Shown one piece after another: positions 1 through 64,000 of a stretch of 64,000 nt of DNA. Source of the stretch: Ideonella sp. (GTDB lineage: Bacteria > Pseudomonadota > Gammaproteobacteria > Burkholderiales > Burkholderiaceae_C); contig JABTUC010000006.1 of the NCBI GenBank assembly GCA_015075545.1, positions 59,537 through 123,536 on the forward strand, in the 5' to 3' direction. The notes beneath the pieces are model-generated. The model was not told where the DNA came from. It ran no database searches and saw only the letters and a program-made list of their open reading frames with translations. Position numbers and translations under genes: made by a program. Position 1 is the first letter of the stretch. Every line of letters starts with the position of its first letter.

Positions 1-174
1 GACCGCGACATCGTGCAGGGTCTGATTGCGCTGGGCCACCGCATCGAGCCGCGCTTCGACAGCTACATGGACTTGGGCGCCGGCCAGTTCATCTGGCGCC
101 TGGGCGATCCTGCGGCCGAGGGTTACGTGGCGGCGAGCGACTCGCGGCGCGACGGCGTGGCCGCGGGGTTCTGA
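1..174 (+). CDS. ggt: gamma-glutamyltransferase, C-terminal end (partial)
   Basis: Only the last 57 residues are in the window; the gene runs in from the left edge and stops at 172-174. The tail reads GYVAASDSRRDGVAAGF, which fits the conserved end of the small subunit of gamma-glutamyltranspeptidases. These periplasmic Ntn-hydrolases cleave the gamma-glutamyl bond of glutathione. The catalytic threonine and the precursor cleavage site lie outside the window, so activity cannot be judged. The next gene, an efflux adaptor, starts about 150 bases later and is probably a separate transcription unit. Confidence 0.75.
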   Translation, partial: DRDIVQGLIALGHRIEPRFDSYMDLGAGQFIWRLGDPAAEGYVAASDSRRDGVAAGF

Positions 175-326
175 ACGGCGATCCGGGCCCGCCCCGCCCG
201 CGGCGCCCACGGCGAGGGCGCCACCGCACCGCATCGCCGTGCCGATTGGCCACCATGACGGGGCGGTCGGGGTCAGCGTTTATCATCGCCCGCTTCGCGC
301 CGCACGGCGCCTGAGCGCCCCCTTTC

Positions 327-1574
327 ATGAGATTGCCTTCGTCGGCTGTCGGGTTTGGTGTTGTCGCCGAGCGGGCGACGCTGTGCGTTGCGGCGGTGCT
401 GCTGGCTTCGTGCGGCGCCAAGGAGGGTGGCGCACCGGCCGGCCCGCCCGCGATGCCGCCGCCCCAGGTGGGCGTGGTCACCGTGCAACCGCACGCGGTG
501 GTGCTGAGCACAGAGCTGCCCGGGCGCGTGGAGGCGTTGCGCGTGGCGCAGGTGCGCGCGCGCGTCAACGGCGTCGTGCTCAGGCGCCTGTTCGTCGAAG
601 GCAGCGAGGTCAAGGCCGGCCAGCCGCTGTTCCAGATCGACCCTGCGCCGTACCAGGCGGCGCTCGACCAGGCCAGCGCCACGCTGGCCAAGGCGCGCGC
701 CAACCGCACCGTGGCCACCGAACTGGCCAACCGCTACAAGCCGCTGGCCGAGGCCAAGGCGGTCAGCCAGCAGGACTACGCCAACGCCGAGGCTGCGCGC
801 TTGCAGGCCGAGGCCGACGTGGCCGCGGGCCTGGCCGCGGTGCAGACCGCCAAGCTCAACCTCGACTATGCGCACGTCAGCGCGCCGATCGCCGGGCACA
901 TCGGCCGCGCGGTGGTGACCGAAGGTGCGCTGGTGAGCGCCGCCGAGGCGACGTTGCTGGCGACGATCCAGCAGGTGGGCACCGTGTACGTCAACTTCAC
1001 GCAGCCGAGCGCCGAGGTGCTGCGCCTGCGCCGCATGATGGAAACCAACCAGCTGCGCAAGGTGGCCGGCGGGCAGGGCGCCGAGGTGCGCGTGGTGCTC
1101 GACGACGGCAGCGAGCTGGCGCGGCCGGGCAAGCTGCTGTTCACCGACCTCACGGTCGATCCCACCTCGGGCCAGGTGACGCTGCGCGCCGAAGTGCCCA
1201 ACCCCGAGCGCCTGCTGCTGCCGGGGCAATACGTGCGCGTGCGCATCTCGCAGGCCGAGCTGCCGTCGGCGGTGCTGCTGCCGCAGCAGGCGGTGACGCG
1301 CACCGCGCAGGGTGACAGCGTGCTGGTGGTCGGTGCCGACAACAAGCCGCAGACGCGCGCGGTGCAACTCGGCCAGGCGCAGGGCAACGACTGGATCGTG
1401 CGTTCGGGCCTGGCCGCGGGCGAGCGCGTGATCGTCGACGGCTTCCAGAAGATGATGGTGCCCGGTGCGCCGGTCGCGCCGGTGCCGTGGTCGGCGCCGG
1501 TGGCGTCGGCGCGCGCCGCGTCGAGCGTCGCCCCGGTTCGCGCCGCATCGGCCGCCGGCAAGGCGTCGAAGTAG
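327..1574 (+). CDS. RND efflux periplasmic adaptor (AcrA/MexA-type lipoprotein)
   Basis: A 415-residue membrane fusion protein that links an inner-membrane RND pump to its outer-membrane channel. The N-terminus has a hydrophobic stretch ending in a lipobox (LLASC, Cys29), so it is probably lipid-anchored in the periplasm. Next come the usual parts: a barrel-sandwich (lipoyl-like) half around VNGVVLRRLFVEGSEV, an alpha-helical hairpin rich in Ala/Gln/Lys, the second lipoyl half (SAPIAGHIGRAVVTEGALV) and the beta-barrel and membrane-proximal domains. The tail is Ala/Val/Pro-rich and low complexity. The pump gene starts 16 bases downstream, so they form one operon. No local regulator gene is seen. 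The exact substrate cannot be read from sequence. Confidence 0.93.
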   Translation: MRLPSSAVGFGVVAERATLCVAAVLLASCGAKEGGAPAGPPAMPPPQVGVVTVQPHAVVLSTELPGRVEALRVAQVRARVNGVVLRRLFVEGSEVKAGQPLFQIDPAPYQAALDQASATLAKARANRTVATELANRYKPLAEAKAVSQQDYANAEAARLQAEADVAAGLAAVQTAKLNLDYAHVSAPIAGHIGRAVVTEGALVSAAEATLLATIQQVGTVYVNFTQPSAEVLRLRRMMETNQLRKVAGGQGAEVRVVLDDGSELARPGKLLFTDLTVDPTSGQVTLRAEVPNPERLLLPGQYVRVRISQAELPSAVLLPQQAVTRTAQGDSVLVVGADNKPQTRAVQLGQAQGNDWIVRSGLAAGERVIVDGFQKMMVPGAPVAPVPWSAPVASARAASSVAPVRAASAAGKASK

Positions 1575-1590
1575 GCGCCGAGGCAGCCGC

Positions 1591-4500
1591 ATGGCGCGCT
1601 TCTTCATCGACCGCCCGATCTTCGCCTGGGTGATCGCGCTGGCCCTGCTGGTGGCCGGCGCGGTGTCGGCGCGGTTGCTGCCGATCTCGCAGTACCCGAC
1701 GGTGGCGCCGCCGTCGATCAACGTCAGCGCGTTCTACCCCGGTGCGTCGGCGCAGACGCTCGACGAGACCGTGCTCAACGTGATCGAGCAGGAGATGAAC
1801 GGCTCGCCGGGGCTGATCTACATGGAGTCGGTTTCGCAGGCCAACGGCTCGGGCTCGATCACGCTCACCTTCGAGACCGGCACCGACCCGGCGCTGGCGC
1901 AGGTCGACGTGCAGAACCGGCTCAGTCGCGCCACGCCGCGACTGCCCGCAGCGGTGAACCAGCAAGGCGTGCGCGTCGACAAGGGGCGCAGCAACTTCCT
2001 GCTGTTCACCATCCTGTCGAGCAGCGACGGTTCGCTCGACCCGGTGGCGCTGGGCGACTACGCGTCGCGCAACGTGCTGCCCGAGATCCAGCGCGTGCCC
2101 GGCGTCGGGCAGGCGACGCTGTTCGGCACCGAGCGCGCGATGCGCATCTGGCTCGACCCGGCCAAGCTGGTGGGCTACCGCCTGTCGGTGAGCGACGTCA
2201 ACGCCGCGATCCGCGGCCAGAACGCGCAGGTGTCCTCCGGCACGATGGGCGACCTGCCGATCGTGCCGGGTCAGCAGATCAGCGCGACGGTGATCGTCAA
2301 CGGCCAGCTCGACAGCACCGAGGAGTTCGGCAACGTCGTGCTGCGCGCCAACACCGACGGCTCGACGGTGCGCCTGCGCGACGTCGCGCGCATCGAGCTC
2401 GGAGGCCAGAGTTACGCCACCGTGGCGCGCCTGAACGGCAAGCCTTCCACCGGCATCGGCGTGCAGCTTTCGCCCACCGGCAACGCGCTGGCCACGGCCG
2501 ATGCGATCCACAAGCGGATGGACGAGCTGTCGCGCTTCTTCCCGAAGGGCGTGAAGTACGAGATCCCGTACGACAGCTCGCGCTTCGTTCGCATCTCGAT
2601 CCAGCAGGTGGTCGAGACGCTGTTCGAGGCGATGGCGCTGGTGTTCCTGGTGATGTTCGTGTTCCTGCAGAGCCTGCGCTACACGCTGATCCCGGCCATC
2701 GTCGTGCCGGTGGCGCTGATGGGCGCGGTGACGCTGATGATGGCGTTCGGCTACTCGATCAACGTGCTGACGATGTTCGCGATGGTGCTCGCGGTGGGCA
2801 TCCTGGTCGACGACACGATCGTGGTGATCGAGAACGTCGAACGCATCATGAGCGAGGAGGGCCTGCCGCCGCGCGAGGCCACGCGCAAGGCGATGAGCCA
2901 GATCACCGCGGCCATCGTCGGCATCACCGTGACGCTGGCGTCGGTGTTCATTCCGATGGCGTTCTTCACCGGCTCGGTGGGCAACATCTACCGCCAGTTC
3001 TCGCTGGTGATGGTCAGCTCGATGCTGTTCTCGGCCTTCCTCGCGCTGTCGCTGACGCCGGCGTTGTGCGCCACGCTGCTCAAGCCCGTGGCCGCCGGAG
3101 AGCACCTGGAGAAGCGCGGCCCCTGGGGCTGGTTCAACCGCGGCCTCAAGCGCACCACCCAGCGCTACGAGGGCGGCGTGGCGTGGATCCTGCACCACGT
3201 GGGTCGCACGATGGTGGTGTTCGTGCTGGTGGTGGCGCTGGTGGTGTGGATGTTCCTGCGCCTGCCGGCGTCGTTCCTGCCCAACGAGGACCAGGGCTAC
3301 CTGATCGTCAACGTGCAGCTTCCCCCGGGCGCCACGCAGGAGCGCACGCGCGCGGTGATGGAGAAGGTCGAAGGCTTCATGCTCGCGCAGCCCGAGGTGC
3401 AGAGCATGGTCGCGGTGATGGGCTTCAGCTTCTCGGGCCAGGGGCAGAACGCGGGCCTCGCCTTCGTGACGCTGAAGGACTGGAGCGAGCGCAAGGGCCC
3501 CGAGCATTCGTCGCAGGCGCTCGCCGGGCGCGCGTTCGGGGCGCTGATGGGCGTGCGCGACGCCTTCATCTTCGCGCTCGCGCCGCCGTCGATCCCCGAG
3601 CTCGGCACCGCCACCGGCTTCAACTTCCGCCTGCAGGACCGCGGCGGCAACGGCCACGCGGCGCTGGTGGCGGCGCGCAACCAGCTGCTGGGCATGGCCA
3701 GCCAGAGCAAGATCATCACCGGCGTGCGCCCCGACGGGCTCGAAGACGCGCCGCAGTTGCAGCTCGAGATCGACCGCGACCGCGCCGCCGCGCTCGGCGT
3801 GCCGTTCGACGCCATCAACGCGGCGCTGTCGACCGCGCTCGGCTCGGCTTACGTCAACGACTTTCCCAACCGTGGCCGGCTGCAGCGCGTGGTGGTGCAG
3901 GCCGACGCGCCGGCGCGCATGCAGCCGGGCGACCTGCTGGCCATCAACGTGCTGAATGCGCAGGGCAAGGCAGTGCCGCTGTCGGCGTTCGCCAGCACGC
4001 GCTGGGTGGTCGGGCCGATGCAGTCGATTCGCTACAACGGCTATCCGTCGATGCGCCTGGCCGGCGACGCTGCGCCCGGCTACAGCACCGGCGAGGCGAT
4101 GGCCGAGATGGAGCGGCTGGCCGGGCAACTGCCACCGGGTTTCGCGTACGAATGGACCGGGCTGTCGCGCGAGGAGAAGCTCGCCGGTGCCCAGACCACG
4201 GCGCTGATCGTGTTCTCGCTGCTGGCGGTGTTCCTGGCGCTGTCGGCGCTGTACGAGAGCTGGAGCATCCCGGTGTCGGTGATGCTGGTGGTGCCGCTGG
4301 GCGTGCTGGGGGCGGTGCTCGGCGTGACGCTGCGCGGCATGCCCAACGACGTCTTCTTCAAGGTCGGCCTGATCGCGGTGATCGGCCTGTCGGCCAAGAA
4401 CGCGATCCTGATCATCGAGTTCGCCAAGGATCTGCACGCGCAGGGCAAGAGCCTGGTCGAGGCCACGCTGCAGGCGTGCCACCTGCGTTTCAGGCCGATC

Positions 4501-4749
4501 ATCATGACCTCGATCGCCTTCGTGTTCGGCGTCATGCCGCTGGTGCTGGCGTCGAGCGCCAGCGCCAACAGCCAGCGCGCGATCGGCACCGGCGTGGTCG
4601 GCGGCATGATCAGCGCCACCGTGCTGGCGGTGTTCTTCGTGCCGGCGTTCTTCGTCTTCATCCGCCGCATCTTCAAGGGCAGCGAGCGCCAGCGCCGGAT
4701 GTACGCGCACGAACTGGGCGCTGCCGACAACGCGGCGCCCAAGGAATGA
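1591..4749 (+). CDS. RND multidrug efflux pump, HAE1 family (AcrB/MexB-type)
   Basis: A 1052-residue proton-driven inner-membrane pump of usual AcrB length. The ATG at 1591 gives the family-typical start MARFFIDRPIFAWV; longer in-frame extension would overlap the adaptor. The proton relay is intact: Asp407-Asp408 in ILVDDTIVVIENVER (same numbering as AcrB) and Lys936 in SAKNAILIIEF (AcrB Lys940). The two large periplasmic loops and twelve membrane segments are present. Its stop overlaps the start of the outer-membrane factor (ATGA at 4746-4749), so the two are translationally coupled. It should export hydrophobic or amphiphilic compounds such as drugs, dyes or solvents; specificity is not predictable here. 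Confidence 0.96.
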   Translation: MARFFIDRPIFAWVIALALLVAGAVSARLLPISQYPTVAPPSINVSAFYPGASAQTLDETVLNVIEQEMNGSPGLIYMESVSQANGSGSITLTFETGTDPALAQVDVQNRLSRATPRLPAAVNQQGVRVDKGRSNFLLFTILSSSDGSLDPVALGDYASRNVLPEIQRVPGVGQATLFGTERAMRIWLDPAKLVGYRLSVSDVNAAIRGQNAQVSSGTMGDLPIVPGQQISATVIVNGQLDSTEEFGNVVLRANTDGSTVRLRDVARIELGGQSYATVARLNGKPSTGIGVQLSPTGNALATADAIHKRMDELSRFFPKGVKYEIPYDSSRFVRISIQQVVETLFEAMALVFLVMFVFLQSLRYTLIPAIVVPVALMGAVTLMMAFGYSINVLTMFAMVLAVGILVDDTIVVIENVERIMSEEGLPPREATRKAMSQITAAIVGITVTLASVFIPMAFFTGSVGNIYRQFSLVMVSSMLFSAFLALSLTPALCATLLKPVAAGEHLEKRGPWGWFNRGLKRTTQRYEGGVAWILHHVGRTMVVFVLVVALVVWMFLRLPASFLPNEDQGYLIVNVQLPPGATQERTRAVMEKVEGFMLAQPEVQSMVAVMGFSFSGQGQNAGLAFVTLKDWSERKGPEHSSQALAGRAFGALMGVRDAFIFALAPPSIPELGTATGFNFRLQDRGGNGHAALVAARNQLLGMASQSKIITGVRPDGLEDAPQLQLEIDRDRAAALGVPFDAINAALSTALGSAYVNDFPNRGRLQRVVVQADAPARMQPGDLLAINVLNAQGKAVPLSAFASTRWVVGPMQSIRYNGYPSMRLAGDAAPGYSTGEAMAEMERLAGQLPPGFAYEWTGLSREEKLAGAQTTALIVFSLLAVFLALSALYESWSIPVSVMLVVPLGVLGAVLGVTLRGMPNDVFFKVGLIAVIGLSAKNAILIIEFAKDLHAQGKSLVEATLQACHLRFRPIIMTSIAFVFGVMPLVLASSASANSQRAIGTGVVGGMISATVLAVFFVPAFFVFIRRIFKGSERQRRMYAHELGAADNAAPKE

Positions 4750-6167
4750 ACGCCGTGCGTGCGCTGCGCTGGCTGGTCGCATCGTGCGGTGCTGCAGGGC
4801 TCGCCGCGTGCTCGCTGGTGCCTGCCTACGAGCGGCCGCCGCTGGCGGTGGCCGAGCGCTTCCCGACGACGGTGGCCGACCAGGCCGGCGCCCCAGCGGC
4901 TGCCGATCTCGACTGGCGCCAGGTGTTCACCGACGCGCGCCAGCAGCGGCTGATCGAGCTGGCGCTGCGCAACAACCGCGACCTGCGCATCGCCGTGCTC
5001 AACGTCGAGCAGGCGCGCGCGCGCTGGCAGATCCAGCACGCCAGCCTGTGGCCCACCGTCAACGCCGGCATCGGCGGCAATCGCCAGGCGCTGGCCAACG
5101 GCAACTCGGTCACCACCTACAGCGCGGGGCTGCTGACCAGCGCCTTCGAGCTCGACTTCTTCGGCCGCCTGCGCGCCCTCAGCGACGCCGCGCAGGCCCA
5201 GGCGGTGGCGGCCGCTGACGGCCGTCGCGCCGCGCAGATCGCGCTCATCGGGTCGGTGGCCTCGCTGCACCTGTCGCTGCTGGCCGACGACGAGCTGCTG
5301 AAGCTGACCCGCGAGACGGTGGACACGCGGGCCGAGTCGCTGCGTCTGGTACAGCTTCGCTTCGACCACGGCACCGCCTCGGAGCTCGACCTGCGCTTGT
5401 CGCAGTCGGCGGTGGCCAGCGCGCGCGCCGCGCTGGCGGTGGCGCAGCGCGCGCGTGCGCTCGACGAGAACCTGCTGGTGCTGCTGGTGGGCGCGCCGCT
5501 GCCGGCCGATCTGCCCGCCGGCGCCGCCACGCTGGCGCAGATGCCGGCGTTCCCGGTGCTGCCGGTGGGGCTGCCCTCGGCCGTGCTGCAGCGGCGCCCC
5601 GACGTGATGGCCAGCGAGCAGCAGTTGATCGCCGCCAACTTCAGCATCGGCGCGGCGCGCGCCGCGTACTACCCCACCGTGTCGATCACCGCCAGCGCGG
5701 GCCGCGTGGCCAGCGAGTTCTCCGGCCTGTTCGGCAGCGGCGGCAGCTGGGGTTGGAGCGCGGCGCCGCAGGCGCTGCTGACGCTGTTCGACTCGGGCCG
5801 CAACCGCGCCAGCAACCGCCTCGCCGAAGCCAACCGCGACGCCGCGCTGGCGCAGTACGACAAGACGGTGCAGACGGCGTTTCGCGAGGTGGCCGACGCG
5901 CTGGCCGGCCGCGACACGCTGGGCGAGCAGGCACTGCAGCTGCAGGCGTCCAGCGAGGCCGCAGCGGCGAGCCTGCGGCTGGTCGACCTGCGCTACCGCA
6001 ACGGCGTGGCCTCGGGGCTCGACCTGCTCGACGCGCAGCGCTCGCTGTTCGCGGCGCAGCAGCAGGCGCTGCAGGCGCGGCTGGCGCAGGCGCAGAACCA
6101 GGTGGTGCTCTACAAGGTGCTCGGCGGCGGCTGGAGCGAAGCCACCGCCACCTCCCAGGCGCGGTGA
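4746..6167 (+). CDS. outer-membrane efflux lipoprotein, NodT/OprM family
   Basis: A 473-residue TolC-like trimeric outer-membrane channel. The start is the ATG at 4746, which overlaps the pump stop as ATGA. The signal peptide ends in LAAC (lipid-modified Cys22) followed by SLVPAYERPP, the usual NodT/OprM opening. Two repeated outer-membrane-efflux domains of alternating coiled-coil helices and beta-strands follow, with family motifs such as ALRNNRDLRIA, FELDFFGRL and RRPDVMASEQQLIAANFSIG. It completes a self-sufficient tripartite pump with the two preceding genes. Its end overlaps the next gene (GTGA at 6164-6167). Confidence 0.95.
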   Translation: MNAVRALRWLVASCGAAGLAACSLVPAYERPPLAVAERFPTTVADQAGAPAAADLDWRQVFTDARQQRLIELALRNNRDLRIAVLNVEQARARWQIQHASLWPTVNAGIGGNRQALANGNSVTTYSAGLLTSAFELDFFGRLRALSDAAQAQAVAAADGRRAAQIALIGSVASLHLSLLADDELLKLTRETVDTRAESLRLVQLRFDHGTASELDLRLSQSAVASARAALAVAQRARALDENLLVLLVGAPLPADLPAGAATLAQMPAFPVLPVGLPSAVLQRRPDVMASEQQLIAANFSIGAARAAYYPTVSITASAGRVASEFSGLFGSGGSWGWSAAPQALLTLFDSGRNRASNRLAEANRDAALAQYDKTVQTAFREVADALAGRDTLGEQALQLQASSEAAAASLRLVDLRYRNGVASGLDLLDAQRSLFAAQQQALQARLAQAQNQVVLYKVLGGGWSEATATSQAR

Positions 6168-7063
6168 GCGTCGGGACTTCGGCAGCGCGGGCCGACCTCG
6201 GCGGCCTCGCGCTGGCGATCGCCGGCGCGATCGCCTTCTCGGGCAAGGCGATCATCGTCAAGCTCGCGTACCGCTACGGCGTCGACGCGGTGACGCTGAT
6301 CATGTACCGCATGCTGTTCGCGCTGCCGCTGTTCGTGGCGCTGGCGTGGTGGGCCGGGCGCGGCAAGCCGCGCCTCACGGCACGCGACTGGCGCATCGCG
6401 GCGGTGCTCGGCTTCTTCGGCTACTACCTGGCGAGCTACCTCGATTTCGCCGGCCTGCAGTACGTCACCGCCAGCCTCGAGCGGCTGATGCTCTACCTCA
6501 ACCCGACGCTGGTGCTGCTGCTGTCGTGGGCGATCCAGCGCAAGCCGGTCACGGCACGCCAGTTCGGTGCCATGGCGGTGAGCTACATCGGCATCGCGCT
6601 GGTGTTCGGCCACGAAGTGACGCTCGAGTCGCCCGACGCGGCGCTCGGCGCCGCGCTGGTGCTGGCGAGCGCCCTCAGCTACGCGCTGTACTTGGTGATC
6701 AGCGGCGCCGAGGTGCAGCGCCTCGGCGCGGTGCGCCTGACCGGCGTCGCCTCGTCGGTGGCGTGCCTGCTGTGCATCGCGCAGTTCGCTGCGCTGCGGC
6801 CGCTGGCGGCCGCCGATGTGGCGGTGCCGGTGCTGTGGCTGTCGCTGCTCAACGCGGTGGCGTGCACGGTGGCGCCGATCCTGATGATGATGGCGGCGAT
6901 CGAGCGCATCGGCGCGCCGCTGGCCGCGCAGGCGGGCATGGTGGGCCCGCTGGCCACCATCGCGATGGGCGTTGCGCTGCTGGGCGAGCCGTTCACCGGC
7001 TGGACGGTGGCGGGTACCGCTTTTGTGCTCGCCGGCATCGGCTTGCTGGCACGCGCGCGCTGA
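6164..7063 (+). CDS. EamA/DMT-superfamily transporter
   Basis: A 299-residue protein with about ten hydrophobic segments arranged as two EamA repeats (first repeat from about residue 10, second from about 160). The chosen start is GTG at 6164, overlapping the preceding stop as GTGA; no better start is nearby and this gives normal family length. The family (RhaT/YdcZ/PagO relatives) moves metabolites such as amino acids, nucleosides or sugars across the inner membrane, usually outward. Coupling to a complete RND operon suggests it is co-expressed with the pump. A shared substrate is inference only. Confidence 0.85.
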   Translation: MSVGTSAARADLGGLALAIAGAIAFSGKAIIVKLAYRYGVDAVTLIMYRMLFALPLFVALAWWAGRGKPRLTARDWRIAAVLGFFGYYLASYLDFAGLQYVTASLERLMLYLNPTLVLLLSWAIQRKPVTARQFGAMAVSYIGIALVFGHEVTLESPDAALGAALVLASALSYALYLVISGAEVQRLGAVRLTGVASSVACLLCIAQFAALRPLAAADVAVPVLWLSLLNAVACTVAPILMMMAAIERIGAPLAAQAGMVGPLATIAMGVALLGEPFTGWTVAGTAFVLAGIGLLARAR

Positions 7064-7140
7064 GGCGCTTTGCACCTATGCTGGCATGGGCGCGCACGGC
7101 CAGCGGCGCGAGGCCGGCGCCAACGCCGCAAGGAGATCGC

Positions 7141-8565
7141 ATGAACGACTACGAGGACCACGACGGCATGGGCCTGGCCGCGCTGCTGCGGCAGCGCAAG
7201 GTGTCGGCGACCGAGCTGCTCGACGCCGCGATCGCGCGCACCGAGCAGCGCAACCCGGGCGTGAACGCGGTGGTGATCCCGATGTTCGAGCAGGCGCGTG
7301 CGGCAGCGCACGCACCGCTGGCCGATGGCCCGTTCGCGGGCGTGCCGTTCCTGCTCAAGGATCTGGGCCTGAACGTGCCCGGCGTGCGCACGACTCACGG
7401 CTCGAGGCTCTATGCCGAGAACGTGGGCGCCACCGAGAGCGAGCTGGTGGCCCGCTACCGGCGCGCGGGCCTGATCGTGTTCGGCAAGAGTGCAACGCCC
7501 GAGTTCGGCCTCACCTGCACCACCGAGTCGCGCCTGTTCGGCGCCACGCGCAACCCGTGGAGCCTCGAGCACACCTCGGGCGGGTCTTCGGGCGGCGCGT
7601 CGGCGGCGGTGGCCGCGGGCATCGTGCCGCTGGCCAACGCCAGCGACGGCGGCGGCTCGATCCGCATCCCGGCGAGCTGCTGCGGCCTGTTCGGCCTCAA
7701 GCCCACGCGTGGCCGTACGCCGTTCGGCCCCGATGCCGGCGAAGGCTGGAGCGGCATGAGCTGCCTGCATGCGGTAACGCGGTCGGTGCGCGACAGCGCC
7801 GCGCTGCTCGACGCCACCGCCGGGCCCGACCTCGGGGCACCGTATGCCGCACAGCCGCCGGCGCGGCCGTGGCTCGACGAGGTCGGCGCGCCCCCGGGAC
7901 GGCTGCGCATCGCGCTCGACACCGAGAGCTGGAACGGTGCGGCCACGCACCCCGATTGCGTGGCGGCGGCCGAGGACGCGGCGCGTCTGTGCGAGTCGCT
8001 GGGGCACCACGTCGAGCGCGCACGCTTCGCGCCCAGCAGCATCGACCAGGTGCGCGACGCCGCGTTCACGGTTGTCGGGGCCAACGTGCTGTGGATGATC
8101 GAAGACGGTGCCCGCAGGCTCGGGCGTGCTCCCCGCAGCGACGACGTCGAGCCGCTCACCTGGGCGCTGGCGCAGCACGCGCAGCAGATTCGCGCGCTCG
8201 ACTACGCCGGCGCGATCAAGGTGCTGCACCGCACCGGCCGCGAGCTCGCGCGCTTTCTCGCGCGCTTCGATCTGCTGCTGTCGCCCACCATGGGCACGCC
8301 ACCGCCGCGCATCGGCGTGCTGTCGCTGTCGAGCCCCGACGCCGACGAGCAGCGGCGCGTGCTGATGGAGGCCATCGCCTACACCCAGCTCGCCAACATC
8401 GCCGGCACGCCGGCGATGAGCGTGCCGCTGTGGTGGAACGCTGCCGGCCTGCCGATCGGCGTGCAGTTCATCGGCCGCCACGACGACGAGGCCCTGCTGT
8501 TGCGCCTGGCGGCCCAGCTCGAGCAGGCGCGGCCGTGGTTCGCGCGGCGCGCCCGCGTGCGCTGA
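7141..8565 (+). CDS. amidase (amidase-signature family)
   Basis: A 474-residue cytoplasmic hydrolase of the amidase-signature family. The Ser-cisSer-Lys triad is visible: Lys73 in FLLKDLG, Ser149 in [11 protein letters not shown] and Ser173 in [16 protein letters not shown] purine-rich ribosome site (AAGGAG) lies eight to twelve bases before the ATG. The family covers aryl and aliphatic amidases, 6-aminohexanoate-cyclic-dimer hydrolase and GatA. No GatB or GatC neighbour is present, so a role in tRNA amidation is unlikely and a catabolic amidase is the better reading. The substrate is unknown. Confidence 0.9.
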
Positions 8566-8583
8566 TTCGCTGCCGAATCGCCG

Positions 8584-9390
8584 TCAACCCTGGCGCACGA
8601 TCTGGCTCGGCGTCGGTGCCGGCCAGCCGGCCTCGCGCGCGGTGCGTACGATCGCCTCGTTGGTGTCGAAGTACACCTGCCAGTAGTTGGCGTTGCTGGT
8701 GTAAGGGCGCACCGCGATCACCGGGCCGACGAGGTTCATGTCGAGCAGGCTCACGTCGGGCGCCGGCGACGCGGCGACGTTGGGGATCTTGCCGAGCGCG
8801 GCCTTCAGCCGCGCGATGGCGTCGATCGGATCGACGCTGCCCGCGAGCTGCGCGGTGCGGTCGACGCGGCGCACCGGCAGCGCCGAGAAGTTGCGCACCG
8901 TGTCGGAGAAGATCTTGCTGTTGCCCACCAGCGCGATCACGTTGTCGGGCGTGATGATGGTGGTGCCGAACAGGCCCAGCTCGTGCACCGTGCCGACGAC
9001 GCCGCCGACTTCGACGAAGTCGCCCACCTTGAACGGCCGCAGGATCAGCATGAACGCGCCGGCGGCGAAGTTGCCGAGCATGCCGCTCCAGGCGGCGCCG
9101 ATGGCGACGCCGGCGCCGGCCAGCAGCGCGGCGAACGACGTCGTCTGCACCCCGAAGTAGCCCAGGATGCCGAGCACCAGCGCGATGTTCAGCGTGATCG
9201 CGACGATCGAGCCGAGGTACTTGGCCAGCGTGGGGTCGAGGTGGTTGCGGTTCATCGCCGCGCCCATCAGCGCGATCACGCGGCCGATCAGCCAGCGGCC
9301 GATGACCCAGAACGCGATCGCCGCCAGGATCTTGATGCCCAGCTCGGTGGCGGTGGTGGTGAGGAAATGCCGGACGGATTCCATGTCCAT
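8584..9390 (-). CDS. mscS: small-conductance mechanosensitive channel, MscS type
   Basis: A 268-residue MscS-like channel. The start ATG at 9390 is preceded on its strand by AAGAAGG at good spacing; longer in-frame extension runs back through the neighbouring SDR and is rejected. Three N-terminal membrane segments are followed by the pore helix with the Gly/Ala pattern GAGVAIGAAWSGMLGNFAAG, then RPFKVGDFV, the hallmark of the MscS beta domain. It opens on hypo-osmotic shock to release solutes. It is convergent with the amidase and divergent from the SDR at 9533. Confidence 0.94.
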   Translation of the reverse strand: MDMESVRHFLTTTATELGIKILAAIAFWVIGRWLIGRVIALMGAAMNRNHLDPTLAKYLGSIVAITLNIALVLGILGYFGVQTTSFAALLAGAGVAIGAAWSGMLGNFAAGAFMLILRPFKVGDFVEVGGVVGTVHELGLFGTTIITPDNVIALVGNSKIFSDTVRNFSALPVRRVDRTAQLAGSVDPIDAIARLKAALGKIPNVAASPAPDVSLLDMNLVGPVIAVRPYTSNANYWQVYFDTNEAIVRTAREAGWPAPTPSQIVRQG

Positions 9391-9532
9391 GGTGTCGCGC
9401 CTTCTTGTTGCGGGGAGGGGTCGCGATTGTCGGGGCGATGCGCTCTGCTGGCGATCGATATAGTCCCGAGTGCGAGGCGCCGCGGCGGCGCCGGCGACGC
9501 GACGAAGCAGGCACGATCGAGAGGGCGCGACG

Positions 9533-10321
9533 ATGGATCTGGGCATCGAGGGCAAGTGGGCGCTGGTGTGCGCGGCGAGCAAGGGCCTCGGCAAGGGCTG
9601 CGCGCTGGCACTGGCCGGCGAGGGCGCGAACGTCGTGATCACCGCGCGCGGTGCCGAGGCGCTCGAAGCCACGGCGGCCGAGTTGCGCCGTGTGCCTGGC
9701 GCGGGGCAGGTGGTCGCGGTGGCCGGCGACATCACCACGCCTGAAGGCCGCAGGGCCGCGCTGGCGGCGTGCCCGCAGGTGGACATCCTCGTCAACAACG
9801 CGGGCGGCCCGCCGCCGGGAGACTTCCGCGACTGGGGCCGCGACGACTGGCTCAAGGCGATCGACGCCAACATGCTGGCGCCGATCGAGCTCATCAAGGC
9901 CACGGTCGACGCCATGGCCGAGCGCGGCTTCGGTCGCGTCGTCAACATCACCTCGGGCGCGGTGAAGGCGCCGATCGACGTGCTCGGCCTGTCCAACGGC
10001 GCGCGCAGCGGGCTCACCGGCTTCGTCGCCGGGCTCGCGCGCCAGCCGCGGCTGGCGTCGCGCAACGTGACGATCAACAACCTGCTGCCCGGCGTGTTCG
10101 AGACCGACCGCATCCGCACCACGCTGCAGGGCATGGCGGCCAAGACCGGCAAGACGGTGGAGCAGCTGAAGGACGAGCGCCGCGCGACGATCCCCGCCAA
10201 GCGCTACGGCAGCGCGCAGGAGTTCGGCCAGGTGTGCGCCTTCCTGTGCAGCGCGCAGGCGGCCTACCTCACGGGCCAGAACATCCTGCTCGACGGCGGC
10301 GCCTACCCGGGCACATACTGA
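9533..10321 (+). CDS. SDR-like protein with degenerate catalytic residues
   Basis: A 262-residue Rossmann-fold protein of the short-chain dehydrogenase/reductase superfamily, resembling 3-oxoacyl-ACP reductases. Two signature sites deviate. The cofactor motif reads VCAASKGLGKG, so the usual TG pair is CA. The catalytic Ser141 is kept, but the Tyr and Lys positions are Ser154 and Arg158 (LGLSNGARSGLTG). NNAG (as VNNAGG) is present. A recognised SDR subgroup annotated as BKR-like lacks the canonical tetrad, and this protein fits it. Catalysis may therefore be altered or absent. Its last 16 codons recur almost exactly at 11045-11093. Confidence 0.85.
   Translation: MDLGIEGKWALVCAASKGLGKGCALALAGEGANVVITARGAEALEATAAELRRVPGAGQVVAVAGDITTPEGRRAALAACPQVDILVNNAGGPPPGDFRDWGRDDWLKAIDANMLAPIELIKATVDAMAERGFGRVVNITSGAVKAPIDVLGLSNGARSGLTGFVAGLARQPRLASRNVTINNLLPGVFETDRIRTTLQGMAAKTGKTVEQLKDERRATIPAKRYGSAQEFGQVCAFLCSAQAAYLTGQNILLDGGAYPGTY
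10273..10321 (+). repeat. direct repeat, copy 1 (3' end of SDR gene)
   Basis: The last 49 bases of the SDR gene, coding for the ending ILLDGGAYPGTY and stop, recur at 11045-11093. By hand comparison 47 of 49 bases match; both differences are C to G changes. The copies are in the same orientation and about 770 bases apart. Confidence 0.9.
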
Positions 10322-10395
10322 GCGCGCGGCAGGCGGTGGTGCAAACGCATCGCCGCGAGCGTGCGCGGCGTGCGCCGCAGGAAGCGAGGCGGCAG

Positions 10396-10977
10396 ATGGA
10401 CTTCTTCTTCTTCATCGGCAGCACCTACTCCTACCTGTCGGTGGTGCGCGCCGAGGCCGCGGCCGCGCAGGCGGGGGTCGAGCTCGTCTGGCGGCCGTTC
10501 AGCGTGCGAACGCTGATGCGCGAGCAGAACAACGTGCCGTTCTCCACCAAACCCGCCAAGATGCGGTACATGTGGCGCGACATCGAGCGCCGCGCCGCGC
10601 GCTTCGGGGTGCCGTTCGCGGGCATCCCGCCGTACCCCGTCGATCCCGACGAGCTGGCCAACCGCGTGGCCACGCTGGCCGCCAGCGAGGGCTGGTGCCG
10701 CGAGTTCACGCAGGCCGCCTATCGGCAGTGGTTTCTCGAGCGCGAGGACCCGGGGGCGCCCGAGGCGCTGCGGCGCGTGCTGCACGCGCTGGGCCGTGAC
10801 GCCGAGCGCTGCATCGCCGAGGCATCGCACGAGCGCACGCGCGCCGCGTACCTCGCCGCCACCGACGAGGCGCGGCAGCTCGGCATCTTCGGCTCGCCCA
10901 CCTTCGTCGTCGGGCGCGAGATCTTCTGGGGCGACGACCGGCTCGACGACGCGCTGGCGTGGGAGCGCGTGCCCTGA
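10396..10977 (+). CDS. DsbA-family protein, 2-hydroxychromene-2-carboxylate isomerase-like
   Basis: A 193-residue thioredoxin-fold protein of the kappa-class GST/HCCA isomerase group. It opens MDFFFFIGSTYSYLS, where the active-site Ser/Thr replaces the CxxC of true DsbA, and contains GIFGSPTFVVGREIFWGDDRLD, the C-terminal glutathione-binding signature. HCCA isomerase acts in naphthalene breakdown, but no other naphthalene gene is here. Many homologues in this order are therefore better called glutathione-dependent isomerase- or oxidoreductase-like. It lies 74 bases after the SDR gene on the same strand. Confidence 0.82.
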   Translation: MDFFFFIGSTYSYLSVVRAEAAAAQAGVELVWRPFSVRTLMREQNNVPFSTKPAKMRYMWRDIERRAARFGVPFAGIPPYPVDPDELANRVATLAASEGWCREFTQAAYRQWFLEREDPGAPEALRRVLHALGRDAERCIAEASHERTRAAYLAATDEARQLGIFGSPTFVVGREIFWGDDRLDDALAWERVP

Positions 10978-11093
10978 GCGACCTGCGGCCGTGGTCGAGC
11001 GGCATCTGGATCGCCGAGGCGCCGCTGCGCTTCTACGGCATCGCGGGCGAGAACATCCTGCTCGACGGCGGCGCGTACCCGGGCACATACTGA
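10974..11093 (+). pseudogene. chimeric remnant: DUF4336-like N-terminus joined to SDR C-terminus
   Basis: From about 10980 the frame reads DLRPWSSGIWIAEAPLRFYG, which resembles the N-terminus of DUF4336 (metallo-hydrolase-like) proteins. It then switches without a break to ENILLDGGAYPGTY and stop, the exact ending of the SDR gene upstream. The likely original start codon is now CTG (10974-10976), overlapping the preceding stop as CTGA. At 39 codons it is too short for either family. The simplest reading is a deletion that fused the head of one gene to the tail of a second SDR copy. The DUF4336 assignment rests on a short stretch and is tentative. Confidence 0.6.
11045..11093 (+). repeat. direct repeat, copy 2 (SDR tail in chimeric remnant)
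   Basis: Second copy of the 49-base sequence described at 10273-10321 (47 of 49 matches by hand count). It supplies the C-terminal codons and stop of the broken chimeric frame. Confidence 0.9.
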
Positions 11094-11141
11094 TCGGCCG
11101 GCTCGGTGGCAACAGCCCCGGCGCCGACAACGGAGGCCACC

Positions 11142-11540
11142 ATGAGCGATCCGAACCCTGGCATGAGCGTTGAGCGCTTGCAGGCTTTCGCCGATGCCTG
11201 GAACCGGCACGACGCGGACGCACTGATGTCGTTCATGACCGACGACTGCGTCTTCGAGGCGTCGGCCGGCCCCGACGTTGCCGGCACCCGCTACGTCGGC
11301 CGCGAGGCGGTCCGAGCCGGCTTTGTCGATGCGTGGACCACCTACCCCGATGCGCGGTGGGCCGGTGCGCGCCATTTCGTTGTCGGCGACCGGGGAGTGT
11401 CGGAATGGACCTTCACCGGAACCCGTGCTGACGGTTTGCGGGTCGAGGTTCACGGCTGCGACGTGTTCACCTTCCGCGGTGGCAAGATCGCGCTGAAGAA
11501 CTCGTACCGAAAGAACCGTCCGCCGCTGGCGAAGCCTTGA
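11142..11540 (+). CDS. SnoaL-like / NTF2-fold protein
   Basis: A 132-residue protein with the cone-shaped NTF2-like fold pattern: an N-terminal helix (ERLQAFADAWNRHDADALMS) and the FMTDDCVFE and VGREAVRAGF segments usual in SnoaL-like polyketide-cyclase relatives. The ATG at 11142 is chosen because GGAGG sits six bases before it. Many such proteins are small isomerases or ligand-binding proteins of unknown substrate. It starts a tightly linked run: its TGA overlaps the ATG of the acetyltransferase (TGATG). Confidence 0.85.
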   Translation: MSDPNPGMSVERLQAFADAWNRHDADALMSFMTDDCVFEASAGPDVAGTRYVGREAVRAGFVDAWTTYPDARWAGARHFVVGDRGVSEWTFTGTRADGLRVEVHGCDVFTFRGGKIALKNSYRKNRPPLAKP

Positions 11541-12001
11541 TGCACGCACCACCTCGCGTCCGCCCGATCGAGCGCACCGACTACGACGGCTGGCGCCCGC
11601 TGTGGGACGGCTACAACGCGTTCTACGGGCGCAGCGGCGCCACCGCGCTGCCCGAGCCGATCACCGCGGCCACCTGGGAGCGCTTCTTCACCGCCAGCGA
11701 GCCGGTGCGCGCGCTGGTGGCGGTGCATGGCAGCGACATCGTGGGCCTCGTGCACTACCTGTTTCACCGCAGCACCACGCGCCTGCACGACGTGTGCTAT
11801 CTGCAGGATCTCTTCACCGTCGAGTCGCAGCGCGGCCAGGGCATCGGCCGTGCACTCATCGTGGCGGTGTACGAGGCGGCGCGTGCCGCCGGTTGCTCGC
11901 GCGTCTACTGGCAAACGCACATGTCGAACATCGCCGGCCGCACGCTGTACGACAAGGTCGCCGAGCACAAGGGCTTCATCGTCTACGCGCGCGAGCTGTA
12001 G
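11540..12001 (+). CDS. GNAT-family N-acetyltransferase
   Basis: A 153-residue acetyl-CoA-dependent acyltransferase. Motif A is clear: LFTVESQRGQGIGRALI, with the Q/R-x-x-G-x-G/A pyrophosphate loop, followed by motif B around NIAGRTLYDKVAEHKGFIVY. The start overlaps the upstream stop by one base, indicating coupled translation. The opening RPIERTDYDGWRPLWDGY is typical of small GNATs that acetylate amines or amino-acid-like compounds; the acceptor is unknown. Confidence 0.9.
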   Translation: MHAPPRVRPIERTDYDGWRPLWDGYNAFYGRSGATALPEPITAATWERFFTASEPVRALVAVHGSDIVGLVHYLFHRSTTRLHDVCYLQDLFTVESQRGQGIGRALIVAVYEAARAAGCSRVYWQTHMSNIAGRTLYDKVAEHKGFIVYAREL

Positions 12002-12015
12002 TGTTGCGGCACACA

Positions 12016-12633
12016 ATGCGCAGCATGCCGCCTGCAACGAACCGCCGTGCCCGAGACGGCGGCCACCCTCGACGCGTCGCGCAGCGCTGGCGCAGTGGCG
12101 CGCGAACGCTCGCCGCGCTGGTGCTTGCCGGCGGCGCGCTCGCCGCGTTCGCCGCGTCGAACGATCCGCCCGGCGCCTCCCGGGGCGAACCTGCCGCGCA
12201 GCAGTCGGCGGGCGCCTTCAGCGCCGCGCTGATCCTGGCGCGCGACGATCAGGAACTGCTCGGCCGCTGGAGCGGCGCGCGGCACGAATCGGTGGATGCC
12301 GACAGCGTGCGGTCGATCGCGGCCGGCGGCCGCGCCAGTGCCTTCGTGGTGTTCGGCGGCTGTGCGCCCGACGCCTCGGGCCGCTGCGACGTCACGATGC
12401 GCCTGCGCGTCAAGCGACCCGATGGCACGACCGCGGCGGCGACGCCGCCGCTGGAGGTGTGGCAGCACAAGGCGCCGCCGGCTGCGCGCACGCTGCAGCT
12501 TTCGGCGCAGTACCTGAAGATCGAGGTCGAGCCGAGCGATCCGGCGGGTCGCTACGTCGTTGCCGCCGACGTGAAAGACCACGTGTCGGGGGCGTCGCTG
12601 CAACTGGCCACCTCGTTCACGGCCACGCGGTGA
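12016..12633 (+). CDS. hypothetical exported protein
   Basis: A 205-residue protein not recognised as any family. After a basic N-terminus it has a hydrophobic stretch (TLAALVLAGGALAAFA) that looks like a signal peptide, then a beta-rich domain of about 150 residues. The mature part contains ELLGRWSG and a Cys pair in VVFGGCAPDASGRCDV that could form a disulphide. GTG at 12001, overlapping the acetyltransferase stop, is an alternative start. Its stop overlaps the next start (GTGA). It resembles small periplasmic proteins of unknown role. Confidence 0.65.
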   Translation: MRSMPPATNRRARDGGHPRRVAQRWRSGARTLAALVLAGGALAAFAASNDPPGASRGEPAAQQSAGAFSAALILARDDQELLGRWSGARHESVDADSVRSIAAGGRASAFVVFGGCAPDASGRCDVTMRLRVKRPDGTTAAATPPLEVWQHKAPPAARTLQLSAQYLKIEVEPSDPAGRYVVAADVKDHVSGASLQLATSFTATR

Positions 12634-13244
12634 GGCCGAGGCAGAGGGCGTTCGAGGCGCTGCTCGCCGAGGTGCGCGCGTGCAGCCTCTGCGCGGCGCA
12701 GTTGCCGCTCGGTGCGCGGCCCGTGCTGCAGCTCGACCCGCGGGCATGCATCCTCGTTGCTTCGCAGGCGCCGGGCCGCAAGGTGCACGAAACCGGCATC
12801 CCGTTCGACGACGCCAGCGGCGAGCGGCTGCGCGACTGGCTCGGCGTGTCGCGCGCGCAGTTTCACGATCCCGCGCTGTTCGCCATCGTGCCGATGGGCC
12901 TGTGCTACCCCGGCACCGGCAACTCCGGCGATCGACCGCCGAGGCCCGAGTGCGCGCCGCGCTGGCGCGAGCCGTTGCTGCACGCGCTCGACGGGCTGCA
13001 GCTCACGCTGGCGATCGGACGCTACGCCGTCGCCTACCATCTGCCGCAGGAGCGTGCGGGGCTCACCGAGGCGGTGCGTCACTGGCGGCGCTACTGGCCC
13101 GACGTGGTGCCGTTGCCGCACCCGAGCCCCACCAACAACCGCTGGCTCGCGAGCAACCGCTGGTTCGAGCGCGAGCTGGTGCCGCGCCTGCGCCGGCGCG
13201 TCGCCACGCTGCTCGCGGCTAAAGCCCGAACAGCCCGGTCTTGA
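12630..13244 (+). CDS. uracil-DNA glycosylase family protein
   Basis: A 204-residue protein of the uracil-DNA glycosylase superfamily. It starts at GTG 12630, overlapping the upstream stop (GTGA). The N-terminal CSLCAAQLPLGARPVLQ and SQAPGRKVHETGIPFDD match the water-activating region of the family, and HPSPTNNRW near residue 165 is the DNA-intercalating motif 2. Only two N-terminal cysteines are seen, so the four-Cys iron-sulphur cluster of family 4 enzymes is not evident. Many homologues are annotated simply as family members and their glycosylase activity is unproven. The gene overlaps the convergent hydrolase gene by 26 bases. Confidence 0.82.
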   Translation: MRPRQRAFEALLAEVRACSLCAAQLPLGARPVLQLDPRACILVASQAPGRKVHETGIPFDDASGERLRDWLGVSRAQFHDPALFAIVPMGLCYPGTGNSGDRPPRPECAPRWREPLLHALDGLQLTLAIGRYAVAYHLPQERAGLTEAVRHWRRYWPDVVPLPHPSPTNNRWLASNRWFERELVPRLRRRVATLLAAKARTARS

Positions 13245-15291
13245 ACAGCGCCAGGCACACCGACCAGCCGGCCACCACCAGCAGCGTGTAGTAAATGCGG
13301 CCGGCGAGGCTGCGCGCGCGCTGCCGCCACAGCAGGCGCAGCGCGACCGTCATCAGCGCCATCGCGGCGACGAAAGGCAGCAGTGCCCAGGTGAGCCACT
13401 TCACCCACGCCGGCACCACGCCCACCAGCAGCAGGAACTGGTTGCGCTCGATCGCCTGGCCGATGCTCGACGACGCCGCGAACAGGAACGCCAGCAGCAG
13501 AAAGCCACCGAGCACCGGCACCCAGGGGGCAGCGCCGATCAGGCGGCCGCGCCAGCCGGCGGGCCCGTCGGCGTCGCGGCGGCGGAAGATGCGCACGATC
13601 TCGCTCACGCTGTACACCGGCACCGCGCTGAACAGCAGCGCAAGCGCGAGCGCCACCGCGAAGCCGGGGCCGGCCAGCGCCTGCATGTGGTCCTCGATGC
13701 TGGCGCTGCCGGGCACGCGCGACGGCAGCCGCAGCAGTTGATCGGGCGTGTAGAAGGTGGGCGTCGCCTCCTGCACGCAGCGGCCATCGGGCCGCTGCCC
13801 CGGCGTGTCGAGAAACTGCGCGATCAACTGGTTGGCGCACGGCACCGTGAATGCCTGGCCGTGCGTGCCGCCGGCGAAGGTGAAGCGATACGCGCGGCTC
13901 AGCGTGGCGGCCACGCGGTCGGCCTCCTCGGGCGGCGTTATCGGATCGAAGCGGCCCGACAGCAGCAGCGTCGGGATGTCGGAGTGCACCGGTTGCAGCA
14001 GCGCCTTGTCGAGCAGGCGGATCTTCCAGTCGCGGCAGGTGTCGAGCAGCCGCCGGGCGTCGACCATGCCCTCTTCGGCGAGACGCTTGGTCAGCCCGGG
14101 AAAGCGCAGCGCGCTGCCCGGCGTGTCGCCGAACTCGGAGCACACCACCGTGATGTACATGCCGTCGGCCATGTCGTCGCCCGAGGCCTGCAGCAACTGC
14201 ACGAAGTTGAGCACGAAGCTGAAGTCGCCCTGCTCGGCGCGGTACACCACGTACGGCACCAGCGGCACCGCCTCGCGCATGTAGATCGACTGGTACAGCG
14301 CGGCGTCGAGATCCCTGCCCGTGAGTTGCTGCGCGGCGTTGGCGTCGGCTACTGCGGCGGCCGGCGCCTCCTGCGCGGCGGCCGAGGCGGCCGGTGCGCC
14401 GAGCAGCACCGGCGTCTTGTCGAGCCGATCGAGCAGCGCGGCGTAGCGCTGCCCGAGGTCGGGGTAGGCGGCGTTGCAGGCCTCGGAGCGCGCGCAACTG
14501 CTGGCGTAGCGCGCCATCACCTTCTGCTTGTTGGCTTGCGCGTCGGTGACAAGGCTGAACCCCAGCGGCACCACCGCATCGAGCACCACCGCGCGCAGCC
14601 CGGGCGGGCGCTCGCGCATCAGGAACTGCGCGAGCTCGGTGCCGTACGAGACGCCGTAGAAGTTGAAGCTGCGGTAGCCGAGCGCGGCGCGCACGGCGTC
14701 GACGTCGCGCGCGTTCTCCAGCGAGTTGAAGGCCGACAGGTCGCCCGCCTCGCGCGCCAGCCGCACGCCGCAGCGGTGCATGGCGTCGGCCTGGCGCGCG
14801 TCGTCGGCATCGTCGGGCAGCGCCGCGACCTCGCGGCAGCGCAGCCGGGGCCGCGAGAAGTAGGTGCCGCGCTGGTCCCACAGCACGAGGTCGCGGTCGA
14901 GCGTCGGGCGCTTGCCGGGATCTTGCAGCAGCAGTTGCGCGAAGGTGCCGATCGTGCTGCCGCCTGGGCCGCCCTGCGCGAGGAACAGCGGGTCGCTGCG
15001 GCGCGCATGGGGCTCCACCAGCGCCGGCAGCACCACCACCGCGAGCCGGATGCGCGGCGAATCCGCCTGCCGATGATGCAGCGGCACCGAGACGAAGCCG
15101 CACACCGCCTCCGGTGGCTTGGCGTCGATCTTGAACACGCCGCAGTCGTCGGGCGACCAGGCGCCGCCGAACCGTCTGCCGGCCGCGGCGGCGCTGAGCG
15201 CGCACGCCGCCCACAACGCGCCGATGCACCAGCGTGCACAGATCCGGGTCAGCCGCGCGACGATGCGGCTGCGGCAGCGATGCTCTGACAT
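13219..15291 (-). CDS. secreted alpha/beta hydrolase, tripeptidyl-aminopeptidase-like, with C-terminal membrane segments
   Basis: A 690-residue protein (ATG 15291; a GTG directly before it is possible). A signal-like N-terminus (CIGALWAACALSAAAAG) is followed by an alpha/beta-hydrolase domain with the oxyanion loop FLAQGGPGGS, the nucleophile elbow GVSYG (Ser215) and a C-terminal TAP-like segment with GGTHGQAF around the catalytic His. This arrangement is that of prolyl/tripeptidyl aminopeptidases of family S33. Unusually, about 190 extra residues follow with several hydrophobic helices, suggesting membrane anchoring with the hydrolase in the periplasm. Its tail overlaps the glycosylase gene. 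Confidence 0.88.
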   Translation of the reverse strand: MSEHRCRSRIVARLTRICARWCIGALWAACALSAAAAGRRFGGAWSPDDCGVFKIDAKPPEAVCGFVSVPLHHRQADSPRIRLAVVVLPALVEPHARRSDPLFLAQGGPGGSTIGTFAQLLLQDPGKRPTLDRDLVLWDQRGTYFSRPRLRCREVAALPDDADDARQADAMHRCGVRLAREAGDLSAFNSLENARDVDAVRAALGYRSFNFYGVSYGTELAQFLMRERPPGLRAVVLDAVVPLGFSLVTDAQANKQKVMARYASSCARSEACNAAYPDLGQRYAALLDRLDKTPVLLGAPAASAAAQEAPAAAVADANAAQQLTGRDLDAALYQSIYMREAVPLVPYVVYRAEQGDFSFVLNFVQLLQASGDDMADGMYITVVCSEFGDTPGSALRFPGLTKRLAEEGMVDARRLLDTCRDWKIRLLDKALLQPVHSDIPTLLLSGRFDPITPPEEADRVAATLSRAYRFTFAGGTHGQAFTVPCANQLIAQFLDTPGQRPDGRCVQEATPTFYTPDQLLRLPSRVPGSASIEDHMQALAGPGFAVALALALLFSAVPVYSVSEIVRIFRRRDADGPAGWRGRLIGAAPWVPVLGGFLLLAFLFAASSSIGQAIERNQFLLLVGVVPAWVKWLTWALLPFVAAMALMTVALRLLWRQRARSLAGRIYYTLLVVAGWSVCLALFKTGLFGL

Positions 15292-15341
15292 CACCCGACG
15301 TTAGCGCCGGCGGCGTGCCGGCGGCAATCGGGGTGGCCCCG

Positions 15342-16154
15342 TCAGTGTGCCAGCAGCACCGGCAGCGTCATGCCCTCGAGCACCGTGCGGCTGGCTCCGC
15401 CGAGCACGAACTCGCGTGCGCGCGAGTGGCCGTAGCAGCCCATCACCAGCAGGTCGGCGTCGAGGTCGGCGGCCAGCGACAGCAGCATCTCGCCGGCCTC
15501 GGCCGGGCGCGCGTTCACCGTGTGCAGCTTGGCCTGGATGCCGTGGCGTTGCAGGTATTGGCGCAGTGCGGCGTGCTCGCTGCCGTTGGCCTCGACGCCG
15601 ACGTGCACCGTCTTGGCCATGCGCAGCAGCGGCAGCGCCGCGGTGAGCGCGCGCGCCGCCTCGCGGCTCTCTTTCCAGGCGACGAAGGCGGTGTCGCGGC
15701 GCGGCGCGCCCTTGGCGATGTACGGCACCACCAGCGCCGGCTTGCCGCTGGCGATCACCACCGACTGCACGAAATCGACCGGCACGCCGCTCTCGCGATG
15801 CTCGCGGTCGAGCTGGCCGAGCACCAGCAGGTCGGCGTAGAGCGCGTCGCGGACGAAGGTGAACTCCGACGCCGAGCTTGCCTCGCGCCACTGCACCTGC
15901 GGGCCCGCTTCGGCGTTGACCTTGGCCACCAGCTTGCGCGCCGCCTCGAGCCGCTCGGTGTCGTACGCCATCAACGCCTCGCCGGCGCTGCCGACGACCA
16001 CGTCGGTGGCTGCCTGCACGTACAGCGGCGTCACCGCGTACAGCGCGGTCACCGCAGCGCCGAACTGCGCGGCCAGCGCTCGCGCCACCTGCAACCGCAC
16101 CGCACCTTGCGGCCCGGTGTCGAGGTGCACGAGGATCGATTGGATCGGGTTCAC
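15342..16154 (-). CDS. universal stress protein, two-domain (UspA family)
   Basis: A 270-residue protein made of two Usp domains. GTG at 16154 is chosen as the start because GGGAG lies just upstream and the protein then begins VNPIQSILVHLD, the usual first strand. The second domain keeps the ATP-binding loop GCYGHSRAREFVLGGASRTVL; the first has a degenerate version (GQLDREHRESG). Such proteins bind ATP and help survival under starvation or redox stress. It is transcribed alone between the hydrolase and the flavoprotein. Confidence 0.92.
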   Translation of the reverse strand: MNPIQSILVHLDTGPQGAVRLQVARALAAQFGAAVTALYAVTPLYVQAATDVVVGSAGEALMAYDTERLEAARKLVAKVNAEAGPQVQWREASSASEFTFVRDALYADLLVLGQLDREHRESGVPVDFVQSVVIASGKPALVVPYIAKGAPRRDTAFVAWKESREAARALTAALPLLRMAKTVHVGVEANGSEHAALRQYLQRHGIQAKLHTVNARPAEAGEMLLSLAADLDADLLVMGCYGHSRAREFVLGGASRTVLEGMTLPVLLAH

Positions 16155-16287
16155 TGACTTGCTCCCTTCGACGTGCGCGTCATCCAGCCTTCGGGCGCAT
16201 CTTCGCGCCGCGAGGCCGTGGCGGCATTGACCTCGCGCAACCTGGGGGTTCTGCCGCCGCCCCGTGCTCACGGCCATCGGCGCGGCA

Positions 16288-17637
16288 TCAGGCCCGCAAC
16301 ACGCACTTCTCGTACAAGCCGAGCAGCCGCCCGTGCGGGTCGTAGCGCGCCTTCAGGCAGGCGTACTCGGCCATGCCGTAGGCGGCGTCGAACTGCGCGC
16401 GCGTGAAGAAGCTGTCGGAGTACAGCGACTTGATGCCACCCAGCCGGATCACCTCGTGCTCGACCAGCCGGTTGAAATAGCCCGGTTCGTGCGCTCGGCG
16501 GCCGTGCACCGTGTCCCAGAAGCCGAAGTTGACGTACAGCGTGTCGGCGGCCAGCGGGTAGAGCACGAAGGGCCCGCTGCCCGCCGGCGCGCGCAGCGGG
16601 CACAGCCAGATCGGCACGATGCCGATCTCGCGCAGCAGGAACTCGAGGAACTCGCCGGCGTGCTCGATCGGGATGTCGACGTCCTGGATCACCGCCTCGG
16701 GATGGTCGCCGCGCAGGCGCGCCCAGCGGCGCGCCAGCCCCCAACGCGCGTTCCAGCGCATGATGCGCGTGTAGGTGCGCGAGTTCAGCCGCTTGCGCCC
16801 GAGCAGGCGCCGCAGCAGCGGCTGCTGCGCGCCGACGTTCTTCGAGCACCAGAACCAGTCGGTGTCCCAGCGCCAGAGGTAGTCGCGCGTGCGCAGATGG
16901 TCGACCTCGCGGCTCAGCAGCGAGCGGTAGTAGATGTGCTCGAAGGTGTAGTCGCTGAGCGCCGGCGCCTCGTCGGCGAAGCGCGCCACGTTGAGCACGT
17001 ACGAGTGCGGCGCGAAGGCGACGGCGTCGACGAAGTCGGCGTCGCCCGCGCACGCCGCGGCCAGCGCCGCGAGGAACGAGCGCGTCGCGTCGAAGCGCCG
17101 GTGTTCCACGCGCACGCAGGCTCGCACCGGCAGCGTGCGCTGGCGCAGCCGCAGCGCATAGCCGAGCGTGCCGTACGAGTTGGGAAACCCGAAGAACAGG
17201 TCGCTGTGCTCGTTGTGCGGCGTCGCGCGCACGATGTCGCCCTCGGGCAGCAGCACGTCGAGCTCGAGCAGGCCGTGGTGCACCAGCCCGTGGCGGAACG
17301 AGGTGGCCTCGATGCCCACGCCGGCGGCCGCGCCGCCGAGCGTGATGGTCTTCAGTTGCGGCACCACCATCGGCATCGCGCCGTGCGCCAGCGTGGCATC
17401 GGCCAGCGCCTCGAACGTCGCCAGGCCCTCGGCGTCGACCCAGCCCTGCTGGGCATCGACGCCCAGCACGTGGTCGAACGCCCGCAGGTCGAGCCGCCGC
17501 TTGGTGCGCTCGGCGCGGTCGCGAAACAGGTTCGACGTGCCCTTGGCCAGCCCCAGCGGCGCACCGGCGGAGCGCCCGCGCAACTGCGCGAGCACGGCGT
17601 CGCGCCGCTGCTCGTGCGCCTGCAAGGTGCTCGGCAC
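16288..17637 (-). CDS. FAD-binding oxidoreductase paired with CFA-like synthase (TmsA-like)
   Basis: A 449-residue flavoprotein with a PCMH-type FAD_binding_4 domain in the first 200 residues: KGTSNLFR, VPQLKTITLGGAAAGVGIEA and NSYGTLGYAL are the FAD-contact stretches seen in the DIMINUTO/D-lactate-dehydrogenase-like group. GTG 17637 gives VPSTLQAHEQ as start; no ATG is available nearby. The gene lies 17 bases downstream of a CFA-synthase-like methyltransferase. In actinobacteria, such pairs make 10-methyl fatty acids: the methyltransferase (TmsB) adds a methylene and the flavoprotein (TmsA) reduces it. The same role here is inferred from pairing and domain type, not shown. Confidence 0.82.
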   Translation of the reverse strand: MPSTLQAHEQRRDAVLAQLRGRSAGAPLGLAKGTSNLFRDRAERTKRRLDLRAFDHVLGVDAQQGWVDAEGLATFEALADATLAHGAMPMVVPQLKTITLGGAAAGVGIEATSFRHGLVHHGLLELDVLLPEGDIVRATPHNEHSDLFFGFPNSYGTLGYALRLRQRTLPVRACVRVEHRRFDATRSFLAALAAACAGDADFVDAVAFAPHSYVLNVARFADEAPALSDYTFEHIYYRSLLSREVDHLRTRDYLWRWDTDWFWCSKNVGAQQPLLRRLLGRKRLNSRTYTRIMRWNARWGLARRWARLRGDHPEAVIQDVDIPIEHAGEFLEFLLREIGIVPIWLCPLRAPAGSGPFVLYPLAADTLYVNFGFWDTVHGRRAHEPGYFNRLVEHEVIRLGGIKSLYSDSFFTRAQFDAAYGMAEYACLKARYDPHGRLLGLYEKCVLRA

Positions 17638-17654
17638 GCGCAGCCTCGCGCCGA

Positions 17655-18878
17655 TCAGGTGCGGTACAGGTGGGCGCGCCCCATCGGATAACCCTCGCGC
17701 GTGACGTTGCCCTTGCTGAACACGATCTGGAACAGGTGCGTGTAGCCCGCGCGCGAGCGGAACATCTCGGCGCAGCCCACCAGGTAGCTGCGCCAGATGC
17801 GCCGGAAGCGCTCGTCGAAGTGCGTGCGGTCGATGGCCTGGATCGCCGGCCACTGGCGCTCGAAGCGCAGCGCCCACTCGTCGAGCGTGAGTGCGTAGTG
17901 GCGGCGCAGGTTCTCGATGTCGATCACCTCGAGGCCGCAGCGCTCCATCTCGGCGATCACCTCGGCGAGGCTCGGTATCCAGCCGCCGGGGAAGACGTGC
18001 TTGCGGATGAACAGCTCGGTGTCGTAGCGACCGACGTGGCCGATGAAGTGCAGCAGGCCGAGGCCGCCCGGCTTCAGGAAATCGGCGTGCGCCTTGACCA
18101 CCTCGGCGAGCTGGTCGCGGCCGGCGTGCTCGAGCACGCCGATCGACACCACCTTGTCGTAGGCCTGGTCGACTTCGCGGAAATCGGCCTCGCGCACGCT
18201 CAGCCGATCGGCCAGGCCGCGCTGCGCGATCGTCTCGCGCAGCCAGTCGACCTGTTCGGTGGCGGTGTTGACGCCGCTGCCGAAGGCGCCCACCGTCTGC
18301 AGCGCGCGCAACATGAAGCCGCCGAAGCCGCAGCCGATGTCGACGAAACGCTCGCCCGCCGCGAGCCGGATCTTGCGGCACACGTGGTCGATCTTCTGCT
18401 GCTGCGCCTGCTCGAGCGTGGTGGTGCCCTCGGGCCAGTAGCCGCAGGTGTACATCATCAGCGGGTCGTCGAGCCAGTGACCGTAGAACTGCGCCGGCAG
18501 GCCGTAGTGCGCGCGCGCGTTGGCCTTGGCCTGCGCCGCGGTGCGGTTGGAGTAGCGCAGCTCGTGCAGGTTGTTCTCGAGTCCGACGACGGCGTTGAAC
18601 TGGGTGTCGAAGCCGCTGGCCAGGCCGGCGGCGAACGCGGCGCCGAGGTCGCCCTCGACGTCGACCGCCTGGTCGAAGTAGGCGTCGAGCAGCCCGATGT
18701 GGCCGCGCAGAAAGGTCGACAGCAGCGCGGCGTCGCTGCGGAACACGATGCGGAACCTCGGCTCCCCTCGACCGGTCGTATAGACCGTGCCGTCGGCGGT
18801 GACGACCGCGAAGGCTGCGCCCGAACGCTCGCCGAGCGAGTCGACGAGGCTTTGCACCAATGCGCCACTGAAATTCAT
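17655..18878 (-). CDS. cyclopropane-fatty-acyl-phospholipid synthase family methyltransferase (TmsB/UfaA1-like)
   Basis: A 407-residue SAM-dependent enzyme that modifies double bonds of phospholipid acyl chains. An N-terminal SCP2-like domain (to about residue 90) precedes the methyltransferase core. The core has MMYTCGYW at 141-148 (family active-site region), SAM motif I VDIGCGFGG at 179-187, GVLEHAG and the C-terminal RIWRSYLVGCAEMFRSR. The products of this family include cyclopropane, methylene and methyl-branched acyl chains. Being followed directly by an FAD oxidoreductase favours methylene/10-methyl chemistry over plain cyclopropanation, by inference. Confidence 0.92.
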   Translation of the reverse strand: MNFSGALVQSLVDSLGERSGAAFAVVTADGTVYTTGRGEPRFRIVFRSDAALLSTFLRGHIGLLDAYFDQAVDVEGDLGAAFAAGLASGFDTQFNAVVGLENNLHELRYSNRTAAQAKANARAHYGLPAQFYGHWLDDPLMMYTCGYWPEGTTTLEQAQQQKIDHVCRKIRLAAGERFVDIGCGFGGFMLRALQTVGAFGSGVNTATEQVDWLRETIAQRGLADRLSVREADFREVDQAYDKVVSIGVLEHAGRDQLAEVVKAHADFLKPGGLGLLHFIGHVGRYDTELFIRKHVFPGGWIPSLAEVIAEMERCGLEVIDIENLRRHYALTLDEWALRFERQWPAIQAIDRTHFDERFRRIWRSYLVGCAEMFRSRAGYTHLFQIVFSKGNVTREGYPMGRAHLYRT

Positions 18879-18959
18879 GCATCATCCTAAGCTGTTGGCC
18901 GGCATCAGATCGTCGCAAACCGCGCCGGTTCCGTCGGCCAGCGGAGCGGGCCCATCATC

Positions 18960-20780
18960 ATGGAAAAGAAGCACGCCTGGAACATCGGCTACTGGATGCT
19001 CGCGATACTCGCGGTGCTGTGGGCACAGAGCCTGTGGCAGTCGGCGGTGCGCGTGGAGCCGGTGCCGTACAGCGATTTCGAGAAGGCGCTGGCCGACGGC
19101 AAGATCGACAGCGTGGTGATCGGCGAGCAAACCATCACCGGCCACCTCAAGACGCCCGAGGGCCGCAAGACGGCGCTGGTGGCCACCCGCGTCGAGCCCG
19201 ACGTGGCCGCGCATCTCGACAAATACAACGTGCGCTACAGCCGCGTGGTCGAGAGCACGTTCCTGCGCGACCTGATGTCGTGGATCGTGCCGGCGGCGGT
19301 GTTCGTGGGCTTGTGGTACTTCGTGATCCGACGCATGGCTGATCGGCAGGGCGGCATGGGTGGCATGGGCGGCTTCCTGTCGATCGGCAAGAGCCGCGCC
19401 AAGGTCTACGTGCAGACCGACACCGGCGTCACCTTCGCCGACGTGGCCGGCGTCGACGAGGCGCGCGCCGAGCTGGCCGAGGTGGTCGACTTCCTGAAGA
19501 ACCCCAAGGAGTACGGCCGCCTGGGTGCGCACATCCCGCGCGGCGTGCTGCTGGTGGGGCCGCCGGGCACCGGCAAGACGCTGCTGGCCAAGGCGGTGGC
19601 CGGCGAGGCGGGGGTGCCGTTCTTCTCGATCTCGGGTAGCGAGTTCGTCGAGATGTTCGTCGGCGTCGGCGCCGCGCGCGTGCGCGATCTGTTCGAGCAG
19701 GCGCGTGGCCGTGCGCCGGCGATCGTCTTCATCGACGAACTCGACGCGCTCGGTCGCGCGCGCGGCGCCTACGGCAGCATCGGCGGCCACGACGAAAAGG
19801 AGCAGACGCTGAACCAGCTGCTGGCCGAGATGGACGGCTTCGACACCTCGGTGGGGCTGATCATCCTGGCGGCGACCAACCGGCCTGAGGTGCTCGACCC
19901 GGCGCTGCTGCGCGCGGGGCGTTTCGACCGCCAGGTGCTGGTCGACCGGCCCGACCGCAAGGGCCGCGCCGACATCCTGAAGGTGCACGTGCGCAAGATC
20001 GCGCTCGACCCGGCGCTGTCGCTCGACCAGGTGGCCGCGCTGACGCCGGGGTTCAGCGGCGCCGACCTCGCCAACCTGGTCAACGAGGCGGCGCTGGCGG
20101 CCACGCGGCGCAAGGCGGCGCAGGTGCAGATGACCGACTTCACCGCCGCGGTCGAGCGCCTCGTCGCCGGGCTCGAGCGGCGCAGCCGGTTGATCAACGA
20201 GAAGGAGCGGCGCTGGGTCGCCTACCACGAGATGGGGCACACGCTGGTCGCGCTGTCGCAGCCCGACGCCGATGCGGTGCACAAGGTGTCGATCATCCCG
20301 CGCGGCATCGGCGCGCTCGGCTACACGATCCAGCGGCCGAGCGAGGACCGCCACCTCGCCACGCGCGGCGAGATGCAGCAGCGCATCGCGGTGCTGCTGG
20401 GCGGGCGAGCGGCCGAGATGGTGGTGTTCGGCGACTTCTCCAGCGGCGCCTCCGATGACCTGGCGCGCGCCACCGAGATCGCGCGCGACATGGTGATGCG
20501 CCACGGCATGGACGAGGGCATCGGCCCGGTGACCATCGAGCCGCCGCGCTCGACGTTTCTCGACGTCGCGCAGCCGATGCCGGCGCGACCACCGGTGTCC
20601 GAGGCGCTGCAGCAGCGCGTCGACGATGCCGTGCATGCGCTCGTCACCACCGGGCTGCAGCAGGCGCGCGCGGTGCTGCAGCAGCACCGCGACCTGCTCG
20701 AACGCGGCGCGCAGGAGCTGCTGCAGAAGGAGACGCTCGACGAGGCGGCGATCGCGGTCTACGCGAAGGCGCTGCGCTGA
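18960..20780 (+). CDS. ftsH: FtsH-family ATP-dependent zinc metalloprotease (second-type paralogue)
   Basis: A 606-residue inner-membrane AAA+ protease. Two N-terminal membrane segments (about 10-25 and 105-123) flank a small periplasmic domain. The AAA domain has Walker A GPPGTGKT (200-207), Walker [12 protein letters not shown] and second region of homology [20 protein letters not shown]. The peptidase site is HEMGH at 423-427, not the usual HEAGH, with the third zinc ligand probably Asp500 in [11 protein letters not shown]. It lacks the longer C-terminal tail of E. coli FtsH (644 residues). Normal ftsH neighbours (rlmE, folP, glmM) are absent, so this looks like an extra copy. Confidence 0.93.
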
Positions 20781-20875
20781 GCGCGCTGCCGGCGAATACG
20801 AAGACGCATTGGGGGTTCACGACTTCGACTGCGTATGGCACAAGACGCGGCAAGCGAGAGCAAGAGGAAACGACG

Positions 20876-21607
20876 ATGCCATCCACGGTGAGGTTGGGTT
20901 CGCGCGGGTTCGATGTCGCGCTGGTGCAGCTTCAGCTGAACCTCAAGGGCACACCGAGTCCGCGCCTGGTGGTCGACGGCGTCTTCGGCCCGCTGACGCA
21001 TGCCGCGCTGGTTGCGTTCCAGCGTGCGGCGAGGCTGTCGCCCGACGGCGTGGCCGGCCCGCTGACGCACACCGAACTCGCGCGAGGCCTGACGCTGAGC
21101 ACCGCCCACCACGCGGTGAACCACATCGCCCAGCCGACGCCCACCACCTGCTGGGCCGCCAGCACCGCGATGATGACGCGCTCCACCGTGCCCGCGGTGC
21201 AGGCCAGGACGCCGCGCGACATGATCGCGGCCGACGGCGGCCTGCTCAACAGCTCGGGCAGCGACCAGGCGGTGGTCAGCGGCGCGCGCTACGGTGCGTG
21301 TCACGGCCTGCGCTGCCACGCGCCGATGAGCTGGACCGTCGCCAGCCTGGTGGCCGCGCTGCGGCGCAGCCCGCTGATGTTCGACATGCTCTGGCGCAGC
21401 AACGAGTACGCGCAGGGCGCGGCCTCGCCCGGCCACATGATCGTGGTGTCGGCGCTGGTCAGCGACAACCAGCCGGCAGGCGCCGGCACGTACCTGCACG
21501 TGCTCGACCCGTGGCCGCCGCATCGCGGCAAGGTGTCGTGGGAGGCGTACGGCCGCTGGATCAACGAGGTGCCGACGCGCACCTATCGGGTGTTCGAGCG
21601 CGTCTGA
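20876..21607 (+). CDS. peptidoglycan-binding domain plus papain-like (C70/AvrRpt2-type) cysteine protease
   Basis: A 243-residue two-domain protein. Residues 1-70 are a PG_binding_1 domain (VRLGSRGFDVALVQLQLNL, VVDGVFGPLTHAALVAFQ). Residues 80-240 resemble papain-like proteases of the AvrRpt2/C70 group, with a full triad in order: Cys92 (TPTTCWAASTAMM), His187 (SPGHMIVVSA) and Asp211 (HVLDPWPP). No signal peptide is visible, so export by Sec is unlikely. Such proteins are found as secreted effectors, toxins or uncharacterised lytic factors. GAGGA lies nine bases before the ATG. It sits alone after ftsH. Confidence 0.82.
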   Translation: MPSTVRLGSRGFDVALVQLQLNLKGTPSPRLVVDGVFGPLTHAALVAFQRAARLSPDGVAGPLTHTELARGLTLSTAHHAVNHIAQPTPTTCWAASTAMMTRSTVPAVQARTPRDMIAADGGLLNSSGSDQAVVSGARYGACHGLRCHAPMSWTVASLVAALRRSPLMFDMLWRSNEYAQGAASPGHMIVVSALVSDNQPAGAGTYLHVLDPWPPHRGKVSWEAYGRWINEVPTRTYRVFERV

Positions 21608-21625
21608 CCATCGCGCGCAGGCCGT

Positions 21626-22663
21626 CTACTCGAAATCGAGCAGCACCTTCATCGCTTGCGACCGGTCGGCGGCGAGCGCGAACGCGCGCGCGGCGTCGCG
21701 GTACGGCAGCGTGGCCGACACCAGCGGCTTCAGATCGACCAGGCGCTGGTTGATCAGGCGCACCGCGACGCCGAACTCCTCGTGGAAGCGGAACGTGCCG
21801 CGCAGGTCGAGCTCCTTGGCGACCACGGTGTTCAGCGGTAGCGTCACCTCGCCACCGGAGAGGCCGCACTGCACGACGATGCCGCGCGGCCGCACCACGT
21901 CGAACGCCGCGCGCAGCGCAAGCGCGTTGCCGCTGCACTCGAACAGCACGTCGAAGCGGCCCTTGTCGAGCGCATCGCGCGCCAGCGCGTCGGGCTGCGC
22001 GGCGACGTTGATCGTCTCGTCGGCGCCGACCCGCGCCGCCTTGCGCAGCGGCTGCTCGACGACATCGGTGGCCACGATGCGGGTGGCGCCGGCGCGGCGC
22101 GCGGCGATGACCACCATCGCGCCGATCGGGCCGCAGCCGGTCACCAGCACCGAGCGGCCGAGCAGCGGTCCGGCGCGGTTGACCGCGTGCAGCGCCACCG
22201 CCAGCGGCTCGGCCATCGCGCCTTCGGCGTCGCCGATGCCGTCGGCCAGTGCGAACGCCTGGGTCGCTTCGATCACGATCTGCTGCCGGAACGCCCCCTG
22301 CACGTGCGGCATGCGCATCGCGCTGCCGTAGTAGCGCATGTCGAGGCAGTGGTTCTGCAGACCGAGCTGGCAGAACCGGCACGCGCCGCACGGCCGGCTC
22401 GGACACACCGCGATGCGCTGGCCCACGGCGAGGCCGGTCACCTGCGCGCCCACCGCCTCGACGACGCCGGCCACCTCGTGGCCGAGCACCATCGGCTCGC
22501 GCAGGCGGATGGTGCCGAAGCCGCCGTGCTGGAAGTAGTGCAGGTCGGAGCCGCAGATGCCGCCGCAGCGCACGCGCACCAGCGCCTGATCGGCCGCCAG
22601 CGCGGGCGTGGCAAGGTCTTCGACGCGCAGGTCGCCGGCGGCGTGGATGACGAGGGCGTCCAT
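21626..22663 (-). CDS. zinc-dependent alcohol/polyol dehydrogenase, L-idonate 5-dehydrogenase-like
   Basis: A 345-residue medium-chain dehydrogenase. Catalytic zinc ligands are in GGICGSDLHY and GHEVAG; the structural zinc site has four cysteines in a segment beginning CPSRPCGACRFC and ending NHC. The Rossmann motif is VTGCGPIGAM. The combination with RYYGSAMRMPHVQGAF is typical of L-idonate 5-dehydrogenase, which oxidises L-idonate to 5-ketogluconate, although related sorbitol or butanediol dehydrogenases are possible. It is the last gene of a minus-strand group, 18 bases after a DUF2007 gene. No gluconate pathway genes are nearby, so the substrate is uncertain. Confidence 0.85.
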   Translation of the reverse strand: MDALVIHAAGDLRVEDLATPALAADQALVRVRCGGICGSDLHYFQHGGFGTIRLREPMVLGHEVAGVVEAVGAQVTGLAVGQRIAVCPSRPCGACRFCQLGLQNHCLDMRYYGSAMRMPHVQGAFRQQIVIEATQAFALADGIGDAEGAMAEPLAVALHAVNRAGPLLGRSVLVTGCGPIGAMVVIAARRAGATRIVATDVVEQPLRKAARVGADETINVAAQPDALARDALDKGRFDVLFECSGNALALRAAFDVVRPRGIVVQCGLSGGEVTLPLNTVVAKELDLRGTFRFHEEFGVAVRLINQRLVDLKPLVSATLPYRDAARAFALAADRSQAMKVLLDFE

Positions 22664-22681
22664 GGTCGACTGTCGCTTCGC

Positions 22682-22987
22682 TCAGGAGGGCATCTGCGCG
22701 CCGCAGCGCCAGCATTGCGTGAAGGCGCCTTCGATCAGCTCGCCGCAGTTGCGGCACACCCAGCGCCGGAACGGCAGGTGGCGCAACTCGTGCAGCAGTG
22801 CGCGTGCCGCGTCGAGCTGGTCGTCGTCGGCGATCCACACCTCGGGCAGCGCCTGGTCGGGCGGGATCTCGCCGGCGATGCCGCTGGCGTAGGCGCGCTG
22901 CACGCTGACTTCGAAGCCGCCCTGGCGCAGCAAATCGGCCCACAGCGTGGCCAGCGCGAGGTTGGGAGCCTGGGTGATGCGCTTCAT
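22682..22987 (-). CDS. DUF2007-domain protein with C-terminal zinc ribbon
   Basis: A 101-residue protein. The first 70 residues match the DUF2007 'putative signal transducing' domain: a ferredoxin-like alpha/beta unit that ends with a VWIADDDQLDAARALL helix. The last 25 residues carry two Cys pairs (CRNC and CWRC), a small zinc ribbon. It starts at ATG 22987, two bases after the stop of the EamA gene, and precedes the dehydrogenase by 18 bases. Its function is unknown. Confidence 0.85.
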   Translation of the reverse strand: MKRITQAPNLALATLWADLLRQGGFEVSVQRAYASGIAGEIPPDQALPEVWIADDDQLDAARALLHELRHLPFRRWVCRNCGELIEGAFTQCWRCGAQMPS

Positions 22988-22989
22988 CG

Positions 22990-23928
22990 TCAGGTTGTGG
23001 ACGGCCGGTGCAGAGCCGAGATCATGATGCCGGCGACGATCAGCGCGAAGGCCGCGAAGTGATAGCCCTGCGGCCAGGTGCCGAACACCGCACCCGAGAT
23101 CAGCGCGGTCAGCAACGGCGTCAGGTTGGAGAACAGCGCCGCCATCGACGGCCCCGCCTGCGCGACGCCGACCCCCCACGCGTAGTACGCCACCAGCGAC
23201 GGGCAGGTCGCCAGATAGATCAGCGCCAGGCCCAGCGGCCAGCCCCAGCGGATGCGCTCGTCGGCTGCCGACAGCGCCACCGCCTCGACGGCCGCACCCG
23301 CGCCGGCCCACACGAGGCCGAATGCCACCTGCACGAGCAGGAACTCGGCCCAGTTCCACGCCGGCCGCGCGGCATCGCGCATCGACGCCGGCGGCACCAC
23401 GAGCAGCCAGCTATAGAGCGACCAGCAGAAGATCGCCACCAGGATCAGCAGGTCGCCGGGCACCAGCCGGATCTGCGCCAGCTCGAGCAGATGGCCGCGC
23501 GTCAGCACCGTCACCACGCCGGCCAGCGACAGCACCGCGGCGAGCAGGTCGCGCCGGCCCGGCCGCGCCTGGAAGAACAGCATGCCGTTGAGCATCATCC
23601 ACAGCGGCGAGCTGGCGGCGATCAGCGTCACGTTCAGCGGCGACGACGTGCGCAGCGCCATGTACTGCAGCGCGTTGTACATGCCCACGCCCAGCAGGCC
23701 CAGCAGCGCCAGGTGCGGCCAGCGCGCGCGCACCTGCGCGCGCGCCGCGGGCGTGCCGAAGGCGCGCCAGCCCAGCGGCAACAGCAGCAGCAGCGCGCCG
23801 ATCCAGCGGATCAGGTTCAGCAGCACCGGCGGCGAGGTGCCGACCATCAGGCGGCCGATCACCACGTTGCCGGCCCACATCAGCGGCGGCAGCGTGAGCA
23901 GGAAGGCCAGGCGCGGGTTGAGGTGCAT
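22990..23928 (-). CDS. EamA/DMT-superfamily transporter
   Basis: A 312-residue inner-membrane protein with ten predicted helices in two EamA repeats. The first repeat opens with LPPLMWAGNVVIGR and the second includes LALIYLATCPSLVAYYAWG; the C-terminal helix is YHFAAFALIVAGIMISAL. The ATG at 23928 gives this family-typical beginning. Homologues export small metabolites or amino acids. It is first in a minus-strand group with DUF2007 and a polyol dehydrogenase, and is divergent from the quinone reductase gene. Confidence 0.88.
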   Translation of the reverse strand: MHLNPRLAFLLTLPPLMWAGNVVIGRLMVGTSPPVLLNLIRWIGALLLLLPLGWRAFGTPAARAQVRARWPHLALLGLLGVGMYNALQYMALRTSSPLNVTLIAASSPLWMMLNGMLFFQARPGRRDLLAAVLSLAGVVTVLTRGHLLELAQIRLVPGDLLILVAIFCWSLYSWLLVVPPASMRDAARPAWNWAEFLLVQVAFGLVWAGAGAAVEAVALSAADERIRWGWPLGLALIYLATCPSLVAYYAWGVGVAQAGPSMAALFSNLTPLLTALISGAVFGTWPQGYHFAAFALIVAGIMISALHRPSTT

Positions 23929-24008
23929 GGCGGCATCATGCCTTGCGCCGACGCAGCCTCTCGTGCGCCGATTGGCGTACGCTTGCGGCCTCAACGGGGG
24001 AGCACAGC

Positions 24009-24992
24009 ATGGCCAAGACGATTCAGATCCAGCGCACCGGCGGCCCCGAGGTGATGCAACTGGTCGATCTGCCGGTCGGCGAGCCCGGCCCTGGCGAGGT
24101 GCGCCTGCGGCACCACGCGTGCGGTCTCAACTTCATCGATGTCTACCAGCGCACCGGGATGTACCCGTTCCCGCTGCCGCTGGGCATGGGCAACGAGGCC
24201 GCCGGCGTCGTCGAGGCGGTGGGCGCCGGCGTCACGCACCTGAAAGCGGGCGACCGTGTCGCCTATGCGGGCGGCGGCCCCGGTGCGTACTGCGAGGCGC
24301 GTGTCATCAAGGCGATGCTCGTGTGCCGGCTGCCCGAGGCGATCTCGTTCGAGACCGGCGCCGCGATGATGCTCAAGGGCATGACGGTGCAGTACCTTCT
24401 CAAGCGCACGCTGCCGCAAGGCGGCCTGCAGCCGGGCGACCACATCCTGTGGCATGCGGCGGCCGGCGGCGTGGGGCTGATCGCCTGCCAGTGGGCGCGC
24501 TCGCTCGGTTACCAGTTGATCGGCACCGCCGGCAGCGACGACAAGTGCCGGCTCGCGCAGGACAACGGCGCCGCCTTCGTCATCAACTACCGCCGCGAGA
24601 ACATCGTCGAGCGCGTCAAGGCGATCACCGGCGGCAAGGGCGTCAAGGTGGTCTACGACTCGGTGGGCAAGGACACCTTCGAGGCCTCGCTCGATTGCCT
24701 GCGCCCGCTCGGCCTGCTGGCGAGCTTCGGCAGCGCGTCGGGGCCGGTGGCGCCGTTCTCGCCGGCGATTCTCGCCGCCAAGGGCTCGCTGTACCTGACG
24801 CGCCCGACGCTGTTCACCCACGCGGCGACGCGCGAGTCGACGCAGTCGATGGCCGACGATCTGTTCTCGGTGGTGGCCAGCGGCGCGGTGAAGATCCGCA
24901 TCGACCAGCGCTACCCGCTGGCGCAGGCGGCGCAGGCGCACCGCGACCTCGAGGCGCGCCAGACCACGGGCTCGACCGTGCTGCTGCCGTGA
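24009..24992 (+). CDS. qor: NADPH:quinone oxidoreductase (Qor/zeta-crystallin family)
   Basis: A 327-residue zinc-free medium-chain reductase. It contains HACGLNFIDVYQRTGMYPFPLP, split here as GLNFIDVYQRTG, and the NADPH-binding motif AAAGGVGLIACQWA. YDSVGKDTFEASLDCL and the closing TTGSTVLLP are also typical of E. coli Qor. The zinc-ligand cysteines of true alcohol dehydrogenases are absent. It reduces quinones and enones by one or two electrons. GGGGGAG lies before the ATG. The stop overlaps the start of the next gene (GTGA). Confidence 0.93.
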   Translation: MAKTIQIQRTGGPEVMQLVDLPVGEPGPGEVRLRHHACGLNFIDVYQRTGMYPFPLPLGMGNEAAGVVEAVGAGVTHLKAGDRVAYAGGGPGAYCEARVIKAMLVCRLPEAISFETGAAMMLKGMTVQYLLKRTLPQGGLQPGDHILWHAAAGGVGLIACQWARSLGYQLIGTAGSDDKCRLAQDNGAAFVINYRRENIVERVKAITGGKGVKVVYDSVGKDTFEASLDCLRPLGLLASFGSASGPVAPFSPAILAAKGSLYLTRPTLFTHAATRESTQSMADDLFSVVASGAVKIRIDQRYPLAQAAQAHRDLEARQTTGSTVLLP

Positions 24993-26029
24993 GCCCCTGG
25001 AGAAGGCTGGCGCGGGCGGTGTTGCGGCTGGCGCCGTGGGCCGTGCTCGCGCTGTGGCCGCTGAGCGCGCCCGCGCAGGGGCCGTCCGAGGTGCCGCGGC
25101 CGATCGACATCCCCGCCTGGTTCGAGCCGAGCTTCCTCGACCTGCCCGACGAGGTGGCCGCCGCCGCGCGCGAGAACAAGCGGCTGCTGCTGTACTTCGG
25201 GCAGGACGGCTGTCCGTACTGCCGGCGGCTGATGGAGGTGAACTTCAGCCAGCGCGCGATCACCGACAAGACGCGCGCGAACTTCCGCGCCATCGCCATC
25301 AACATCTGGGGCGACCTCGAGGTCACTGCGCTCGACGGCCAGCGCACCACCGAGAAGGAGTTCGCGCGTCGCCTGCGGGTGCAGTTCACGCCGACGCTGC
25401 TGTTCGTCGACGAGCGCGGCCGCGTGACCGCGCGGCTCAACGGCTACTGGCCGCCGCACAAGTTCTCGGCCGCGCTCGACTACGTGATCGCGCGCCAGGA
25501 GGACAAGCTCTCGCTCGCCGACTACCTCGCGGCCAACGTCAAGGAAGCCGCGCGCACCGAGCTGAACGACCAGCCGTTCCTGATGAAGCCGCCGTTCGAT
25601 CTGCGCCGCACCAAGGGCGCCAAGCCGCTGGCGGTGCTGTTCGAGACGCCCGAATGCGCAGCCTGCGACGAGATGCACCGCGAGGGCTTCGCGCGCGCCG
25701 AGATGCGCACGCTGCTGGCGAAGTTCGACATCGCTCGCTTCGCGCTCGGCGACGGCCGCGAACTCACCGCACCCGACGGCCGCCGGCTCGCCGCCAGCGC
25801 CTGGGCGCGCAGGTTGTCGGTGAGCTACACGCCCACGGTGGTGTTCTTCGACGACGCCAGCCGCGAGGTGTTTCGCTTCGAGGGCTACGTGCGGCCGTTC
25901 CATCTCGCCGCCGCGTTCGACTACGTGGCGCAGCGCGCCTACCGCAGCGAGCCGCAGTTCCAGCGCTATCTGCAGGCGCGCGCCGACCGCCTGCGCGCCA
26001 GCGGCCAGGCGGTCGACCTCTGGCGCTGA
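24989..26029 (+). CDS. exported double-thioredoxin-fold protein
   Basis: A 346-residue protein starting at GTG 24989, which overlaps the qor stop. After a signal peptide (WAVLALWPLSAPAQG) come two thioredoxin-like domains. The first has CPYC at 75-78 in YFGQDGCPYCRRLMEVNF; the second has CAAC at 223-226 in LFETPECAACDEM. The FTPTLLFVDERG and YTPTVVFFDDASR segments supply the cis-Pro loops. This resembles SoxW/thioredoxin-like proteins of periplasmic redox pathways. A periplasmic thiol-disulphide exchange role is likely; the partner is not known, and coupling with a cytoplasmic quinone reductase is odd. Confidence 0.85.
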   Translation: MSPWRRLARAVLRLAPWAVLALWPLSAPAQGPSEVPRPIDIPAWFEPSFLDLPDEVAAAARENKRLLLYFGQDGCPYCRRLMEVNFSQRAITDKTRANFRAIAINIWGDLEVTALDGQRTTEKEFARRLRVQFTPTLLFVDERGRVTARLNGYWPPHKFSAALDYVIARQEDKLSLADYLAANVKEAARTELNDQPFLMKPPFDLRRTKGAKPLAVLFETPECAACDEMHREGFARAEMRTLLAKFDIARFALGDGRELTAPDGRRLAASAWARRLSVSYTPTVVFFDDASREVFRFEGYVRPFHLAAAFDYVAQRAYRSEPQFQRYLQARADRLRASGQAVDLWR

Positions 26030-26171
26030 GGCGCTGCCGGGGGGGACGGCGGCGTGCCCGGTGGCTGCGAGGTTGTCATGGTTTGCAACGACAGGGTAAA
26101 ACCGAGGAACCCGGCGCGAGGGTCGCCGGTCATTGCGTGACGGCAATCGGCACTTCACAGGAGTTCAAGCG

Positions 26172-26411
26172 ATGGGCCAGATCAAGCTGCAGCTGCTCGA
26201 ATCGTTCCATGCCCACGGCTCGGACGGGCAGACGTACAAGGTGTTCGGCTACGAGCGCATGGCGCGCGACGAATCGGTGCCGGCGGCGATCGACCAATGG
26301 CAGAGCACCGGCATCAACGAGTACCGGCTGGCCGACGGCCGCTACGTCGACGAGCAGGGTGACGGCTCGCTGCACATCGAGCGCAGCGATGTCAAGCTGA
26401 CGCGCGCATGA
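26172..26411 (+). CDS. small conserved-looking hypothetical protein
   Basis: A 79-residue soluble protein with no recognised family. It has no signal peptide or membrane segment. The sequence alternates short beta-strand and charged stretches (GQIKLQLLESFHAHGSDG, VFGYERMARDES, INEYRLADGRYVDEQGDG). The ATG at 26172 is favoured because ACAGGAG is placed nine bases upstream; a TTG at 26133 would extend it by 13 residues. A strong hairpin follows its stop at 26415-26441. It is likely a stand-alone gene. Confidence 0.7.
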   Translation: MGQIKLQLLESFHAHGSDGQTYKVFGYERMARDESVPAAIDQWQSTGINEYRLADGRYVDEQGDGSLHIERSDVKLTRA

Positions 26412-26414
26412 GCC

Positions 26415-26441
26415 CCGCGCGCCGCGGCCGACCCGCGGCGC
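26415..26441. terminator. GC hairpin between convergent genes
   Basis: A perfect 11-base-pair inverted repeat (GCGCGCCGCGG with loop CCGAC) lies between the stop codons of two convergent genes. It has no T-run, so it may act as a bidirectional hairpin or need Rho. Confidence 0.6.
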
Positions 26442-26445
26442 GCAG

Positions 26446-26898
26446 CTACCGCGTGGCCCCGGCGTGCAGCCGCGGCACGCCGCCCCAGGCGGCACCGACC
26501 AGCCAGCCGAGCAGCCGCTCGATCTGCGCGCTGCGGCTCTCGCCCGACAGGCACCAGTGGCAGAAGTGCTCGCAGTTGTTGCTGGCGATGCGGTAGCGGT
26601 TCTCGCCCAGCCGCGAGCGGGCGCGTGCCACCACTTCGGCCGCCGCGAAGCGGCGCGGCGAGTCGGCGCGTGCCGCCACACCGCGGCCGTCGGCGAACTC
26701 GGCGAGCGACACCTCTTCCACCGGGCGGCGGGCGAGCGCGGCGCGCGACCAGCCGGCGTAGTGCACGACGCGGCCGCCGCCGGCGTAGATGCCGTGGTGG
26801 GTGTAGCCGCGGCGCGGCGTGACGAGGTGGGTGCCGATCGCGAACGGCTCGCGCGCAGCCGCCGGCGGCGGCGTGACGGGGCGGGCAGTGGCGTTCAT
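26446..26898 (-). CDS. LRAT-like (NlpC/P60-superfamily) protein
   Basis: A 150-residue protein with the circularly permuted papain-like fold of the LRAT family. Likely catalytic residues are visible: His35 in YTHHGIYAGGG, His46 in VVHYAGW and Cys109 in NNCEHFCHWC. Vertebrate LRAT and its relatives are acyltransferases or phospholipases A; bacterial homologues are mostly uncharacterised. The ATG at 26898 gives MNATARP; an upstream in-frame ATG at 26925 is possible. There is no signal peptide. It faces the 79-residue gene across a hairpin. Confidence 0.8.
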   Translation of the reverse strand: MNATARPVTPPPAAAREPFAIGTHLVTPRRGYTHHGIYAGGGRVVHYAGWSRAALARRPVEEVSLAEFADGRGVAARADSPRRFAAAEVVARARSRLGENRYRIASNNCEHFCHWCLSGESRSAQIERLLGWLVGAAWGGVPRLHAGATR

Positions 26899-27093
26899 GG
26901 TCGGTCTGCGTGCGTTCGACGCCATTGCAGCGGGACTGCGCCCGCGCGAAAAGTCGGTGCGTGTCCGAGCGCGGGGCATTCCCAGTTGGGAGCGCCCCGA
27001 GGCCGACGCTCCGATGAGCCGGTGACGGCAACATCGGATCTGCGGCGTTCACGAGCGCAGACAGGCCGCGGGTCGCCGCGAGCCAGCGCGGGC

Positions 27094-28371
27094 TCAGGCG
27101 CGCAGTGCGTCGTCGATGCGGTGCGACGCGCCGCGGCCGACGCTGCCGGTGACGGCCACCGACGGCCCGGCAGCCAGCATGCGCTGGAACGCCGCGCGCA
27201 CGCGATCGGCGCCCACCTCGCGCACCCGCGCCAGCCGCTCGGCGACGCCGCGCGCGCGCCCGATCGCGAACAGGTCGAGCGCGGCGTCTTCGGTGCGCTG
27301 CGCCACCCGTTCGTCGTGGCGCAGCAGGCGCACGATCACCTGGTTGCGCGCGCGCTCGAGGTCGACCGCGTCGACGCTCGCGGCCAGCTCGCGCATCAGC
27401 CGCGACACCTGGCCGAGCACGACCGCCAGGTGCTCGGGCGCGAACGAGGCCTCGATCGCGAGCTGGCCGCCGAACTCGAAGCGGTCGGCGTTGCACGCGG
27501 CGTGGTAGACGAGGCCGCGCTTCTCGCGCAGCTCGGCCAGCAGCGGCGAGCTCATGCCGTCGCCGAGCACGGCGGCGGCGAGGTCGACCGCGGCGTCGTC
27601 GTCGGCGCGGCCGGCGATCGGGTAGCCCATCACCAGGTGCATCTGGCGGCCGGCATCCATGCGCTTGACGCGCGTGCCGCCGGCGTAGTCGGCCGCGGTC
27701 AGGGCGTTGGCGCGGCCGTGCGGCATGTCGCCGAACGCGGCGCCGGCCGCGCGCAGCACCGCGTTCTCGTCGATGCCGCCGGCCGCGGCCACCACCACGT
27801 TGGCGCCGGTGTAGTGCTGCTGCACGTGCGCGGCGAGCTGCTCGCGCGTGCAGCGCTCGATCACGCGGCGCTGGCCGATCACCGGCTGCGCCGCCGGATG
27901 CGCGGCCCAGCAGGCGTGGTCGAAAAGCTGGTAGGCCACCGTCATCGGGTCGTCCTCGACCTCGGCCACCTCCTGCAGCAGCACCTCGCGCTCGCGTGCC
28001 AGCTCGTCGTCGGGGAAGGTGGCGTGGCGCACGATGTCGGCCAGCATGGCGACGAAGCGCGGCGCGTGCTCGCCGAGGCCGCGCATGTGGTAGGCGGTGT
28101 GGTCCTTGTCGGTGTGCGCGTTGACCTCGGCGCCGAGCGCCTCGGCGTCGAGGTTCACGCGGTAGGCATCGCGCTCGCTCGTGCCCTTGAACGCCATGTG
28201 TTCCAGCACGTGGCCGATGCCGTTGAGGGCGCGGCTCTCGTGCGCGCTGCCGACGCGAACGAACACGCTGACGCCACCGGTGCGCCGCTGCGGCCGCGGC
28301 ATCGCGACCACGCGCACGCCGTTGGGCAGCGTGTGCAGCAGCGGGGCGTCGTTGGGCGGCTCTCGTGTCAC
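27094..28371 (-). CDS. M16-family zinc metallopeptidase (pitrilysin/processing-peptidase-like)
   Basis: A 425-residue M16B-type peptidase. The inverted zinc motif HxxEH is HVLEH at 54-58 (GIGHVLEHMAFKGTS), and the distal Glu ligand falls in EREVLLQEVAEVEDDP. The C-terminal half keeps the Arg/Tyr pair (REKRGLVYH), so one chain could carry a full catalytic unit or act as a dimer. GTG 28371 gives VTREPPNDAPLLHTLPNGVRVV, the usual family opening. No signal peptide is seen, so it is probably cytoplasmic and degrades peptides. Confidence 0.92.
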   Translation of the reverse strand: MTREPPNDAPLLHTLPNGVRVVAMPRPQRRTGGVSVFVRVGSAHESRALNGIGHVLEHMAFKGTSERDAYRVNLDAEALGAEVNAHTDKDHTAYHMRGLGEHAPRFVAMLADIVRHATFPDDELAREREVLLQEVAEVEDDPMTVAYQLFDHACWAAHPAAQPVIGQRRVIERCTREQLAAHVQQHYTGANVVVAAAGGIDENAVLRAAGAAFGDMPHGRANALTAADYAGGTRVKRMDAGRQMHLVMGYPIAGRADDDAAVDLAAAVLGDGMSSPLLAELREKRGLVYHAACNADRFEFGGQLAIEASFAPEHLAVVLGQVSRLMRELAASVDAVDLERARNQVIVRLLRHDERVAQRTEDAALDLFAIGRARGVAERLARVREVGADRVRAAFQRMLAAGPSVAVTGSVGRGASHRIDDALRA

Positions 28372-28545
28372 GCGGCCGCACGGTACACGAAAAGCGTCGC
28401 CCGGCTGCGCCGAAACGTGGGCGCGTTCGTGCCACGGCCGCGGCAGCAGCGTGCGACCTGCTTGCGGCCGCGGCGGCGCGTGCGCCGGCGGGCGAGTACT
28501 TGCGCGCGCCCCGACGGCACGTAGCTCGCATCGACCTCGACGCAC
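28372..28545. other. non-homologous stretch between M16 gene and AraC remnant
   Basis: This 174-base stretch replaces what should be the second half of the AraC DNA-binding domain. In one minus-strand frame it reads an Arg/Ala-rich peptide ending in FVYRAAA whose stop (28370-28368) overlaps the M16 GTG start as GTGA. The peptide resembles no family I know. It may be decayed coding DNA or the true tail of a frameshifted gene. Confidence 0.4.
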
Positions 28546-28846
28546 GCGAGCCGAAGCCCACCGCCAGCGCCGCCTGCAGCACCGGCAGCAGCGGCTGCGC
28601 CGCCATCCGGGCGGCCGCCAGCTCGACGCGGCGCCGGCGCAGGTACTCGCCGAGCGTCTCGCCCATCCAGGCGGCGAACAGGCGGTGGAAGTGGTACGGC
28701 GAGAAGTGCGCCACCGCGGCCAGCGAGGCCAGGTCGAGCGGCTGATCGATGCGCCGATCGATCGCCTCGAGCACGCGGTGCATGCGGCGTTCGTACTCGA
28801 TGCGCGATTCGTCGATGGCCAAGTCGCCCTCTCGCTGCCGCGGCAT
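28546..28846 (-). pseudogene. AraC-family regulator remnant (HTH region only)
   Basis: From ATG 28846 the frame encodes RRIDQPLDLASLAAVAHFSP and YHFHRLFAAWMGETLGEYL. This is the first helix-turn-helix of an AraC/XylS DNA-binding domain, here at the N-terminus as in Rob/SoxS-with-GyrI proteins. The second HTH begins (LQAALAVGFGS) and then the similarity stops: the expected AFxRxF segment and any effector domain are missing. The frame stays open only because the DNA is GC-rich and would run through the M16 gene. I read it as a truncated or decayed regulator. Confidence 0.6.
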
Positions 28847-28928
28847 TGTCTGCGAGCGGCGAGGCGAGGCCGCGGCGGGCGCGGGTACCATCGGCGCCTT
28901 CGTGTACCCGTCTGCCTGGAGCTTGCGC

Positions 28929-29906
28929 ATGCCTCGTTGTTCACTCGTTCATGGCCGCCGCATCGCCTTGACCCTCGCGCTCGGCTGGGTTGCCGGTGCC
29001 GCATTCGCGCAGGCGCCGTGGCCGACCCAGCCGGTCAAGATCCTGGTGGGCTTTCCCGGCGGCTCGACGCCCGACGTGGCCGCGCGCATCCTCGCCGATG
29101 GCATGGCCAAGGATCTGGGGCAGCCGGTCGTGGTGGAGAACAAGCCCGGCGCGTCGGGCAACATCGCCGCCGACCAGGTGGCCAAGGCCACCGACGACCA
29201 CACCTTCGGCCTCGTGATCAACGGCAACCTGTCGTCGGCCAAGCTGCTCAATTCGAAGCTGCCCTTCGACCCGCTGAAGGATTTCGCGATGCTGTCGCTG
29301 GTGGCCGGCGCGCCGCTGGTGCTGGTGACGCAGCCCGACAAGCCGTCGGGTGCGCAGTTCTTCGAGGCCGCTCGCAAGGCCGGCGACCAGTGGAACTACG
29401 GCTCGGTGGGCATCGGCTCGGTCGGCCACCTGGGCATGGAGCTGCTGAAAAGCCGCGCCGGAGAGTTCCGCGCCACGCACGTGCCGTACCAGGGCAACCC
29501 TGCCGTCATCAAGGCGCTGCTGACCGGCGAGGTGCAGATGGCGCTGATTCCGCCGGGCCTCGCGCTGCCGCAGGTGCACGCCGGCAAGCTGAAGGCGATC
29601 GGCCTGACCACCGGCCGCAGCACGCTGGCGCCCGACATCCCGTCGCTCACCGAGGCGGGCGTTCGCGGCTACGACCTCGACGTGTTCGTCGCGCTGGTCG
29701 GCCCGGCGTCGCTGCCGCCGCAGGTGCGCTCCCGCATGGCCGCCGAGGCCTCGGCGGCGGCGCGCTCGCCGGAGCTGCGGCAGCGCTTCTTCAACGCCGG
29801 CTGGTCGCCGGTGGGCAGCTCGCCCGACGGGCTGCTCTCGCGCGTGCGCGAGGAGATCAATGTGCTGGGCGGCATCATCAAGCTGCGCGGCATCAAGGTG
29901 GAGTGA
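28929..29906 (+). CDS. tripartite tricarboxylate transporter substrate-binding protein (Bug/TctC family)
   Basis: A 325-residue periplasmic binding protein. A signal peptide (LALGWVAGAAFAQ) precedes the mature start APWPTQPVKILVGFPGGSTPD, the hallmark of Bug proteins, which are greatly expanded in Burkholderiales. VVENKPGASGNIAADQVAKA and VPYQGNPAVIKALLTGEVQM are the ligand-pocket segments; these proteins bind carboxylates such as citrate, aspartate or nicotinate. No TctA/TctB membrane genes are nearby, as is common for orphan Bug receptors. The following FAD oxidoreductase may act on the same or a related ligand. Confidence 0.94.
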   Translation: MPRCSLVHGRRIALTLALGWVAGAAFAQAPWPTQPVKILVGFPGGSTPDVAARILADGMAKDLGQPVVVENKPGASGNIAADQVAKATDDHTFGLVINGNLSSAKLLNSKLPFDPLKDFAMLSLVAGAPLVLVTQPDKPSGAQFFEAARKAGDQWNYGSVGIGSVGHLGMELLKSRAGEFRATHVPYQGNPAVIKALLTGEVQMALIPPGLALPQVHAGKLKAIGLTTGRSTLAPDIPSLTEAGVRGYDLDVFVALVGPASLPPQVRSRMAAEASAAARSPELRQRFFNAGWSPVGSSPDGLLSRVREEINVLGGIIKLRGIKVE

Positions 29907-30054
29907 CGGCGGGCGCCGCCGCCTGCGTTGCCGCGAGCTGCGCCCGGCGGCTCCGCAGCGTTCACGAACCGCGTGCGCACCGCGCAAGCCGCCTGATGCG
30001 CACATGCAGCCGCTGCGAAGCGCGAGCCGACGCGCGCCGCGCGCCGATGACCCG

Positions 30055-31404
30055 ATGAGCGCCGCGGCCCGCCCGATCGACGAGCCGGCGCGGCGAGTGC
30101 CGTTGCTGGCCGAATGCGACGTGCTGGTGGTCGGCGGCGGCCCCGCGGGCATCGCCGCCGCCGTGTGCGCCGCGCGCCACGGCGCGCGCACGCTGCTGGC
30201 CGAGCGCTACGGCTTCCTCGGCGGCATGGGCACCGCCGGAGGCGTCACCAACTTCGCCGGCTTGTACGGCAAGCGCGACGGCGAGATGGTGCAACTGGTG
30301 CACGGCGTGGTCGACGAACTGCTCGAGCGCATCGAGCTCCTGGGCGGCCTCAACGCGCCGCAGGACGGCCTGCAGGGCCGCATCCGCGTGCGCTCGTACG
30401 ACATTCCGGCGTACAAGTGCGCGGCCGATCAGTTGCTGCTCGACTCCGGCGTGCAGCTGCTGTTCCATGCCTGGCTCGCCGGCGCGGTGCGCGACGCCGA
30501 CGGCGCGCTGACCGCGGCGATCGTCGAGACAAAGTCGGGCCGCGGCGCGATCCGCGCGCGCTGGTTCGTCGACGCCTCGGGCGACGCCGACCTCGCGCAC
30601 CACGCCGGCGTGCCGTACGACCTCGGCGACGGCGCGGGCGACGCGCTGTACCCGTCGACGATGTTCCGCGTCGCCGGCGTCGACGCCGAGCGCGCGCTCG
30701 CCGCGGTGGGCAGCTTCGGCGCCATCGATGCGCTGATGCGCGCGGCGGCCGGCCGCTACCGCTTCCCGCGCGACGGCGCGATCGTGCGACCGCAGCGCAA
30801 CCGCAGCGAGTGGCGCGTCAACGTCACGCAGGTGGCCAACGCGCAGGGGCGTGCGGTCGACGCCACCGACGCGCGGCAGCTCAGCGCCGGCGAGGTCGAA
30901 GGCCGCCGCCAGGTGATCGAGTACCTGCGTTTCCTGCGCGCCGAGGTGCCGGGGTTCGAGCGCGCCGAGCTGATCGACATCGGCACCCAGCTCGGCGTGC
31001 GCGAGACGCGGCGCATCCGCGGCGCCTACCGGCTGAGCGGCGACGATGTGCTGGGCGGCGCGCGCTTCGACGATGCGATCGGCCTCAACGCCTGGCCGAT
31101 CGAGCGCCACGCCAGCGGCCGCGTCGAGTGGACGTTTGCTCGCGACGAGTGCAACGCCTTCAACCAACTGCCGTGGCGCATGCTGGTGCCGCAGCGCGTG
31201 CGCAACCTGCTGGTGGCCGGGCGCTGCGCGTCGATGGAGCACGAGGGCCAGTCGGCGGCGCGCGCCAGTGGCGCGTGCTTCGCGATGGGGCAGGCCGCCG
31301 GCACGGCAGCCGCGTTGATGGCGATGCGCGGCATCGCGATCGACGGTATCGTGCCCGCGCTGCAGCAGGTGCTGCGTGCCGACGGTGTGGAACTGGGCCG
31401 CTGA
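30055..31404 (+). CDS. FAD-dependent oxidoreductase (FAD_oxidored family)
   Basis: A 449-residue flavoprotein. The dinucleotide-binding motif is DVLVVGGGPAGIAAAVCAAR, with LLAERYGFLGGMGTAGGVTN directly after it, as in PF12831-type proteins. WFVDASGDADLAHHAG and LLVAGRCASMEHEGQSAARA (FAD ribityl/pyrophosphate contact) are also present. ATG 30055 leaves about 20 residues before the FAD motif; an in-frame ATG at 30004 would add 17 residues with no better ribosome site. Members oxidise small organic substrates but this one cannot be assigned. It follows the Bug receptor by about 150 bases. Confidence 0.85.
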   Translation: MSAAARPIDEPARRVPLLAECDVLVVGGGPAGIAAAVCAARHGARTLLAERYGFLGGMGTAGGVTNFAGLYGKRDGEMVQLVHGVVDELLERIELLGGLNAPQDGLQGRIRVRSYDIPAYKCAADQLLLDSGVQLLFHAWLAGAVRDADGALTAAIVETKSGRGAIRARWFVDASGDADLAHHAGVPYDLGDGAGDALYPSTMFRVAGVDAERALAAVGSFGAIDALMRAAAGRYRFPRDGAIVRPQRNRSEWRVNVTQVANAQGRAVDATDARQLSAGEVEGRRQVIEYLRFLRAEVPGFERAELIDIGTQLGVRETRRIRGAYRLSGDDVLGGARFDDAIGLNAWPIERHASGRVEWTFARDECNAFNQLPWRMLVPQRVRNLLVAGRCASMEHEGQSAARASGACFAMGQAAGTAAALMAMRGIAIDGIVPALQQVLRADGVELGR

Positions 31405-31426
31405 AGCGGCGGCGGGGGAGCGAACG

Positions 31427-31498
31427 ATGGCAGGAGCAGTGACCGGCGCAACCGCCGCGGTGCGCGCCCAACGGCACCTGCGGGGGGCCGCGCGATGA
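31427..31498 (+). CDS. possible 23-residue leader peptide upstream of DUF456 gene
   Basis: A very short frame, MAGAVTGATAAVRAQRHLRG plus three residues, with a strong ribosome site (GGGGGAG) seven bases before its ATG. Its stop overlaps the DUF456 ATG as ATGA (31495-31498). The DUF456 start itself has no clear ribosome site other than GGGGGG within this frame. Translation of the leader could therefore feed ribosomes to the next gene. It could equally be a chance frame. Confidence 0.35.
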   Translation: MAGAVTGATAAVRAQRHLRGAAR

Positions 31499-31977
31499 CG
31501 CAAGCGCTGTGGTGGACGCTCAGCGTCGCGCTGATCGTCGCCGGCGTCGCCGGCACCGTGCTGCCCGCGTTGCCGGGCACGCTGTTCGTGCTCGGCGGCA
31601 TCGTGCTCGGCGCGTGGATCGACGACTTCACGCGCGTCGGCTGGGTCAGCGTGACGGTGGTGGCGGTGCTCGCGGTGCTCGCGTGGGTGCTCGACTACGT
31701 GGCCGGCCTGCTCGGCGCGCGCAAGGCCGGTGCCAGCAAGCAGGCGATCGTCGGCGCGGCGATCGGCACCGTGGTCGGCCTCTTCATGGGCCTCGTCGGC
31801 GTGTTCTTCATGCCGCTGGTCGGCGCCGCGATCGGCGAGTACATCGCGCAGAAGGATCACGCTCGCGCCGCGCACGTCGGCCTCGCCACCTGGCTCGGCA
31901 TCATGGCCGGCATGGTGGCCAAGGTGGTGATCGCCTTCGTGATGATCGGCGTGTTCGTCGTCGCGCTGCTGGTGTGA
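31495..31977 (+). CDS. DUF456 membrane protein
   Basis: A 160-residue inner-membrane protein with four to five hydrophobic helices. The pattern GVAGTVLPALPGTLFVLGGIVLGAW, visible in parts (GTVLPALPGTLFVLGG), and DYVAGLLGARKAGASKQAIVG are characteristic of DUF456, which is rich in glycine-zipper-like motifs (AAIGTVVGLFMGLVG). The function is unknown. Start choice rests on the ATGA overlap with the small leader frame. A hairpin follows at 31984-32002. Confidence 0.9.
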   Translation: MTQALWWTLSVALIVAGVAGTVLPALPGTLFVLGGIVLGAWIDDFTRVGWVSVTVVAVLAVLAWVLDYVAGLLGARKAGASKQAIVGAAIGTVVGLFMGLVGVFFMPLVGAAIGEYIAQKDHARAAHVGLATWLGIMAGMVAKVVIAFVMIGVFVVALLV

Positions 31978-31983
31978 GCCGGC

Positions 31984-32002
31984 CGGCGCGGCCGCCGCGC
32001 CG
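31984..32002. terminator. short GC hairpin between convergent DUF456 and DUF1304 genes
   Basis: A perfect 8-base-pair stem (CGGCGCGG with CCGCGCCG, three-base loop) fills the 25-base gap between two convergent stops. There is no T-run; it may serve both directions. Confidence 0.5.
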
Positions 32003-32359
32003 TCAGGTGGCCAACAGCAGGCCGAGCGCCACCAACGCCGGCAGCGCCTGCACGATCAGGATCTTGCGGCTCGCGGTGAGCGCGCCGTAGACGCCGGCGA
32101 TCAGCACGCACGCGAGGAAGAACACCTTCACCGCAACGCCTGCCGCACCGAGGCTCAGGCCCCAGACGAGGCCGGCGGCGAGGAAGCCGTTGTACAGGCC
32201 CTGATTGGCGGCGAGCACCTTGGTCGCGGCAGCGGCCTCGCGCGTGTGGCCGAACGCGCGCAGCCCGGCGGGTTTGTCCCAGAGGAACATCTCGAGCACC
32301 AGAAAATACACGTGCAGCAGCGCCACGAGCGCGACGACGACATCGGCGGCGATCGACAT
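32003..32359 (-). CDS. DUF1304 membrane protein
   Basis: A 118-residue protein with four membrane helices. It matches the DUF1304 pattern: LVALLHVYFLVLEMFLWD near the N-terminus, LAANQGLYNGFLAAGLVWG in the middle and AGVYGALTASRKILIVQALPAL at the end. Its function is unknown. It is followed on the opposite strand by DUF456 with a hairpin between. Confidence 0.92.
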   Translation of the reverse strand: MSIAADVVVALVALLHVYFLVLEMFLWDKPAGLRAFGHTREAAAATKVLAANQGLYNGFLAAGLVWGLSLGAAGVAVKVFFLACVLIAGVYGALTASRKILIVQALPALVALGLLLAT

Positions 32360-32384
32360 GCGGGTGCCCCTGTGTGAACAGGCC

Positions 32385-32765
32385 CTAGCGCGCGGCGGCC
32401 GAGGCGGCCGGGCTGCGCGGCCGGATCTCGCGCTTCAGCGCCTGGCACTGCTGATCGAGCCGATGCTGCACGTCGCTGGCCGCTGCGCTCCTGGTCAGCG
32501 CCTGCTGAGCGCGGCGGCGTTCGCTCTTGTACGGCGCGCTCTTGCGCGTCGCGTCGAGCTGCTGGCGCAGCTCGTCGTCGAGTCTGAGCTTGTACAGGCT
32601 GGCGTAGACCTCGTCGCGGTGCCCGCGCATCGCCGGGTCGCGCTTCTCGCACTGGGCATAGCCGTTGTCGAAGCGCGCCAGCGACGTCGAACGCGGCGGC
32701 GTCGCGGCCGGCGCAACGGCTGCGGCCAGTACGAGCGTCAGCACGGCAGCGCGCCGGATGGTCAT
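32385..32765 (-). CDS. hypothetical exported protein
   Basis: A 126-residue protein with a signal peptide (AAVLTLVLAAAVAPAAT). The mature part is helical and charged with two cysteines, one in NGYAQCEKRDPAMRGHRDEVY and one in DQQCQALKREI, split by an Arg/Gln-rich region. No family is recognised. It is likely periplasmic. It lies between the DUF1304 gene and the GspB gene on the same strand. Confidence 0.65.
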   Translation of the reverse strand: MTIRRAAVLTLVLAAAVAPAATPPRSTSLARFDNGYAQCEKRDPAMRGHRDEVYASLYKLRLDDELRQQLDATRKSAPYKSERRRAQQALTRSAAASDVQHRLDQQCQALKREIRPRSPAASAAAR

Positions 32766-32808
32766 GACCGCCTCCTCGGAGCCGGCGCATTGTGCCGCAG
32801 GCGCTGCA

Positions 32809-33591
32809 TCAGAACGGATACTCGAAGCGCTGGCCGCGCACGCGGATCACCGCCGAGTGCGGCCGGATCTGCTCGAGCCAGACGTCGTCGGCGATCGCGT
32901 CGCCTTCGCGCAGCACCTGGCCGTTGAGGATCACCAGCCGCTGAGCGGGAACCTCGGAGTACACCGAGCCGCCGAACGACAGCGGCGGCACGCGGCCGCG
33001 AATGTCGGCAGGCAGGTCAGCCAGGGTGCGCAGGGGCGGCTCGGGCGTGCCCGCCGTTGCGGGCGTGGCCGGTGGTGTCTTGGTGCCGGGTGCAGGTTGC
33101 GCGGTTGCGGCGGCGGCCGCAGCAGTGGCGGGGGTGCGAGTCTTCTCTGCGGCTTGCGCATGAGGCTTCGGCGCGGCCTTGGCGGCAGTGCTCGACTTGC
33201 GATGTACGGGCGGCGGCTCGTGCGCCGCCGCAGGGGGAGTCTCGGCAGCCGTCGCTGCCGGCGGCGTGGCAGGCGGTGTGGCAGGCGTCGACGGCGTGGC
33301 GATGGCCGATGCCGCCGGATCGACGGCCGTCGGCGGGCGCGCTTCGACGCCGCCGGCGACCGCAGCGCGGGCGGCCTCTTCGCCGCCCGCGTCTTGCCCG
33401 CTGCCGCGCCACAGCAGCGCCAGCACCAGCGCAACCGCGAGCCCGGCCACCAGCCACGGCCAGGCGTTGCGCCGTGGCGGGCCCTCGTCGCCGGGCAGCA
33501 CGGGCACCGGTTGCGCGTGCAGGCCAGGCACGCGGCGGCGACTTTCGCGTTCGGTCTCGGCGCGGCGCAGGGCTTCGAGGATGTACGACAT
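32809..33591 (-). CDS. gspB: type II secretion assembly protein GspB/ExeB-like
   Basis: A 260-residue bitopic protein. The N-terminus MSYILEALRRAETERE is the standard GspB opening; one membrane helix lies at about 46-64, then a long Ala/Pro/Thr-rich periplasmic linker, then a C-terminal T2SSB domain from about residue 205 (VYSEVPAQRLVILNGQVLREG and GQRFEYPF). GspA/ExeA and GspB/ExeB together help insert the secretin of the type II system through peptidoglycan. It starts eight bases after the ExeA gene. The rest of the gsp cluster is not in the window. Confidence 0.92.
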   Translation of the reverse strand: MSYILEALRRAETERESRRRVPGLHAQPVPVLPGDEGPPRRNAWPWLVAGLAVALVLALLWRGSGQDAGGEEAARAAVAGGVEARPPTAVDPAASAIATPSTPATPPATPPAATAAETPPAAAHEPPPVHRKSSTAAKAAPKPHAQAAEKTRTPATAAAAAATAQPAPGTKTPPATPATAGTPEPPLRTLADLPADIRGRVPPLSFGGSVYSEVPAQRLVILNGQVLREGDAIADDVWLEQIRPHSAVIRVRGQRFEYPF

Positions 33592-33599
33592 GGCACGTC

Positions 33600-34733
33600 C
33601 TATCGCGACGCCGCCGGCGCGGGCTTGCCGCGTGGCGGTGCAGTGCTGGCGCGCGCCGGCGTGGCTGCAGGGCTCGTCGCCGCGGCGACCGGGGCTGCGG
33701 TGGCCTCGGATGCCGCGGCCTGACGTTGCGCGGCGCTCGCCGGTGCCGCCGCGGCGCTGGCGGCCGACGCCGCTGCGGCGGGAGGATCGATGGCCGGCGC
33801 GTGGCGCTGCGCGCCTGCGAACCACACGCCGGCTGCGGCCAGCGCCAACGCGCCGAACCCCGCTGCCCCGGCCACCAGCACGATGCGCCGCGGTCGCGCG
33901 TGCGCGGCGGCACGGCGATCGAACACCTCGCCGGCGGCCTTGTCGACGATCGCCTTGTCGACCCGCTGGCGGCCGCTCGAGTAGGCGCCCAGCAGCGCGC
34001 GGTCGCACAGCAGGTTGATGCGCCGCGGCACGCCGCGCGTCAGCTCGAAGATGCGGTGCCGTGCCTCGCGGTCGAACGGGATCAACCCGTTCAGGCCGGC
34101 CACCGCCAGCCGATGCTTGATGTAGTGCGAGGTCTCGTCCTCGCCCAGCGGGTCGAGGTGAAAGCGCGCCACCACGCGCTGCGCGAGCTGCTCCAGCTCG
34201 GGCCTGAGCAGCATGTCGCGCAGCTCGGGCTGACCGATCAGGATGATCTGCAGCAGCTTGCGCTCGTTGGTCTCCAGGTTGGTCAGCAGGCGCAACTGCT
34301 CGAGCACGTCGATCGACAGGTTCTGCGCCTCGTCGATGATCAGCACGTTGTTGTGGCCGGCTGCGTGGGTGCGCAGCAGGTACTCGTTGAGGGCGTCGAC
34401 GTGATCTTTCAACGTCGACGGCGCCGTGCCGCGCGAAGGCACCTCGATGCGGAACTCCTCGCACACCGATTGCAGCAGCTCCAGCGCGGTCAGCTTCGGA
34501 TTGAAGATGTAGGCGACGTTGACGCGCTTGGGCACCTGCTCGAGAAAGCAGCGACACACGGTGGTCTTGCCCGCGCCGATCTCGCCGGTCAGCAGCACGA
34601 AGCCGCCGCCGCCGCGCACGCCGTACAGCAGGTGCGCCAGCGCCTCGCGGTGGCGCTCGCTCATGAAGAGGTAGCGCGGATCCGGCGCGATCGAAAACGG
34701 TTCGCGCTTGAGGCCGAAATGGGCCGCATACAT
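33600..34733 (-). CDS. gspA: ExeA/GspA-like AAA ATPase of type II secretion
   Basis: A 377-residue ATPase. It opens MYAAHFGLKREPFSIAPDPR, typical of ExeA. Walker A is GEIGAGKTT and Walker B LIIDEAQNLS, followed by LLTNLETNERKLLQIILIGQ and RRINLLCDRALLGAYS. A membrane helix at about residues 285-305 precedes a low-complexity Ala-rich tail. The peptidoglycan-binding domain seen at the C-terminus of longer ExeA proteins is missing, so this is a short form. It is the first gene of the pair with GspB. Confidence 0.92.
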   Translation of the reverse strand: MYAAHFGLKREPFSIAPDPRYLFMSERHREALAHLLYGVRGGGGFVLLTGEIGAGKTTVCRCFLEQVPKRVNVAYIFNPKLTALELLQSVCEEFRIEVPSRGTAPSTLKDHVDALNEYLLRTHAAGHNNVLIIDEAQNLSIDVLEQLRLLTNLETNERKLLQIILIGQPELRDMLLRPELEQLAQRVVARFHLDPLGEDETSHYIKHRLAVAGLNGLIPFDREARHRIFELTRGVPRRINLLCDRALLGAYSSGRQRVDKAIVDKAAGEVFDRRAAAHARPRRIVLVAGAAGFGALALAAAGVWFAGAQRHAPAIDPPAAAASAASAAAAPASAAQRQAAASEATAAPVAAATSPAATPARASTAPPRGKPAPAASR

Positions 34734-34998
34734 GGCGCGAAGGATACTGTGACCGCTCGGTGCCCCCTGCCAGGGGAGTCGCCCCGGGTCAATGACCTGG
34801 GTGGTTAGCCGTCGGCGTGCGCATCGGTAGCGTGGCAAACGCACACTGTGCATTGTTCGCGCGCCGGGCGCGGCCGTGAGGGAGCGGCAGCTGCGGCGCC
34901 AACAGTTGCACGGCCTGCAGCAGGGGGTGTGGGCCCATGACAGGCCCGACTCGCGTACAACTCGCAGCCACTCAACGCTGGCTCAGGGAGGGTCGTCG

Positions 34999-35865
34999 AT
35001 GAACCGCAATCTGCAACCGGCCGCAGGCGCATCGCGCCTGGGTCTCAAGTTGATCCTGCCCATGCTGTTGTTCGCCGGCGGCCTGGTCGTGGCGGCCTGG
35101 CAGATGGGCGAGGCGCTGGTGCTGCGCCATGCCATCGGCGAGGGCCGCACGGTGGCCGACATCGCCGACAACATCGGCAAGTGGGCATCGCAGTACGGCG
35201 GCCTGCACGTTCGCACGGTGGGCACCAACGCCAAGATCCCCGGCAACTTCCTGACGCGCTCGGTGTACGCGATGTCGAGCGGCGACAGCCAGGTGCTGCA
35301 GGGCGCGAAGGTCGACGCCGCGACCGCCGAGCGCAGCGCGCTCGAGCGCGTCGAGGCCTACCACTGGAAGAATCCGGCCCTGGTGCAGCGCGAGGTGGCC
35401 GACGTCATCAGTGCCTCGGGCAGCAAGTCGCGCTACCGTTTGACGGCGCGCACGGTGCTCAACAAGAACAACGCACCCGACGCCTTCGAGCGCGAGGCGC
35501 TCGACGCGTTGCAGGCCGCAGCCGACGGCAAGACCGATGCCGCCGGTGTGCAGGAATACTGGCGCGTCAGCGGCAGCCGCCTGCTGTACGCGCGTGCACT
35601 GGTGGCGCAGCCGAGTTGCCTGCGCTGCCACGACAAGCCCGACAACGCGCCGGAGTTCATTCGCACCAACGCCCAGTTCAACGGCGGTGGCGGCTACGGC
35701 TACGTGGCCGGCAAGCCGGCCGCGCTGATCAGCGTGTCGGTGCCGCTGGCCAGCCTGGAGGCCACGGTGGTGCGCAGCCTGCCGCCCGCAGCGTGGGCCG
35801 CACTCGGCCTGGCGGTGCTCGGCGCGCTGTGGATGCTGATGCTGGCGCTGCGCCGCCGTCCGTAG
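34999..35865 (+). CDS. DUF3365 haem-binding sensor-like membrane protein
   Basis: A 288-residue protein with membrane helices near residues 14-35 and at the C-terminal end. The large loop carries the DUF3365 (Tll0287-like) fold. A c-type haem motif CLRCH lies in QPSCLRCHDKPDNAPEF, preceded by QEYWRVSGSRLLYARAL, and a conserved GYGYVAGKPAALISVSVPL strand follows. Such domains often sit in front of histidine kinases or diguanylate cyclases; here it stands alone, so a redox or ligand-binding role in the periplasm is inferred. AGGGAGGG precedes the ATG. A terminator hairpin follows. Confidence 0.87.
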   Translation: MNRNLQPAAGASRLGLKLILPMLLFAGGLVVAAWQMGEALVLRHAIGEGRTVADIADNIGKWASQYGGLHVRTVGTNAKIPGNFLTRSVYAMSSGDSQVLQGAKVDAATAERSALERVEAYHWKNPALVQREVADVISASGSKSRYRLTARTVLNKNNAPDAFEREALDALQAAADGKTDAAGVQEYWRVSGSRLLYARALVAQPSCLRCHDKPDNAPEFIRTNAQFNGGGGYGYVAGKPAALISVSVPLASLEATVVRSLPPAAWAALGLAVLGALWMLMLALRRRP

Positions 35866-35887
35866 CGCGAGGGATCAGCGTGCGCGA

Positions 35888-35914
35888 CGACGCGGCGCCG
35901 ATGGCGCCGCGTCG
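35888..35914 (+). terminator. Rho-independent-type terminator after DUF3365 gene
   Basis: A perfect 12-base-pair stem (CGACGCGGCGCC / GGCGCCGCGTCG) with a GAT loop, 23 bases past the stop, followed by CGCTTT. Confidence 0.7.
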
Positions 35915-35952
35915 CGCTTTGCGAGAGGCCGCCTCAATGCAGCTTCTTCGCC

Positions 35953-36189
35953 TCAATGCAGCTTATTCTTGCGCCGCGCCGCACGCTCGATGGCGTCGCG
36001 CGCCTGGCGCTGCGCATCGGCGCGGCTGACGCGCGAGCGGCGGCGCAGCCGCACGAAGGCATCGCGGGTCCACCACCAGGCGCGTTGCAGCGAACGATCG
36101 ACCCGCGAGCGCGCCGCGCGTGGCAGCATCATGCGCACCAGCACGGCCAGGCACATCAGCAGGACCACCGCGGCGAAGGACTTTTCCAT
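35953..36189 (-). CDS. small hypothetical protein with one membrane helix
   Basis: A 78-residue protein. Residues 6-23 (AAVVLLMCLAVLVRMMLP) form a likely membrane helix; the remainder is strongly basic (RRRSRVSRADAQRQARDAIE and a Lys/Arg-rich end). No family is recognised. It is placed between the terminator of the DUF3365 gene and tRNA-Ser. Confidence 0.6.
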   Translation of the reverse strand: MEKSFAAVVLLMCLAVLVRMMLPRAARSRVDRSLQRAWWWTRDAFVRLRRRSRVSRADAQRQARDAIERAARRKNKLH

Positions 36190-36202
36190 CAGCGACAGGC
36201 GT

Positions 36203-36292
36203 TGGCGGAGACGGTGAGATTCGAACTCACGGACGGCGCAAACCGTCGGCAGTTTTCAAGACTGCTGCCTTAAACCGCTCGGCCACGTCTCC
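36203..36292 (-). tRNA. tRNA-Ser (anticodon UGA)
   Basis: A 90-base class II tRNA on the minus strand. The acceptor stem pairs GGAGACG with CGTCTCC; the T-loop GTTCGAATC, a long variable arm and the anticodon loop CTTGAAA are visible. The anticodon TGA is at 36258-36256. The CCA end is encoded (36205-36203) after discriminator G at 36206. Confidence 0.96.
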
Positions 36293-36405
36293 CTCGTTGG
36301 CGCACGGATGCTACGGCAGTTTTGCCTGCGCTGGCATCGCTCGCGCGATATGAGCTCCGGCGCAGCGTCGGTGCCGTCGCAGCGCCGCCAATATGCGAGT
36401 TGCAC

Positions 36406-37407
36406 TCAGCGCAGCTTGATCCCCAGTTCCGCGTAGCCGTTGCCGGTTTCGAGCACGTAGACACCGCTGCCCGCGAGAAAGCCTTGGCCGCCGCCGTTGG
36501 TGGTGGCCATGCCCTGCCACGGCGAGTTGGCCGCGAAGGTGCCCTTCAACGTACCAGGTGACACCGGCAGGCCGTCGAAGTTGACCAGTTCGATGTCGCT
36601 GCCACTGACGGTGAACACCGCCCAGTGGTGATTGCTGGTGCCGGCGATCCAGACGCCGTCGGTTTGCGCGGAGGTCATCGTCGTCTGCTGCGCGCCGACG
36701 ACGAGGCCGATGCCCAGGCCGCCGGGGCGAATGTCCTTGAGGTCGATCAACAGCACGTTCTGGCCACCCGAGTTGAAGCCGATCGCCGTGCCGACGTCGG
36801 TCGCGCCCTCCTTCACCCGCCACAGGCCGTTGCCTCGCGACTCCAAGGTGCCGTTGCGGCCGTTGGCCGGGCAGCTCCCGGGGCCGGGGTTGGCGCTCGG
36901 GCACGACGACCAGGTGCTGTTGGCTCCGATCACGAAGGTGCCGGTGTCGGTGGCGCACAGCGCGCTCAGACAGCCCCGATGCATGTAGTTATAGGTGGTC
37001 GCCAGCGCGCCGATCGTGCTCACCGGACTGCTCATGCCGACGATCGGCACCGTGACCACGCCGCCGCCGAAGTTCTCGCGCACGGCGCCCAGCAGCAGGC
37101 CGTTGGGCAGGATCACGATGCGCGCATTCGGAATGCCCGACGGCGAGTACGTGCCGTCGCCGTTGCGCACGAGCGTGCCCGAGCCGGTCTTGCCCTGAAG
37201 GCCGAACTGGCTCTCGGTGATGGTGTAGCTATAGGTCAGCGCGAGCGGGTCGACGGTGTAGGTCAACAACTCGCCGGCCATCGCGACCGACGTGTACTGC
37301 ACGGGCGCGCGCGGCGAGTCGCCGCCCCCGCACGAGGCCAGCGCGGTCGCGGCCCCGAGCACGACGGCGACCACTCGGGACCGAATCGATGTCAAGAGCG
37401 TGTGCAT
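36406..37407 (-). CDS. hypothetical lipoprotein
   Basis: A 333-residue protein not recognised as a known family. The signal peptide ends in a lipobox (TALASCGGG, Cys26), so it should be lipid-anchored. The rest is beta-rich with many Gly, Ser and Thr residues and several cysteines (RGCLSALCATD, WSSCPSANPGPGSCP) that could form disulphides. The composition looks less GC-extreme and more Asn/Thr-rich than neighbouring genes, and it sits beside a tRNA gene; foreign origin is possible but not shown. Confidence 0.7.
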   Translation of the reverse strand: MHTLLTSIRSRVVAVVLGAATALASCGGGDSPRAPVQYTSVAMAGELLTYTVDPLALTYSYTITESQFGLQGKTGSGTLVRNGDGTYSPSGIPNARIVILPNGLLLGAVRENFGGGVVTVPIVGMSSPVSTIGALATTYNYMHRGCLSALCATDTGTFVIGANSTWSSCPSANPGPGSCPANGRNGTLESRGNGLWRVKEGATDVGTAIGFNSGGQNVLLIDLKDIRPGGLGIGLVVGAQQTTMTSAQTDGVWIAGTSNHHWAVFTVSGSDIELVNFDGLPVSPGTLKGTFAANSPWQGMATTNGGGQGFLAGSGVYVLETGNGYAELGIKLR

Positions 37408-37550
37408 ACGAATTTCCTCCAGCCGCAGTGGCGCGCAGCGTAGCAGCGCGGCGATTCGCGCGGTGAGGATTCAACGCATGCGGTGCCTACGGGGCGACAG
37501 TGTTTTCACGCGGAGCCGCCCGATACATCCCCTCACGCTCGTGCAGGGTC

Positions 37551-38450
37551 TCAACGCAACGTGTCGCGCACCGCATCGAGCTTCTCGCACAGTTCGCGTG
37601 CGCCGAGCACCACGCGGTCGGACTGGCGGTGCAGCAGGTCGGGGTCCACCTGCAGCAGGTGGCCTTGCCGCACCGCGCGCAGCGCGCTCAACCGGTGCCA
37701 GCGCGCCAGCGGCGAGGGGCCGTACGAGTCGCTCCAGCCGGCGACGATCGCGTCGGGGTCGGCCAGCAGCACGGCCTCCTCGGTCACCGTCGGCGTCAGC
37801 AGCTTCTGGCCGGCGAACACGTTGTGTGCGCCGCACAGCCCGAGCACCTGACTGATCAGATGCTCGCCGTTGATGGTGATCAGCGGCTGGCTCCAGATCT
37901 GATAGAAGACCTGCAGCGGCCGGCGGCCGGCGTAGCGCGCGCGCAGCGCGGCCACCGCATCCTCGAACTGCTGCGCGCGCTGCCCGGCGACGGCTTGCGT
38001 GCCCGCGAGCACACCGAGGTCGCGCAGCGTGCGCGCGATGTCGGCCAGCGTGCGCGCCTCGCTGGCATAGGTGGGCAGGCGCAGCGTCGCCAGCCGCTGC
38101 AGTTGCTGCGGCGAGTTGCCGTGGCGCCAGACGAGCACCAGGTCGGGTTGCAGCGCAGCGATGCGCTCGAGGTCGAGCAGCGCGCTGTCGCCCACCCGCG
38201 GCAGGCGCTTGGCCGCATCCGGGAAATCGGCGTACTCGACGGTGCCCACCACGCGGTCGCCGGCGCCGACCGCGAACATCAGCTCGGTCAGGTGCGGCGC
38301 CAGGCTGACCACGCGCCGTGCTGGCGCCGCCAGGCGCACCGTGTGGCCCTCGACGTCGGTCGCCTGCACCGGCTGCGCTGCGCACGCCGCGCTGGCGAGC
38401 GCCAGCGCACAGGCCGCGGCGGCCAGCCTCAATCGGCGACGAAGAGCCAT
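37551..38450 (-). CDS. btuF: vitamin B12 ABC transporter, periplasmic binding protein
   Basis: A 299-residue class III binding protein. A signal peptide (AAACALALASAACA) precedes two Rossmann-like lobes. VVSLAPHLTELMFAVGAG and VVGTVEYADFPDAAKRLP near the start are typical of BtuF and its cobinamide-binding relatives. ATG 38450 overlaps the end of the ATPase gene by 22 bases. It is the last of four genes downstream of the cobalamin riboswitch, so corrinoid is the likely ligand. Confidence 0.9.
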   Translation of the reverse strand: MALRRRLRLAAAACALALASAACAAQPVQATDVEGHTVRLAAPARRVVSLAPHLTELMFAVGAGDRVVGTVEYADFPDAAKRLPRVGDSALLDLERIAALQPDLVLVWRHGNSPQQLQRLATLRLPTYASEARTLADIARTLRDLGVLAGTQAVAGQRAQQFEDAVAALRARYAGRRPLQVFYQIWSQPLITINGEHLISQVLGLCGAHNVFAGQKLLTPTVTEEAVLLADPDAIVAGWSDSYGPSPLARWHRLSALRAVRQGHLLQVDPDLLHRQSDRVVLGARELCEKLDAVRDTLR

Positions 38451-39202
38451 CGCGAGTCCACCCGCTGCCGGCGCAAGGGATGCCGGAACACCGCGCTCAG
38501 CGCCTGCTCGGTCATCACCTCGTCGAGCGGGCCGGCGGCCGGCGCAGCGCCGCCGAGCAGCAGCGCGTGGCTGGCGAAGCGCGCCGCGAGGTTGAGATCG
38601 TGCAGCGCGATCACCGCGGCGCGCTCGCCGCTGCGCACCAGCGCGTGCAGGTGTTCGAGCACGCCGATCTGGTGCTTCAGGTCGAGGTGCGCCGTCGGCT
38701 CGTCGAGCAGCAGCAGCGGCACCTGCTGCGCCAGCAGCGCGGCGATCGCCACCCGCTGGCGCTCGCCGCCCGACAGCGTGGTCACGTCGCGCGCGGCCAG
38801 CGTCGCGGCGTCGACCGCCGCCAGCGCGTCGTGCGCGATGCGGCGGTCGTCGGCGTCGTCGTCGAATGCCCAGCGCTCGTGGTGCGGATGGCGGCCGAGC
38901 AGCACGACGTCGAGCGCGCTGGCCGAGAAGCTGTCGTGCACCGTCTGCGTCAGCAGGCCGCGCCAGCGCGCCAGGCGCTCGGGCGGTGTGTGCGCAACGT
39001 CGTGCGCCATCAGGCGCACGCTGCCGGCGGCCGGCGCGAGCACGCCGGCCAGCGTGTGCAGCAGCGTCGTCTTGCCGCTGCCGTTGGGGCCGAGCACGCA
39101 CCACAGGTCGCCACCGCGCACCGCCAGCGACAGCCCGCGCGCCAGCTCGCGCGTGCCGGCGCGCAGCGTGAGCGCGCGGGTCTCGAGCAGCGCGCCGTTC
39201 AC
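38429..39202 (-). CDS. btuD: vitamin B12 ABC transporter, ATPase
   Basis: A 257-residue ABC ATPase. It has Walker A GPNGSGKTT, signature LSGGERQRV, Walker B LLLLDEPTAHLD and the H-loop ALHDLN. The start is GTG 39202, overlapping the permease stop as GTGA; upstream in-frame codons would lie inside the permease. The FecE/BtuD/HmuV subgroup fits the downstream gene order. It energises corrinoid import through BtuC. Confidence 0.93.
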   Translation of the reverse strand: MNGALLETRALTLRAGTRELARGLSLAVRGGDLWCVLGPNGSGKTTLLHTLAGVLAPAAGSVRLMAHDVAHTPPERLARWRGLLTQTVHDSFSASALDVVLLGRHPHHERWAFDDDADDRRIAHDALAAVDAATLAARDVTTLSGGERQRVAIAALLAQQVPLLLLDEPTAHLDLKHQIGVLEHLHALVRSGERAAVIALHDLNLAARFASHALLLGGAAPAAGPLDEVMTEQALSAVFRHPLRRQRVDSRWLFVAD

Positions 39203-40194
39203 CGCCTGCTCCCGAGCAGCAGCGCCAGGAAGGTCGGCACGCCGAGCAGCGCGGTCAGCAGCCCCACCGGCAACTGCTGCGGCGCGATCACCGTGCGCGC
39301 GGCGGTGTCGGCCAGCAGCAGCAGCGTGCCACCGGCCAGCGCGCACGCCGGCAGCAGCACGCGCTGGTCGTTGCCGATCGCCAGCCGCAGCGCGTGCGGC
39401 ACCACCAGGCCGACGAAGCCGACCGCGCCGCTGCTGGTCATCGCCACCGCGGTGGCCAGCGACGCCAGCACGAACAGCGCACGGCGCAGCGCGACCACGT
39501 GCACACCGAGCGCCAGCGCGATCACCGGGCCGCGCAGCATCACGTTGAGCGAACGCGCGAGCGGCCAGGCGGCGAGCACCAACCCCAGCAGCACCACCAG
39601 CGTCAGCGCGCCGCCGCTGCCCGCGCTCAGGTCGCCGGCGAGCCAGAACAGCATGCCGCGGATGCGCGCCTCGGGCGACAGCGTGAGCAGCAGCGTCACC
39701 AGCGCCGTCCACAGCGCGGCGAGCATCACGCCGGCCAGCAGCAGCCGCGGCGCGCCGACCCCGGGGTCGGCAACGGCCGCGGCGGCGAACTCGCGCCGCG
39801 CCAGTGCGAACACCAGGGCGGTCGACGCCAGAGCACCGGCGAACGCGGCGCCCTGCGTGAAGGCCGCGCCGAGCCCGAGCAGCATCGCCGCCAGCGCACC
39901 GACCGCGGCGCCGCCGGAGGCACCCATCACGTACGGGTCGGCCAGCGGGTTGCGCAGCAGCACCTGCATCAGCGCGCCGGCCAGCGCCAGCAGGCCGCCG
40001 GTGCCGAACGCCGCCAGCGCGCGCGGCAGGCGCAGCAGGTGCACGATCTGCGCGTCGACGCCGCCGTCGGGCCACAACAGCGCGCGCAGCAGCGCGAGCG
40101 GCGCGATCGCCTGGCTGCCGAGCGCGAGCGCCACCGCCATCGCTGCCGCGGCGAGCGCGGCGAGCACGAGCCAGATGCGGATGGCGCGGCTCAT
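39199..40194 (-). CDS. btuC: vitamin B12 ABC transporter, permease (FecCD/BtuC family)
   Basis: A 331-residue inner-membrane permease with about ten helices. LRLPRALAAFGTGGLLALAG, LRNPLADPYVMGASGGAAVG and GFVGLVVPHALRLAIGNDQR are hallmark FecCD/BtuC stretches; the last is the coupling region that touches the ATPase. It ends with a GTGA overlap into btuD and starts 22 bases after btuB. Its partner set is complete, giving a full outer- and inner-membrane B12 route. Confidence 0.94.
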   Translation of the reverse strand: MSRAIRIWLVLAALAAAAMAVALALGSQAIAPLALLRALLWPDGGVDAQIVHLLRLPRALAAFGTGGLLALAGALMQVLLRNPLADPYVMGASGGAAVGALAAMLLGLGAAFTQGAAFAGALASTALVFALARREFAAAAVADPGVGAPRLLLAGVMLAALWTALVTLLLTLSPEARIRGMLFWLAGDLSAGSGGALTLVVLLGLVLAAWPLARSLNVMLRGPVIALALGVHVVALRRALFVLASLATAVAMTSSGAVGFVGLVVPHALRLAIGNDQRVLLPACALAGGTLLLLADTAARTVIAPQQLPVGLLTALLGVPTFLALLLGSRR

Positions 40195-40216
40195 CGGGTG
40201 GCGCCTTTGCTGGGGC

Positions 40217-42049
40217 TCAGCGCCAGAGCGCGTCGACGCTCAGCACCACCTGGCGCGGCGCGGTGTTGTAGCCCTGCGCCAGCTCGTAGCGTTTGTCGGT
40301 GGCGTTGGTCACGCGCGCGCCGAGCGTGATCTCGCGCGTCGCCGCCCAGTTGGCGTACAGCGACAGCAGTGCGTAGCCGCCCATGCGCGAGCCCGGCGTG
40401 TTGGCAGTGCTGTCGTAGCGCGCGCCGCTGGCGACGAGGTCGCCGCCGACTCGCCAGGCGCCGCGGTCGAAGGCGACGCCGGCGCGGCCGTGGTCGCGCG
40501 CGCGGCGCACCAGCAGCAGCCCGGTGGCGGCGTCGTGCGGGCTCTGGTGCGTCCACTGCACGTCGGCGCTCCAGGCGCCCCACGTCTGCTGCAGCCCGAG
40601 CGTCGTGCCGCGGATGCGCGCGCGGTTGACGTTGATCACCGTGCTGAAGGTCGGGTCCACCGCGATCAGGTCGTCGATGCGGTTGTCGAACGCGGTCAGG
40701 CTTGCGGTCGTGCCGTCGCGGCGCCAGCGCAGCGCGGCGTCGAGCCCGCGCGAGCGCTCGGGGCGCAGGTTGGGGTTGCCCGAGAAGCCGACGGTGAGCG
40801 GGTAGTACAGGTCGTTGAACGACGGGGCACGAAACGCATTGCCCGCCGCCGCGCTGAGCCGCCATTCGGGGGCGAACGACCAACCCGCGCCGACGCGGCC
40901 GGTGGTGTGGCTGCCGAACTGCGAGTTGCGGTCGCTGCGCAGCGAGCCCTCGAGCTGCACCGCGTCAAGGCTGCGCTGCGCGGCGGCGAACAGCGACGAG
41001 ATGGTGCGCTCGGTGCGGGTGTAGGCGGTGCCGCTGGCCACCCGCTCGCGGCGCCACTCGGCGCCCAGGCTGAGCGTGGTGGCGCCGAAGGCGAGATCGT
41101 TCTGCCATAGCGCCTGATCCTGATCGGTGTCGAAGCGGCCCGGAAACGCGCCGCTGACGCTCGAGTGATCGCTGCCGCGCGCCAGCCGCAGCGTGCTCAG
41201 CCAGTGGCGCGCGATGCGGTCTTCGCTGCGCAGCGCCAGTGTCGACAGGCGGGTGCGGTTGACGTCGTCGCTGCCGGGGCCGGCGTCGAAATGGGTGACG
41301 CCGCGATCGAACGTGCCGCGCAGGCTCAGCTCGTGGCCTTCGGCCCAGCGCCAGCGCAAGCTGCCGCTGGCGTTGTGGTTGCGGTACGGGTCGCGGTCGG
41401 GGTTGTACGAGAACAGGTTCGCCGCGTTGGTGGCCGAGAACGCATCGACCTCCATCGCGCCGGCGTCGAGCGACCACGACCAGGCGCCTGCGCTGCGGCC
41501 GATGCCCGCGCGCAGCGCGCCGCGGTGCTCGCTTCCAGCCGACGCGCCGGCGCTGATGCCCTCGGGCGTCCTGGTGAAGATCTGGATCACGCCGCCGATC
41601 GCGTCGGCGCCGTAGAGGCTGCTGGCCGGGCCGCGCAGCACCTCGATGTGGTCGATCTGCGCCAGCGCGATGTGCTCGAGTGCGTTGCTGCCGGTGGTGG
41701 CCGAGTTCAGCCGCACGCCGTCGACCAGCACGATCACATGGCCGGGGTTGGTGCCGCGCAGGAACACGCCGCTGGGTTGTCCGGGGCCGCCGGTGACGCT
41801 GATCTCGGCACCGGCGTGGCGCTGCAGCAGTTCGGCCAGGCCGATCGGCCCGGCGCGCTCGATCTGCTCGGCGTCGATCACCACCACGTCGGCCAGTGCG
41901 GCATCGGCGGCCTGCGGCACGCGGTTGGCGGTGACCACCACCTGCGCCACCGCGAAGTCGGCGCTGCGCGCCGGCGGCGCGAAAACGAAAGAAGAAACGA
42001 GCACGGCAACGCCGGCCACGGCGGCGCGGCGCAAAGGCAATGGATGCAT
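40217..42049 (-). CDS. btuB: TonB-dependent vitamin B12 receptor
   Basis: A 610-residue outer-membrane receptor. After a signal peptide (FVFAPPARSA) comes the plug domain with VVVTANRVPQAA, GPIGLAELLQRHAGAEISV and LRGTNPGHVIVLVDGVRLNS, followed by a beta-barrel ending in an aromatic residue (VLSVDALWR). ATG 42049 is chosen because it gives a proper signal peptide; the frame upstream runs through the riboswitch. The size and plug motifs match BtuB of E. coli (614 residues). Expression should be lowered by cobalamin through the riboswitch just upstream. Confidence 0.95.
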   Translation of the reverse strand: MHPLPLRRAAVAGVAVLVSSFVFAPPARSADFAVAQVVVTANRVPQAADAALADVVVIDAEQIERAGPIGLAELLQRHAGAEISVTGGPGQPSGVFLRGTNPGHVIVLVDGVRLNSATTGSNALEHIALAQIDHIEVLRGPASSLYGADAIGGVIQIFTRTPEGISAGASAGSEHRGALRAGIGRSAGAWSWSLDAGAMEVDAFSATNAANLFSYNPDRDPYRNHNASGSLRWRWAEGHELSLRGTFDRGVTHFDAGPGSDDVNRTRLSTLALRSEDRIARHWLSTLRLARGSDHSSVSGAFPGRFDTDQDQALWQNDLAFGATTLSLGAEWRRERVASGTAYTRTERTISSLFAAAQRSLDAVQLEGSLRSDRNSQFGSHTTGRVGAGWSFAPEWRLSAAAGNAFRAPSFNDLYYPLTVGFSGNPNLRPERSRGLDAALRWRRDGTTASLTAFDNRIDDLIAVDPTFSTVINVNRARIRGTTLGLQQTWGAWSADVQWTHQSPHDAATGLLLVRRARDHGRAGVAFDRGAWRVGGDLVASGARYDSTANTPGSRMGGYALLSLYANWAATREITLGARVTNATDKRYELAQGYNTAPRQVVLSVDALWR

Positions 42050-42129
42050 GAATGCGACTCCCGCAGCCAGCGTCCCCGCAGGCTGCATCGACAGGAAATC
42101 GCCACGCCCTAAGGCGAGGCGGCCATCGC

Positions 42130-42380
42130 AACAGGCCGGTATCCGGGCTCGTGAGCCGGCGCATCGAAGCAGCGCCCGTCGGTGGCCGCCTTCCCACGAG
42201 CCGCGAGGCCCGCAGTGGCGTTCGGCCACCTCCGAGGATGTGTGCGAGACATCCCAACCCACCAACCGGTGCGGGGGCAGCGCAGGCTTTGCGCGCTCGG
42301 CCGACTGCGCCGGCGCGCGCACCTGCTTCCCGTTGAACCCCGGGCCGCCGAACGGCGAACCAGGGCACCTGGTGCGGCGG
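42130..42380 (-). promoter_or_regulatory. cobalamin riboswitch upstream of btuB
   Basis: On the minus strand this leader contains GGTGCC near its 5' end, GGGAAGCAGGTG, a GCTGCCCCCGCACCGGT segment, the B12 box GCCACTG (42219-42213) and the closing GCCCGGATACCGGCCTG. These occur in the order of the conserved adenosylcobalamin riboswitch. It ends about 80 bases before the btuB ATG. Boundaries are approximate. It fills most of the 373-base gap between btuB and apaH. Confidence 0.93.
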
Positions 42381-42422
42381 CGATCTTAGCGCGCGAGGCG
42401 AACCGGCCTCTGTGCGGCGCCT

Positions 42423-43235
42423 TTAGCGCGGCGCGCAGCGCACCTGGAACAACTCGTGGCGCCCGCCGTCGATGCGCGCCGCGGTGAGATGGCCGCCCCA
42501 GACGCAGCCGGTGTCGAGCGCCAGCAGATCGGGCCGGTCGACCAGGCCCAGCGTCGACCAGTGGCCGAACGCGATCGGCGTGCCCGCGGTGCGGCGCGAC
42601 GCGATGTCGAACCACGGCGCATAACCCGGCGGGGCCGCGGCAGCGCCGTCCTTGACGCTGAACTCCATCGTGCCGTCTGCGCTGCAGAAGCGCAGCCGCG
42701 TCAGCGCGTTGACGATCACGCGCAGGCGGTCGTCGCCGCGCAGCGCGTCGTCCCAGCGCGCGGGCAGGTCGCCGTACATGCGCGGCACGAACGCGGCGAA
42801 CGCGTCGTCGTCGCGCAGCATCGACTGCGCCTCGCCGGCCAGCGCGATCGTCTGCGCCGCGTCCCATTGCGGCAGCACGCCGGCGTGCACCAGCAGCCAG
42901 CCGTGCGCGCGGTCGGCCAGCAGGCCGTGGCGCAGCCAGCGCAGCCAGGCCTCGCGCTCGGGGCTGGCGAGCACGGCCTGCAGCGTGTCGCCGCGGTGCG
43001 CGCGGCGCACGCCGGCAGCCACCACGAGCAGATGCAGATCGTGGTTGCCGAGCAGACAGGTCGCAGCGTCGCCGAGCGCATGCAGGCGCTGCAGCACGCC
43101 GAGGCTGTCGGGGCCGCGGTTGACGAGGTCGCCCAGCATGTGCAGCCGGTCGCGCGACGGCGAGAAGCCGATCTCGGCGAGCAGGCGGTCGAGCGCCTCG
43201 CGGCAGCCCTGCACGTCGCCGATCAGGTAGTGCAT
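42423..43235 (-). CDS. apaH: symmetrical bis(5'-nucleosyl)-tetraphosphatase
   Basis: A 270-residue metallophosphoesterase that splits Ap4A into two ADP. The metal-binding motifs are all present: GDVQGC at residues 6-11, GDLVNRGPDS and GNHDLHLL, with HAGVLPQWD and FGHWSTLG further on. Length is close to E. coli ApaH (280). It is transcribed alone and divergently from the CorC-type gene. Confidence 0.95.
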   Translation of the reverse strand: MHYLIGDVQGCREALDRLLAEIGFSPSRDRLHMLGDLVNRGPDSLGVLQRLHALGDAATCLLGNHDLHLLVVAAGVRRAHRGDTLQAVLASPEREAWLRWLRHGLLADRAHGWLLVHAGVLPQWDAAQTIALAGEAQSMLRDDDAFAAFVPRMYGDLPARWDDALRGDDRLRVIVNALTRLRFCSADGTMEFSVKDGAAAAPPGYAPWFDIASRRTAGTPIAFGHWSTLGLVDRPDLLALDTGCVWGGHLTAARIDGGRHELFQVRCAPR

Positions 43236-43239
43236 CAGC

Positions 43240-43311
43240 GCCCGCCCGGCCGCCCGAAGGGCGCTGAGGGCCCTCGTGGGGGGCAGCGAACGCAGTGGCC
43301 GTGGGGGTCCA
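43240..43311. repeat. Burkholderiales-type dispersed intergenic repeat
   Basis: The stretch between divergent apaH and the CorC-type gene includes CCGAAGGGCGCTGAGGGCCC and GTGGGGGGCAGCGAACGCAG followed by TGGCCGTGGGGGTCC. I recognise this as a dispersed element often found between genes in Comamonadaceae and Rubrivivax relatives. This rests on memory; only one copy is seen in this window. Confidence 0.5.
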
Positions 43312-43384
43312 AGAGGCCGATTCTGCTACGCTGAACGCCCCCTGGCTGCGACCGGGCGCGCTGCCCCCACAGGCGCGCCGATCG

Positions 43385-44692
43385 ATGGACGTTGCGCTCC
43401 TCGTCTTCCTGATCCTGCTCAACGCGTTGTTCGCGATGTCGGAGATGGCGCTCACCGCCGCACGCAAGGCGCGGCTGGCGGTGATGGTCGAGGCCGGCGA
43501 GTCGGGGGCGCAGGCCGCGCTCGATCTGCACGAGCAGCCGACGCGCTGGCTGTCGACCGTGCAGGTGGGCATCACCTCGATCGGCATCTTGAACGGCATC
43601 GTCGGCGAGGCCGTGTTCTCCGAGTCGCTGTCGGCGTGGCTGCACGCGCAGTTCGGCGTGCCGTCGCGCGCGGCGGGGATCACGGCGACCGCGCTGGTGG
43701 TGCTGGCGATCACCTTCCTGACCATCATCTTCGGCGAGCTGGTGCCCAAGCGGCTGGGCCAGATGTTCCCCGAGGCGGTGGCGCGGCACGTGGCCACGCC
43801 GATGCAGTGGCTGTCGAAGGCGGCGCGACCGTTCGTCTGGCTGCTGTCGGCGTGCACCGAGGGCATCCTCAAGCTGCTGGGCATCGGCGACCAGCCGGCG
43901 CGGCCGGTGACCGAGGAGGAGATCGCCGCCAGCCTGGAGGAGGGCGTCGACGCCGGCGTGATCGAGGTGCAGGAGCACCAGATGGTGCGCAATGTGTTCC
44001 GCCTCGACGAGCGGCAGATCGGCTCGATGATGATTCCGCGCACCGAGATCGCCTGGGTCGACGTCGACGCGCCGCTGGCCGACGTGCTGGAGGTGATCTC
44101 GGCACAGCCGCACTCGCGCCTGCCGGTGTGCCGCGGCGGCCTCGACGAGGTGATCGGCGTGCTGCCGACGCAGCGCCTGATCGCGCCGCTGGCCGCCGGC
44201 CGCACGCCGGTGCTGGCCGAGCTGGTGGAGCCTGCGGTGTTCGTGCCCGAGACGCTGTCGGGAATGGAGCTGCTCGATCACTTTCGCGTCAACGAGGCGC
44301 AACTCGTGTTCGTGGTCGACGAGTACGGCGCGGTGCAGGGCGTCATCACCGTGCGCGACGTGCTCGAGGCGATCACCGGCGAGTTCGCGCCGCCGAGCGC
44401 CGACAACGCCTGGGCGGTGCAGCGCGACGACGGCAGCTGGCTGATGGACGGTCTGATCCCGGTGCCCGAGCTGAAAGATCGGCTCGATCTGCGCGAGCTG
44501 CCCGAGGAGGACCGCGGCCGCTACAACACGCTGGCCGGCATGATCATGCTGCTGCTCGGGCGCCTGCCCGACGTTGCCGATCATGTCGACTGGGAAGGCT
44601 GGCGCTTCGAGGTGGTCGACCTCGACGGCAAGCGGGTCGACAAGGTACTGGTCAGTCGCCTGCCGGAGGTCGAGGCGGCCGAGGCCGCCTGA
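43385..44692 (+). CDS. CNNM/HlyC-CorC family transporter (DUF21-CBS-CorC_C)
   Basis: A 435-residue protein in three parts: a DUF21 (CNNM) membrane domain to about residue 180 (LNALFAMSEMALTAARKARL, TFLTIIFGELVPKRL), a CBS pair from about 195 to 330 (MIPRTEIAWVDVDAPLADVL, VVDEYGAVQGVITVRDVLEA) and a C-terminal CorC_HlyC domain (YNTLAGMIMLLLGRLPDVAD). Members are linked to magnesium/cobalt efflux. The ATG at 43385 gives the standard start MDVALLVFLILLNALF; an upstream GTG would add 30 atypical residues. Confidence 0.92.
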   Translation: MDVALLVFLILLNALFAMSEMALTAARKARLAVMVEAGESGAQAALDLHEQPTRWLSTVQVGITSIGILNGIVGEAVFSESLSAWLHAQFGVPSRAAGITATALVVLAITFLTIIFGELVPKRLGQMFPEAVARHVATPMQWLSKAARPFVWLLSACTEGILKLLGIGDQPARPVTEEEIAASLEEGVDAGVIEVQEHQMVRNVFRLDERQIGSMMIPRTEIAWVDVDAPLADVLEVISAQPHSRLPVCRGGLDEVIGVLPTQRLIAPLAAGRTPVLAELVEPAVFVPETLSGMELLDHFRVNEAQLVFVVDEYGAVQGVITVRDVLEAITGEFAPPSADNAWAVQRDDGSWLMDGLIPVPELKDRLDLRELPEEDRGRYNTLAGMIMLLLGRLPDVADHVDWEGWRFEVVDLDGKRVDKVLVSRLPEVEAAEAA

Positions 44693-44712
44693 ACGCCGGC
44701 AGGCCGCGCCGA

Positions 44713-45210
44713 TCAGGCGGCCAGCGTCTCGCGCAGCGCGCCGTGCACGCGAAGCGTCGCCACGCAGGCGCGCGCCGCCTCGCGCCCCTTGAGCAGCAGG
44801 TGCTCGGCGAAGAAGCGCGCGTGCGTCTCGTGCTCGTGGAAGGCCTGCGGCGTCAGCACCGCCGTCAGCACCGGCACGCCGCTGTCGAGCTGCGCGCGCA
44901 TCAGGCCGTCGATCACCGCGTGGGCGACGAACTCGTGGCGGTAGATGCCGCCGTCGACCACCAGCGCGCAGGCGACGATCGCCGCGTAGCGACCCGAGCG
45001 CGCGAGCGCCTGCGCCAGCAGCGGGATCTCGAAGGCGCCGGGCACGTCGAAGGTGTCGACTGTGGCGGCGGCGACGCCCAGCGACTCGAGCTCGTCGAGC
45101 AGGGCGTCGCGCGTCTGCCCGACGAGGTCGGCGTGCCATTGCGCGCACACCACGGCGAGCCGCTGCGGCTTGACGCCGGCCAGAGGAAAGAACTTCGGAT
45201 ACTGACTCAT
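44713..45210 (-). CDS. ribH: 6,7-dimethyl-8-ribityllumazine synthase (RibH2-like)
   Basis: A 165-residue enzyme of riboflavin synthesis that condenses 5-amino-6-ribitylamino-uracil with dihydroxybutanone phosphate. AVVCAQWHADLV binds the pyrimidine, DTFDVPGAFEIPLLAQAL is the conserved core and GIYRHEFVAHAVIDGLM carries the catalytic His. Replacement of the usual GATxHxD by DGGIYRHEF is a feature of type II lumazine synthases known from Brucella and Mesorhizobium. The start at 45210 follows GGAG. It lies alone behind an FMN riboswitch, away from other rib genes. Confidence 0.93.
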   Translation of the reverse strand: MSQYPKFFPLAGVKPQRLAVVCAQWHADLVGQTRDALLDELESLGVAAATVDTFDVPGAFEIPLLAQALARSGRYAAIVACALVVDGGIYRHEFVAHAVIDGLMRAQLDSGVPVLTAVLTPQAFHEHETHARFFAEHLLLKGREAARACVATLRVHGALRETLAA

Positions 45211-45310
45211 GGTGGACTCCAACAAGTTGGCTACCTGAATCAGGGCGCACGAATCGCGACGACGCGCGCACGCGCACGGTGGCCCGCGCGCGGCCGTCGC
45301 GATGTCGCGC

Positions 45311-45500
45311 TCTCTTTCATCCGGACTGTGACCGTCGGCCCCGGATTCGCACCGGGTCTGCTGACCCCGCGACCTCGAGCAGGCTTGGACCGCTCGATGC
45401 TTCGGCGGGCCTGGGGCCCTTCGAAGATCGCGGGCGCTCGCGGGCTGGCGCCGAACTGCAGCGCATCACCGCCGGTGGGGAGTTCCACCCCGCCCTGAGA
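45311..45500 (-). promoter_or_regulatory. FMN riboswitch (RFN element) upstream of ribH
   Basis: On the minus strand the leader has GGGCGGGGTGGAACTCCCC followed by ACCGGCGGTGATGCG, AGCCCGCGAGCG, GGTGCGAATCCGGGGCCGAC and GGTCACAGTCCGGATGAAAG, in the order of the conserved RFN junction. It ends about 100 bases before the ribH start. FMN binding should switch ribH off. Confidence 0.95.
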
Positions 45501-45792
45501 ACGCACCGGCACCAGCGGCACCGGCGCGTGCAGTCTAAGGCGCGCGGCGGTGCGATGCCTGTCGTCGCTGCGACAACGCGACAACGCGACAGCGCCGAAG
45601 CGGCGAGAGGCAGCGCGTGCGACGAGTCGACCCGCGGGAACTCCGCCAGCGGCGGTGGCTCTGAGAGCCGGTTGCGGCCGCGCGCCCACACGCGCATCGG
45701 TGCCACCGGGTCAGCACGGAGATCGCGCAGCGCAAGTTCTGCTAGGGTCCACCACAGCCCGCAGCGACAAACTCTCGACGGAGACAACCACC
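45501..45792. other. intergenic region between RFN element and Liv operon
   Basis: A 292-base divergent region holding the ribH leader promoter and that of the Liv-type operon. I see no gene, repeat or clear operator in it. GGAG lies just before the binding-protein start. Confidence 0.5.
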
Positions 45793-46959
45793 ATGATTCA
45801 TCTGCATCGGCGCCAACTCTTGACGTGGGGCGCGGCGCTGGCGGCGATGCCGTACGCGAAGGCGCAGAGCGACACCGTGAAGATCGGCCTCATCCTGCCG
45901 ATGACCGGGCAGCAGGCCTCCACCGGCCGGCAGATCGAGGCGGCGGTCAAGCTGTGGCAGGCGCAGCACGGCACCAAGGCCGGCGGCAAGACGGTCGAGG
46001 TCATCCTCAAGGACGACGCCGCGGTGCCCGACACCACGCGCCGGCTGGCGCAGGAGCTGGTGGTCAACGACAAGGTCGCCGTGCTTGCCGGCTTCGGCAT
46101 CACGCCGTGCGCGATGGCCACCGCACCGATCGCCACCCAGAGCAAGACGCCGATGGTGGTGATGGCCGCGGCCACCTCGGCGATCACGCAGGCGTCGCCG
46201 TTCATCGTTCGCACCAGCTTCACGCTGCCGCAGGCGACCGTGGGCCTGGCCGACTGGGCGGCCAAGAACGGCATCAAGAAGGCGGTGTCGCTGGTGGCCG
46301 ACTACGGCCCGGGGTTCGACGCCGAGAAGTACTTCGACTCGCAGTTCCGGCTCGACGGCGGCCAGATGCTCGACAAGCTGCGCACGCCGCTGCGCAGCCC
46401 CGATTTCGCGCCGGTGCTGCAGAAGGTGCGCGACCTGCACCCCGATGCGCTGTTCGTGTTCCTGCCATCGGGGCAGGGCGCGCAGTTCATGAAGCAGTTC
46501 GGCGAGCGCGGGCTCGACAAGGCCGGCATCCGGCTGATCGCCACCGGCGACGTCACCGACGACGACCAGCTCAACGACATGGGCGACGTGGCGCTCGGGG
46601 TCATCACCTCGCACCACTACTCGGCGGCGCACCCGAGCGCGGCCAACAAACAGTTCGTCGCCGCGTTCGAGAAGGCCAACAAGTTCCGCCCCAACTTCAT
46701 GGCGGTGGGCGGCTACGACGGCATGCGCGTGATCTACACCGCGCTCAACGCCACCAAGGGCAAAGGCGGGCAGGCGCTGCTCGACGCGATGAAGGGCCAG
46801 TTGTTCGAGAGCCCGCGCGGGCCGGTGCTGATCGACGCGCAGACGCGCGACATCGTGCAGGACATCTACATCCGCAAGGTCGAGCGCGTCAACGGGCAGC
46901 TGTGGAACGTCGAGTTCGATACGCTGAAGGCCGTCAAGGATCCGGGCAAGACGAAGTGA
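45793..46959 (+). CDS. branched-chain amino acid-type ABC transporter, substrate-binding protein
   Basis: A 388-residue periplasmic binding protein of the LivJ/LivK (Peripla_BP_6) type. The N-terminus HRRQLLTWGAALAAMPYAKA has paired arginines, so export by Tat is conceivable, though a Sec signal also fits. The mature part begins DTVKIGLILPMTGQQASTGR, a family hallmark, and continues with KTVEVILKDDAAVPDTTRRL. The ligand of this family can be amino acids, amides, urea or aromatic acids. It starts a plus-strand operon with a full permease/ATPase set and three catabolic-type genes. Confidence 0.9.
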   Translation: MIHLHRRQLLTWGAALAAMPYAKAQSDTVKIGLILPMTGQQASTGRQIEAAVKLWQAQHGTKAGGKTVEVILKDDAAVPDTTRRLAQELVVNDKVAVLAGFGITPCAMATAPIATQSKTPMVVMAAATSAITQASPFIVRTSFTLPQATVGLADWAAKNGIKKAVSLVADYGPGFDAEKYFDSQFRLDGGQMLDKLRTPLRSPDFAPVLQKVRDLHPDALFVFLPSGQGAQFMKQFGERGLDKAGIRLIATGDVTDDDQLNDMGDVALGVITSHHYSAAHPSAANKQFVAAFEKANKFRPNFMAVGGYDGMRVIYTALNATKGKGGQALLDAMKGQLFESPRGPVLIDAQTRDIVQDIYIRKVERVNGQLWNVEFDTLKAVKDPGKTK

Positions 46960-47028
46960 ATGGGAGTTAGGCAGCAGAGCGGCCCGGTTTCGCAGCTGCG
47001 CGCGCCAGGCGCGCAGGCGGCACCTTCA

Positions 47029-47114
47029 AGCGGACGCCGTGGATCCGGCTTTGCCGGTCCACTGGCGGCGCCCCCTTGAGGGGGAGGCGGCCGCCAGGCC
47101 GCATCGGGGGTGGG
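47029..47114 (+). repeat. inverted repeat, left copy flanking livH
   Basis: An 86-base sequence just before the permease gene. Its reverse complement lies at 47993-48078, right after the same gene; by hand about 77 of 86 positions agree. It contains CCCCCTTGAGGGGGAGGCGG and CCGCATCGGGGGTGGG, the type of GC-rich intergenic repeat common in Burkholderiales. Transcribed together the copies could fold into a large stem enclosing livH. Confidence 0.85.
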
Positions 47115-47116
47115 CC

Positions 47117-47989
47117 ATGCTGACCCTGCTCTTCGACGGCGTCGCCTACGGCATGCTGCTGTTCATCCTGGCGCTGGGGCTGGCGGTGACGATGGGGTTG
47201 ATGAACTTCATCAACCTCGCGCACGGCGCCTTCGCGATGGCCGGCGGCTACATCCTGATCGTGCTGATGCAGCAGCACGGCTGGCCCTTCCTCGCCTGCC
47301 TGCCGGTGGCCTTCGTGCTCACCGCCGCCGCCGGTGCGCTGCTCGAGCGCACGCTGTACCGGCCGATGTACGGCAAGCCGCACCTCGACCAGGTGCTGTT
47401 CTCGATCGGCCTCACCTTCATGGCGGTGGCGGCGGTCGACTTTCTGGTCGGCCCGTCGCCGCAGACGGTGCAGCTGCCCGAGTGGCTGCGCGTGCGCTTC
47501 GAGTTCGGCACCAGCCCGTGGCGCATCGGCATGGGCGCCTACCGCCTGTTCATCGTCGTCACCTGCGTCGTGCTGGCGCTGGCGCTGCAGGCGATGCTCG
47601 GCGGCACGCGCTTCGGCAGCCGGCTGCGCGCGGCGGTCGACGACGCGCGCGTCGCCGCGGGCCTCGGCATCCCGGTGAACCGCGTGTTCCTCGTCACCTT
47701 CGCGGTCGGCTCTGGGCTGGCGGGGCTCGGCGGTGCGCTCGGCGCCGACATCCTCGGGCTCGACCCGACGTTCCCGCTGAAGTTCATGGTGTATTTCCTG
47801 ATCGTCTGCGCGGTCGGCGGCACCAGCTCGATCACCGGCCCGCTGCTGGCAGCCCTCGTGCTGGGCATCGCCGACGTGATGGGCAAGTACTACGTGCCCA
47901 AGCTCGGCGCCTTCATCGTCTACGTGCTGATGATCGCGATCCTGGTGTGGCGGCCGCAGGGCCTGTTCTCGCGGCAGGGCGGGCGGTGA
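47117..47989 (+). CDS. livH: branched-chain amino acid-type ABC permease LivH
   Basis: A 290-residue permease with eight or so helices. Typical LivH stretches are LALGLAVTMGLMNFINLAHG, AVDDARVAAGLGIPVNRVF and GGTSSITGPLLAALVLGIAD. The start ATG at 47117 directly follows the repeat at 47029-47114; no clear ribosome site other than the repeat's GGGGGTGGG is present. It forms the membrane channel with LivM. Confidence 0.94.
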   Translation: MLTLLFDGVAYGMLLFILALGLAVTMGLMNFINLAHGAFAMAGGYILIVLMQQHGWPFLACLPVAFVLTAAAGALLERTLYRPMYGKPHLDQVLFSIGLTFMAVAAVDFLVGPSPQTVQLPEWLRVRFEFGTSPWRIGMGAYRLFIVVTCVVLALALQAMLGGTRFGSRLRAAVDDARVAAGLGIPVNRVFLVTFAVGSGLAGLGGALGADILGLDPTFPLKFMVYFLIVCAVGGTSSITGPLLAALVLGIADVMGKYYVPKLGAFIVYVLMIAILVWRPQGLFSRQGGR

Positions 47990-47992
47990 AGA

Positions 47993-48078
47993 CCCACCCC
48001 CGATGCGGCCTAGCGGCCGCCTCCCCCTCGAGGGGGCGACACCAGCGGACCGGCGGAGCCGGATCCGCGGTGTCCGCT
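47993..48078 (-). repeat. inverted repeat, right copy flanking livH
   Basis: Reverse-complement partner of 47029-47114, about 77 of 86 positions matching by hand. It fills most of the gap between livH and livM. Confidence 0.85.
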
Positions 48079-48104
48079 TGGTCTTCATGCCCGTGGGAGT
48101 GCGT

Positions 48105-49091
48105 ATGAGCGCCGCGATGAAAACTGCGAACAGTGCGAAGCCACCCGGCGCGCGCCTGCTTGCGCCCTCGCGCTGGCGCGCGTGGGAGATCGTGGCCTGG
48201 CTCGCGATCGCGGCGGCACCGTTCGTGCTGCGGCAGCACGCGGCGCTGATCAACGAGGTGGCGATCTTCGCGCTGCTCGCACTGTCGCTCGACCTCATCC
48301 TCGGCTACGCCGGCATCGTCTCGCTCGGCCACGCAGCGTACTTCGGCGCCGGCGCCTACGGCGCGGCGCTGTTCGCCAAGCACGTGATGCCCGACCCGCT
48401 CGTGGGCCTGGCGGTGGGCACCGCGGCCGGCGCGCTGCTGGGCGCGCTGACCAGCCCGGCGATCGTGCGCGGCACCGACCTCTCGCGGTTGATGGTGACG
48501 ATGGGCATCGCGCTGGTGCTGCTCGAGCTGGCCAACAAGTTCGAGCACATCACCGGCGGCGTCGACGGCATGCAGGGCCTGGTGATCGGCCCGCTGCTCG
48601 GGCGTTTCGAGTTCGACCTCGCGGGCCAGGTAGCTGCCGTCTACTCGCTCGTCGTGCTGTTCGTCGGCTTCGTGCTGGCGCGTCGCGTCGTGCACTCGCC
48701 GTTCGGCGCTTCGCTGCAGGCGCTGCGCGACAACCGCCTGCGCGCCAGCGCGATCGGCCTGGCGGTGCCGGCGCGGCTGGCGGCGGTGTACACGTTCGGC
48801 GCCACGCTCGCCGGCGCGGCCGGCGCGCTGCTGACGCAGACCACCGGCTTCGTCTCGCTCGACGTGCTCGAGTTCCACCGCAGCGCCGACCCGCTGCTGG
48901 CGGTGGTGATCGGCGGCGCGGGCTGGCTGTGGGGCGCGCTGGCCGGCGCCATCGCGCTGCGCGTGCTGCACGACGTGCTGTCGGGCTTCACCGCGCAGTA
49001 CTGGACCTTCTGGATCGGCCTCATCCTGGTGGTGCTGATGCTGGTGGGGCGCGAGCGCCTGTTCAGGCCGTGGCGCTGGTTCGGGCGCTGA
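48105..49091 (+). CDS. livM: branched-chain amino acid-type ABC permease LivM
   Basis: A 328-residue permease. NEVAIFALLALSLDLILGYAG and IVSLGHAAYFGAGAYGAALF are LivM hallmarks; ALRDNRLRASAIGLAVPARL is the cytoplasmic loop that meets the ATPases. The start at 48105 is preferred to 48087 because GGGAG lies about six bases before it. LivG follows after 16 bases. Confidence 0.93.
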   Translation: MSAAMKTANSAKPPGARLLAPSRWRAWEIVAWLAIAAAPFVLRQHAALINEVAIFALLALSLDLILGYAGIVSLGHAAYFGAGAYGAALFAKHVMPDPLVGLAVGTAAGALLGALTSPAIVRGTDLSRLMVTMGIALVLLELANKFEHITGGVDGMQGLVIGPLLGRFEFDLAGQVAAVYSLVVLFVGFVLARRVVHSPFGASLQALRDNRLRASAIGLAVPARLAAVYTFGATLAGAAGALLTQTTGFVSLDVLEFHRSADPLLAVVIGGAGWLWGALAGAIALRVLHDVLSGFTAQYWTFWIGLILVVLMLVGRERLFRPWRWFGR

Positions 49092-49107
49092 AGCGGATGG
49101 CATCGGC

Positions 49108-49881
49108 ATGAGCGAGGTCGTCCTGCGCACCCACTCGCTGGTCAAGCGCTTCGGCGGCATCACGGCCACCGACGAGGTGTCGATCGACCTCGAGCGCGGT
49201 GCGCGCCATGCATTGATCGGGCCCAACGGCGCCGGCAAGACCACCTTGATCAACCTGCTCACCGGCGTGATCGCCCCGACCTCGGGGCGCATGACGCTCG
49301 GCGGGCGCGACATCACCGCGATGTCGCCGCATGCGCGCGTCGGCCTCGGGCTGGTGCGCACGTTTCAGATCAACCAGTTGTTCGCCTCGCTGACGCCGCT
49401 GCAGAGCCTGGCGCTGGCGCTGGCCAGCCGCGCCGGGGCGGCGTGGCGCTGCTGGCAGCCGGTGGGTCGCGACGCCGCGATCGCCGCCGAGAGCGAGCGG
49501 CTGGTCGAGCGCCTGCACCTGGCCGAGCACGCCGGGCGGCCGACTCGCGAGCTGCCGTACGGTAAGCGGCGGCTGCTCGAGATCGGGCTGGCGCTGGCGC
49601 TCGCGCCGCGCGTGCTGCTGCTCGACGAGCCCGCGGCGGGCGTGCCGGCCGGCGAGCGGCAGGACATCCTCGACACCGTGGCCGCGCTGCCGGCCGACGT
49701 GTCGGTGCTGCTGATCGAGCACGACATGGACCTGGTGTTCAGCTTCGCGCGGCGCATCACGGTGCTGGTCAACGGCGCGGTGCTGACCGAGGGCGCGCCC
49801 GAGGCCATCGCCGCCGACCCGCGGGTGCGCGCGGTCTACCTCGGCGATGCGGCGGCCGAACCGCGGGTGGCTCATGGCTGA
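49108..49881 (+). CDS. livG: branched-chain amino acid-type ABC ATPase LivG
   Basis: A 257-residue ATPase. It contains Walker A GPNGAGKTT, LGLVRTFQINQLFASLTPLQ, the family-specific signature LPYGKRRLLEIGLALA in place of LSGGQ, Walker B VLLLDEPAAGVP and the switch His in LLIEHDMDLVF. It overlaps livF by eight bases. The degenerate signature is normal for LivG. Confidence 0.93.
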   Translation: MSEVVLRTHSLVKRFGGITATDEVSIDLERGARHALIGPNGAGKTTLINLLTGVIAPTSGRMTLGGRDITAMSPHARVGLGLVRTFQINQLFASLTPLQSLALALASRAGAAWRCWQPVGRDAAIAAESERLVERLHLAEHAGRPTRELPYGKRRLLEIGLALALAPRVLLLDEPAAGVPAGERQDILDTVAALPADVSVLLIEHDMDLVFSFARRITVLVNGAVLTEGAPEAIAADPRVRAVYLGDAAAEPRVAHG

Positions 49882-50596
49882 GCGGCTGCTCGAAGTCGAC
49901 GGCCTCACCTGCGGCTACGGCGAGGCGGTGGTGCTGAGCGACGTGGGCTTCGCGCTCGACGCGGGGCGCTCGCTGGCGCTGCTCGGCCGCAACGGCACCG
50001 GCAAGACCACGCTGATCGACACGCTGGTCGGCGTGACGCGACGCCACGCCGGGCGCATCGCGCTCGCCGGCCGCGCGATCCACGCGCTGCCGCCGCACCA
50101 GCGCGCCGCGGCCGGCATCGGCTGGGTGCCGCAGGAGCGCAACATCTTCAAGTCGCTCACCGTCGAGGAGAACCTCTCGGCGGTGGCTCGCCCGGGGCCG
50201 TGGAGCGCGCAGCGCGTGTTCGAGCTGTTCCCGCGGCTGGCCGAGCGCCGGCGCAACCTCGGCACGCAGCTTTCGGGCGGCGAGCAGCAGATGCTCGCGT
50301 TCGGCCGCGCGCTGGTGCTCAACCCGCGCCTGCTGCTGCTCGACGAGCCGCTCGAAGGCCTGGCGCCGCTGATCGTCGCCGAGCTGCTGGCGGCGATCGG
50401 CCGCGTGGCGCGCGAGGAGGGGCTGTCGTCGATCGTCGTCGAGCAGCACCCGCACCTCGTGCTGCAGGTGACCGACGACGCGATCGTGCTCGACCGCGGC
50501 GGCGTCGCGCTGCGCGCGCGCAGCGCCGCGCTGCTGGCCGACGCGACGCCGCTCGACCAGTGGCTCGGCGTCGCCGCGCACGGTGCGGGCCTATGA
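49874..50596 (+). CDS. livF: branched-chain amino acid-type ABC ATPase LivF
   Basis: A 240-residue ATPase with Walker A GRNGTGKTT, the LivF segment GIGWVPQERNIFKSLTVEEN, signature LSGGEQQMLAFGRAL, Walker B LLLLDEPLEGLAP and VVEQHPHLVL. The start at 49874 lies inside the end of livG. It completes the importer; the next gene follows after 31 bases. Confidence 0.93.
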   Translation: MAERLLEVDGLTCGYGEAVVLSDVGFALDAGRSLALLGRNGTGKTTLIDTLVGVTRRHAGRIALAGRAIHALPPHQRAAAGIGWVPQERNIFKSLTVEENLSAVARPGPWSAQRVFELFPRLAERRRNLGTQLSGGEQQMLAFGRALVLNPRLLLLDEPLEGLAPLIVAELLAAIGRVAREEGLSSIVVEQHPHLVLQVTDDAIVLDRGGVALRARSAALLADATPLDQWLGVAAHGAGL

Positions 50597-50627
50597 TGAG
50601 GCTCGAACCGCAGTTGGAGACTCCGAG

Positions 50628-51755
50628 ATGACCGCACGCACCACGCCACCGTTTCGCGCCGACCATGTCGGCAGCTTCCTGCGCCCGGGCTATCTGCTGC
50701 AGGCGCGCGAGCGAAAGGCGAAGGGCGAGATCACGGCCGAGCAGTTGCGCGAGGTGGAAGACAAGTCGATCAGCGAGATCGTCAAGTTCCAGGCCGACGT
50801 CGGGCTGCAGTCGATCACCGACGGCGAGTTCCGCCGCACCTACTTCCACCTCGATTTCCTCGAGCAGCTCGGCGGCGTGAAGACCGACATCCCCGTCACC
50901 ATCAAGAAGCCCGACGGCACCGAGGAGCTGGCGCCGCCGGCGATCCGCGTGACGGGCAAGGTGCGGCACGCCAAGGCCATCCAGCTCGCCGACTTCCAGT
51001 ACCTGAAGGGCGAGGTCGCCAAGCTCGACATCGACGGCCTGACGCCGAAGGTGACGATCCCGTCGCCGACGATGCTGCATTTCCGCGGCGGCAGGGCGGG
51101 CATCAGCAAGGAGGCGTATCCCGAGCTCGACCCGGTGTTCTACGACGACGTCGCGCGCGCCTACGGCGACGAGCTGCAATCGCTGGCCGACGCCGGCTGC
51201 CGCTACGTGCAGATGGACGACACCAACATGGCGTACCTGTGCGACGAGAAGATGCGCGCCGCCGCGCGCGCGCGCGGCGACGACCCCAACGAGCTGCCGC
51301 ACCGCTACGCCGCCTTCATCAACAAGGTGGTGGCGCTCAAGCCCAAGGGCATGACGCTGTGCATGCACCTGTGCCGCGGCAACTTCAAGAGCACCTTCGC
51401 CGCGCAGGGCAACTACGAGCCGGTGGCCGAGGCGCTGCTGTCGGAGATGAACCTCGACGCCTACTTCATGGAGTACGACGACGACCGTTCGGGCGACTTC
51501 CGCCCGCTGCGCTTCCTGAAGAAGGGCAAGATCGTCGTGCTCGGGCTGGTCACCACCAAGTTCGGCCAGCTCGAGAAGAAAGACGATCTGAAGCGCCGCA
51601 TCGACGAGGCGGCGAAGCACGCGCCGCTCGAGCAGCTCTGCCTGTCGCCGCAGTGCGGCTTCTCGAGCACGGTGCACGGCAACAACATCGCGGTGGAAGA
51701 CCAGCGGCGCAAGCTCGAGCTGGTGGTGCAGACCGCACGCGAAGTCTGGGGTTGA
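50628..51755 (+). CDS. MetE-like zinc-dependent methyl/alkyl-transferase
   Basis: A 375-residue protein equal to the C-terminal catalytic half of cobalamin-independent methionine synthase. Zinc ligands are visible as His247 and Cys249 in LCMHLCRGNF and Cys343 in SPQCGFSS; VGSFLRPGYLLQ, ITDGEFRRTYFH and QMDDTNMAYLCD are substrate-domain motifs. The N-terminal folate/peptide half of MetE is missing. Stand-alone proteins of this size include YxjG-type enzymes and epoxyalkane:coenzyme M transferase, so a methionine role is not assured. Its place between an importer and catabolic genes suggests thiol transfer in a degradation route. Confidence 0.85.
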   Translation: MTARTTPPFRADHVGSFLRPGYLLQARERKAKGEITAEQLREVEDKSISEIVKFQADVGLQSITDGEFRRTYFHLDFLEQLGGVKTDIPVTIKKPDGTEELAPPAIRVTGKVRHAKAIQLADFQYLKGEVAKLDIDGLTPKVTIPSPTMLHFRGGRAGISKEAYPELDPVFYDDVARAYGDELQSLADAGCRYVQMDDTNMAYLCDEKMRAAARARGDDPNELPHRYAAFINKVVALKPKGMTLCMHLCRGNFKSTFAAQGNYEPVAEALLSEMNLDAYFMEYDDDRSGDFRPLRFLKKGKIVVLGLVTTKFGQLEKKDDLKRRIDEAAKHAPLEQLCLSPQCGFSSTVHGNNIAVEDQRRKLELVVQTAREVWG

Positions 51756-51779
51756 TCGTTTTCCTTGTGCGAGGGCACC

Positions 51780-52556
51780 ATGGCTGAACCGCTCGTATTG
51801 ATCGAAACCGTCGGCGCGGTGCGCAAGCTGACGCTCAACCGCCCGGCGGCGCTCAACAGCTTCACCGCGGCGATGCACCGCGAGCTGCGCGCTGCGCTCG
51901 ACGCCGCGGCCGACGACGCGGGCGTGCGCTGCCTGGTGATCACCGGCGCCGGCCGCGGCTTCTGTGCCGGCCAGGATCTCAACGACAGCGACGTCAACAC
52001 CGACACCGGCGCCGTCGTCGAGAAGATCTACAAGCCGCTGGCGCTGCGCATCGCCTCGATGCCGGTGCCGGTGATCGCGATGGTCAACGGCGTGGCCGCC
52101 GGCGCCGGCGCCAACTTCGCGCTCGGCTGCGACCTCGTGGTCGCTGCGAAGTCCGCCGTCTTCATCCAGGCGTTCTCGAAGATCGGGCTTGTTCCCGACT
52201 GCGGCGGCACCTGGCTGCTGCCGCGGCTGGTGGGCCGCGCCAAGGCGATCGGCCTGGCGATGACGGGCGACAAGCTCGCCGCCGAAGACGCCGAGCGCAT
52301 GGGCCTGATCTGGCGCTGCATCGACGACGCCGCGCTGGCCGACCAGACGATGGCGCTGGCGGCGAAGCTGGCCGCGATGCCGGTGAAGGCGCTGGCCGCG
52401 ACGCGGCGCACGATCGACGAGTCGATGATGATCGACTACGCCGCGGCGCTGTCGCTCGAAGGGCGCGTGCAGCAGCAGATGAGCGAACAGGCCGACTTCC
52501 GCGAAGGCGTCGCCGCGTTCCTCGAGAAGCGCGCGCCGAAGTTCGGCGACCGCTGA
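51780..52556 (+). CDS. enoyl-CoA hydratase/isomerase, PaaG-like
   Basis: A 258-residue crotonase-fold protein. The oxyanion-hole stretches are GAGRGFCAGQDLNDSD and NGVAAGAGANFALGCDLVVA. IGLVPDCGGTWLLPRLVG places Asp140 where PaaG has its catalytic Asp; true hydratases carry Glu there, and the hydratase Glu is absent. PaaG isomerises ring-epoxyphenylacetyl-CoA to the oxepin. A related acyl-CoA isomerase step is likely here. The ATG at 51780 is preceded by GAGGG. Neighbours are 24 bases before and 32 bases after. Confidence 0.87.
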   Translation: MAEPLVLIETVGAVRKLTLNRPAALNSFTAAMHRELRAALDAAADDAGVRCLVITGAGRGFCAGQDLNDSDVNTDTGAVVEKIYKPLALRIASMPVPVIAMVNGVAAGAGANFALGCDLVVAAKSAVFIQAFSKIGLVPDCGGTWLLPRLVGRAKAIGLAMTGDKLAAEDAERMGLIWRCIDDAALADQTMALAAKLAAMPVKALAATRRTIDESMMIDYAAALSLEGRVQQQMSEQADFREGVAAFLEKRAPKFGDR

Positions 52557-52588
52557 ATGTCGGCGTCGACCCCGGGCTGAGCGCTGCG

Positions 52589-53725
52589 ATGCGCGTCGAG
52601 ATCCTCGGCGGCGGCCCGGCCGGGTTGACGCTGGCGATCCTGCTCAAGCGTCACGACCCGGCGCACCGGGTGCGCGTGGTCGAGCGCGGGCCGCGCGGCG
52701 CCACCTGGGGTTTCGGCGTCGTGTTCTCCGATCGCGCGCTGGACTTCCTGCGCGCCGATGCGCCCGAGCTGCACGACCTGCTGGCGCCGCGCATGCAGTC
52801 GTGGCAGGACCTGACGATCGTGCACGGCGACACGCGCGTGCCGATCGGCGGCAACGGCTTCGCGTCGATCGGCCGGCTCGAGCTGCTCGACGCGCTGCAG
52901 CGCGAAGCGCAGCGGCTGGGCGCAGTGCTCGAGTTCGAGCGGCCGCTGGCCGACGTGCGCGAGCTGGGCGAGGCCGATCTGCTGGTGGCGGCCGACGGCG
53001 CGTTCTCGGCGTCGCGCGACGCGCGCCCCTCGGAATTCGGCACGCAGCTCGACTGGCGGCACAACCGCTTCGTCTGGTACGGCACGACGTTGCCGTTCGA
53101 TACGCTGACGCTGACCTTCCGCGCGCACGCGCTGGGCGTCTTCTGCGCCCACCACTACCGCTACGCGCCGGATCGCAGCACCTTTCTGGTCGAGGTCGAC
53201 GAGGCCACCTACCGGCGCGCCGGCTTCGAGGCGATGAGCGAGGCCGACAGCCTGCGCCTGTGCGAGCAGGTGTTCGCGCCCGACCTGCACGGGCACCGGC
53301 TGCTGTCCAACCGCTCGACGTGGCGGCGTTTTCCGGTGATCTGGAACGAACGCTTCTTCGCCGGCCGCAGCGTGCTGATCGGCGATGCGCTGCGCACGGT
53401 GCACTTCTCGATCGGCTCGGGCACCCGGCTGGCGATGGAAGATGCGATCGCGCTGGCGCGCTGCCTCCACAGCGATGCGCGCGTCGACGACGCGCTGGCG
53501 CGGTTCCAGCGCGAGCGCGAGCCGCCGATGCGCAAGATCTGGGACGCCGCCAACGTGAGCCTGCGCTGGTACGAGGGCATGGGCGCGCTGATGGCGCTCG
53601 ACCCGCACGAGTTCGCCTACCGCTACATGACGCGCAGCGGCCGCGTCGACCACGCCGAGGTGCGTCGCCGCGATCCGGCGCTGGCGCGCGCCTACGAGCG
53701 GCTGCATCCCGAGCGCTTCGGCTGA
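52589..53725 (+). CDS. FAD-dependent monooxygenase, salicyloyl/anthraniloyl-CoA hydroxylase-like
   Basis: A 378-residue flavoprotein hydroxylase. FAD motifs are ILGGGPAGLTLAIL near the start and SVLIGDALRTVHFSIGSGTR with LAMEDAIALAR. The HFSIGSGTxLAMEDAI block is typical of the hydroxylase half of bifunctional salicylyl-CoA 5-hydroxylase and anthraniloyl-CoA monooxygenase. The old-yellow-enzyme half of those proteins is absent. GFGVVFSDRAL also fits. By inference it hydroxylates an aromatic CoA thioester; it ends the operon that began with the Liv importer. Confidence 0.85.
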   Translation: MRVEILGGGPAGLTLAILLKRHDPAHRVRVVERGPRGATWGFGVVFSDRALDFLRADAPELHDLLAPRMQSWQDLTIVHGDTRVPIGGNGFASIGRLELLDALQREAQRLGAVLEFERPLADVRELGEADLLVAADGAFSASRDARPSEFGTQLDWRHNRFVWYGTTLPFDTLTLTFRAHALGVFCAHHYRYAPDRSTFLVEVDEATYRRAGFEAMSEADSLRLCEQVFAPDLHGHRLLSNRSTWRRFPVIWNERFFAGRSVLIGDALRTVHFSIGSGTRLAMEDAIALARCLHSDARVDDALARFQREREPPMRKIWDAANVSLRWYEGMGALMALDPHEFAYRYMTRSGRVDHAEVRRRDPALARAYERLHPERFG

Positions 53726-53759
53726 AGCGGCGCCTGCGCCTGCGCGGCGGCCGGCAATG

Positions 53760-53773
53760 TTGACTCGGGTCAA
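53760..53773 (+). promoter_or_regulatory. candidate Fnr/Crp-type box upstream of hsp20 genes
   Basis: TTGACTCGGGTCAA is a perfect dyad (TTGAC-N4-GTCAA), one base per half from the Fnr consensus TTGAT-N4-ATCAA, extended by G and C to a 6-bp dyad. It is centred roughly 70 bases before the start site predicted from the sigma-32-like promoter. Confidence 0.5.
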
Positions 53774-53802
53774 CGTGCGCGAGGCCGTGCATGCGAAGGC
53801 CT

Positions 53803-53832
53803 CTTGAAATCGTCGCGCGTCGATGCCATCTA
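53803..53832 (+). promoter_or_regulatory. sigma-32-type heat-shock promoter
   Basis: CTTGAAA at 53803-53809 and GCCATCTA at 53825-53832 with about 15 bases between fit the sigma-32 consensus (CTTGAAA and CCCATNTA). It lies 60 bases before the first hsp20 gene. Confidence 0.7.
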
Positions 53833-53893
53833 TCGGCTTGCCAACGCGGCTCGCCCGAGGCGACCGCGATCTCCACCGTTGAACGGAGGTTCT

Positions 53894-54349
53894 ATGTACG
53901 AATCGTTGCTGAACTATCCGAACAGCCTGTTCGGCGAATTCGAGCGGCTGCGCCGCGAACTGGACGACGCGTTCGGCGTCTCCGGCATGCCCGGCAGCAT
54001 CCGCTCGGTGGCCGCGGGCAGCGCACCGGCCATCAACATCGGGCGCACGCCCACCAGCGTCGAGGTGTACGCCTTCGCGCCGGGCCTGGACGCCTCGAAG
54101 ATCGACGTCACGCTCGACCGCGGCGTGCTGCGCGTCGGCGGCGAGCGCGCTTCCGCGCTGCCGCAAGGGGAGCGCGCCAAGGGCAGCGTCTATGCGCGCG
54201 AGCGCAGCGAGGGCCGCTTCGGCCGCACGGTGGCGCTGCCCGACGACGTCGACCCGGCGCACGTGAAGGCCACCTACACCGACGGCGTGCTGCAGATCAG
54301 CATCGCACGCCGCGAAGCCGTGCAACCCAAGCGCATCACCGTGCAGTGA
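53894..54349 (+). CDS. Hsp20/alpha-crystallin small heat-shock protein (first of pair)
   Basis: A 151-residue ATP-independent holdase. The alpha-crystallin domain runs from about residue 45 to 140, with VEVYAFAPGLDASKIDVTLD and GRFGRTVALPDDVDPAHVKA; the usual closing GVL motif is DGVLQISIARRE. ACGGAGG lies six bases before the ATG at 53894. It is 26 bases upstream of a second Hsp20 gene, and both follow a sigma-32-like promoter and a Fnr-like palindrome, so heat and low-oxygen control are possible. Confidence 0.93.
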   Translation: MYESLLNYPNSLFGEFERLRRELDDAFGVSGMPGSIRSVAAGSAPAINIGRTPTSVEVYAFAPGLDASKIDVTLDRGVLRVGGERASALPQGERAKGSVYARERSEGRFGRTVALPDDVDPAHVKATYTDGVLQISIARREAVQPKRITVQ

Positions 54350-54375
54350 TGCCCGCAAGTCGAAGGAGCCCGATC

Positions 54376-54747
54376 ATGAACGACAAGACCCGAGTCGCCA
54401 CTCAGGAGCAGCCGCAGCGCGCCGTGCTGCCGGCAGTGGACGTGTACGAGGACGAGAGCGGCATCACCTTGCTGGCTGACATGCCCGGCGTGCCGCGCGA
54501 GCAACTCGAGCTGAAGATCGAGGGCGACACGCTGTCGATCGAAGGCGCCGTGCGCGCGCTGACGCCCGAGGGCCTGGAGGCGGTGTACGCCGAGGTGCGC
54601 GTGCCGCGCTACCGCCGCAGCTTCACGCTCAGCCGCGAGCTCGACAGCGCGCACATCGACGCCAGCCTGAAGGACGGCGTGCTGACGCTGCGCATCCCGA
54701 AGCAGGCATACGCGCAGCCGCGCCGCATTGCCGTGCAGGCCGGCTGA
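54376..54747 (+). CDS. Hsp20/alpha-crystallin small heat-shock protein (second of pair)
   Basis: A 123-residue Hsp20 with a short N-terminal arm. VDVYEDESGITLLADMPGVP opens the alpha-crystallin domain and DGVLTLRIPKQ closes it. AAGGAG lies ten bases before the ATG at 54376. Pairs of unequal small heat-shock proteins often co-assemble; here they share an operon. A GC hairpin at 54764-54786 probably ends the unit. Confidence 0.93.
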   Translation: MNDKTRVATQEQPQRAVLPAVDVYEDESGITLLADMPGVPREQLELKIEGDTLSIEGAVRALTPEGLEAVYAEVRVPRYRRSFTLSRELDSAHIDASLKDGVLTLRIPKQAYAQPRRIAVQAG

Positions 54748-54763
54748 AGCCCGTGTCGAGCCG

Positions 54764-54786
54764 AGGCCCGCCGTCCCGGCGGGCCT
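54764..54786 (+). terminator. terminator-like hairpin after hsp20 pair
   Basis: A perfect 10-base-pair stem (AGGCCCGCCG / CGGCGGGCCT, loop TCC), 17 bases after the stop, followed by only two T's. Confidence 0.6.
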
Positions 54787-54900
54787 GGTTCGACCTGGGG
54801 CGCGCAATGGCCTTCGCCGCTGCCCAGCGCGGGCGCATACTGAACGCGCCGCCGCTCATGCGCCGCGACTGCGGCGCATGCGCACCGATGCGTTAGCGCG

Positions 54901-56316
54901 ATGAACCACACCCCCGCCGTCTCGCCGTGGCTGTGGGGGTCACTGTTCGCGCAGACACTGGCGGCGGGCGCCGACGCGCAGGTGGCACGCGCTTTGCGCG
55001 AGGCGCGACTGGCGTCGCTGCTGGCGGCGGCACGCGCATCGCCGCTGTACCGCGAGCGCCTGCAGCACGCGCCGGTGCACGGCAGCGACGATCTGCACGC
55101 GCTCGAGCCGGTGGCCAAGGCCGAGCTGATGCAGCGCTTCGACGACTGGGCCACCGATCGCGCGGTCACTCGCTCGGCGGTCGATCGCTTTCTCGAGACC
55201 TCGCACGACCTGGCCGATGCCTTCCTCGGGCGCTACCTGGTGTGGACGAGCTCGGGCACCAGCGGCACACCGGGCATCTTCGTGCAGGACGAAGGCAGCC
55301 TCGCCGCCTACGAGGTGCTCGATGCACTGCGCCTGCGCTCGCAGACATCGTACGCGACGCTGCCGCTGACGGCGTGGAGCGCTGGCCAGCGCTTCGCCTT
55401 CGTCGCGGCCACCGGCGGGCGCTTCGCCGGCGCGGTGGCGATCACGCGGCTGGTCCGCCTGCACAGCGCCTGGTCCTGGCTGGCGCCGCAGATCAGCACG
55501 TTCTCGGTGCTGACGCCGCTGGCGCAGCTGGCGGCCGAGCTGCAGCAGTGGCAGCCGACCGTGCTGATCACCTACCCGAGCTGCGCCGTCGCGCTGGCGC
55601 GGCTGCAACTCGCCGGCGGCCTGACGCTGCGGCTGAGCGAGCTGTGGCTCGGCGGCGAGCAACTCTCGACGGGCCAGCGCGCGCTGCTGCGCCGCGCCTT
55701 CGGCTGCCCGCTGCGCAACAACTACGGTGCTTCGGAGTTCTTCACCATCGCCTGCGAGTGCGAGCACGAGCGCCTGCACCTCAACGACGACTGGCTGATC
55801 CTCGAGCCGGTCGATCGCCAACTGCGCCCGCTGCCGGCCGGCGAGCCGTCGCACGCGGTGCTGCTGACCCACCTGGCCAACCACGTGCAGCCGCTGCTGC
55901 GCTACCGCCTCGACGATGCGGTGCGCTTCACCGGCGAGGCCTGCGCCTGCGGCAGCCGGCTGCCGGTGATCGAGGTGCAGGGGCGCAGCGGCCACACGCT
56001 GGTGATGCACGACGAGCGCGACCGCGAAGTCACGTTGCTACCGCTGGCGCTCGAGACGGCGATCGAGGAGGGTGCCCAGGTCACGCATTTCCAGCTCCTG
56101 TGCACGGCGCCCGACGCGCTCGAGCTGCGGCTGGAGCCCGAGGTGGCCGACCCGGTGGCGGCATTCGGGCGGGCGCAGGCCGCGTTGCGGGCGTTTCTGG
56201 CCGGGCACGGCCTGGGGCAGGTACGCATCGAGCACGGCCGCCGGCCGCCGCTGCGCGAGCGCGCCAGCGGCAAGCTGTGCCGCGTGCGCATGGCGCCGCG
56301 CGAGCCGGACGCCTGA
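54901..56316 (+). CDS. PaaK-like acyl/aryl-CoA ligase (ANL superfamily)
   Basis: A 471-residue adenylate-forming enzyme close to phenylacetate-CoA ligase. The P-loop-like motif is WTSSGTSGTPGIF, and RNNYGASEFFTIACECEHER includes the family's YGxxE motif with two cysteines as in PaaK. The RYRLDDAVRFTGEACACGSR segment holds further PaaK-type cysteines and the hinge region. It should activate a carboxylic acid with ATP and CoA. No obvious ribosome site precedes the ATG at 54901. It is separated from the Liv/PaaG/monooxygenase genes only by the hsp20 pair. Confidence 0.83.
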   Translation: MNHTPAVSPWLWGSLFAQTLAAGADAQVARALREARLASLLAAARASPLYRERLQHAPVHGSDDLHALEPVAKAELMQRFDDWATDRAVTRSAVDRFLETSHDLADAFLGRYLVWTSSGTSGTPGIFVQDEGSLAAYEVLDALRLRSQTSYATLPLTAWSAGQRFAFVAATGGRFAGAVAITRLVRLHSAWSWLAPQISTFSVLTPLAQLAAELQQWQPTVLITYPSCAVALARLQLAGGLTLRLSELWLGGEQLSTGQRALLRRAFGCPLRNNYGASEFFTIACECEHERLHLNDDWLILEPVDRQLRPLPAGEPSHAVLLTHLANHVQPLLRYRLDDAVRFTGEACACGSRLPVIEVQGRSGHTLVMHDERDREVTLLPLALETAIEEGAQVTHFQLLCTAPDALELRLEPEVADPVAAFGRAQAALRAFLAGHGLGQVRIEHGRRPPLRERASGKLCRVRMAPREPDA

Positions 56317-56329
56317 TCCGCCAGGCCGC

Positions 56330-57079
56330 TCAGGTGGCCGCGCCGCTGACCAGCGCCTGCAGCGCCGCCTCGTCGAGGATCTGCACCTGGCGCTGGTGCA
56401 CCCTGAGCACGCCGTCTTCGTGGAACTTGGAGAAGCAGCGGCTCACCGTCTCGAGCTTCAGGCCGAGGTAGGTGCCGATCTCCTCGCGCGTCATGCGCAG
56501 GATCAGCGAGGTCGGCGAGAAACCGCGCGCCTTGAGCCGCTGCGCCAGGTTGAGCAGGAACGCGGCCAGCCGCTCCTCGGCGCGCATGCTGCCCAGCAGC
56601 ATCATGACGCCGTGATCGCGCACGATCTCGCGGCCCATGATGCGGTGGAACTGCCGCTGCAGCTCGGTGAAGTCGCGCGACAGGCTCTCGAGCTGCTGGT
56701 ACGGGATCACGCAGACCTGCGAGTCCTCGAGGGCCACCGCGCCGCAGGTGTGGCGGTCGGTGCTGATGCCGTCGAGCCCGAGCAGCTCGCCGGCCATCTG
56801 GAAGCCGGTGACGTGTTCGCGGCCGTCTTCCGACGAAGTGCAGGTCTTGAAGAAGCCGGTGCGCACCGCGTACAGCGCGTCGAACGACTGGCCGGCCCGG
56901 TAAAGCGATTCGCCGCGCTTGACGCTGCGCCGCTGGGCCACCAGGCCGTCGAGCCGCTGCATCTCCGCCGCATTGAGGCCCACCGGCAGGCACAGCTCGC
57001 GCAGACCGCAAGTCGAGCAGGCAGCCTTCAGGGCTGCGGCGGTCAACGGGCGGGCGGCGGGGGCGGTGCTGCTTGACAT
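56330..57079 (-). CDS. fnr: Fnr-type oxygen-sensing transcription regulator
   Basis: A 249-residue Crp/Fnr-family activator. The [4Fe-4S] ligands are all present: Cys21, Cys24, Cys30 in ACSTCGLRELC and Cys112 in DRHTCGAVAL, matching E. coli Cys20/23/29/122. The C-terminal helix-turn-helix TREEIGTYLGLKLETVSR carries Glu210, Ser213 and Arg214, the residues that read TTGAT-type half-sites. It senses oxygen loss. A Fnr-like half-conserved box overlaps its own start (57073-57086). It is divergent from hemN. Confidence 0.95.
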   Translation of the reverse strand: MSSSTAPAARPLTAAALKAACSTCGLRELCLPVGLNAAEMQRLDGLVAQRRSVKRGESLYRAGQSFDALYAVRTGFFKTCTSSEDGREHVTGFQMAGELLGLDGISTDRHTCGAVALEDSQVCVIPYQQLESLSRDFTELQRQFHRIMGREIVRDHGVMMLLGSMRAEERLAAFLLNLAQRLKARGFSPTSLILRMTREEIGTYLGLKLETVSRCFSKFHEDGVLRVHQRQVQILDEAALQALVSGAAT

Positions 57080-57086
57080 GGGTCAG
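57073..57086. promoter_or_regulatory. candidate Fnr box overlapping fnr start
   Basis: TTGACATGGGTCAG fits TTGAC-N4-GTCAA with one mismatch. It covers the fnr start codon, where binding would repress rather than activate. Part may be coding coincidence. Confidence 0.3.
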
Positions 57087-57134
57087 AAGGCGGTGGGAAG
57101 AGCATCCGGACGGTGGCGGCGACGGACATCAGGC

Positions 57135-57148
57135 TTGCGCTCGGTCAA
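57135..57148. promoter_or_regulatory. candidate Fnr box between fnr and hemN
   Basis: TTGCGCTCGGTCAA has one good Fnr half-site (GTCAA) and one degenerate half (TTGCG) with the right four-base spacer. It lies 35 bases before the hemN start. Confidence 0.4.
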
Positions 57149-57182
57149 GGTCGGCGGATCGAGCCGGGCTCAACATCGCGCC

Positions 57183-58592
57183 GTGCCCGTAGCCCAGACC
57201 GTCGCCCGCGAGCCGCAAGCCGCGCTGTCCGAAGCGTTGCTGCACCGGTTCGACACACCCGGACCACGGTATACATCCTATCCGACTGCCGACCGCTTCG
57301 TCGAAGCCTTCGGAGCGGTCGACACGCAGCGGGCGTTGCGCCAGCGCGCGACCTTCGGCAGCCCGACGCCGCTGTCGGTCTACGTGCACATTCCGTTCTG
57401 CGAATCGCTGTGCTACTACTGCGCCTGCAACAAGATCATCACGCGGCACCATGAGCGCGCCGCCGAGTACCTCGACGCGCTGGAGACCGAGCTCGACCTG
57501 GTGATCGACGCGCTCGGCCCCGAGCAGCCGGTGAGCCAGCTTCACTTCGGCGGCGGCTCGCCCACCTTCCTGTCCGACGCCGAGCTGGCGCGCACGCTGC
57601 GTGCGTTGCGCGCGGTGCTGCGCTTCGAGCCCGACATCGAGATGTCGATCGAGGTCGACCCGCGCACCGTCACCGACGAACGGCTGGCGCACCTGCGCGA
57701 GCTGGGCTTCAACCGCATCAGCTTCGGCGTGCAGGATTTCGACCCCCAGGTGCAGATCGCGGTGCACCGCGTGCAGCCGTACGAGAGCGTGCGCGATCTG
57801 ATGGCGTGCGCGCGCCGGCTGGGCTTCCAGTCGATCAACGCCGACCTCATCTACGGCCTGCCGCGGCAGAGCGCGCGCAGCTTCGCGCGCACCGTGCAGC
57901 AGATCGGCGAACTGCGGCCCGACCGCATCGCGCTGTACGCCTATGCCCACCTGCCGGCGCGCTTCAAGCCGCAGCGGCGCATCGCCGCCGAGCAGTTGCC
58001 GGGCGCCGCGCAGCGCGTGGCGATGCTCGGCAACGCGGTGGGCGGCCTGCTGGCGCACGGCTACACCTACATCGGCATGGACCACTTCGCGCTGCCCGGC
58101 GACGCGCTGGCGGTGGCCAAGCGGCAGGGGCGGCTGCACCGCAACTTCCAGGGCTACAGCACGCAGCCCGACTGCGACCTGATCGGTCTCGGCGTGTCGT
58201 CGATCGGCCGCGTCGGCGCCACCTACTACCAGAACGCCAAGACGCTATCGGAGTACTACGACGCGCTGCGCCAGCGCCAACTGCCGGTGGCGCGCGGCTT
58301 CGCGCTGTCGCGCGACGACGTGGTGCGCCGCGCGGTGATCATGGCGTTGATGTGCCAGGGCTGGCTCGAGTTCGAGTCGATCGAGCTGGCGCACCTGGTC
58401 AACGTGCGCAGCTATTTCGCCAACGAGCTGCAGCAGCTCGCGACCTTCGAGGAGGCCGGCCTGGTCGAGATCGAGGACGCCGGCATTCGAGTGACGCCGG
58501 CCGGCTGGTACGTGGTGCGCGCGATCGCGATGGTGTTCGACCGCCACCTGCAGGCCGACCGCGCCCGCGAGCGCTTCTCGCGCGTCATCTAG
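57183..58592 (+). CDS. hemN: oxygen-independent coproporphyrinogen III oxidase
   Basis: A 469-residue radical-SAM enzyme that makes protoporphyrinogen without oxygen. The iron-sulphur cluster motif is CESLCYYCAC (Cys73, Cys77, Cys80), preceded by VYVHIPF. GGGSPTFL binds SAM; ADLIYGLPRQ and TYIGMDHFALPGD are HemN features, as is the N-terminal trip-wire segment PGPRYTSYPTADRF. GTG 57183 is the start that gives family length; an ATG at 57078 would overlap fnr. It is divergent from fnr and is a usual Fnr target. Confidence 0.94.
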   Translation: MPVAQTVAREPQAALSEALLHRFDTPGPRYTSYPTADRFVEAFGAVDTQRALRQRATFGSPTPLSVYVHIPFCESLCYYCACNKIITRHHERAAEYLDALETELDLVIDALGPEQPVSQLHFGGGSPTFLSDAELARTLRALRAVLRFEPDIEMSIEVDPRTVTDERLAHLRELGFNRISFGVQDFDPQVQIAVHRVQPYESVRDLMACARRLGFQSINADLIYGLPRQSARSFARTVQQIGELRPDRIALYAYAHLPARFKPQRRIAAEQLPGAAQRVAMLGNAVGGLLAHGYTYIGMDHFALPGDALAVAKRQGRLHRNFQGYSTQPDCDLIGLGVSSIGRVGATYYQNAKTLSEYYDALRQRQLPVARGFALSRDDVVRRAVIMALMCQGWLEFESIELAHLVNVRSYFANELQQLATFEEAGLVEIEDAGIRVTPAGWYVVRAIAMVFDRHLQADRARERFSRVI

Positions 58593-59181
58593 CCGTCCGC
58601 GGCTCGGGGCCCAGGCCCACCGGCGCCGGCACCAGGTTGACGATGCGGGTGAAGAGCTTCTCGTAATCGGTTTCGGGCTCGGCCCCGGCCAGCGCGTCGC
58701 GGTTGGCGGCAAAGGCCTCGTTCAGCTCGCTCCAGTCGGCGGCGGTGAGCGTGCGTTCGGCCAGCGGCAGGACCTCGCGCTCCTCGAGCGCCATGTGCGC
58801 GAGGTAGAAGTCGATGTAGCGCGCCGCGGCGTCCTCGAACGCGGCGCGCCGCGAGTCGCCCATCACCTCGTAGGCCAGCAGCGCATGCTCGAGCTCGCGG
58901 ATGCGCAGTTCGCCGCGCGAGTGCTCGAGATCGAGCCGGTCGAGCACGTCGCGGTGCTGCGGCGTGCGTGCGCGCAGCTTCGGGAACAGCAGCTCCGATT
59001 CCTTCCTGTGGTGGCGCTTCTCCGGGAACTCGTCGACGTAGAACAGCATCGCGCGCAGCGCCGCGAAGTCGGGCGGCGTGCCTTCGCGTCGGTGCTGCGC
59101 CAGCAGCATCTGAATCGAGCGCAACATGGCGGCCAGCGCGGCATGCTCACCGCGGATGACATCGATCGCCGTGGGGGTCAT
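58585..59181 (-). CDS. hemerythrin-domain protein
   Basis: A 198-residue four-helix protein with a di-iron-type His/Glu set: GEHAAL in helix 1, KRHHRKESELLFP in helix 2, LDLEHSRGELR in helix 3 and YLAHMALEEREVLPLAE in helix 4. Stand-alone bacterial hemerythrins bind oxygen or repair nitric-oxide-damaged iron-sulphur clusters. Placement directly after nnrS on the same strand (78-base gap) favours a nitric-oxide role. It overlaps the end of hemN by eight bases. A Fnr-like sequence lies 49 bases before its start. Confidence 0.92.
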   Translation of the reverse strand: MTPTAIDVIRGEHAALAAMLRSIQMLLAQHRREGTPPDFAALRAMLFYVDEFPEKRHHRKESELLFPKLRARTPQHRDVLDRLDLEHSRGELRIRELEHALLAYEVMGDSRRAAFEDAAARYIDFYLAHMALEEREVLPLAERTLTAADWSELNEAFAANRDALAGAEPETDYEKLFTRIVNLVPAPVGLGPEPRTAR

Positions 59182-59229
59182 GGCGCACCTCGGAGGCGCC
59201 CAGCATGCGCCGGCGTGCCGCGGCGCACT

Positions 59230-59243
59230 TTGACGGCCGACAA
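59230..59243. promoter_or_regulatory. candidate Fnr-like box upstream of hemerythrin gene
   Basis: TTGACGGCCGACAA fits TTGAC-N4-GTCAA with one mismatch. It lies in the short gap between nnrS and the hemerythrin gene, extending up to the nnrS stop region. Confidence 0.35.
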
Positions 59244-59259
59244 ACTGCGCAGTCGGTGC

Positions 59260-60450
59260 TCAGCCGGGGCGGCCGTCGGGGCGTGGCCGCAACAGCATCG
59301 GGCCGTAACGCAGCGCGTAGAGCCCGAAGCCGGCCGACCACAGTGCCGCCGAGCACAGCACCGCGTGCAGCGTCAGCGCCGGGGCCGCCAGCGGCAGCGC
59401 CACCCGCACCAGGCCGGCGAGCAACACGCAGGCGTAGCACGCGACGTCGAACGCATCGGCGCGCAGCGGCCGCGCGGTGTGGCCGCGCGCGGTGCGCGTC
59501 ATCATGCCGATGATCATGCCGCCGATCGCCCCGGCGGTCAGCGCATGCCAGGCCAGCGTCGGCGCGACCCAGCCCATCTCGGCGCCGGCGCGCAGCACGA
59601 GGTGCACCGGCACCCACAGGTAGGCCACATGCAGCACCCACACCAGCGGCACGCGCAGCGTGCGCCAGGGCTGCCACAGCCACCAGCGGGTCAGGTGCGC
59701 CAGTGCGGCCACCACGGCGATGGCCGCCAGCAGCCAGCCCGGGGCACGCAGCACGTCGGCGGCGATCAACAGCAGCAGCGACCCGAGCGCGGCGCGCTCG
59801 ACCGCCGGGTTGCGCCTGGCTGCGGCACCGGGCACGCCGTTGTTGGTGAACATCGCCACCACGCGGCCAGCCATCGCGGCGACGACGAACAGCACCAGGT
59901 CGAGCGCCACCGCGATGCCGAACAACGGTGGCAGGTCGAACACGCCGAGCTGGGCCAGGAAGATCGCGCCGTCGGCCAGCGCCATGCCCACCAGCACGGC
60001 GACGAAGAAGATGTTGCGCCAGCTGCGCGCGCGCACGAATGCCCGCACGAGCACCGCCGCGGCGGCCAACGGGAACGCCACGTTGGCTGCCGCCGCGGCC
60101 CAGCCCCAGGGCGTCAGCACCAGCACGCGGGCAAGCAGCCACAGCGCCGCCAGCGCGGCCAGCGGCGGCCCTTTCAGCGTGGGCCGGCCGGTCCAGTTGC
60201 TGCCGGCGGTGAGCAGAAAACCGACGATCACCGCCAGCACGAATCCGAACACCATCTCGTGCGCGTGCCACAGCGGGCCATTCAGGTAGGCGTGGCCGAG
60301 CCAGCCGGCGAACTGCAGCGCCCACAGCGCGATCGACAGCGCGGCGAACACGCTGGCCAGCAGGTAGAACGGCCGGAAGCCCAGCTCCCACAGCGCGAAC
60401 CGACGCGCCGGCGCCGGAGTTGGTTTGTCGAGTTGGAGCATGGTCGTCAT
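59260..60450 (-). CDS. nnrS: NnrS-family haem-copper membrane protein, nitric oxide response
   Basis: A 396-residue protein with about twelve membrane helices. RFALWELGFRPFYLLASVFA near the start, GPLWHAHEMVFGFVLAVIVG, FLLTAGSNWTGRPTLKG and MIIGMMTRTARGHTARPL are NnrS signatures; several conserved His residues are potential haem or copper ligands. NnrS protects cells against nitrosative stress and is usually NnrR- or NsrR-controlled. ATG 60450 gives MTTMLQLDK; a nearby ATG at 60441 is possible. An NsrR-like site lies 120 bases upstream. Confidence 0.94.
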   Translation of the reverse strand: MTTMLQLDKPTPAPARRFALWELGFRPFYLLASVFAALSIALWALQFAGWLGHAYLNGPLWHAHEMVFGFVLAVIVGFLLTAGSNWTGRPTLKGPPLAALAALWLLARVLVLTPWGWAAAAANVAFPLAAAAVLVRAFVRARSWRNIFFVAVLVGMALADGAIFLAQLGVFDLPPLFGIAVALDLVLFVVAAMAGRVVAMFTNNGVPGAAARRNPAVERAALGSLLLLIAADVLRAPGWLLAAIAVVAALAHLTRWWLWQPWRTLRVPLVWVLHVAYLWVPVHLVLRAGAEMGWVAPTLAWHALTAGAIGGMIIGMMTRTARGHTARPLRADAFDVACYACVLLAGLVRVALPLAAPALTLHAVLCSAALWSAGFGLYALRYGPMLLRPRPDGRPG

Positions 60451-60569
60451 GGCGGGGTGTGGCGGTGGCGTCGTCAGGCTGCGCTGCGGACCAACGACTG
60501 GATCCCGGGCGTGCGCACGAGTGCGAACGGGCTGCGCGCCAGGCCGCAGGGACGTGCGCGCGCGAATTG

Positions 60570-60592
60570 AAGATGCATGCCAGATGCAACTA
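60570..60592 (-). promoter_or_regulatory. candidate NsrR operator upstream of nnrS
   Basis: Read on the minus strand, two 11-base halves with a one-base spacer are TAGTTGCATCT and GCATGCATCTT. Against the NsrR halves AAGATGCATTT and AAATGCATCTT they match at 8 and 9 of 11 bases with exact spacing. It lies about 120 bases upstream of the nnrS start. Confidence 0.5.
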
Positions 60593-60663
60593 TACACCGC
60601 GCCGCGCAGCGCTTGCCGCCCGGCTGCGGGCGAGGCGCCGCGCCCGGCATCGGCGTGGCGCGA

Positions 60664-62247
60664 TCATCGCTCGGCGATGTAGTGCTGCATCGAGATGGCC
60701 TCGCCCGTGGGCACGAACGCGCGCACGCGCGCCTCGAGCTCCTGGTCGGCCAGCGTCGCGCGGCTGCGCTGGTGCAAGTAATCGGCCCAGCTCGTGACGA
60801 TGAAGCGCTCGCAGTAGCGCGAAGGGTCGCCGAGGTCGCGATAGATGCGCCAGAAGGTCGCGCCGTCGCGGCGCCGCGGCGCGCGCATCGCGGTCAGCGC
60901 GTCGAGGAACGCCGCCGCGTCGTCGGTGCGGATGCGGTAGGCGATCTCCACCGCCACCGGGCCGGCCTGCGGGGCTGGCTCGTCGGCGACGAACAGGTCC
61001 TCCCACGGCGCGGCCGGCGTCACGTCCTGCTGCTGCCCCATGCGCAGCGGGAAGGGCCGCGCCAGCAGCATGCCGGCGAGCATGGCCAACGTCGCCAGCG
61101 TCAGCGCCGCCTGCAGCCCGAAGGCGCTCGACACCACACCCCAGAACGCCGAGCCGAATGCGAACGCGCCGAGCGCCGACAGCGCGTGCAGCGCCGCCGC
61201 GCGCGAGCGCACCCACGGCGGCGCGCTGGTCTGGGTGGCGGTGTTGAAGGTCGACATCACCGCCATCCACGCGCCGCCGCCGGCCACCAGCGCCAGGTAG
61301 ACGGGCGTCCGCCATTGCGACCAGGCGGCGATCGCCATCGCGGCGGCGAATACCACGCAGCCGGCGTGCACCAGCAGTTCCAGCCCCAGCCGCACGCGCG
61401 CTCGGTTGACCACCAGGCCGGTGATCACCGCGCCGACCCCCAGACAGCCGATCAGCGCGCCGAAGCCAGCCGCCCCGGTGCCGAGCTGCTGCAGCCCGAT
61501 CACCGGCAGCAGCGCCCACAGCGCCGAGCCGGCGGCGCTGTAGGCCATCGTGCGCAGCAGTTGCGCCAGGATCAGCTGCGAGTGGCGCGCGTAGCGCAGC
61601 GCCGCCAGCGTGCCGCCCCACAGCCGCTCGGCCGGCAGGCGCGACGGCGGGTGCGGCTGCGGCGGCCAGCGCCGGATCGATTGCCAGGTGAGCAGCGTGC
61701 TCAGCACCGCGATGCCGAACACCCAGTCGCTGCCGGCGTAGGCGAACACCACGCCGGCCAGCGTCGGGCCGAGCGCACGCGCGCTGTTGTAGGCGATGCC
61801 CACCAGCGTGATGGCCTGCGGCATCTCGTCGCGCGGCACGCTATCGGCGACGGTCGAGTTCCACGCCGGCGACAGCACGGCGATGCAGCATCCGATCAGG
61901 AAGGTGAACAGCAGCAGCACCGCAGCGCCCGCCACGTCGGCCATCAGCAGCAGCGTGAGCAGCGCCAGCAGCGCAGCCTGCGTCAGCAGCGAGGCCACCA
62001 GCAGCCGGCGCCGATCGGTGACGTCGGCCAGCACGCCGGCGGGCAGCGACAGCAGGAACATCGGCAGGAACACCGCCGTCTGCACCAGCGCGGTGAGGAT
62101 CGCCGACCCCGTCAGCTCGACCACCAGCCACGAGGTGGCCATGACCTGCATCGCGTTGCCGACGAAGTACGCCAACCCGCCCGCGCACAAGCCGCGAAAC
62201 GTCGGGTGGCTGCGCAGGGTCTGGCGGATGGAGGCGCTGGCGGTCAT
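60664..62247 (-). CDS. MFS transporter with C-terminal monooxygenase-like (ABM) domain
   Basis: A 527-residue protein. Residues 1-400 are an MFS_3/EntS-type exporter with about eleven helices (SWLVVELTGSAILTALVQTA, LPAGVLADVTDRRRLLV, LGVGAVITGLVVNRARVRLG). Residues 430-520 form a soluble alpha/beta unit (VAVEIAYRIRTDDAAAFLDA, FWRIYRDLGDPSRYCERFIV) like antibiotic-biosynthesis-monooxygenase folds. Such fusions are known in the family with unknown role. ATG 62247 starts MTASASIRQTLRSHPTFRGL. A siderophore or drug substrate is possible. Confidence 0.87.
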   Translation of the reverse strand: MTASASIRQTLRSHPTFRGLCAGGLAYFVGNAMQVMATSWLVVELTGSAILTALVQTAVFLPMFLLSLPAGVLADVTDRRRLLVASLLTQAALLALLTLLLMADVAGAAVLLLFTFLIGCCIAVLSPAWNSTVADSVPRDEMPQAITLVGIAYNSARALGPTLAGVVFAYAGSDWVFGIAVLSTLLTWQSIRRWPPQPHPPSRLPAERLWGGTLAALRYARHSQLILAQLLRTMAYSAAGSALWALLPVIGLQQLGTGAAGFGALIGCLGVGAVITGLVVNRARVRLGLELLVHAGCVVFAAAMAIAAWSQWRTPVYLALVAGGGAWMAVMSTFNTATQTSAPPWVRSRAAALHALSALGAFAFGSAFWGVVSSAFGLQAALTLATLAMLAGMLLARPFPLRMGQQQDVTPAAPWEDLFVADEPAPQAGPVAVEIAYRIRTDDAAAFLDALTAMRAPRRRDGATFWRIYRDLGDPSRYCERFIVTSWADYLHQRSRATLADQELEARVRAFVPTGEAISMQHYIAER

Positions 62248-62432
62248 CGCGGCGCGCCATTGTCCATGGCGCGCGGGCGAGCGGTGCGCCATCGACCCGA
62301 CGGCGATCGACGCGGTGCGGGCCGTCATCAGCGACGCCACTGGACCTTCGAGGTCGGGCACGGCCGAGGCTTGCAGACGCAGGCGAGCGCCGCCTGCAAC
62401 GGCGAGATCGCCCGCCGCAGGAAGCGGCCTCG

Positions 62433-63380
62433 CTACTCGAGCACCACGCGCGGGAAGTAGAACGACACCACCCAGTTCGGCACGTCGACGATCGAGCTGA
62501 TGCGCAGGTCGGCGCACACGCTGCAGAGCATGTAGGCGTCGATCGGCGAGTAGTTGTAGCGCCGCGCGAGCAGCTCGACCATCTCCGACACCGCGATGCG
62601 CGCGCCGGCCATCAGGTCGGGGCCGATGCCGGTGGTGACCTCGTAGCCACGCTTGTCCAGGTGGGTCGACACCGGGCCCGGCGTCAGGTAGCGCGGCATG
62701 CGCAGCCGCGCGTCCTTGACCAGCTCGATCTTCAGGCTGACGTCGATCGCGCTCTCGATCGCGGTGCCGCACACCTCGCCGTCGCCCTGCGCGGCATGCG
62801 TGTCGCCCACCGAGAACAGCGCTCCCGCCACCTCGATCGGCAGCCACAGCTCGGTGCCCTCGGCGATGTCGCGCACGTCCATGTTGCCGCCCACCTGCCG
62901 CGGCGGGATCACGCTGTGCAGCCCCGGCTCGGCGAGCGCGACGCCGATGGTGCCGCACATCGGCTTCAGCGGCACGCGGCCACCCGGGCCGTACAGCGCC
63001 GGCTTCAGCCCGGGGTCGACCTTCCAGTGGTGCAGGTGCGCTTCGGGGAACTGGTCGGTCAGCAGGCCGAAGCCCGGGATGTTGCCGGTCCAGCCCCAGC
63101 CCGACGGCGCGAACGACAGCACCGTGACCTTCAGCGCATCGCCGGGCCTGGCACCTTCGACGTAGACCGGGCCGGTCACCGGGTTGACGCGCGCCAGGTC
63201 GAGCTTGACCAGGTCGGCCGCGGTCGACTCGCGGTTGAGCTGGCCCGACGACGCGTCGACGGTCTCGAAGTGCACCGTCTCGCCGGGCGCGATGCGCAGC
63301 TTCGGCTCGAAGGCGTTGTTCCAGCCGTGGTGGATGTGCTGGCGGTGGATGGTGTGCTGGGCATGCTGGTGCGAGGCCAA
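62433..63380 (-). CDS. acetamidase/formamidase family protein
   Basis: A 315-residue amidohydrolase-like protein (FmdA_AmdA family). HHGWNNAFEPKLRIAPGETV, GPVYVEGARPGDALKV, GDTHAAQGDGEVCGTAIE and SPIDAYMLCSVCADLRIS are family motifs; the last holds the cysteine-rich active-site region. No ATG fits; TTG 63380 is taken as start because GAAGGAG stands at the right distance before it, giving LASHQHAQH. It would release ammonia from short amides. It is 11 bases downstream of the SDR gene on the same strand. Confidence 0.9.
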   Translation of the reverse strand: MASHQHAQHTIHRQHIHHGWNNAFEPKLRIAPGETVHFETVDASSGQLNRESTAADLVKLDLARVNPVTGPVYVEGARPGDALKVTVLSFAPSGWGWTGNIPGFGLLTDQFPEAHLHHWKVDPGLKPALYGPGGRVPLKPMCGTIGVALAEPGLHSVIPPRQVGGNMDVRDIAEGTELWLPIEVAGALFSVGDTHAAQGDGEVCGTAIESAIDVSLKIELVKDARLRMPRYLTPGPVSTHLDKRGYEVTTGIGPDLMAGARIAVSEMVELLARRYNYSPIDAYMLCSVCADLRISSIVDVPNWVVSFYFPRVVLE

Positions 63381-63391
63381 GGTGTGCTCCT

Positions 63392-64000
63392 TCAGACCGC
63401 GACGGTCAGCGCGCCGTCGATCACCAGGTTGGTGCCCGAGATGCGGCTGGCCTTCGGGCTGGAGACGAACACCACGCCGTTGGCAACCTCCTCGGCGGTG
63501 CCGAAGCGCCCGGTGGGGTTGACCTTCAGCGTCGACGCGAACAGGTCGGGCATGTTCTTCTCGACGGTCTGCCAGAAGCCGCCGTCGAAGTAGGTGTTGC
63601 CCGGCGACACGCAGTTGACCCGGATGCCCTTGCCGACCAACTGGCGGCTCAGGCCCTTGGCGTAGTGGATCAGCGCGGCCTTGATCGCACCGTAGGATCC
63701 GGCAGCGAAGTCGACCTCGAAGCCCGACACGCTGGAGATCAGCACGATCGACGCGCAGTCGGACTTCTCCAGGAACGGCACCGCCGCCTGAACTGCGTTG
63801 ACGGTGTGCATCATGTCGACCCGGAACGACTTCTCCCAGGTGTCGGCGTTGTCGCCAGCCGCGAGGGCGCTGACGTTGCACACCAGGGCGTCGACACCGC
63901 CGAGCGCCTTGGCGCTCGCGCCGACCCACCCGGCGAGCGCTGCGCCGTCGGCCACGTCGAACGCGCGGCCGAAGGCCTTGACGCCCTTGGCCTCGAGCGC
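63392..64000 (-). CDS. short-chain dehydrogenase/reductase (partial, N-terminus outside window)
   Basis: The last 202 residues of an SDR whose start lies beyond the right edge. The catalytic Ser and the YxxxK site are intact (LISSVSGFEVDF, then GSYGAIKAALIHYAKGLSRQ), unlike the SDR at 9533. The C-terminal part, GRFGTAEEVANGVVFVSSPK and ISGTNLVIDG, is typical of classical SDRs. It is upstream of and probably co-transcribed with the acetamidase gene. Substrate unknown. Confidence 0.9.
   Translation of the reverse strand, partial: ALEAKGVKAFGRAFDVADGAALAGWVGASAKALGGVDALVCNVSALAAGDNADTWEKSFRVDMMHTVNAVQAAVPFLEKSDCASIVLISSVSGFEVDFAAGSYGAIKAALIHYAKGLSRQLVGKGIRVNCVSPGNTYFDGGFWQTVEKNMPDLFASTLKVNPTGRFGTAEEVANGVVFVSSPKASRISGTNLVIDGALTVAV

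Follow-up and report, generated by a model that had tools for sequence, protein, structure and literature searches.

A gene of the CFA-synthase family that is followed closely by the gene of a PCMH-type FAD oxidoreductase, in a betaproteobacterium, raises the question of what the two proteins make together. The preliminary description of the window (the whole stretch of DNA that was analysed, 64,000 nucleotides from Ideonella sp.) had suggested two answers: a 10-methyl fatty acid, by analogy with actinobacteria, or a furan fatty acid, by analogy with Rhodobacter. From sequence families, fold, gene pairing, clade structure, kept catalytic residues and the exclusion of TmpA-type reductases, we infer that the pair probably converts a mono-unsaturated phospholipid chain to a methylene chain, and the latter to a mid-chain methyl-branched chain, an assignment that takes in the reaction, the order of steps, the substrate and the product alike.

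Layout and predicted structure of the pair

Both open reading frames, their family assignments and the short spacer are as originally described, and the two genes are probably co-transcribed. The features referred to below are the following.

17655..18878, minus strand: CFA-synthase-family methyltransferase, 407 aa (PF02353; CFA-synthase fold; own clade with 100/100 support)
16288..17637, minus strand: PCMH flavoprotein assigned to the BfaA family, 449 aa, GTG start (PF01565; 44-53% identity to actinobacterial BfaA-type proteins; fold)
17638..17654, minus strand: spacer of 17 bases between TGA and GTG (from the ORF coordinates)
18444..18449, minus strand: codons T144-C145 (E. coli Cfa 138-139), with the presumed bicarbonate-site Cys, and Thr in place of Ser before it (from the alignment)
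18129..18134, minus strand: codons L249-E250 (E. coli Cfa 238-239), with the catalytic Glu, and Leu in place of Phe before it (from the alignment)
17344..17367, minus strand: motif VVPQLKTI, flavoprotein residues 91-98, in the FAD domain (conserved in alignments; served as the family pattern)
16843..16875, minus strand: motif WRWDTDWFWCS, flavoprotein residues 255-265 (invariant in 42/42 aligned family members)
15342..16277, minus strand: universal stress protein gene, 3' of the pair and on the same strand (PF00582; context, outside the proposed pathway)

Pfam assigned PF02353 (CMAS) to residues 116-384 of the methyltransferase with 234 bits, and PF01565 (FAD_binding_4) to the flavoprotein with 42.7 bits. 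The AlphaFold2 models of both proteins were confident (pLDDT 92.7 for the methyltransferase and 89.8 for the flavoprotein), and the former matched 7qos_A with a TM-score of 0.92 (on target) and 6bqc with a TM-score of 0.87. Because the whole methyltransferase model has the CFA-synthase fold, its N-terminal part is what CFA synthases normally have. An SCP2-like domain had been proposed for this part of the protein; Pfam found no SCP2 domain in it. Homologues of the universal stress protein were present at 7 of the 36 loci with the window methyltransferase clade, compared to none of the 49 other loci.

Residues C139, E239, H266, I268 and Y317 (E. coli numbering), which we take to be the catalytic residues of the E. 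coli enzyme, with the cysteine presumably serving as the bicarbonate-site residue of CFA synthases, are kept in the window methyltransferase and in 40/40 aligned members of its clade. Given this conservation, the window methyltransferase should transfer methyl groups.

The BfaA-type flavoprotein and its methyltransferase partners

The window flavoprotein is, by sequence, a member of the BfaA family, as assigned through gene neighbourhood and actinobacterial relatives rather than through the published BfaA sequence. Over its full length it is 47% identical to the protein of Nonomuraea and 44% identical to those of Tsukamurella and Nocardia, and up to 53% identical to other actinobacterial proteins among the matches listed. 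At the Tsukamurella locus (L038), an SRPBCC gene and the methyltransferase gene flank that of the flavoprotein, with recR, YbaB/EbfC, amidase and DNA polymerase III genes around them. This neighbourhood matches the bfaAB layout drawn by Machida et al. (PMC5660069), namely recR, YbaB/EbfC, amidase, SRPBCC/polyketide cyclase, flavoprotein, methyltransferase and DNA polymerase III. Machida et al. report that bfaA and bfaB in E. coli give 10-methylstearate via a methylene intermediate, and Blitzblau et al. (PMC7791843) confirm this synthesis, name NADPH as the reductant and note that methylene acids are degraded by acid; the gene names bfaA/bfaB and tmpA/tmpB are those used in the two papers.

D-lactate dehydrogenase was considered as another identity of the flavoprotein and rejected, as no such enzyme occurred among the 24 PDB sequence matches at E 0.001. 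It was likewise absent from the 50 matches listed by Foldseek and from those of VIA-align, although this structural absence would not settle the matter if taken alone. Since the flavoprotein falls in the BfaA family and not with the D-lactate dehydrogenases, a route of the 10-methyl type is the best reading, and this half of the preliminary description gains support.

The pairing of the two genes is not a matter of chance, because 41 other flavoprotein loci among those listed have a window-clade methyltransferase gene upstream on the same strand (some of them cut at contig ends; two more have fragments), and because the window-type methyltransferase (E 1e-90), found in 5 of 369 genomes of the class, lies within 63 bases of a flavoprotein gene in 5/5. 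The co-conservation that the preliminary description had proposed to look for was thus found. The flavoprotein itself (E 1e-60) is present in 14 of the 369 genomes. It should be noted that the locus counts are those of a sample, since the genome scan was confined to the best 80 loci from 590 relatives, and that nine incomplete methyltransferase sequences (from L056, L087, L088, L090, L135, L139 and L145) were left out before counting.

Counting the window's own genome, a full-length flavoprotein was detected within the genus in 3 of 6 genomes, within the family in 5 of 60, and among relatives in 7 of 100. Among the matches listed, the nearest named records are from Burkholderiales, and the family as a whole extends over beta-, gamma- and deltaproteobacteria, Nitrospira, Opitutales, Solibacter and actinobacteria; it also appears there in metagenome-assembled genomes labelled Patescibacteria, Magasanikbacteria and Woesearchaeota, for which mis-binning is possible. 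Fourteen flavoprotein loci had no methyltransferase gene in the flank (up to 7 kb), and in two more (L062 and L075) only a remnant of it accompanied an intact flavoprotein gene. These loci suggested a separate function of the flavoprotein, which is not needed, because all 16 such genomes have a CFA-family gene elsewhere (in 13 of them, a member of the tmpB-like clade defined below).

We then placed the methyltransferase in a tree of 48 CFA-family proteins, with the clades named by gene neighbourhood and not by the published TmpB, BfaB and UfaM sequences. The tree contains five fully supported clades: (i) the window clade; (ii) the actinobacterial partners; (iii) E. coli Cfa together with the Nitrospira-type partners; (iv) the DUF1365-linked, UfaM-like methyltransferases; and (v) a gammaproteobacterial clade, called tmpB-like here from its operon layout, not from the published TmpB sequence. 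The window clade and the actinobacterial partner clade are separate, each with 100/100 support, and their union in one clade was rejected (p-AU 0.0038), as was a single clade of all three flavoprotein-linked groups (p-AU 6e-8). Grouping of the window clade with the E. coli-type (p-AU 0.25), tmpB-like (0.0965) or DUF1365-linked (0.0506) methyltransferases was not rejected in any of the three cases; in the best tree, the window and tmpB-like clades stand apart. Overall, the methyltransferases that adjoin the flavoprotein family fall into four separate clades, and the hosts include Proteobacteria, Actinobacteria, Nitrospira and other groups. Among the loci listed, the methyltransferase gene comes first in 42/42 loci of the window clade, whereas the flavoprotein gene comes first in 18/18 actinobacterial loci; for the E. 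coli-type partners, the methyltransferase gene is first in eight loci and the flavoprotein gene in two.

The preliminary description had equated the pair with TmsB and TmsA of actinobacteria, names that we take to denote BfaB and BfaA. This holds for the flavoprotein family; it fails for the methyltransferase clade and for the gene order. The window pair and BfaA-BfaB have in common the flavoprotein family, an adjoining CFA-family methyltransferase and the proposed two-step chemistry, but the window methyltransferase is 29-37% identical to its actinobacterial counterparts (pairwise and multiple alignments), the actinobacterial order of reductase followed by methyltransferase is reversed, and the host belongs to another phylum. 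Most likely, the pair works like BfaAB, while the whole is not the BfaAB operon, because methyltransferase clade and gene order differ.

Residue 238 and the exchange of reductases

Position 238 of E. coli Cfa immediately precedes the catalytic Glu. Phe occupies it in 30/30 E. coli-type Cfa from random genomes of the class, in all five crystallised cyclopropane-forming enzymes that were aligned (L. acidophilus, Aquifex, E. coli, PcaA and CmaA1), in 15 of 18 other references, and in the second Cfa of the host. Among the loci listed, none of the 70 flavoprotein-linked methyltransferases of three clades has Phe at this position: the residue is Leu in 42/42 members of the window clade (Leu249 in the window), Thr in 17 and Ile in one of the actinobacterial partners, and Cys in eight and Met in two of the flavoprotein-linked E. 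coli-type partners. In the tmpB-like clade, the residue is again Leu in 14/14 and 30/30 loci read, with or without a BfaA-type flavoprotein. Because a residue other than Phe is fixed in this clade, and Phe is also absent in 3 of the 18 other references, its loss is not specific to the BfaA-type flavoprotein. Since the flavoprotein-linked groups do not form one clade, the change of Phe238 is convergent. Judging by these alignments, position 238 is possibly a switch between ring closure and methylene formation.

Thr138 was considered as another signature, being present in 70/70 linked methyltransferases among the loci listed, with Ser in 17 of 18 references; it is not diagnostic, because a wider set of 30 ordinary E. 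coli-type Cfa proved to contain eight with Thr. In summary of the comparison to E. coli-type Cfa, fold and catalytic residues are the same, but Ser138 and Phe238 are replaced by Thr and Leu in the window methyltransferase, which in addition has an obligate flavoprotein neighbour.

Evidence on the role of the flavoprotein comes from the second system, tmpB-tmpA, which Blitzblau et al. (PMC7791843) describe in other bacteria, and in which TmpA is an unrelated, geranylgeranyl-reductase-like flavoprotein that had no activity in the hosts tested there. Of the 369 genomes, 48 contain a member of the tmpB-like methyltransferase clade (46 at over 400 bits and two partial), and in most of these the gene is followed by that of a TIGR02032/PF01494 flavoprotein, which is the arrangement published for tmpB-tmpA. 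A TmpA-like gene adjoins the tmpB-like methyltransferase gene in 30 of the 39 genomes without a BfaA-type flavoprotein, compared to none of the nine with it (Fisher p 2.9e-5, a value that is optimistic because the genomes are related). As for the remaining 9 of the 39, four (G354, G351, G447 and G268) have a TmpA-like match elsewhere, three (G400, G143 and G289) lack any such match at E 1e-20, one (G236) was outside the search, and one (G380) has a divergent flavoprotein (34%) nearby. Genome-wide at E 1e-20, TmpA-like proteins were detected in 0/14 flavoprotein genomes versus 9/14 other genomes searched (two of the latter unintended). That two unrelated flavoproteins stand in for each other next to a single methyltransferase clade is expected if both reduce its methylene product; because the BfaA-type and TmpA-type reductases exclude each other, two unrelated reductases appear to fill one slot.

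The window pair resembles TmpB-TmpA (Desulfobacter, Marinobacter and Thiohalospira; 10-methylpalmitate) in the order of methyltransferase and reductase, and the tmpB-like clade in the Leu before the catalytic Glu. The reductases differ: that of TmpB-TmpA is geranylgeranyl-reductase-like (PF01494/TIGR02032), whereas that of the window is an unrelated PF01565 protein. No TmpA-like gene was found in the window's genome at E 1e-20. A more distant protein of the GG-reductase family is encoded in the same genome at G000:C6:143992. A comparison of the BfaA-type with the TmpA-type reductases, as alternative answers to a single step, is worthwhile, given that TmpA proved inactive in the published tests (PMC7791843).

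Predicted products, alternatives and distribution of the trait

In the proposed mechanism, the methyltransferase would transfer the methyl group of SAM to the double bond of a membrane acyl chain and then, by proton release instead of cyclopropane ring closure, yield a methylene-branched chain, which the BfaA-type flavoprotein, reduced by NADPH, would convert to a methyl branch. The usual betaproteobacterial substrates are 16:1 delta-9 and 18:1 delta-11, for which the predicted products are 10-methylpalmitate and 11- or 12-methylstearate. Our search of the open-access literature for 10-methyl acids in Burkholderiales, Thiobacillus and Variovorax was negative, and no fatty-acid profile of Zeimonas was among the literature matches listed. 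Cultured holders include Zeimonas arvi CC-CFT501 and Variovorax paradoxus VAI-C or 110B, whose methyltransferase reads as two pieces and may thus represent either a natural knock-out or an error of sequencing.

That the methyltransferase is an ordinary cyclopropane synthase, with a flavoprotein that acts on the cyclopropane lipid or on an unrelated substrate, is favoured by the shared fold and the complete set of CFA-synthase catalytic residues, and a common clade with E. coli-type Cfa is indeed compatible with the tree. However, the 5/5 linkage to a BfaA-type flavoprotein and the replacement of Phe238 argue against it, as does the presence in the host of a separate CFA synthase (G000:C6:289800-290615) with the ordinary YSC/MFEH residues, and we consider this explanation improbable. 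Somewhat less probable still is that the flavoprotein is an oxidase or desaturase, in which case the product would be an unsaturated chain with a methyl branch. Most fold neighbours in the structure comparison of the flavoprotein model are dehydrogenases or oxidases (DprE1, L-galactonolactone dehydrogenase and cytokinin dehydrogenase), as that explanation would have it, but the mutual exclusion with the TmpA-like reductase points to a reductive step, and so does the family relation to BfaA, an NADPH-using reductase according to PMC7791843.

The furan fatty acid route is known from the UfaM-UfaD-UfaO chemistry of Rhodobacter (PMC7380195). UfaM belongs to the same methyltransferase superfamily and also acts on a mono-unsaturated phospholipid chain, and the p-AU value for a common clade with the DUF1365-linked methyltransferases is just above the rejection level. 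Conversely, a search for DUF1365 (UfaO) gave no match in the window's genome (85% complete), while the control search was positive in Caulobacter; all six DUF1365-linked methyltransferases, with DUF1365 confirmed beside each, carry E236, A240 and Q266, positions at which the window methyltransferase has G, H and H; and the PF01565 flavoprotein is of another family than UfaD, which is described as phytoene-desaturase-like. We therefore rejected the furan half of the preliminary description; that the pair makes a methylated furan fatty acid precursor, with the other genes elsewhere, is very unlikely.

With conversion to a mid-chain methyl-branched chain as the preferred reading, the bfaAB route to 10-methylstearate is what was known already from PMC5660069 and PMC7791843. 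What appears to be new is a BfaA-type flavoprotein paired with another methyltransferase clade, in reversed order, in a betaproteobacterium. The open-access literature, to which our search was confined (subscription papers and preprints lay outside its scope), held no prior report of the pair in Betaproteobacteria, of the Nitrospira set described below or of the exclusion between the two reductases. It is, in our judgement, an even call whether mid-chain methyl branching was built several times, with at least four CFA-synthase lineages (actinobacterial BfaB, E. coli-type Cfa of Nitrospira and others, the window clade and the tmpB-like clade) recruited to one constant BfaA-type reductase. Under that proposal, the loss of Phe238 would be a convergent change from ring closure to methylene formation, the reductase and not the methyltransferase would mark the trait, and one gene family would underlie the 10-/11-methyl lipid markers in much of the bacterial tree, including those used for actinobacteria, sulfate reducers and Nitrospira. 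Our preferred reading of the pair already makes the flavoprotein a gene marker for mid-chain methyl-branched lipids outside actinobacteria, and its relatives suggest that lipids often taken as signs of actinobacteria or sulfate reducers can come from other bacteria as well, so that soil and water profiles in which 10-methyl acids are interpreted in this way may have to be re-examined. The alignments also offer a single-residue hypothesis, at position 238, for the outcome of ring closure versus methylene in CFA-family enzymes.

The compound 11-methyl-hexadecanoic acid is reported from Nitrospira moscoviensis and other Nitrospira in a review (PMC5516240), the accessible part of which names no gene for it. 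This acid, 11-methylpalmitate, was described in 2001 without genes, and the sequences examined here provide candidate genes: a desaturase, a Cfa-type methyltransferase and the flavoprotein together are a candidate source. In the family of the Nitrospira metagenome-assembled genome at L102, the flavoprotein is present in 12 of 60 genomes, those of L102 and L106 among them. An E. coli-type methyltransferase gene, its product 70-100% identical to that of L102, lies directly upstream of the flavoprotein gene in 12/12 of these Nitrospiraceae, and in 11/12 the methyltransferase gene is in turn preceded, within the 1.5-kb flank, by the end of a gene for a fatty-acid desaturase (PF00487 in L102).

Neighbourhood of the pair in the window

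The genes flanking the methyltransferase/flavoprotein pair in the window are as follows.
15342-16277, gene for a universal stress protein, downstream of the pair
18960-20780, FtsH-type protease gene (PF01434, PF00004), transcribed divergently with respect to the methyltransferase
20876-21607, gene combining a peptidoglycan-binding domain with a papain-like C70 peptidase domain (24.8 bits, a weak match)

Among 36 loci with a methyltransferase of the window clade, 7 (L035, L042, L047, L061, L074, L079 and L090) have a universal stress protein gene close to the pair, compared to none of 49 others. In L035, on a Variovorax megaplasmid, an exopolysaccharide gene and a P-type ATPase gene accompany the universal stress protein gene and the pair. 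These surroundings are a stress-type setting. The FtsH-type protease and methyltransferase genes, whose starts are 81 bases apart, possibly have a promoter region in common.

Methyltransferase remnants and the tmpB-like clade

Loci L062 and L075, and also L161, carry a remnant of the window-type methyltransferase next to an intact flavoprotein.
L062:6680-6973, remnant
L075:6458-6999, remnant
The L075 genome contains a tmpB-like methyltransferase at a separate place (L131). L062 is a MAG record titled Bordetella parapertussis, a label that is probably wrong.

After methyltransferases of the tmpB-like clade (loci L210-L239, L270-L287), a geranylgeranyl-reductase-like flavoprotein follows in 30 of 48 class genomes, and the BfaA-type flavoprotein excludes it. 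The host genome encodes a geranylgeranyl-reductase-family protein (G000:C6:143992-144927; 170.7 bits, above the TIGR02032 cut-off), which the search with the TmpA-like protein did not pick up at E 1e-20.

Gene clusters in other lineages

In Nitrospiraceae (loci L093, L102, L106 and L190-L201), a fatty-acid desaturase, an E. coli-type Cfa methyltransferase and a BfaA-type flavoprotein are clustered, and these are candidate source genes of Nitrospira 11-methylpalmitate. In a groundwater MAG (L115:4853-7900), a PF04116 (fatty-acid-hydroxylase family) gene, a flavoprotein and a methyltransferase are consecutive.
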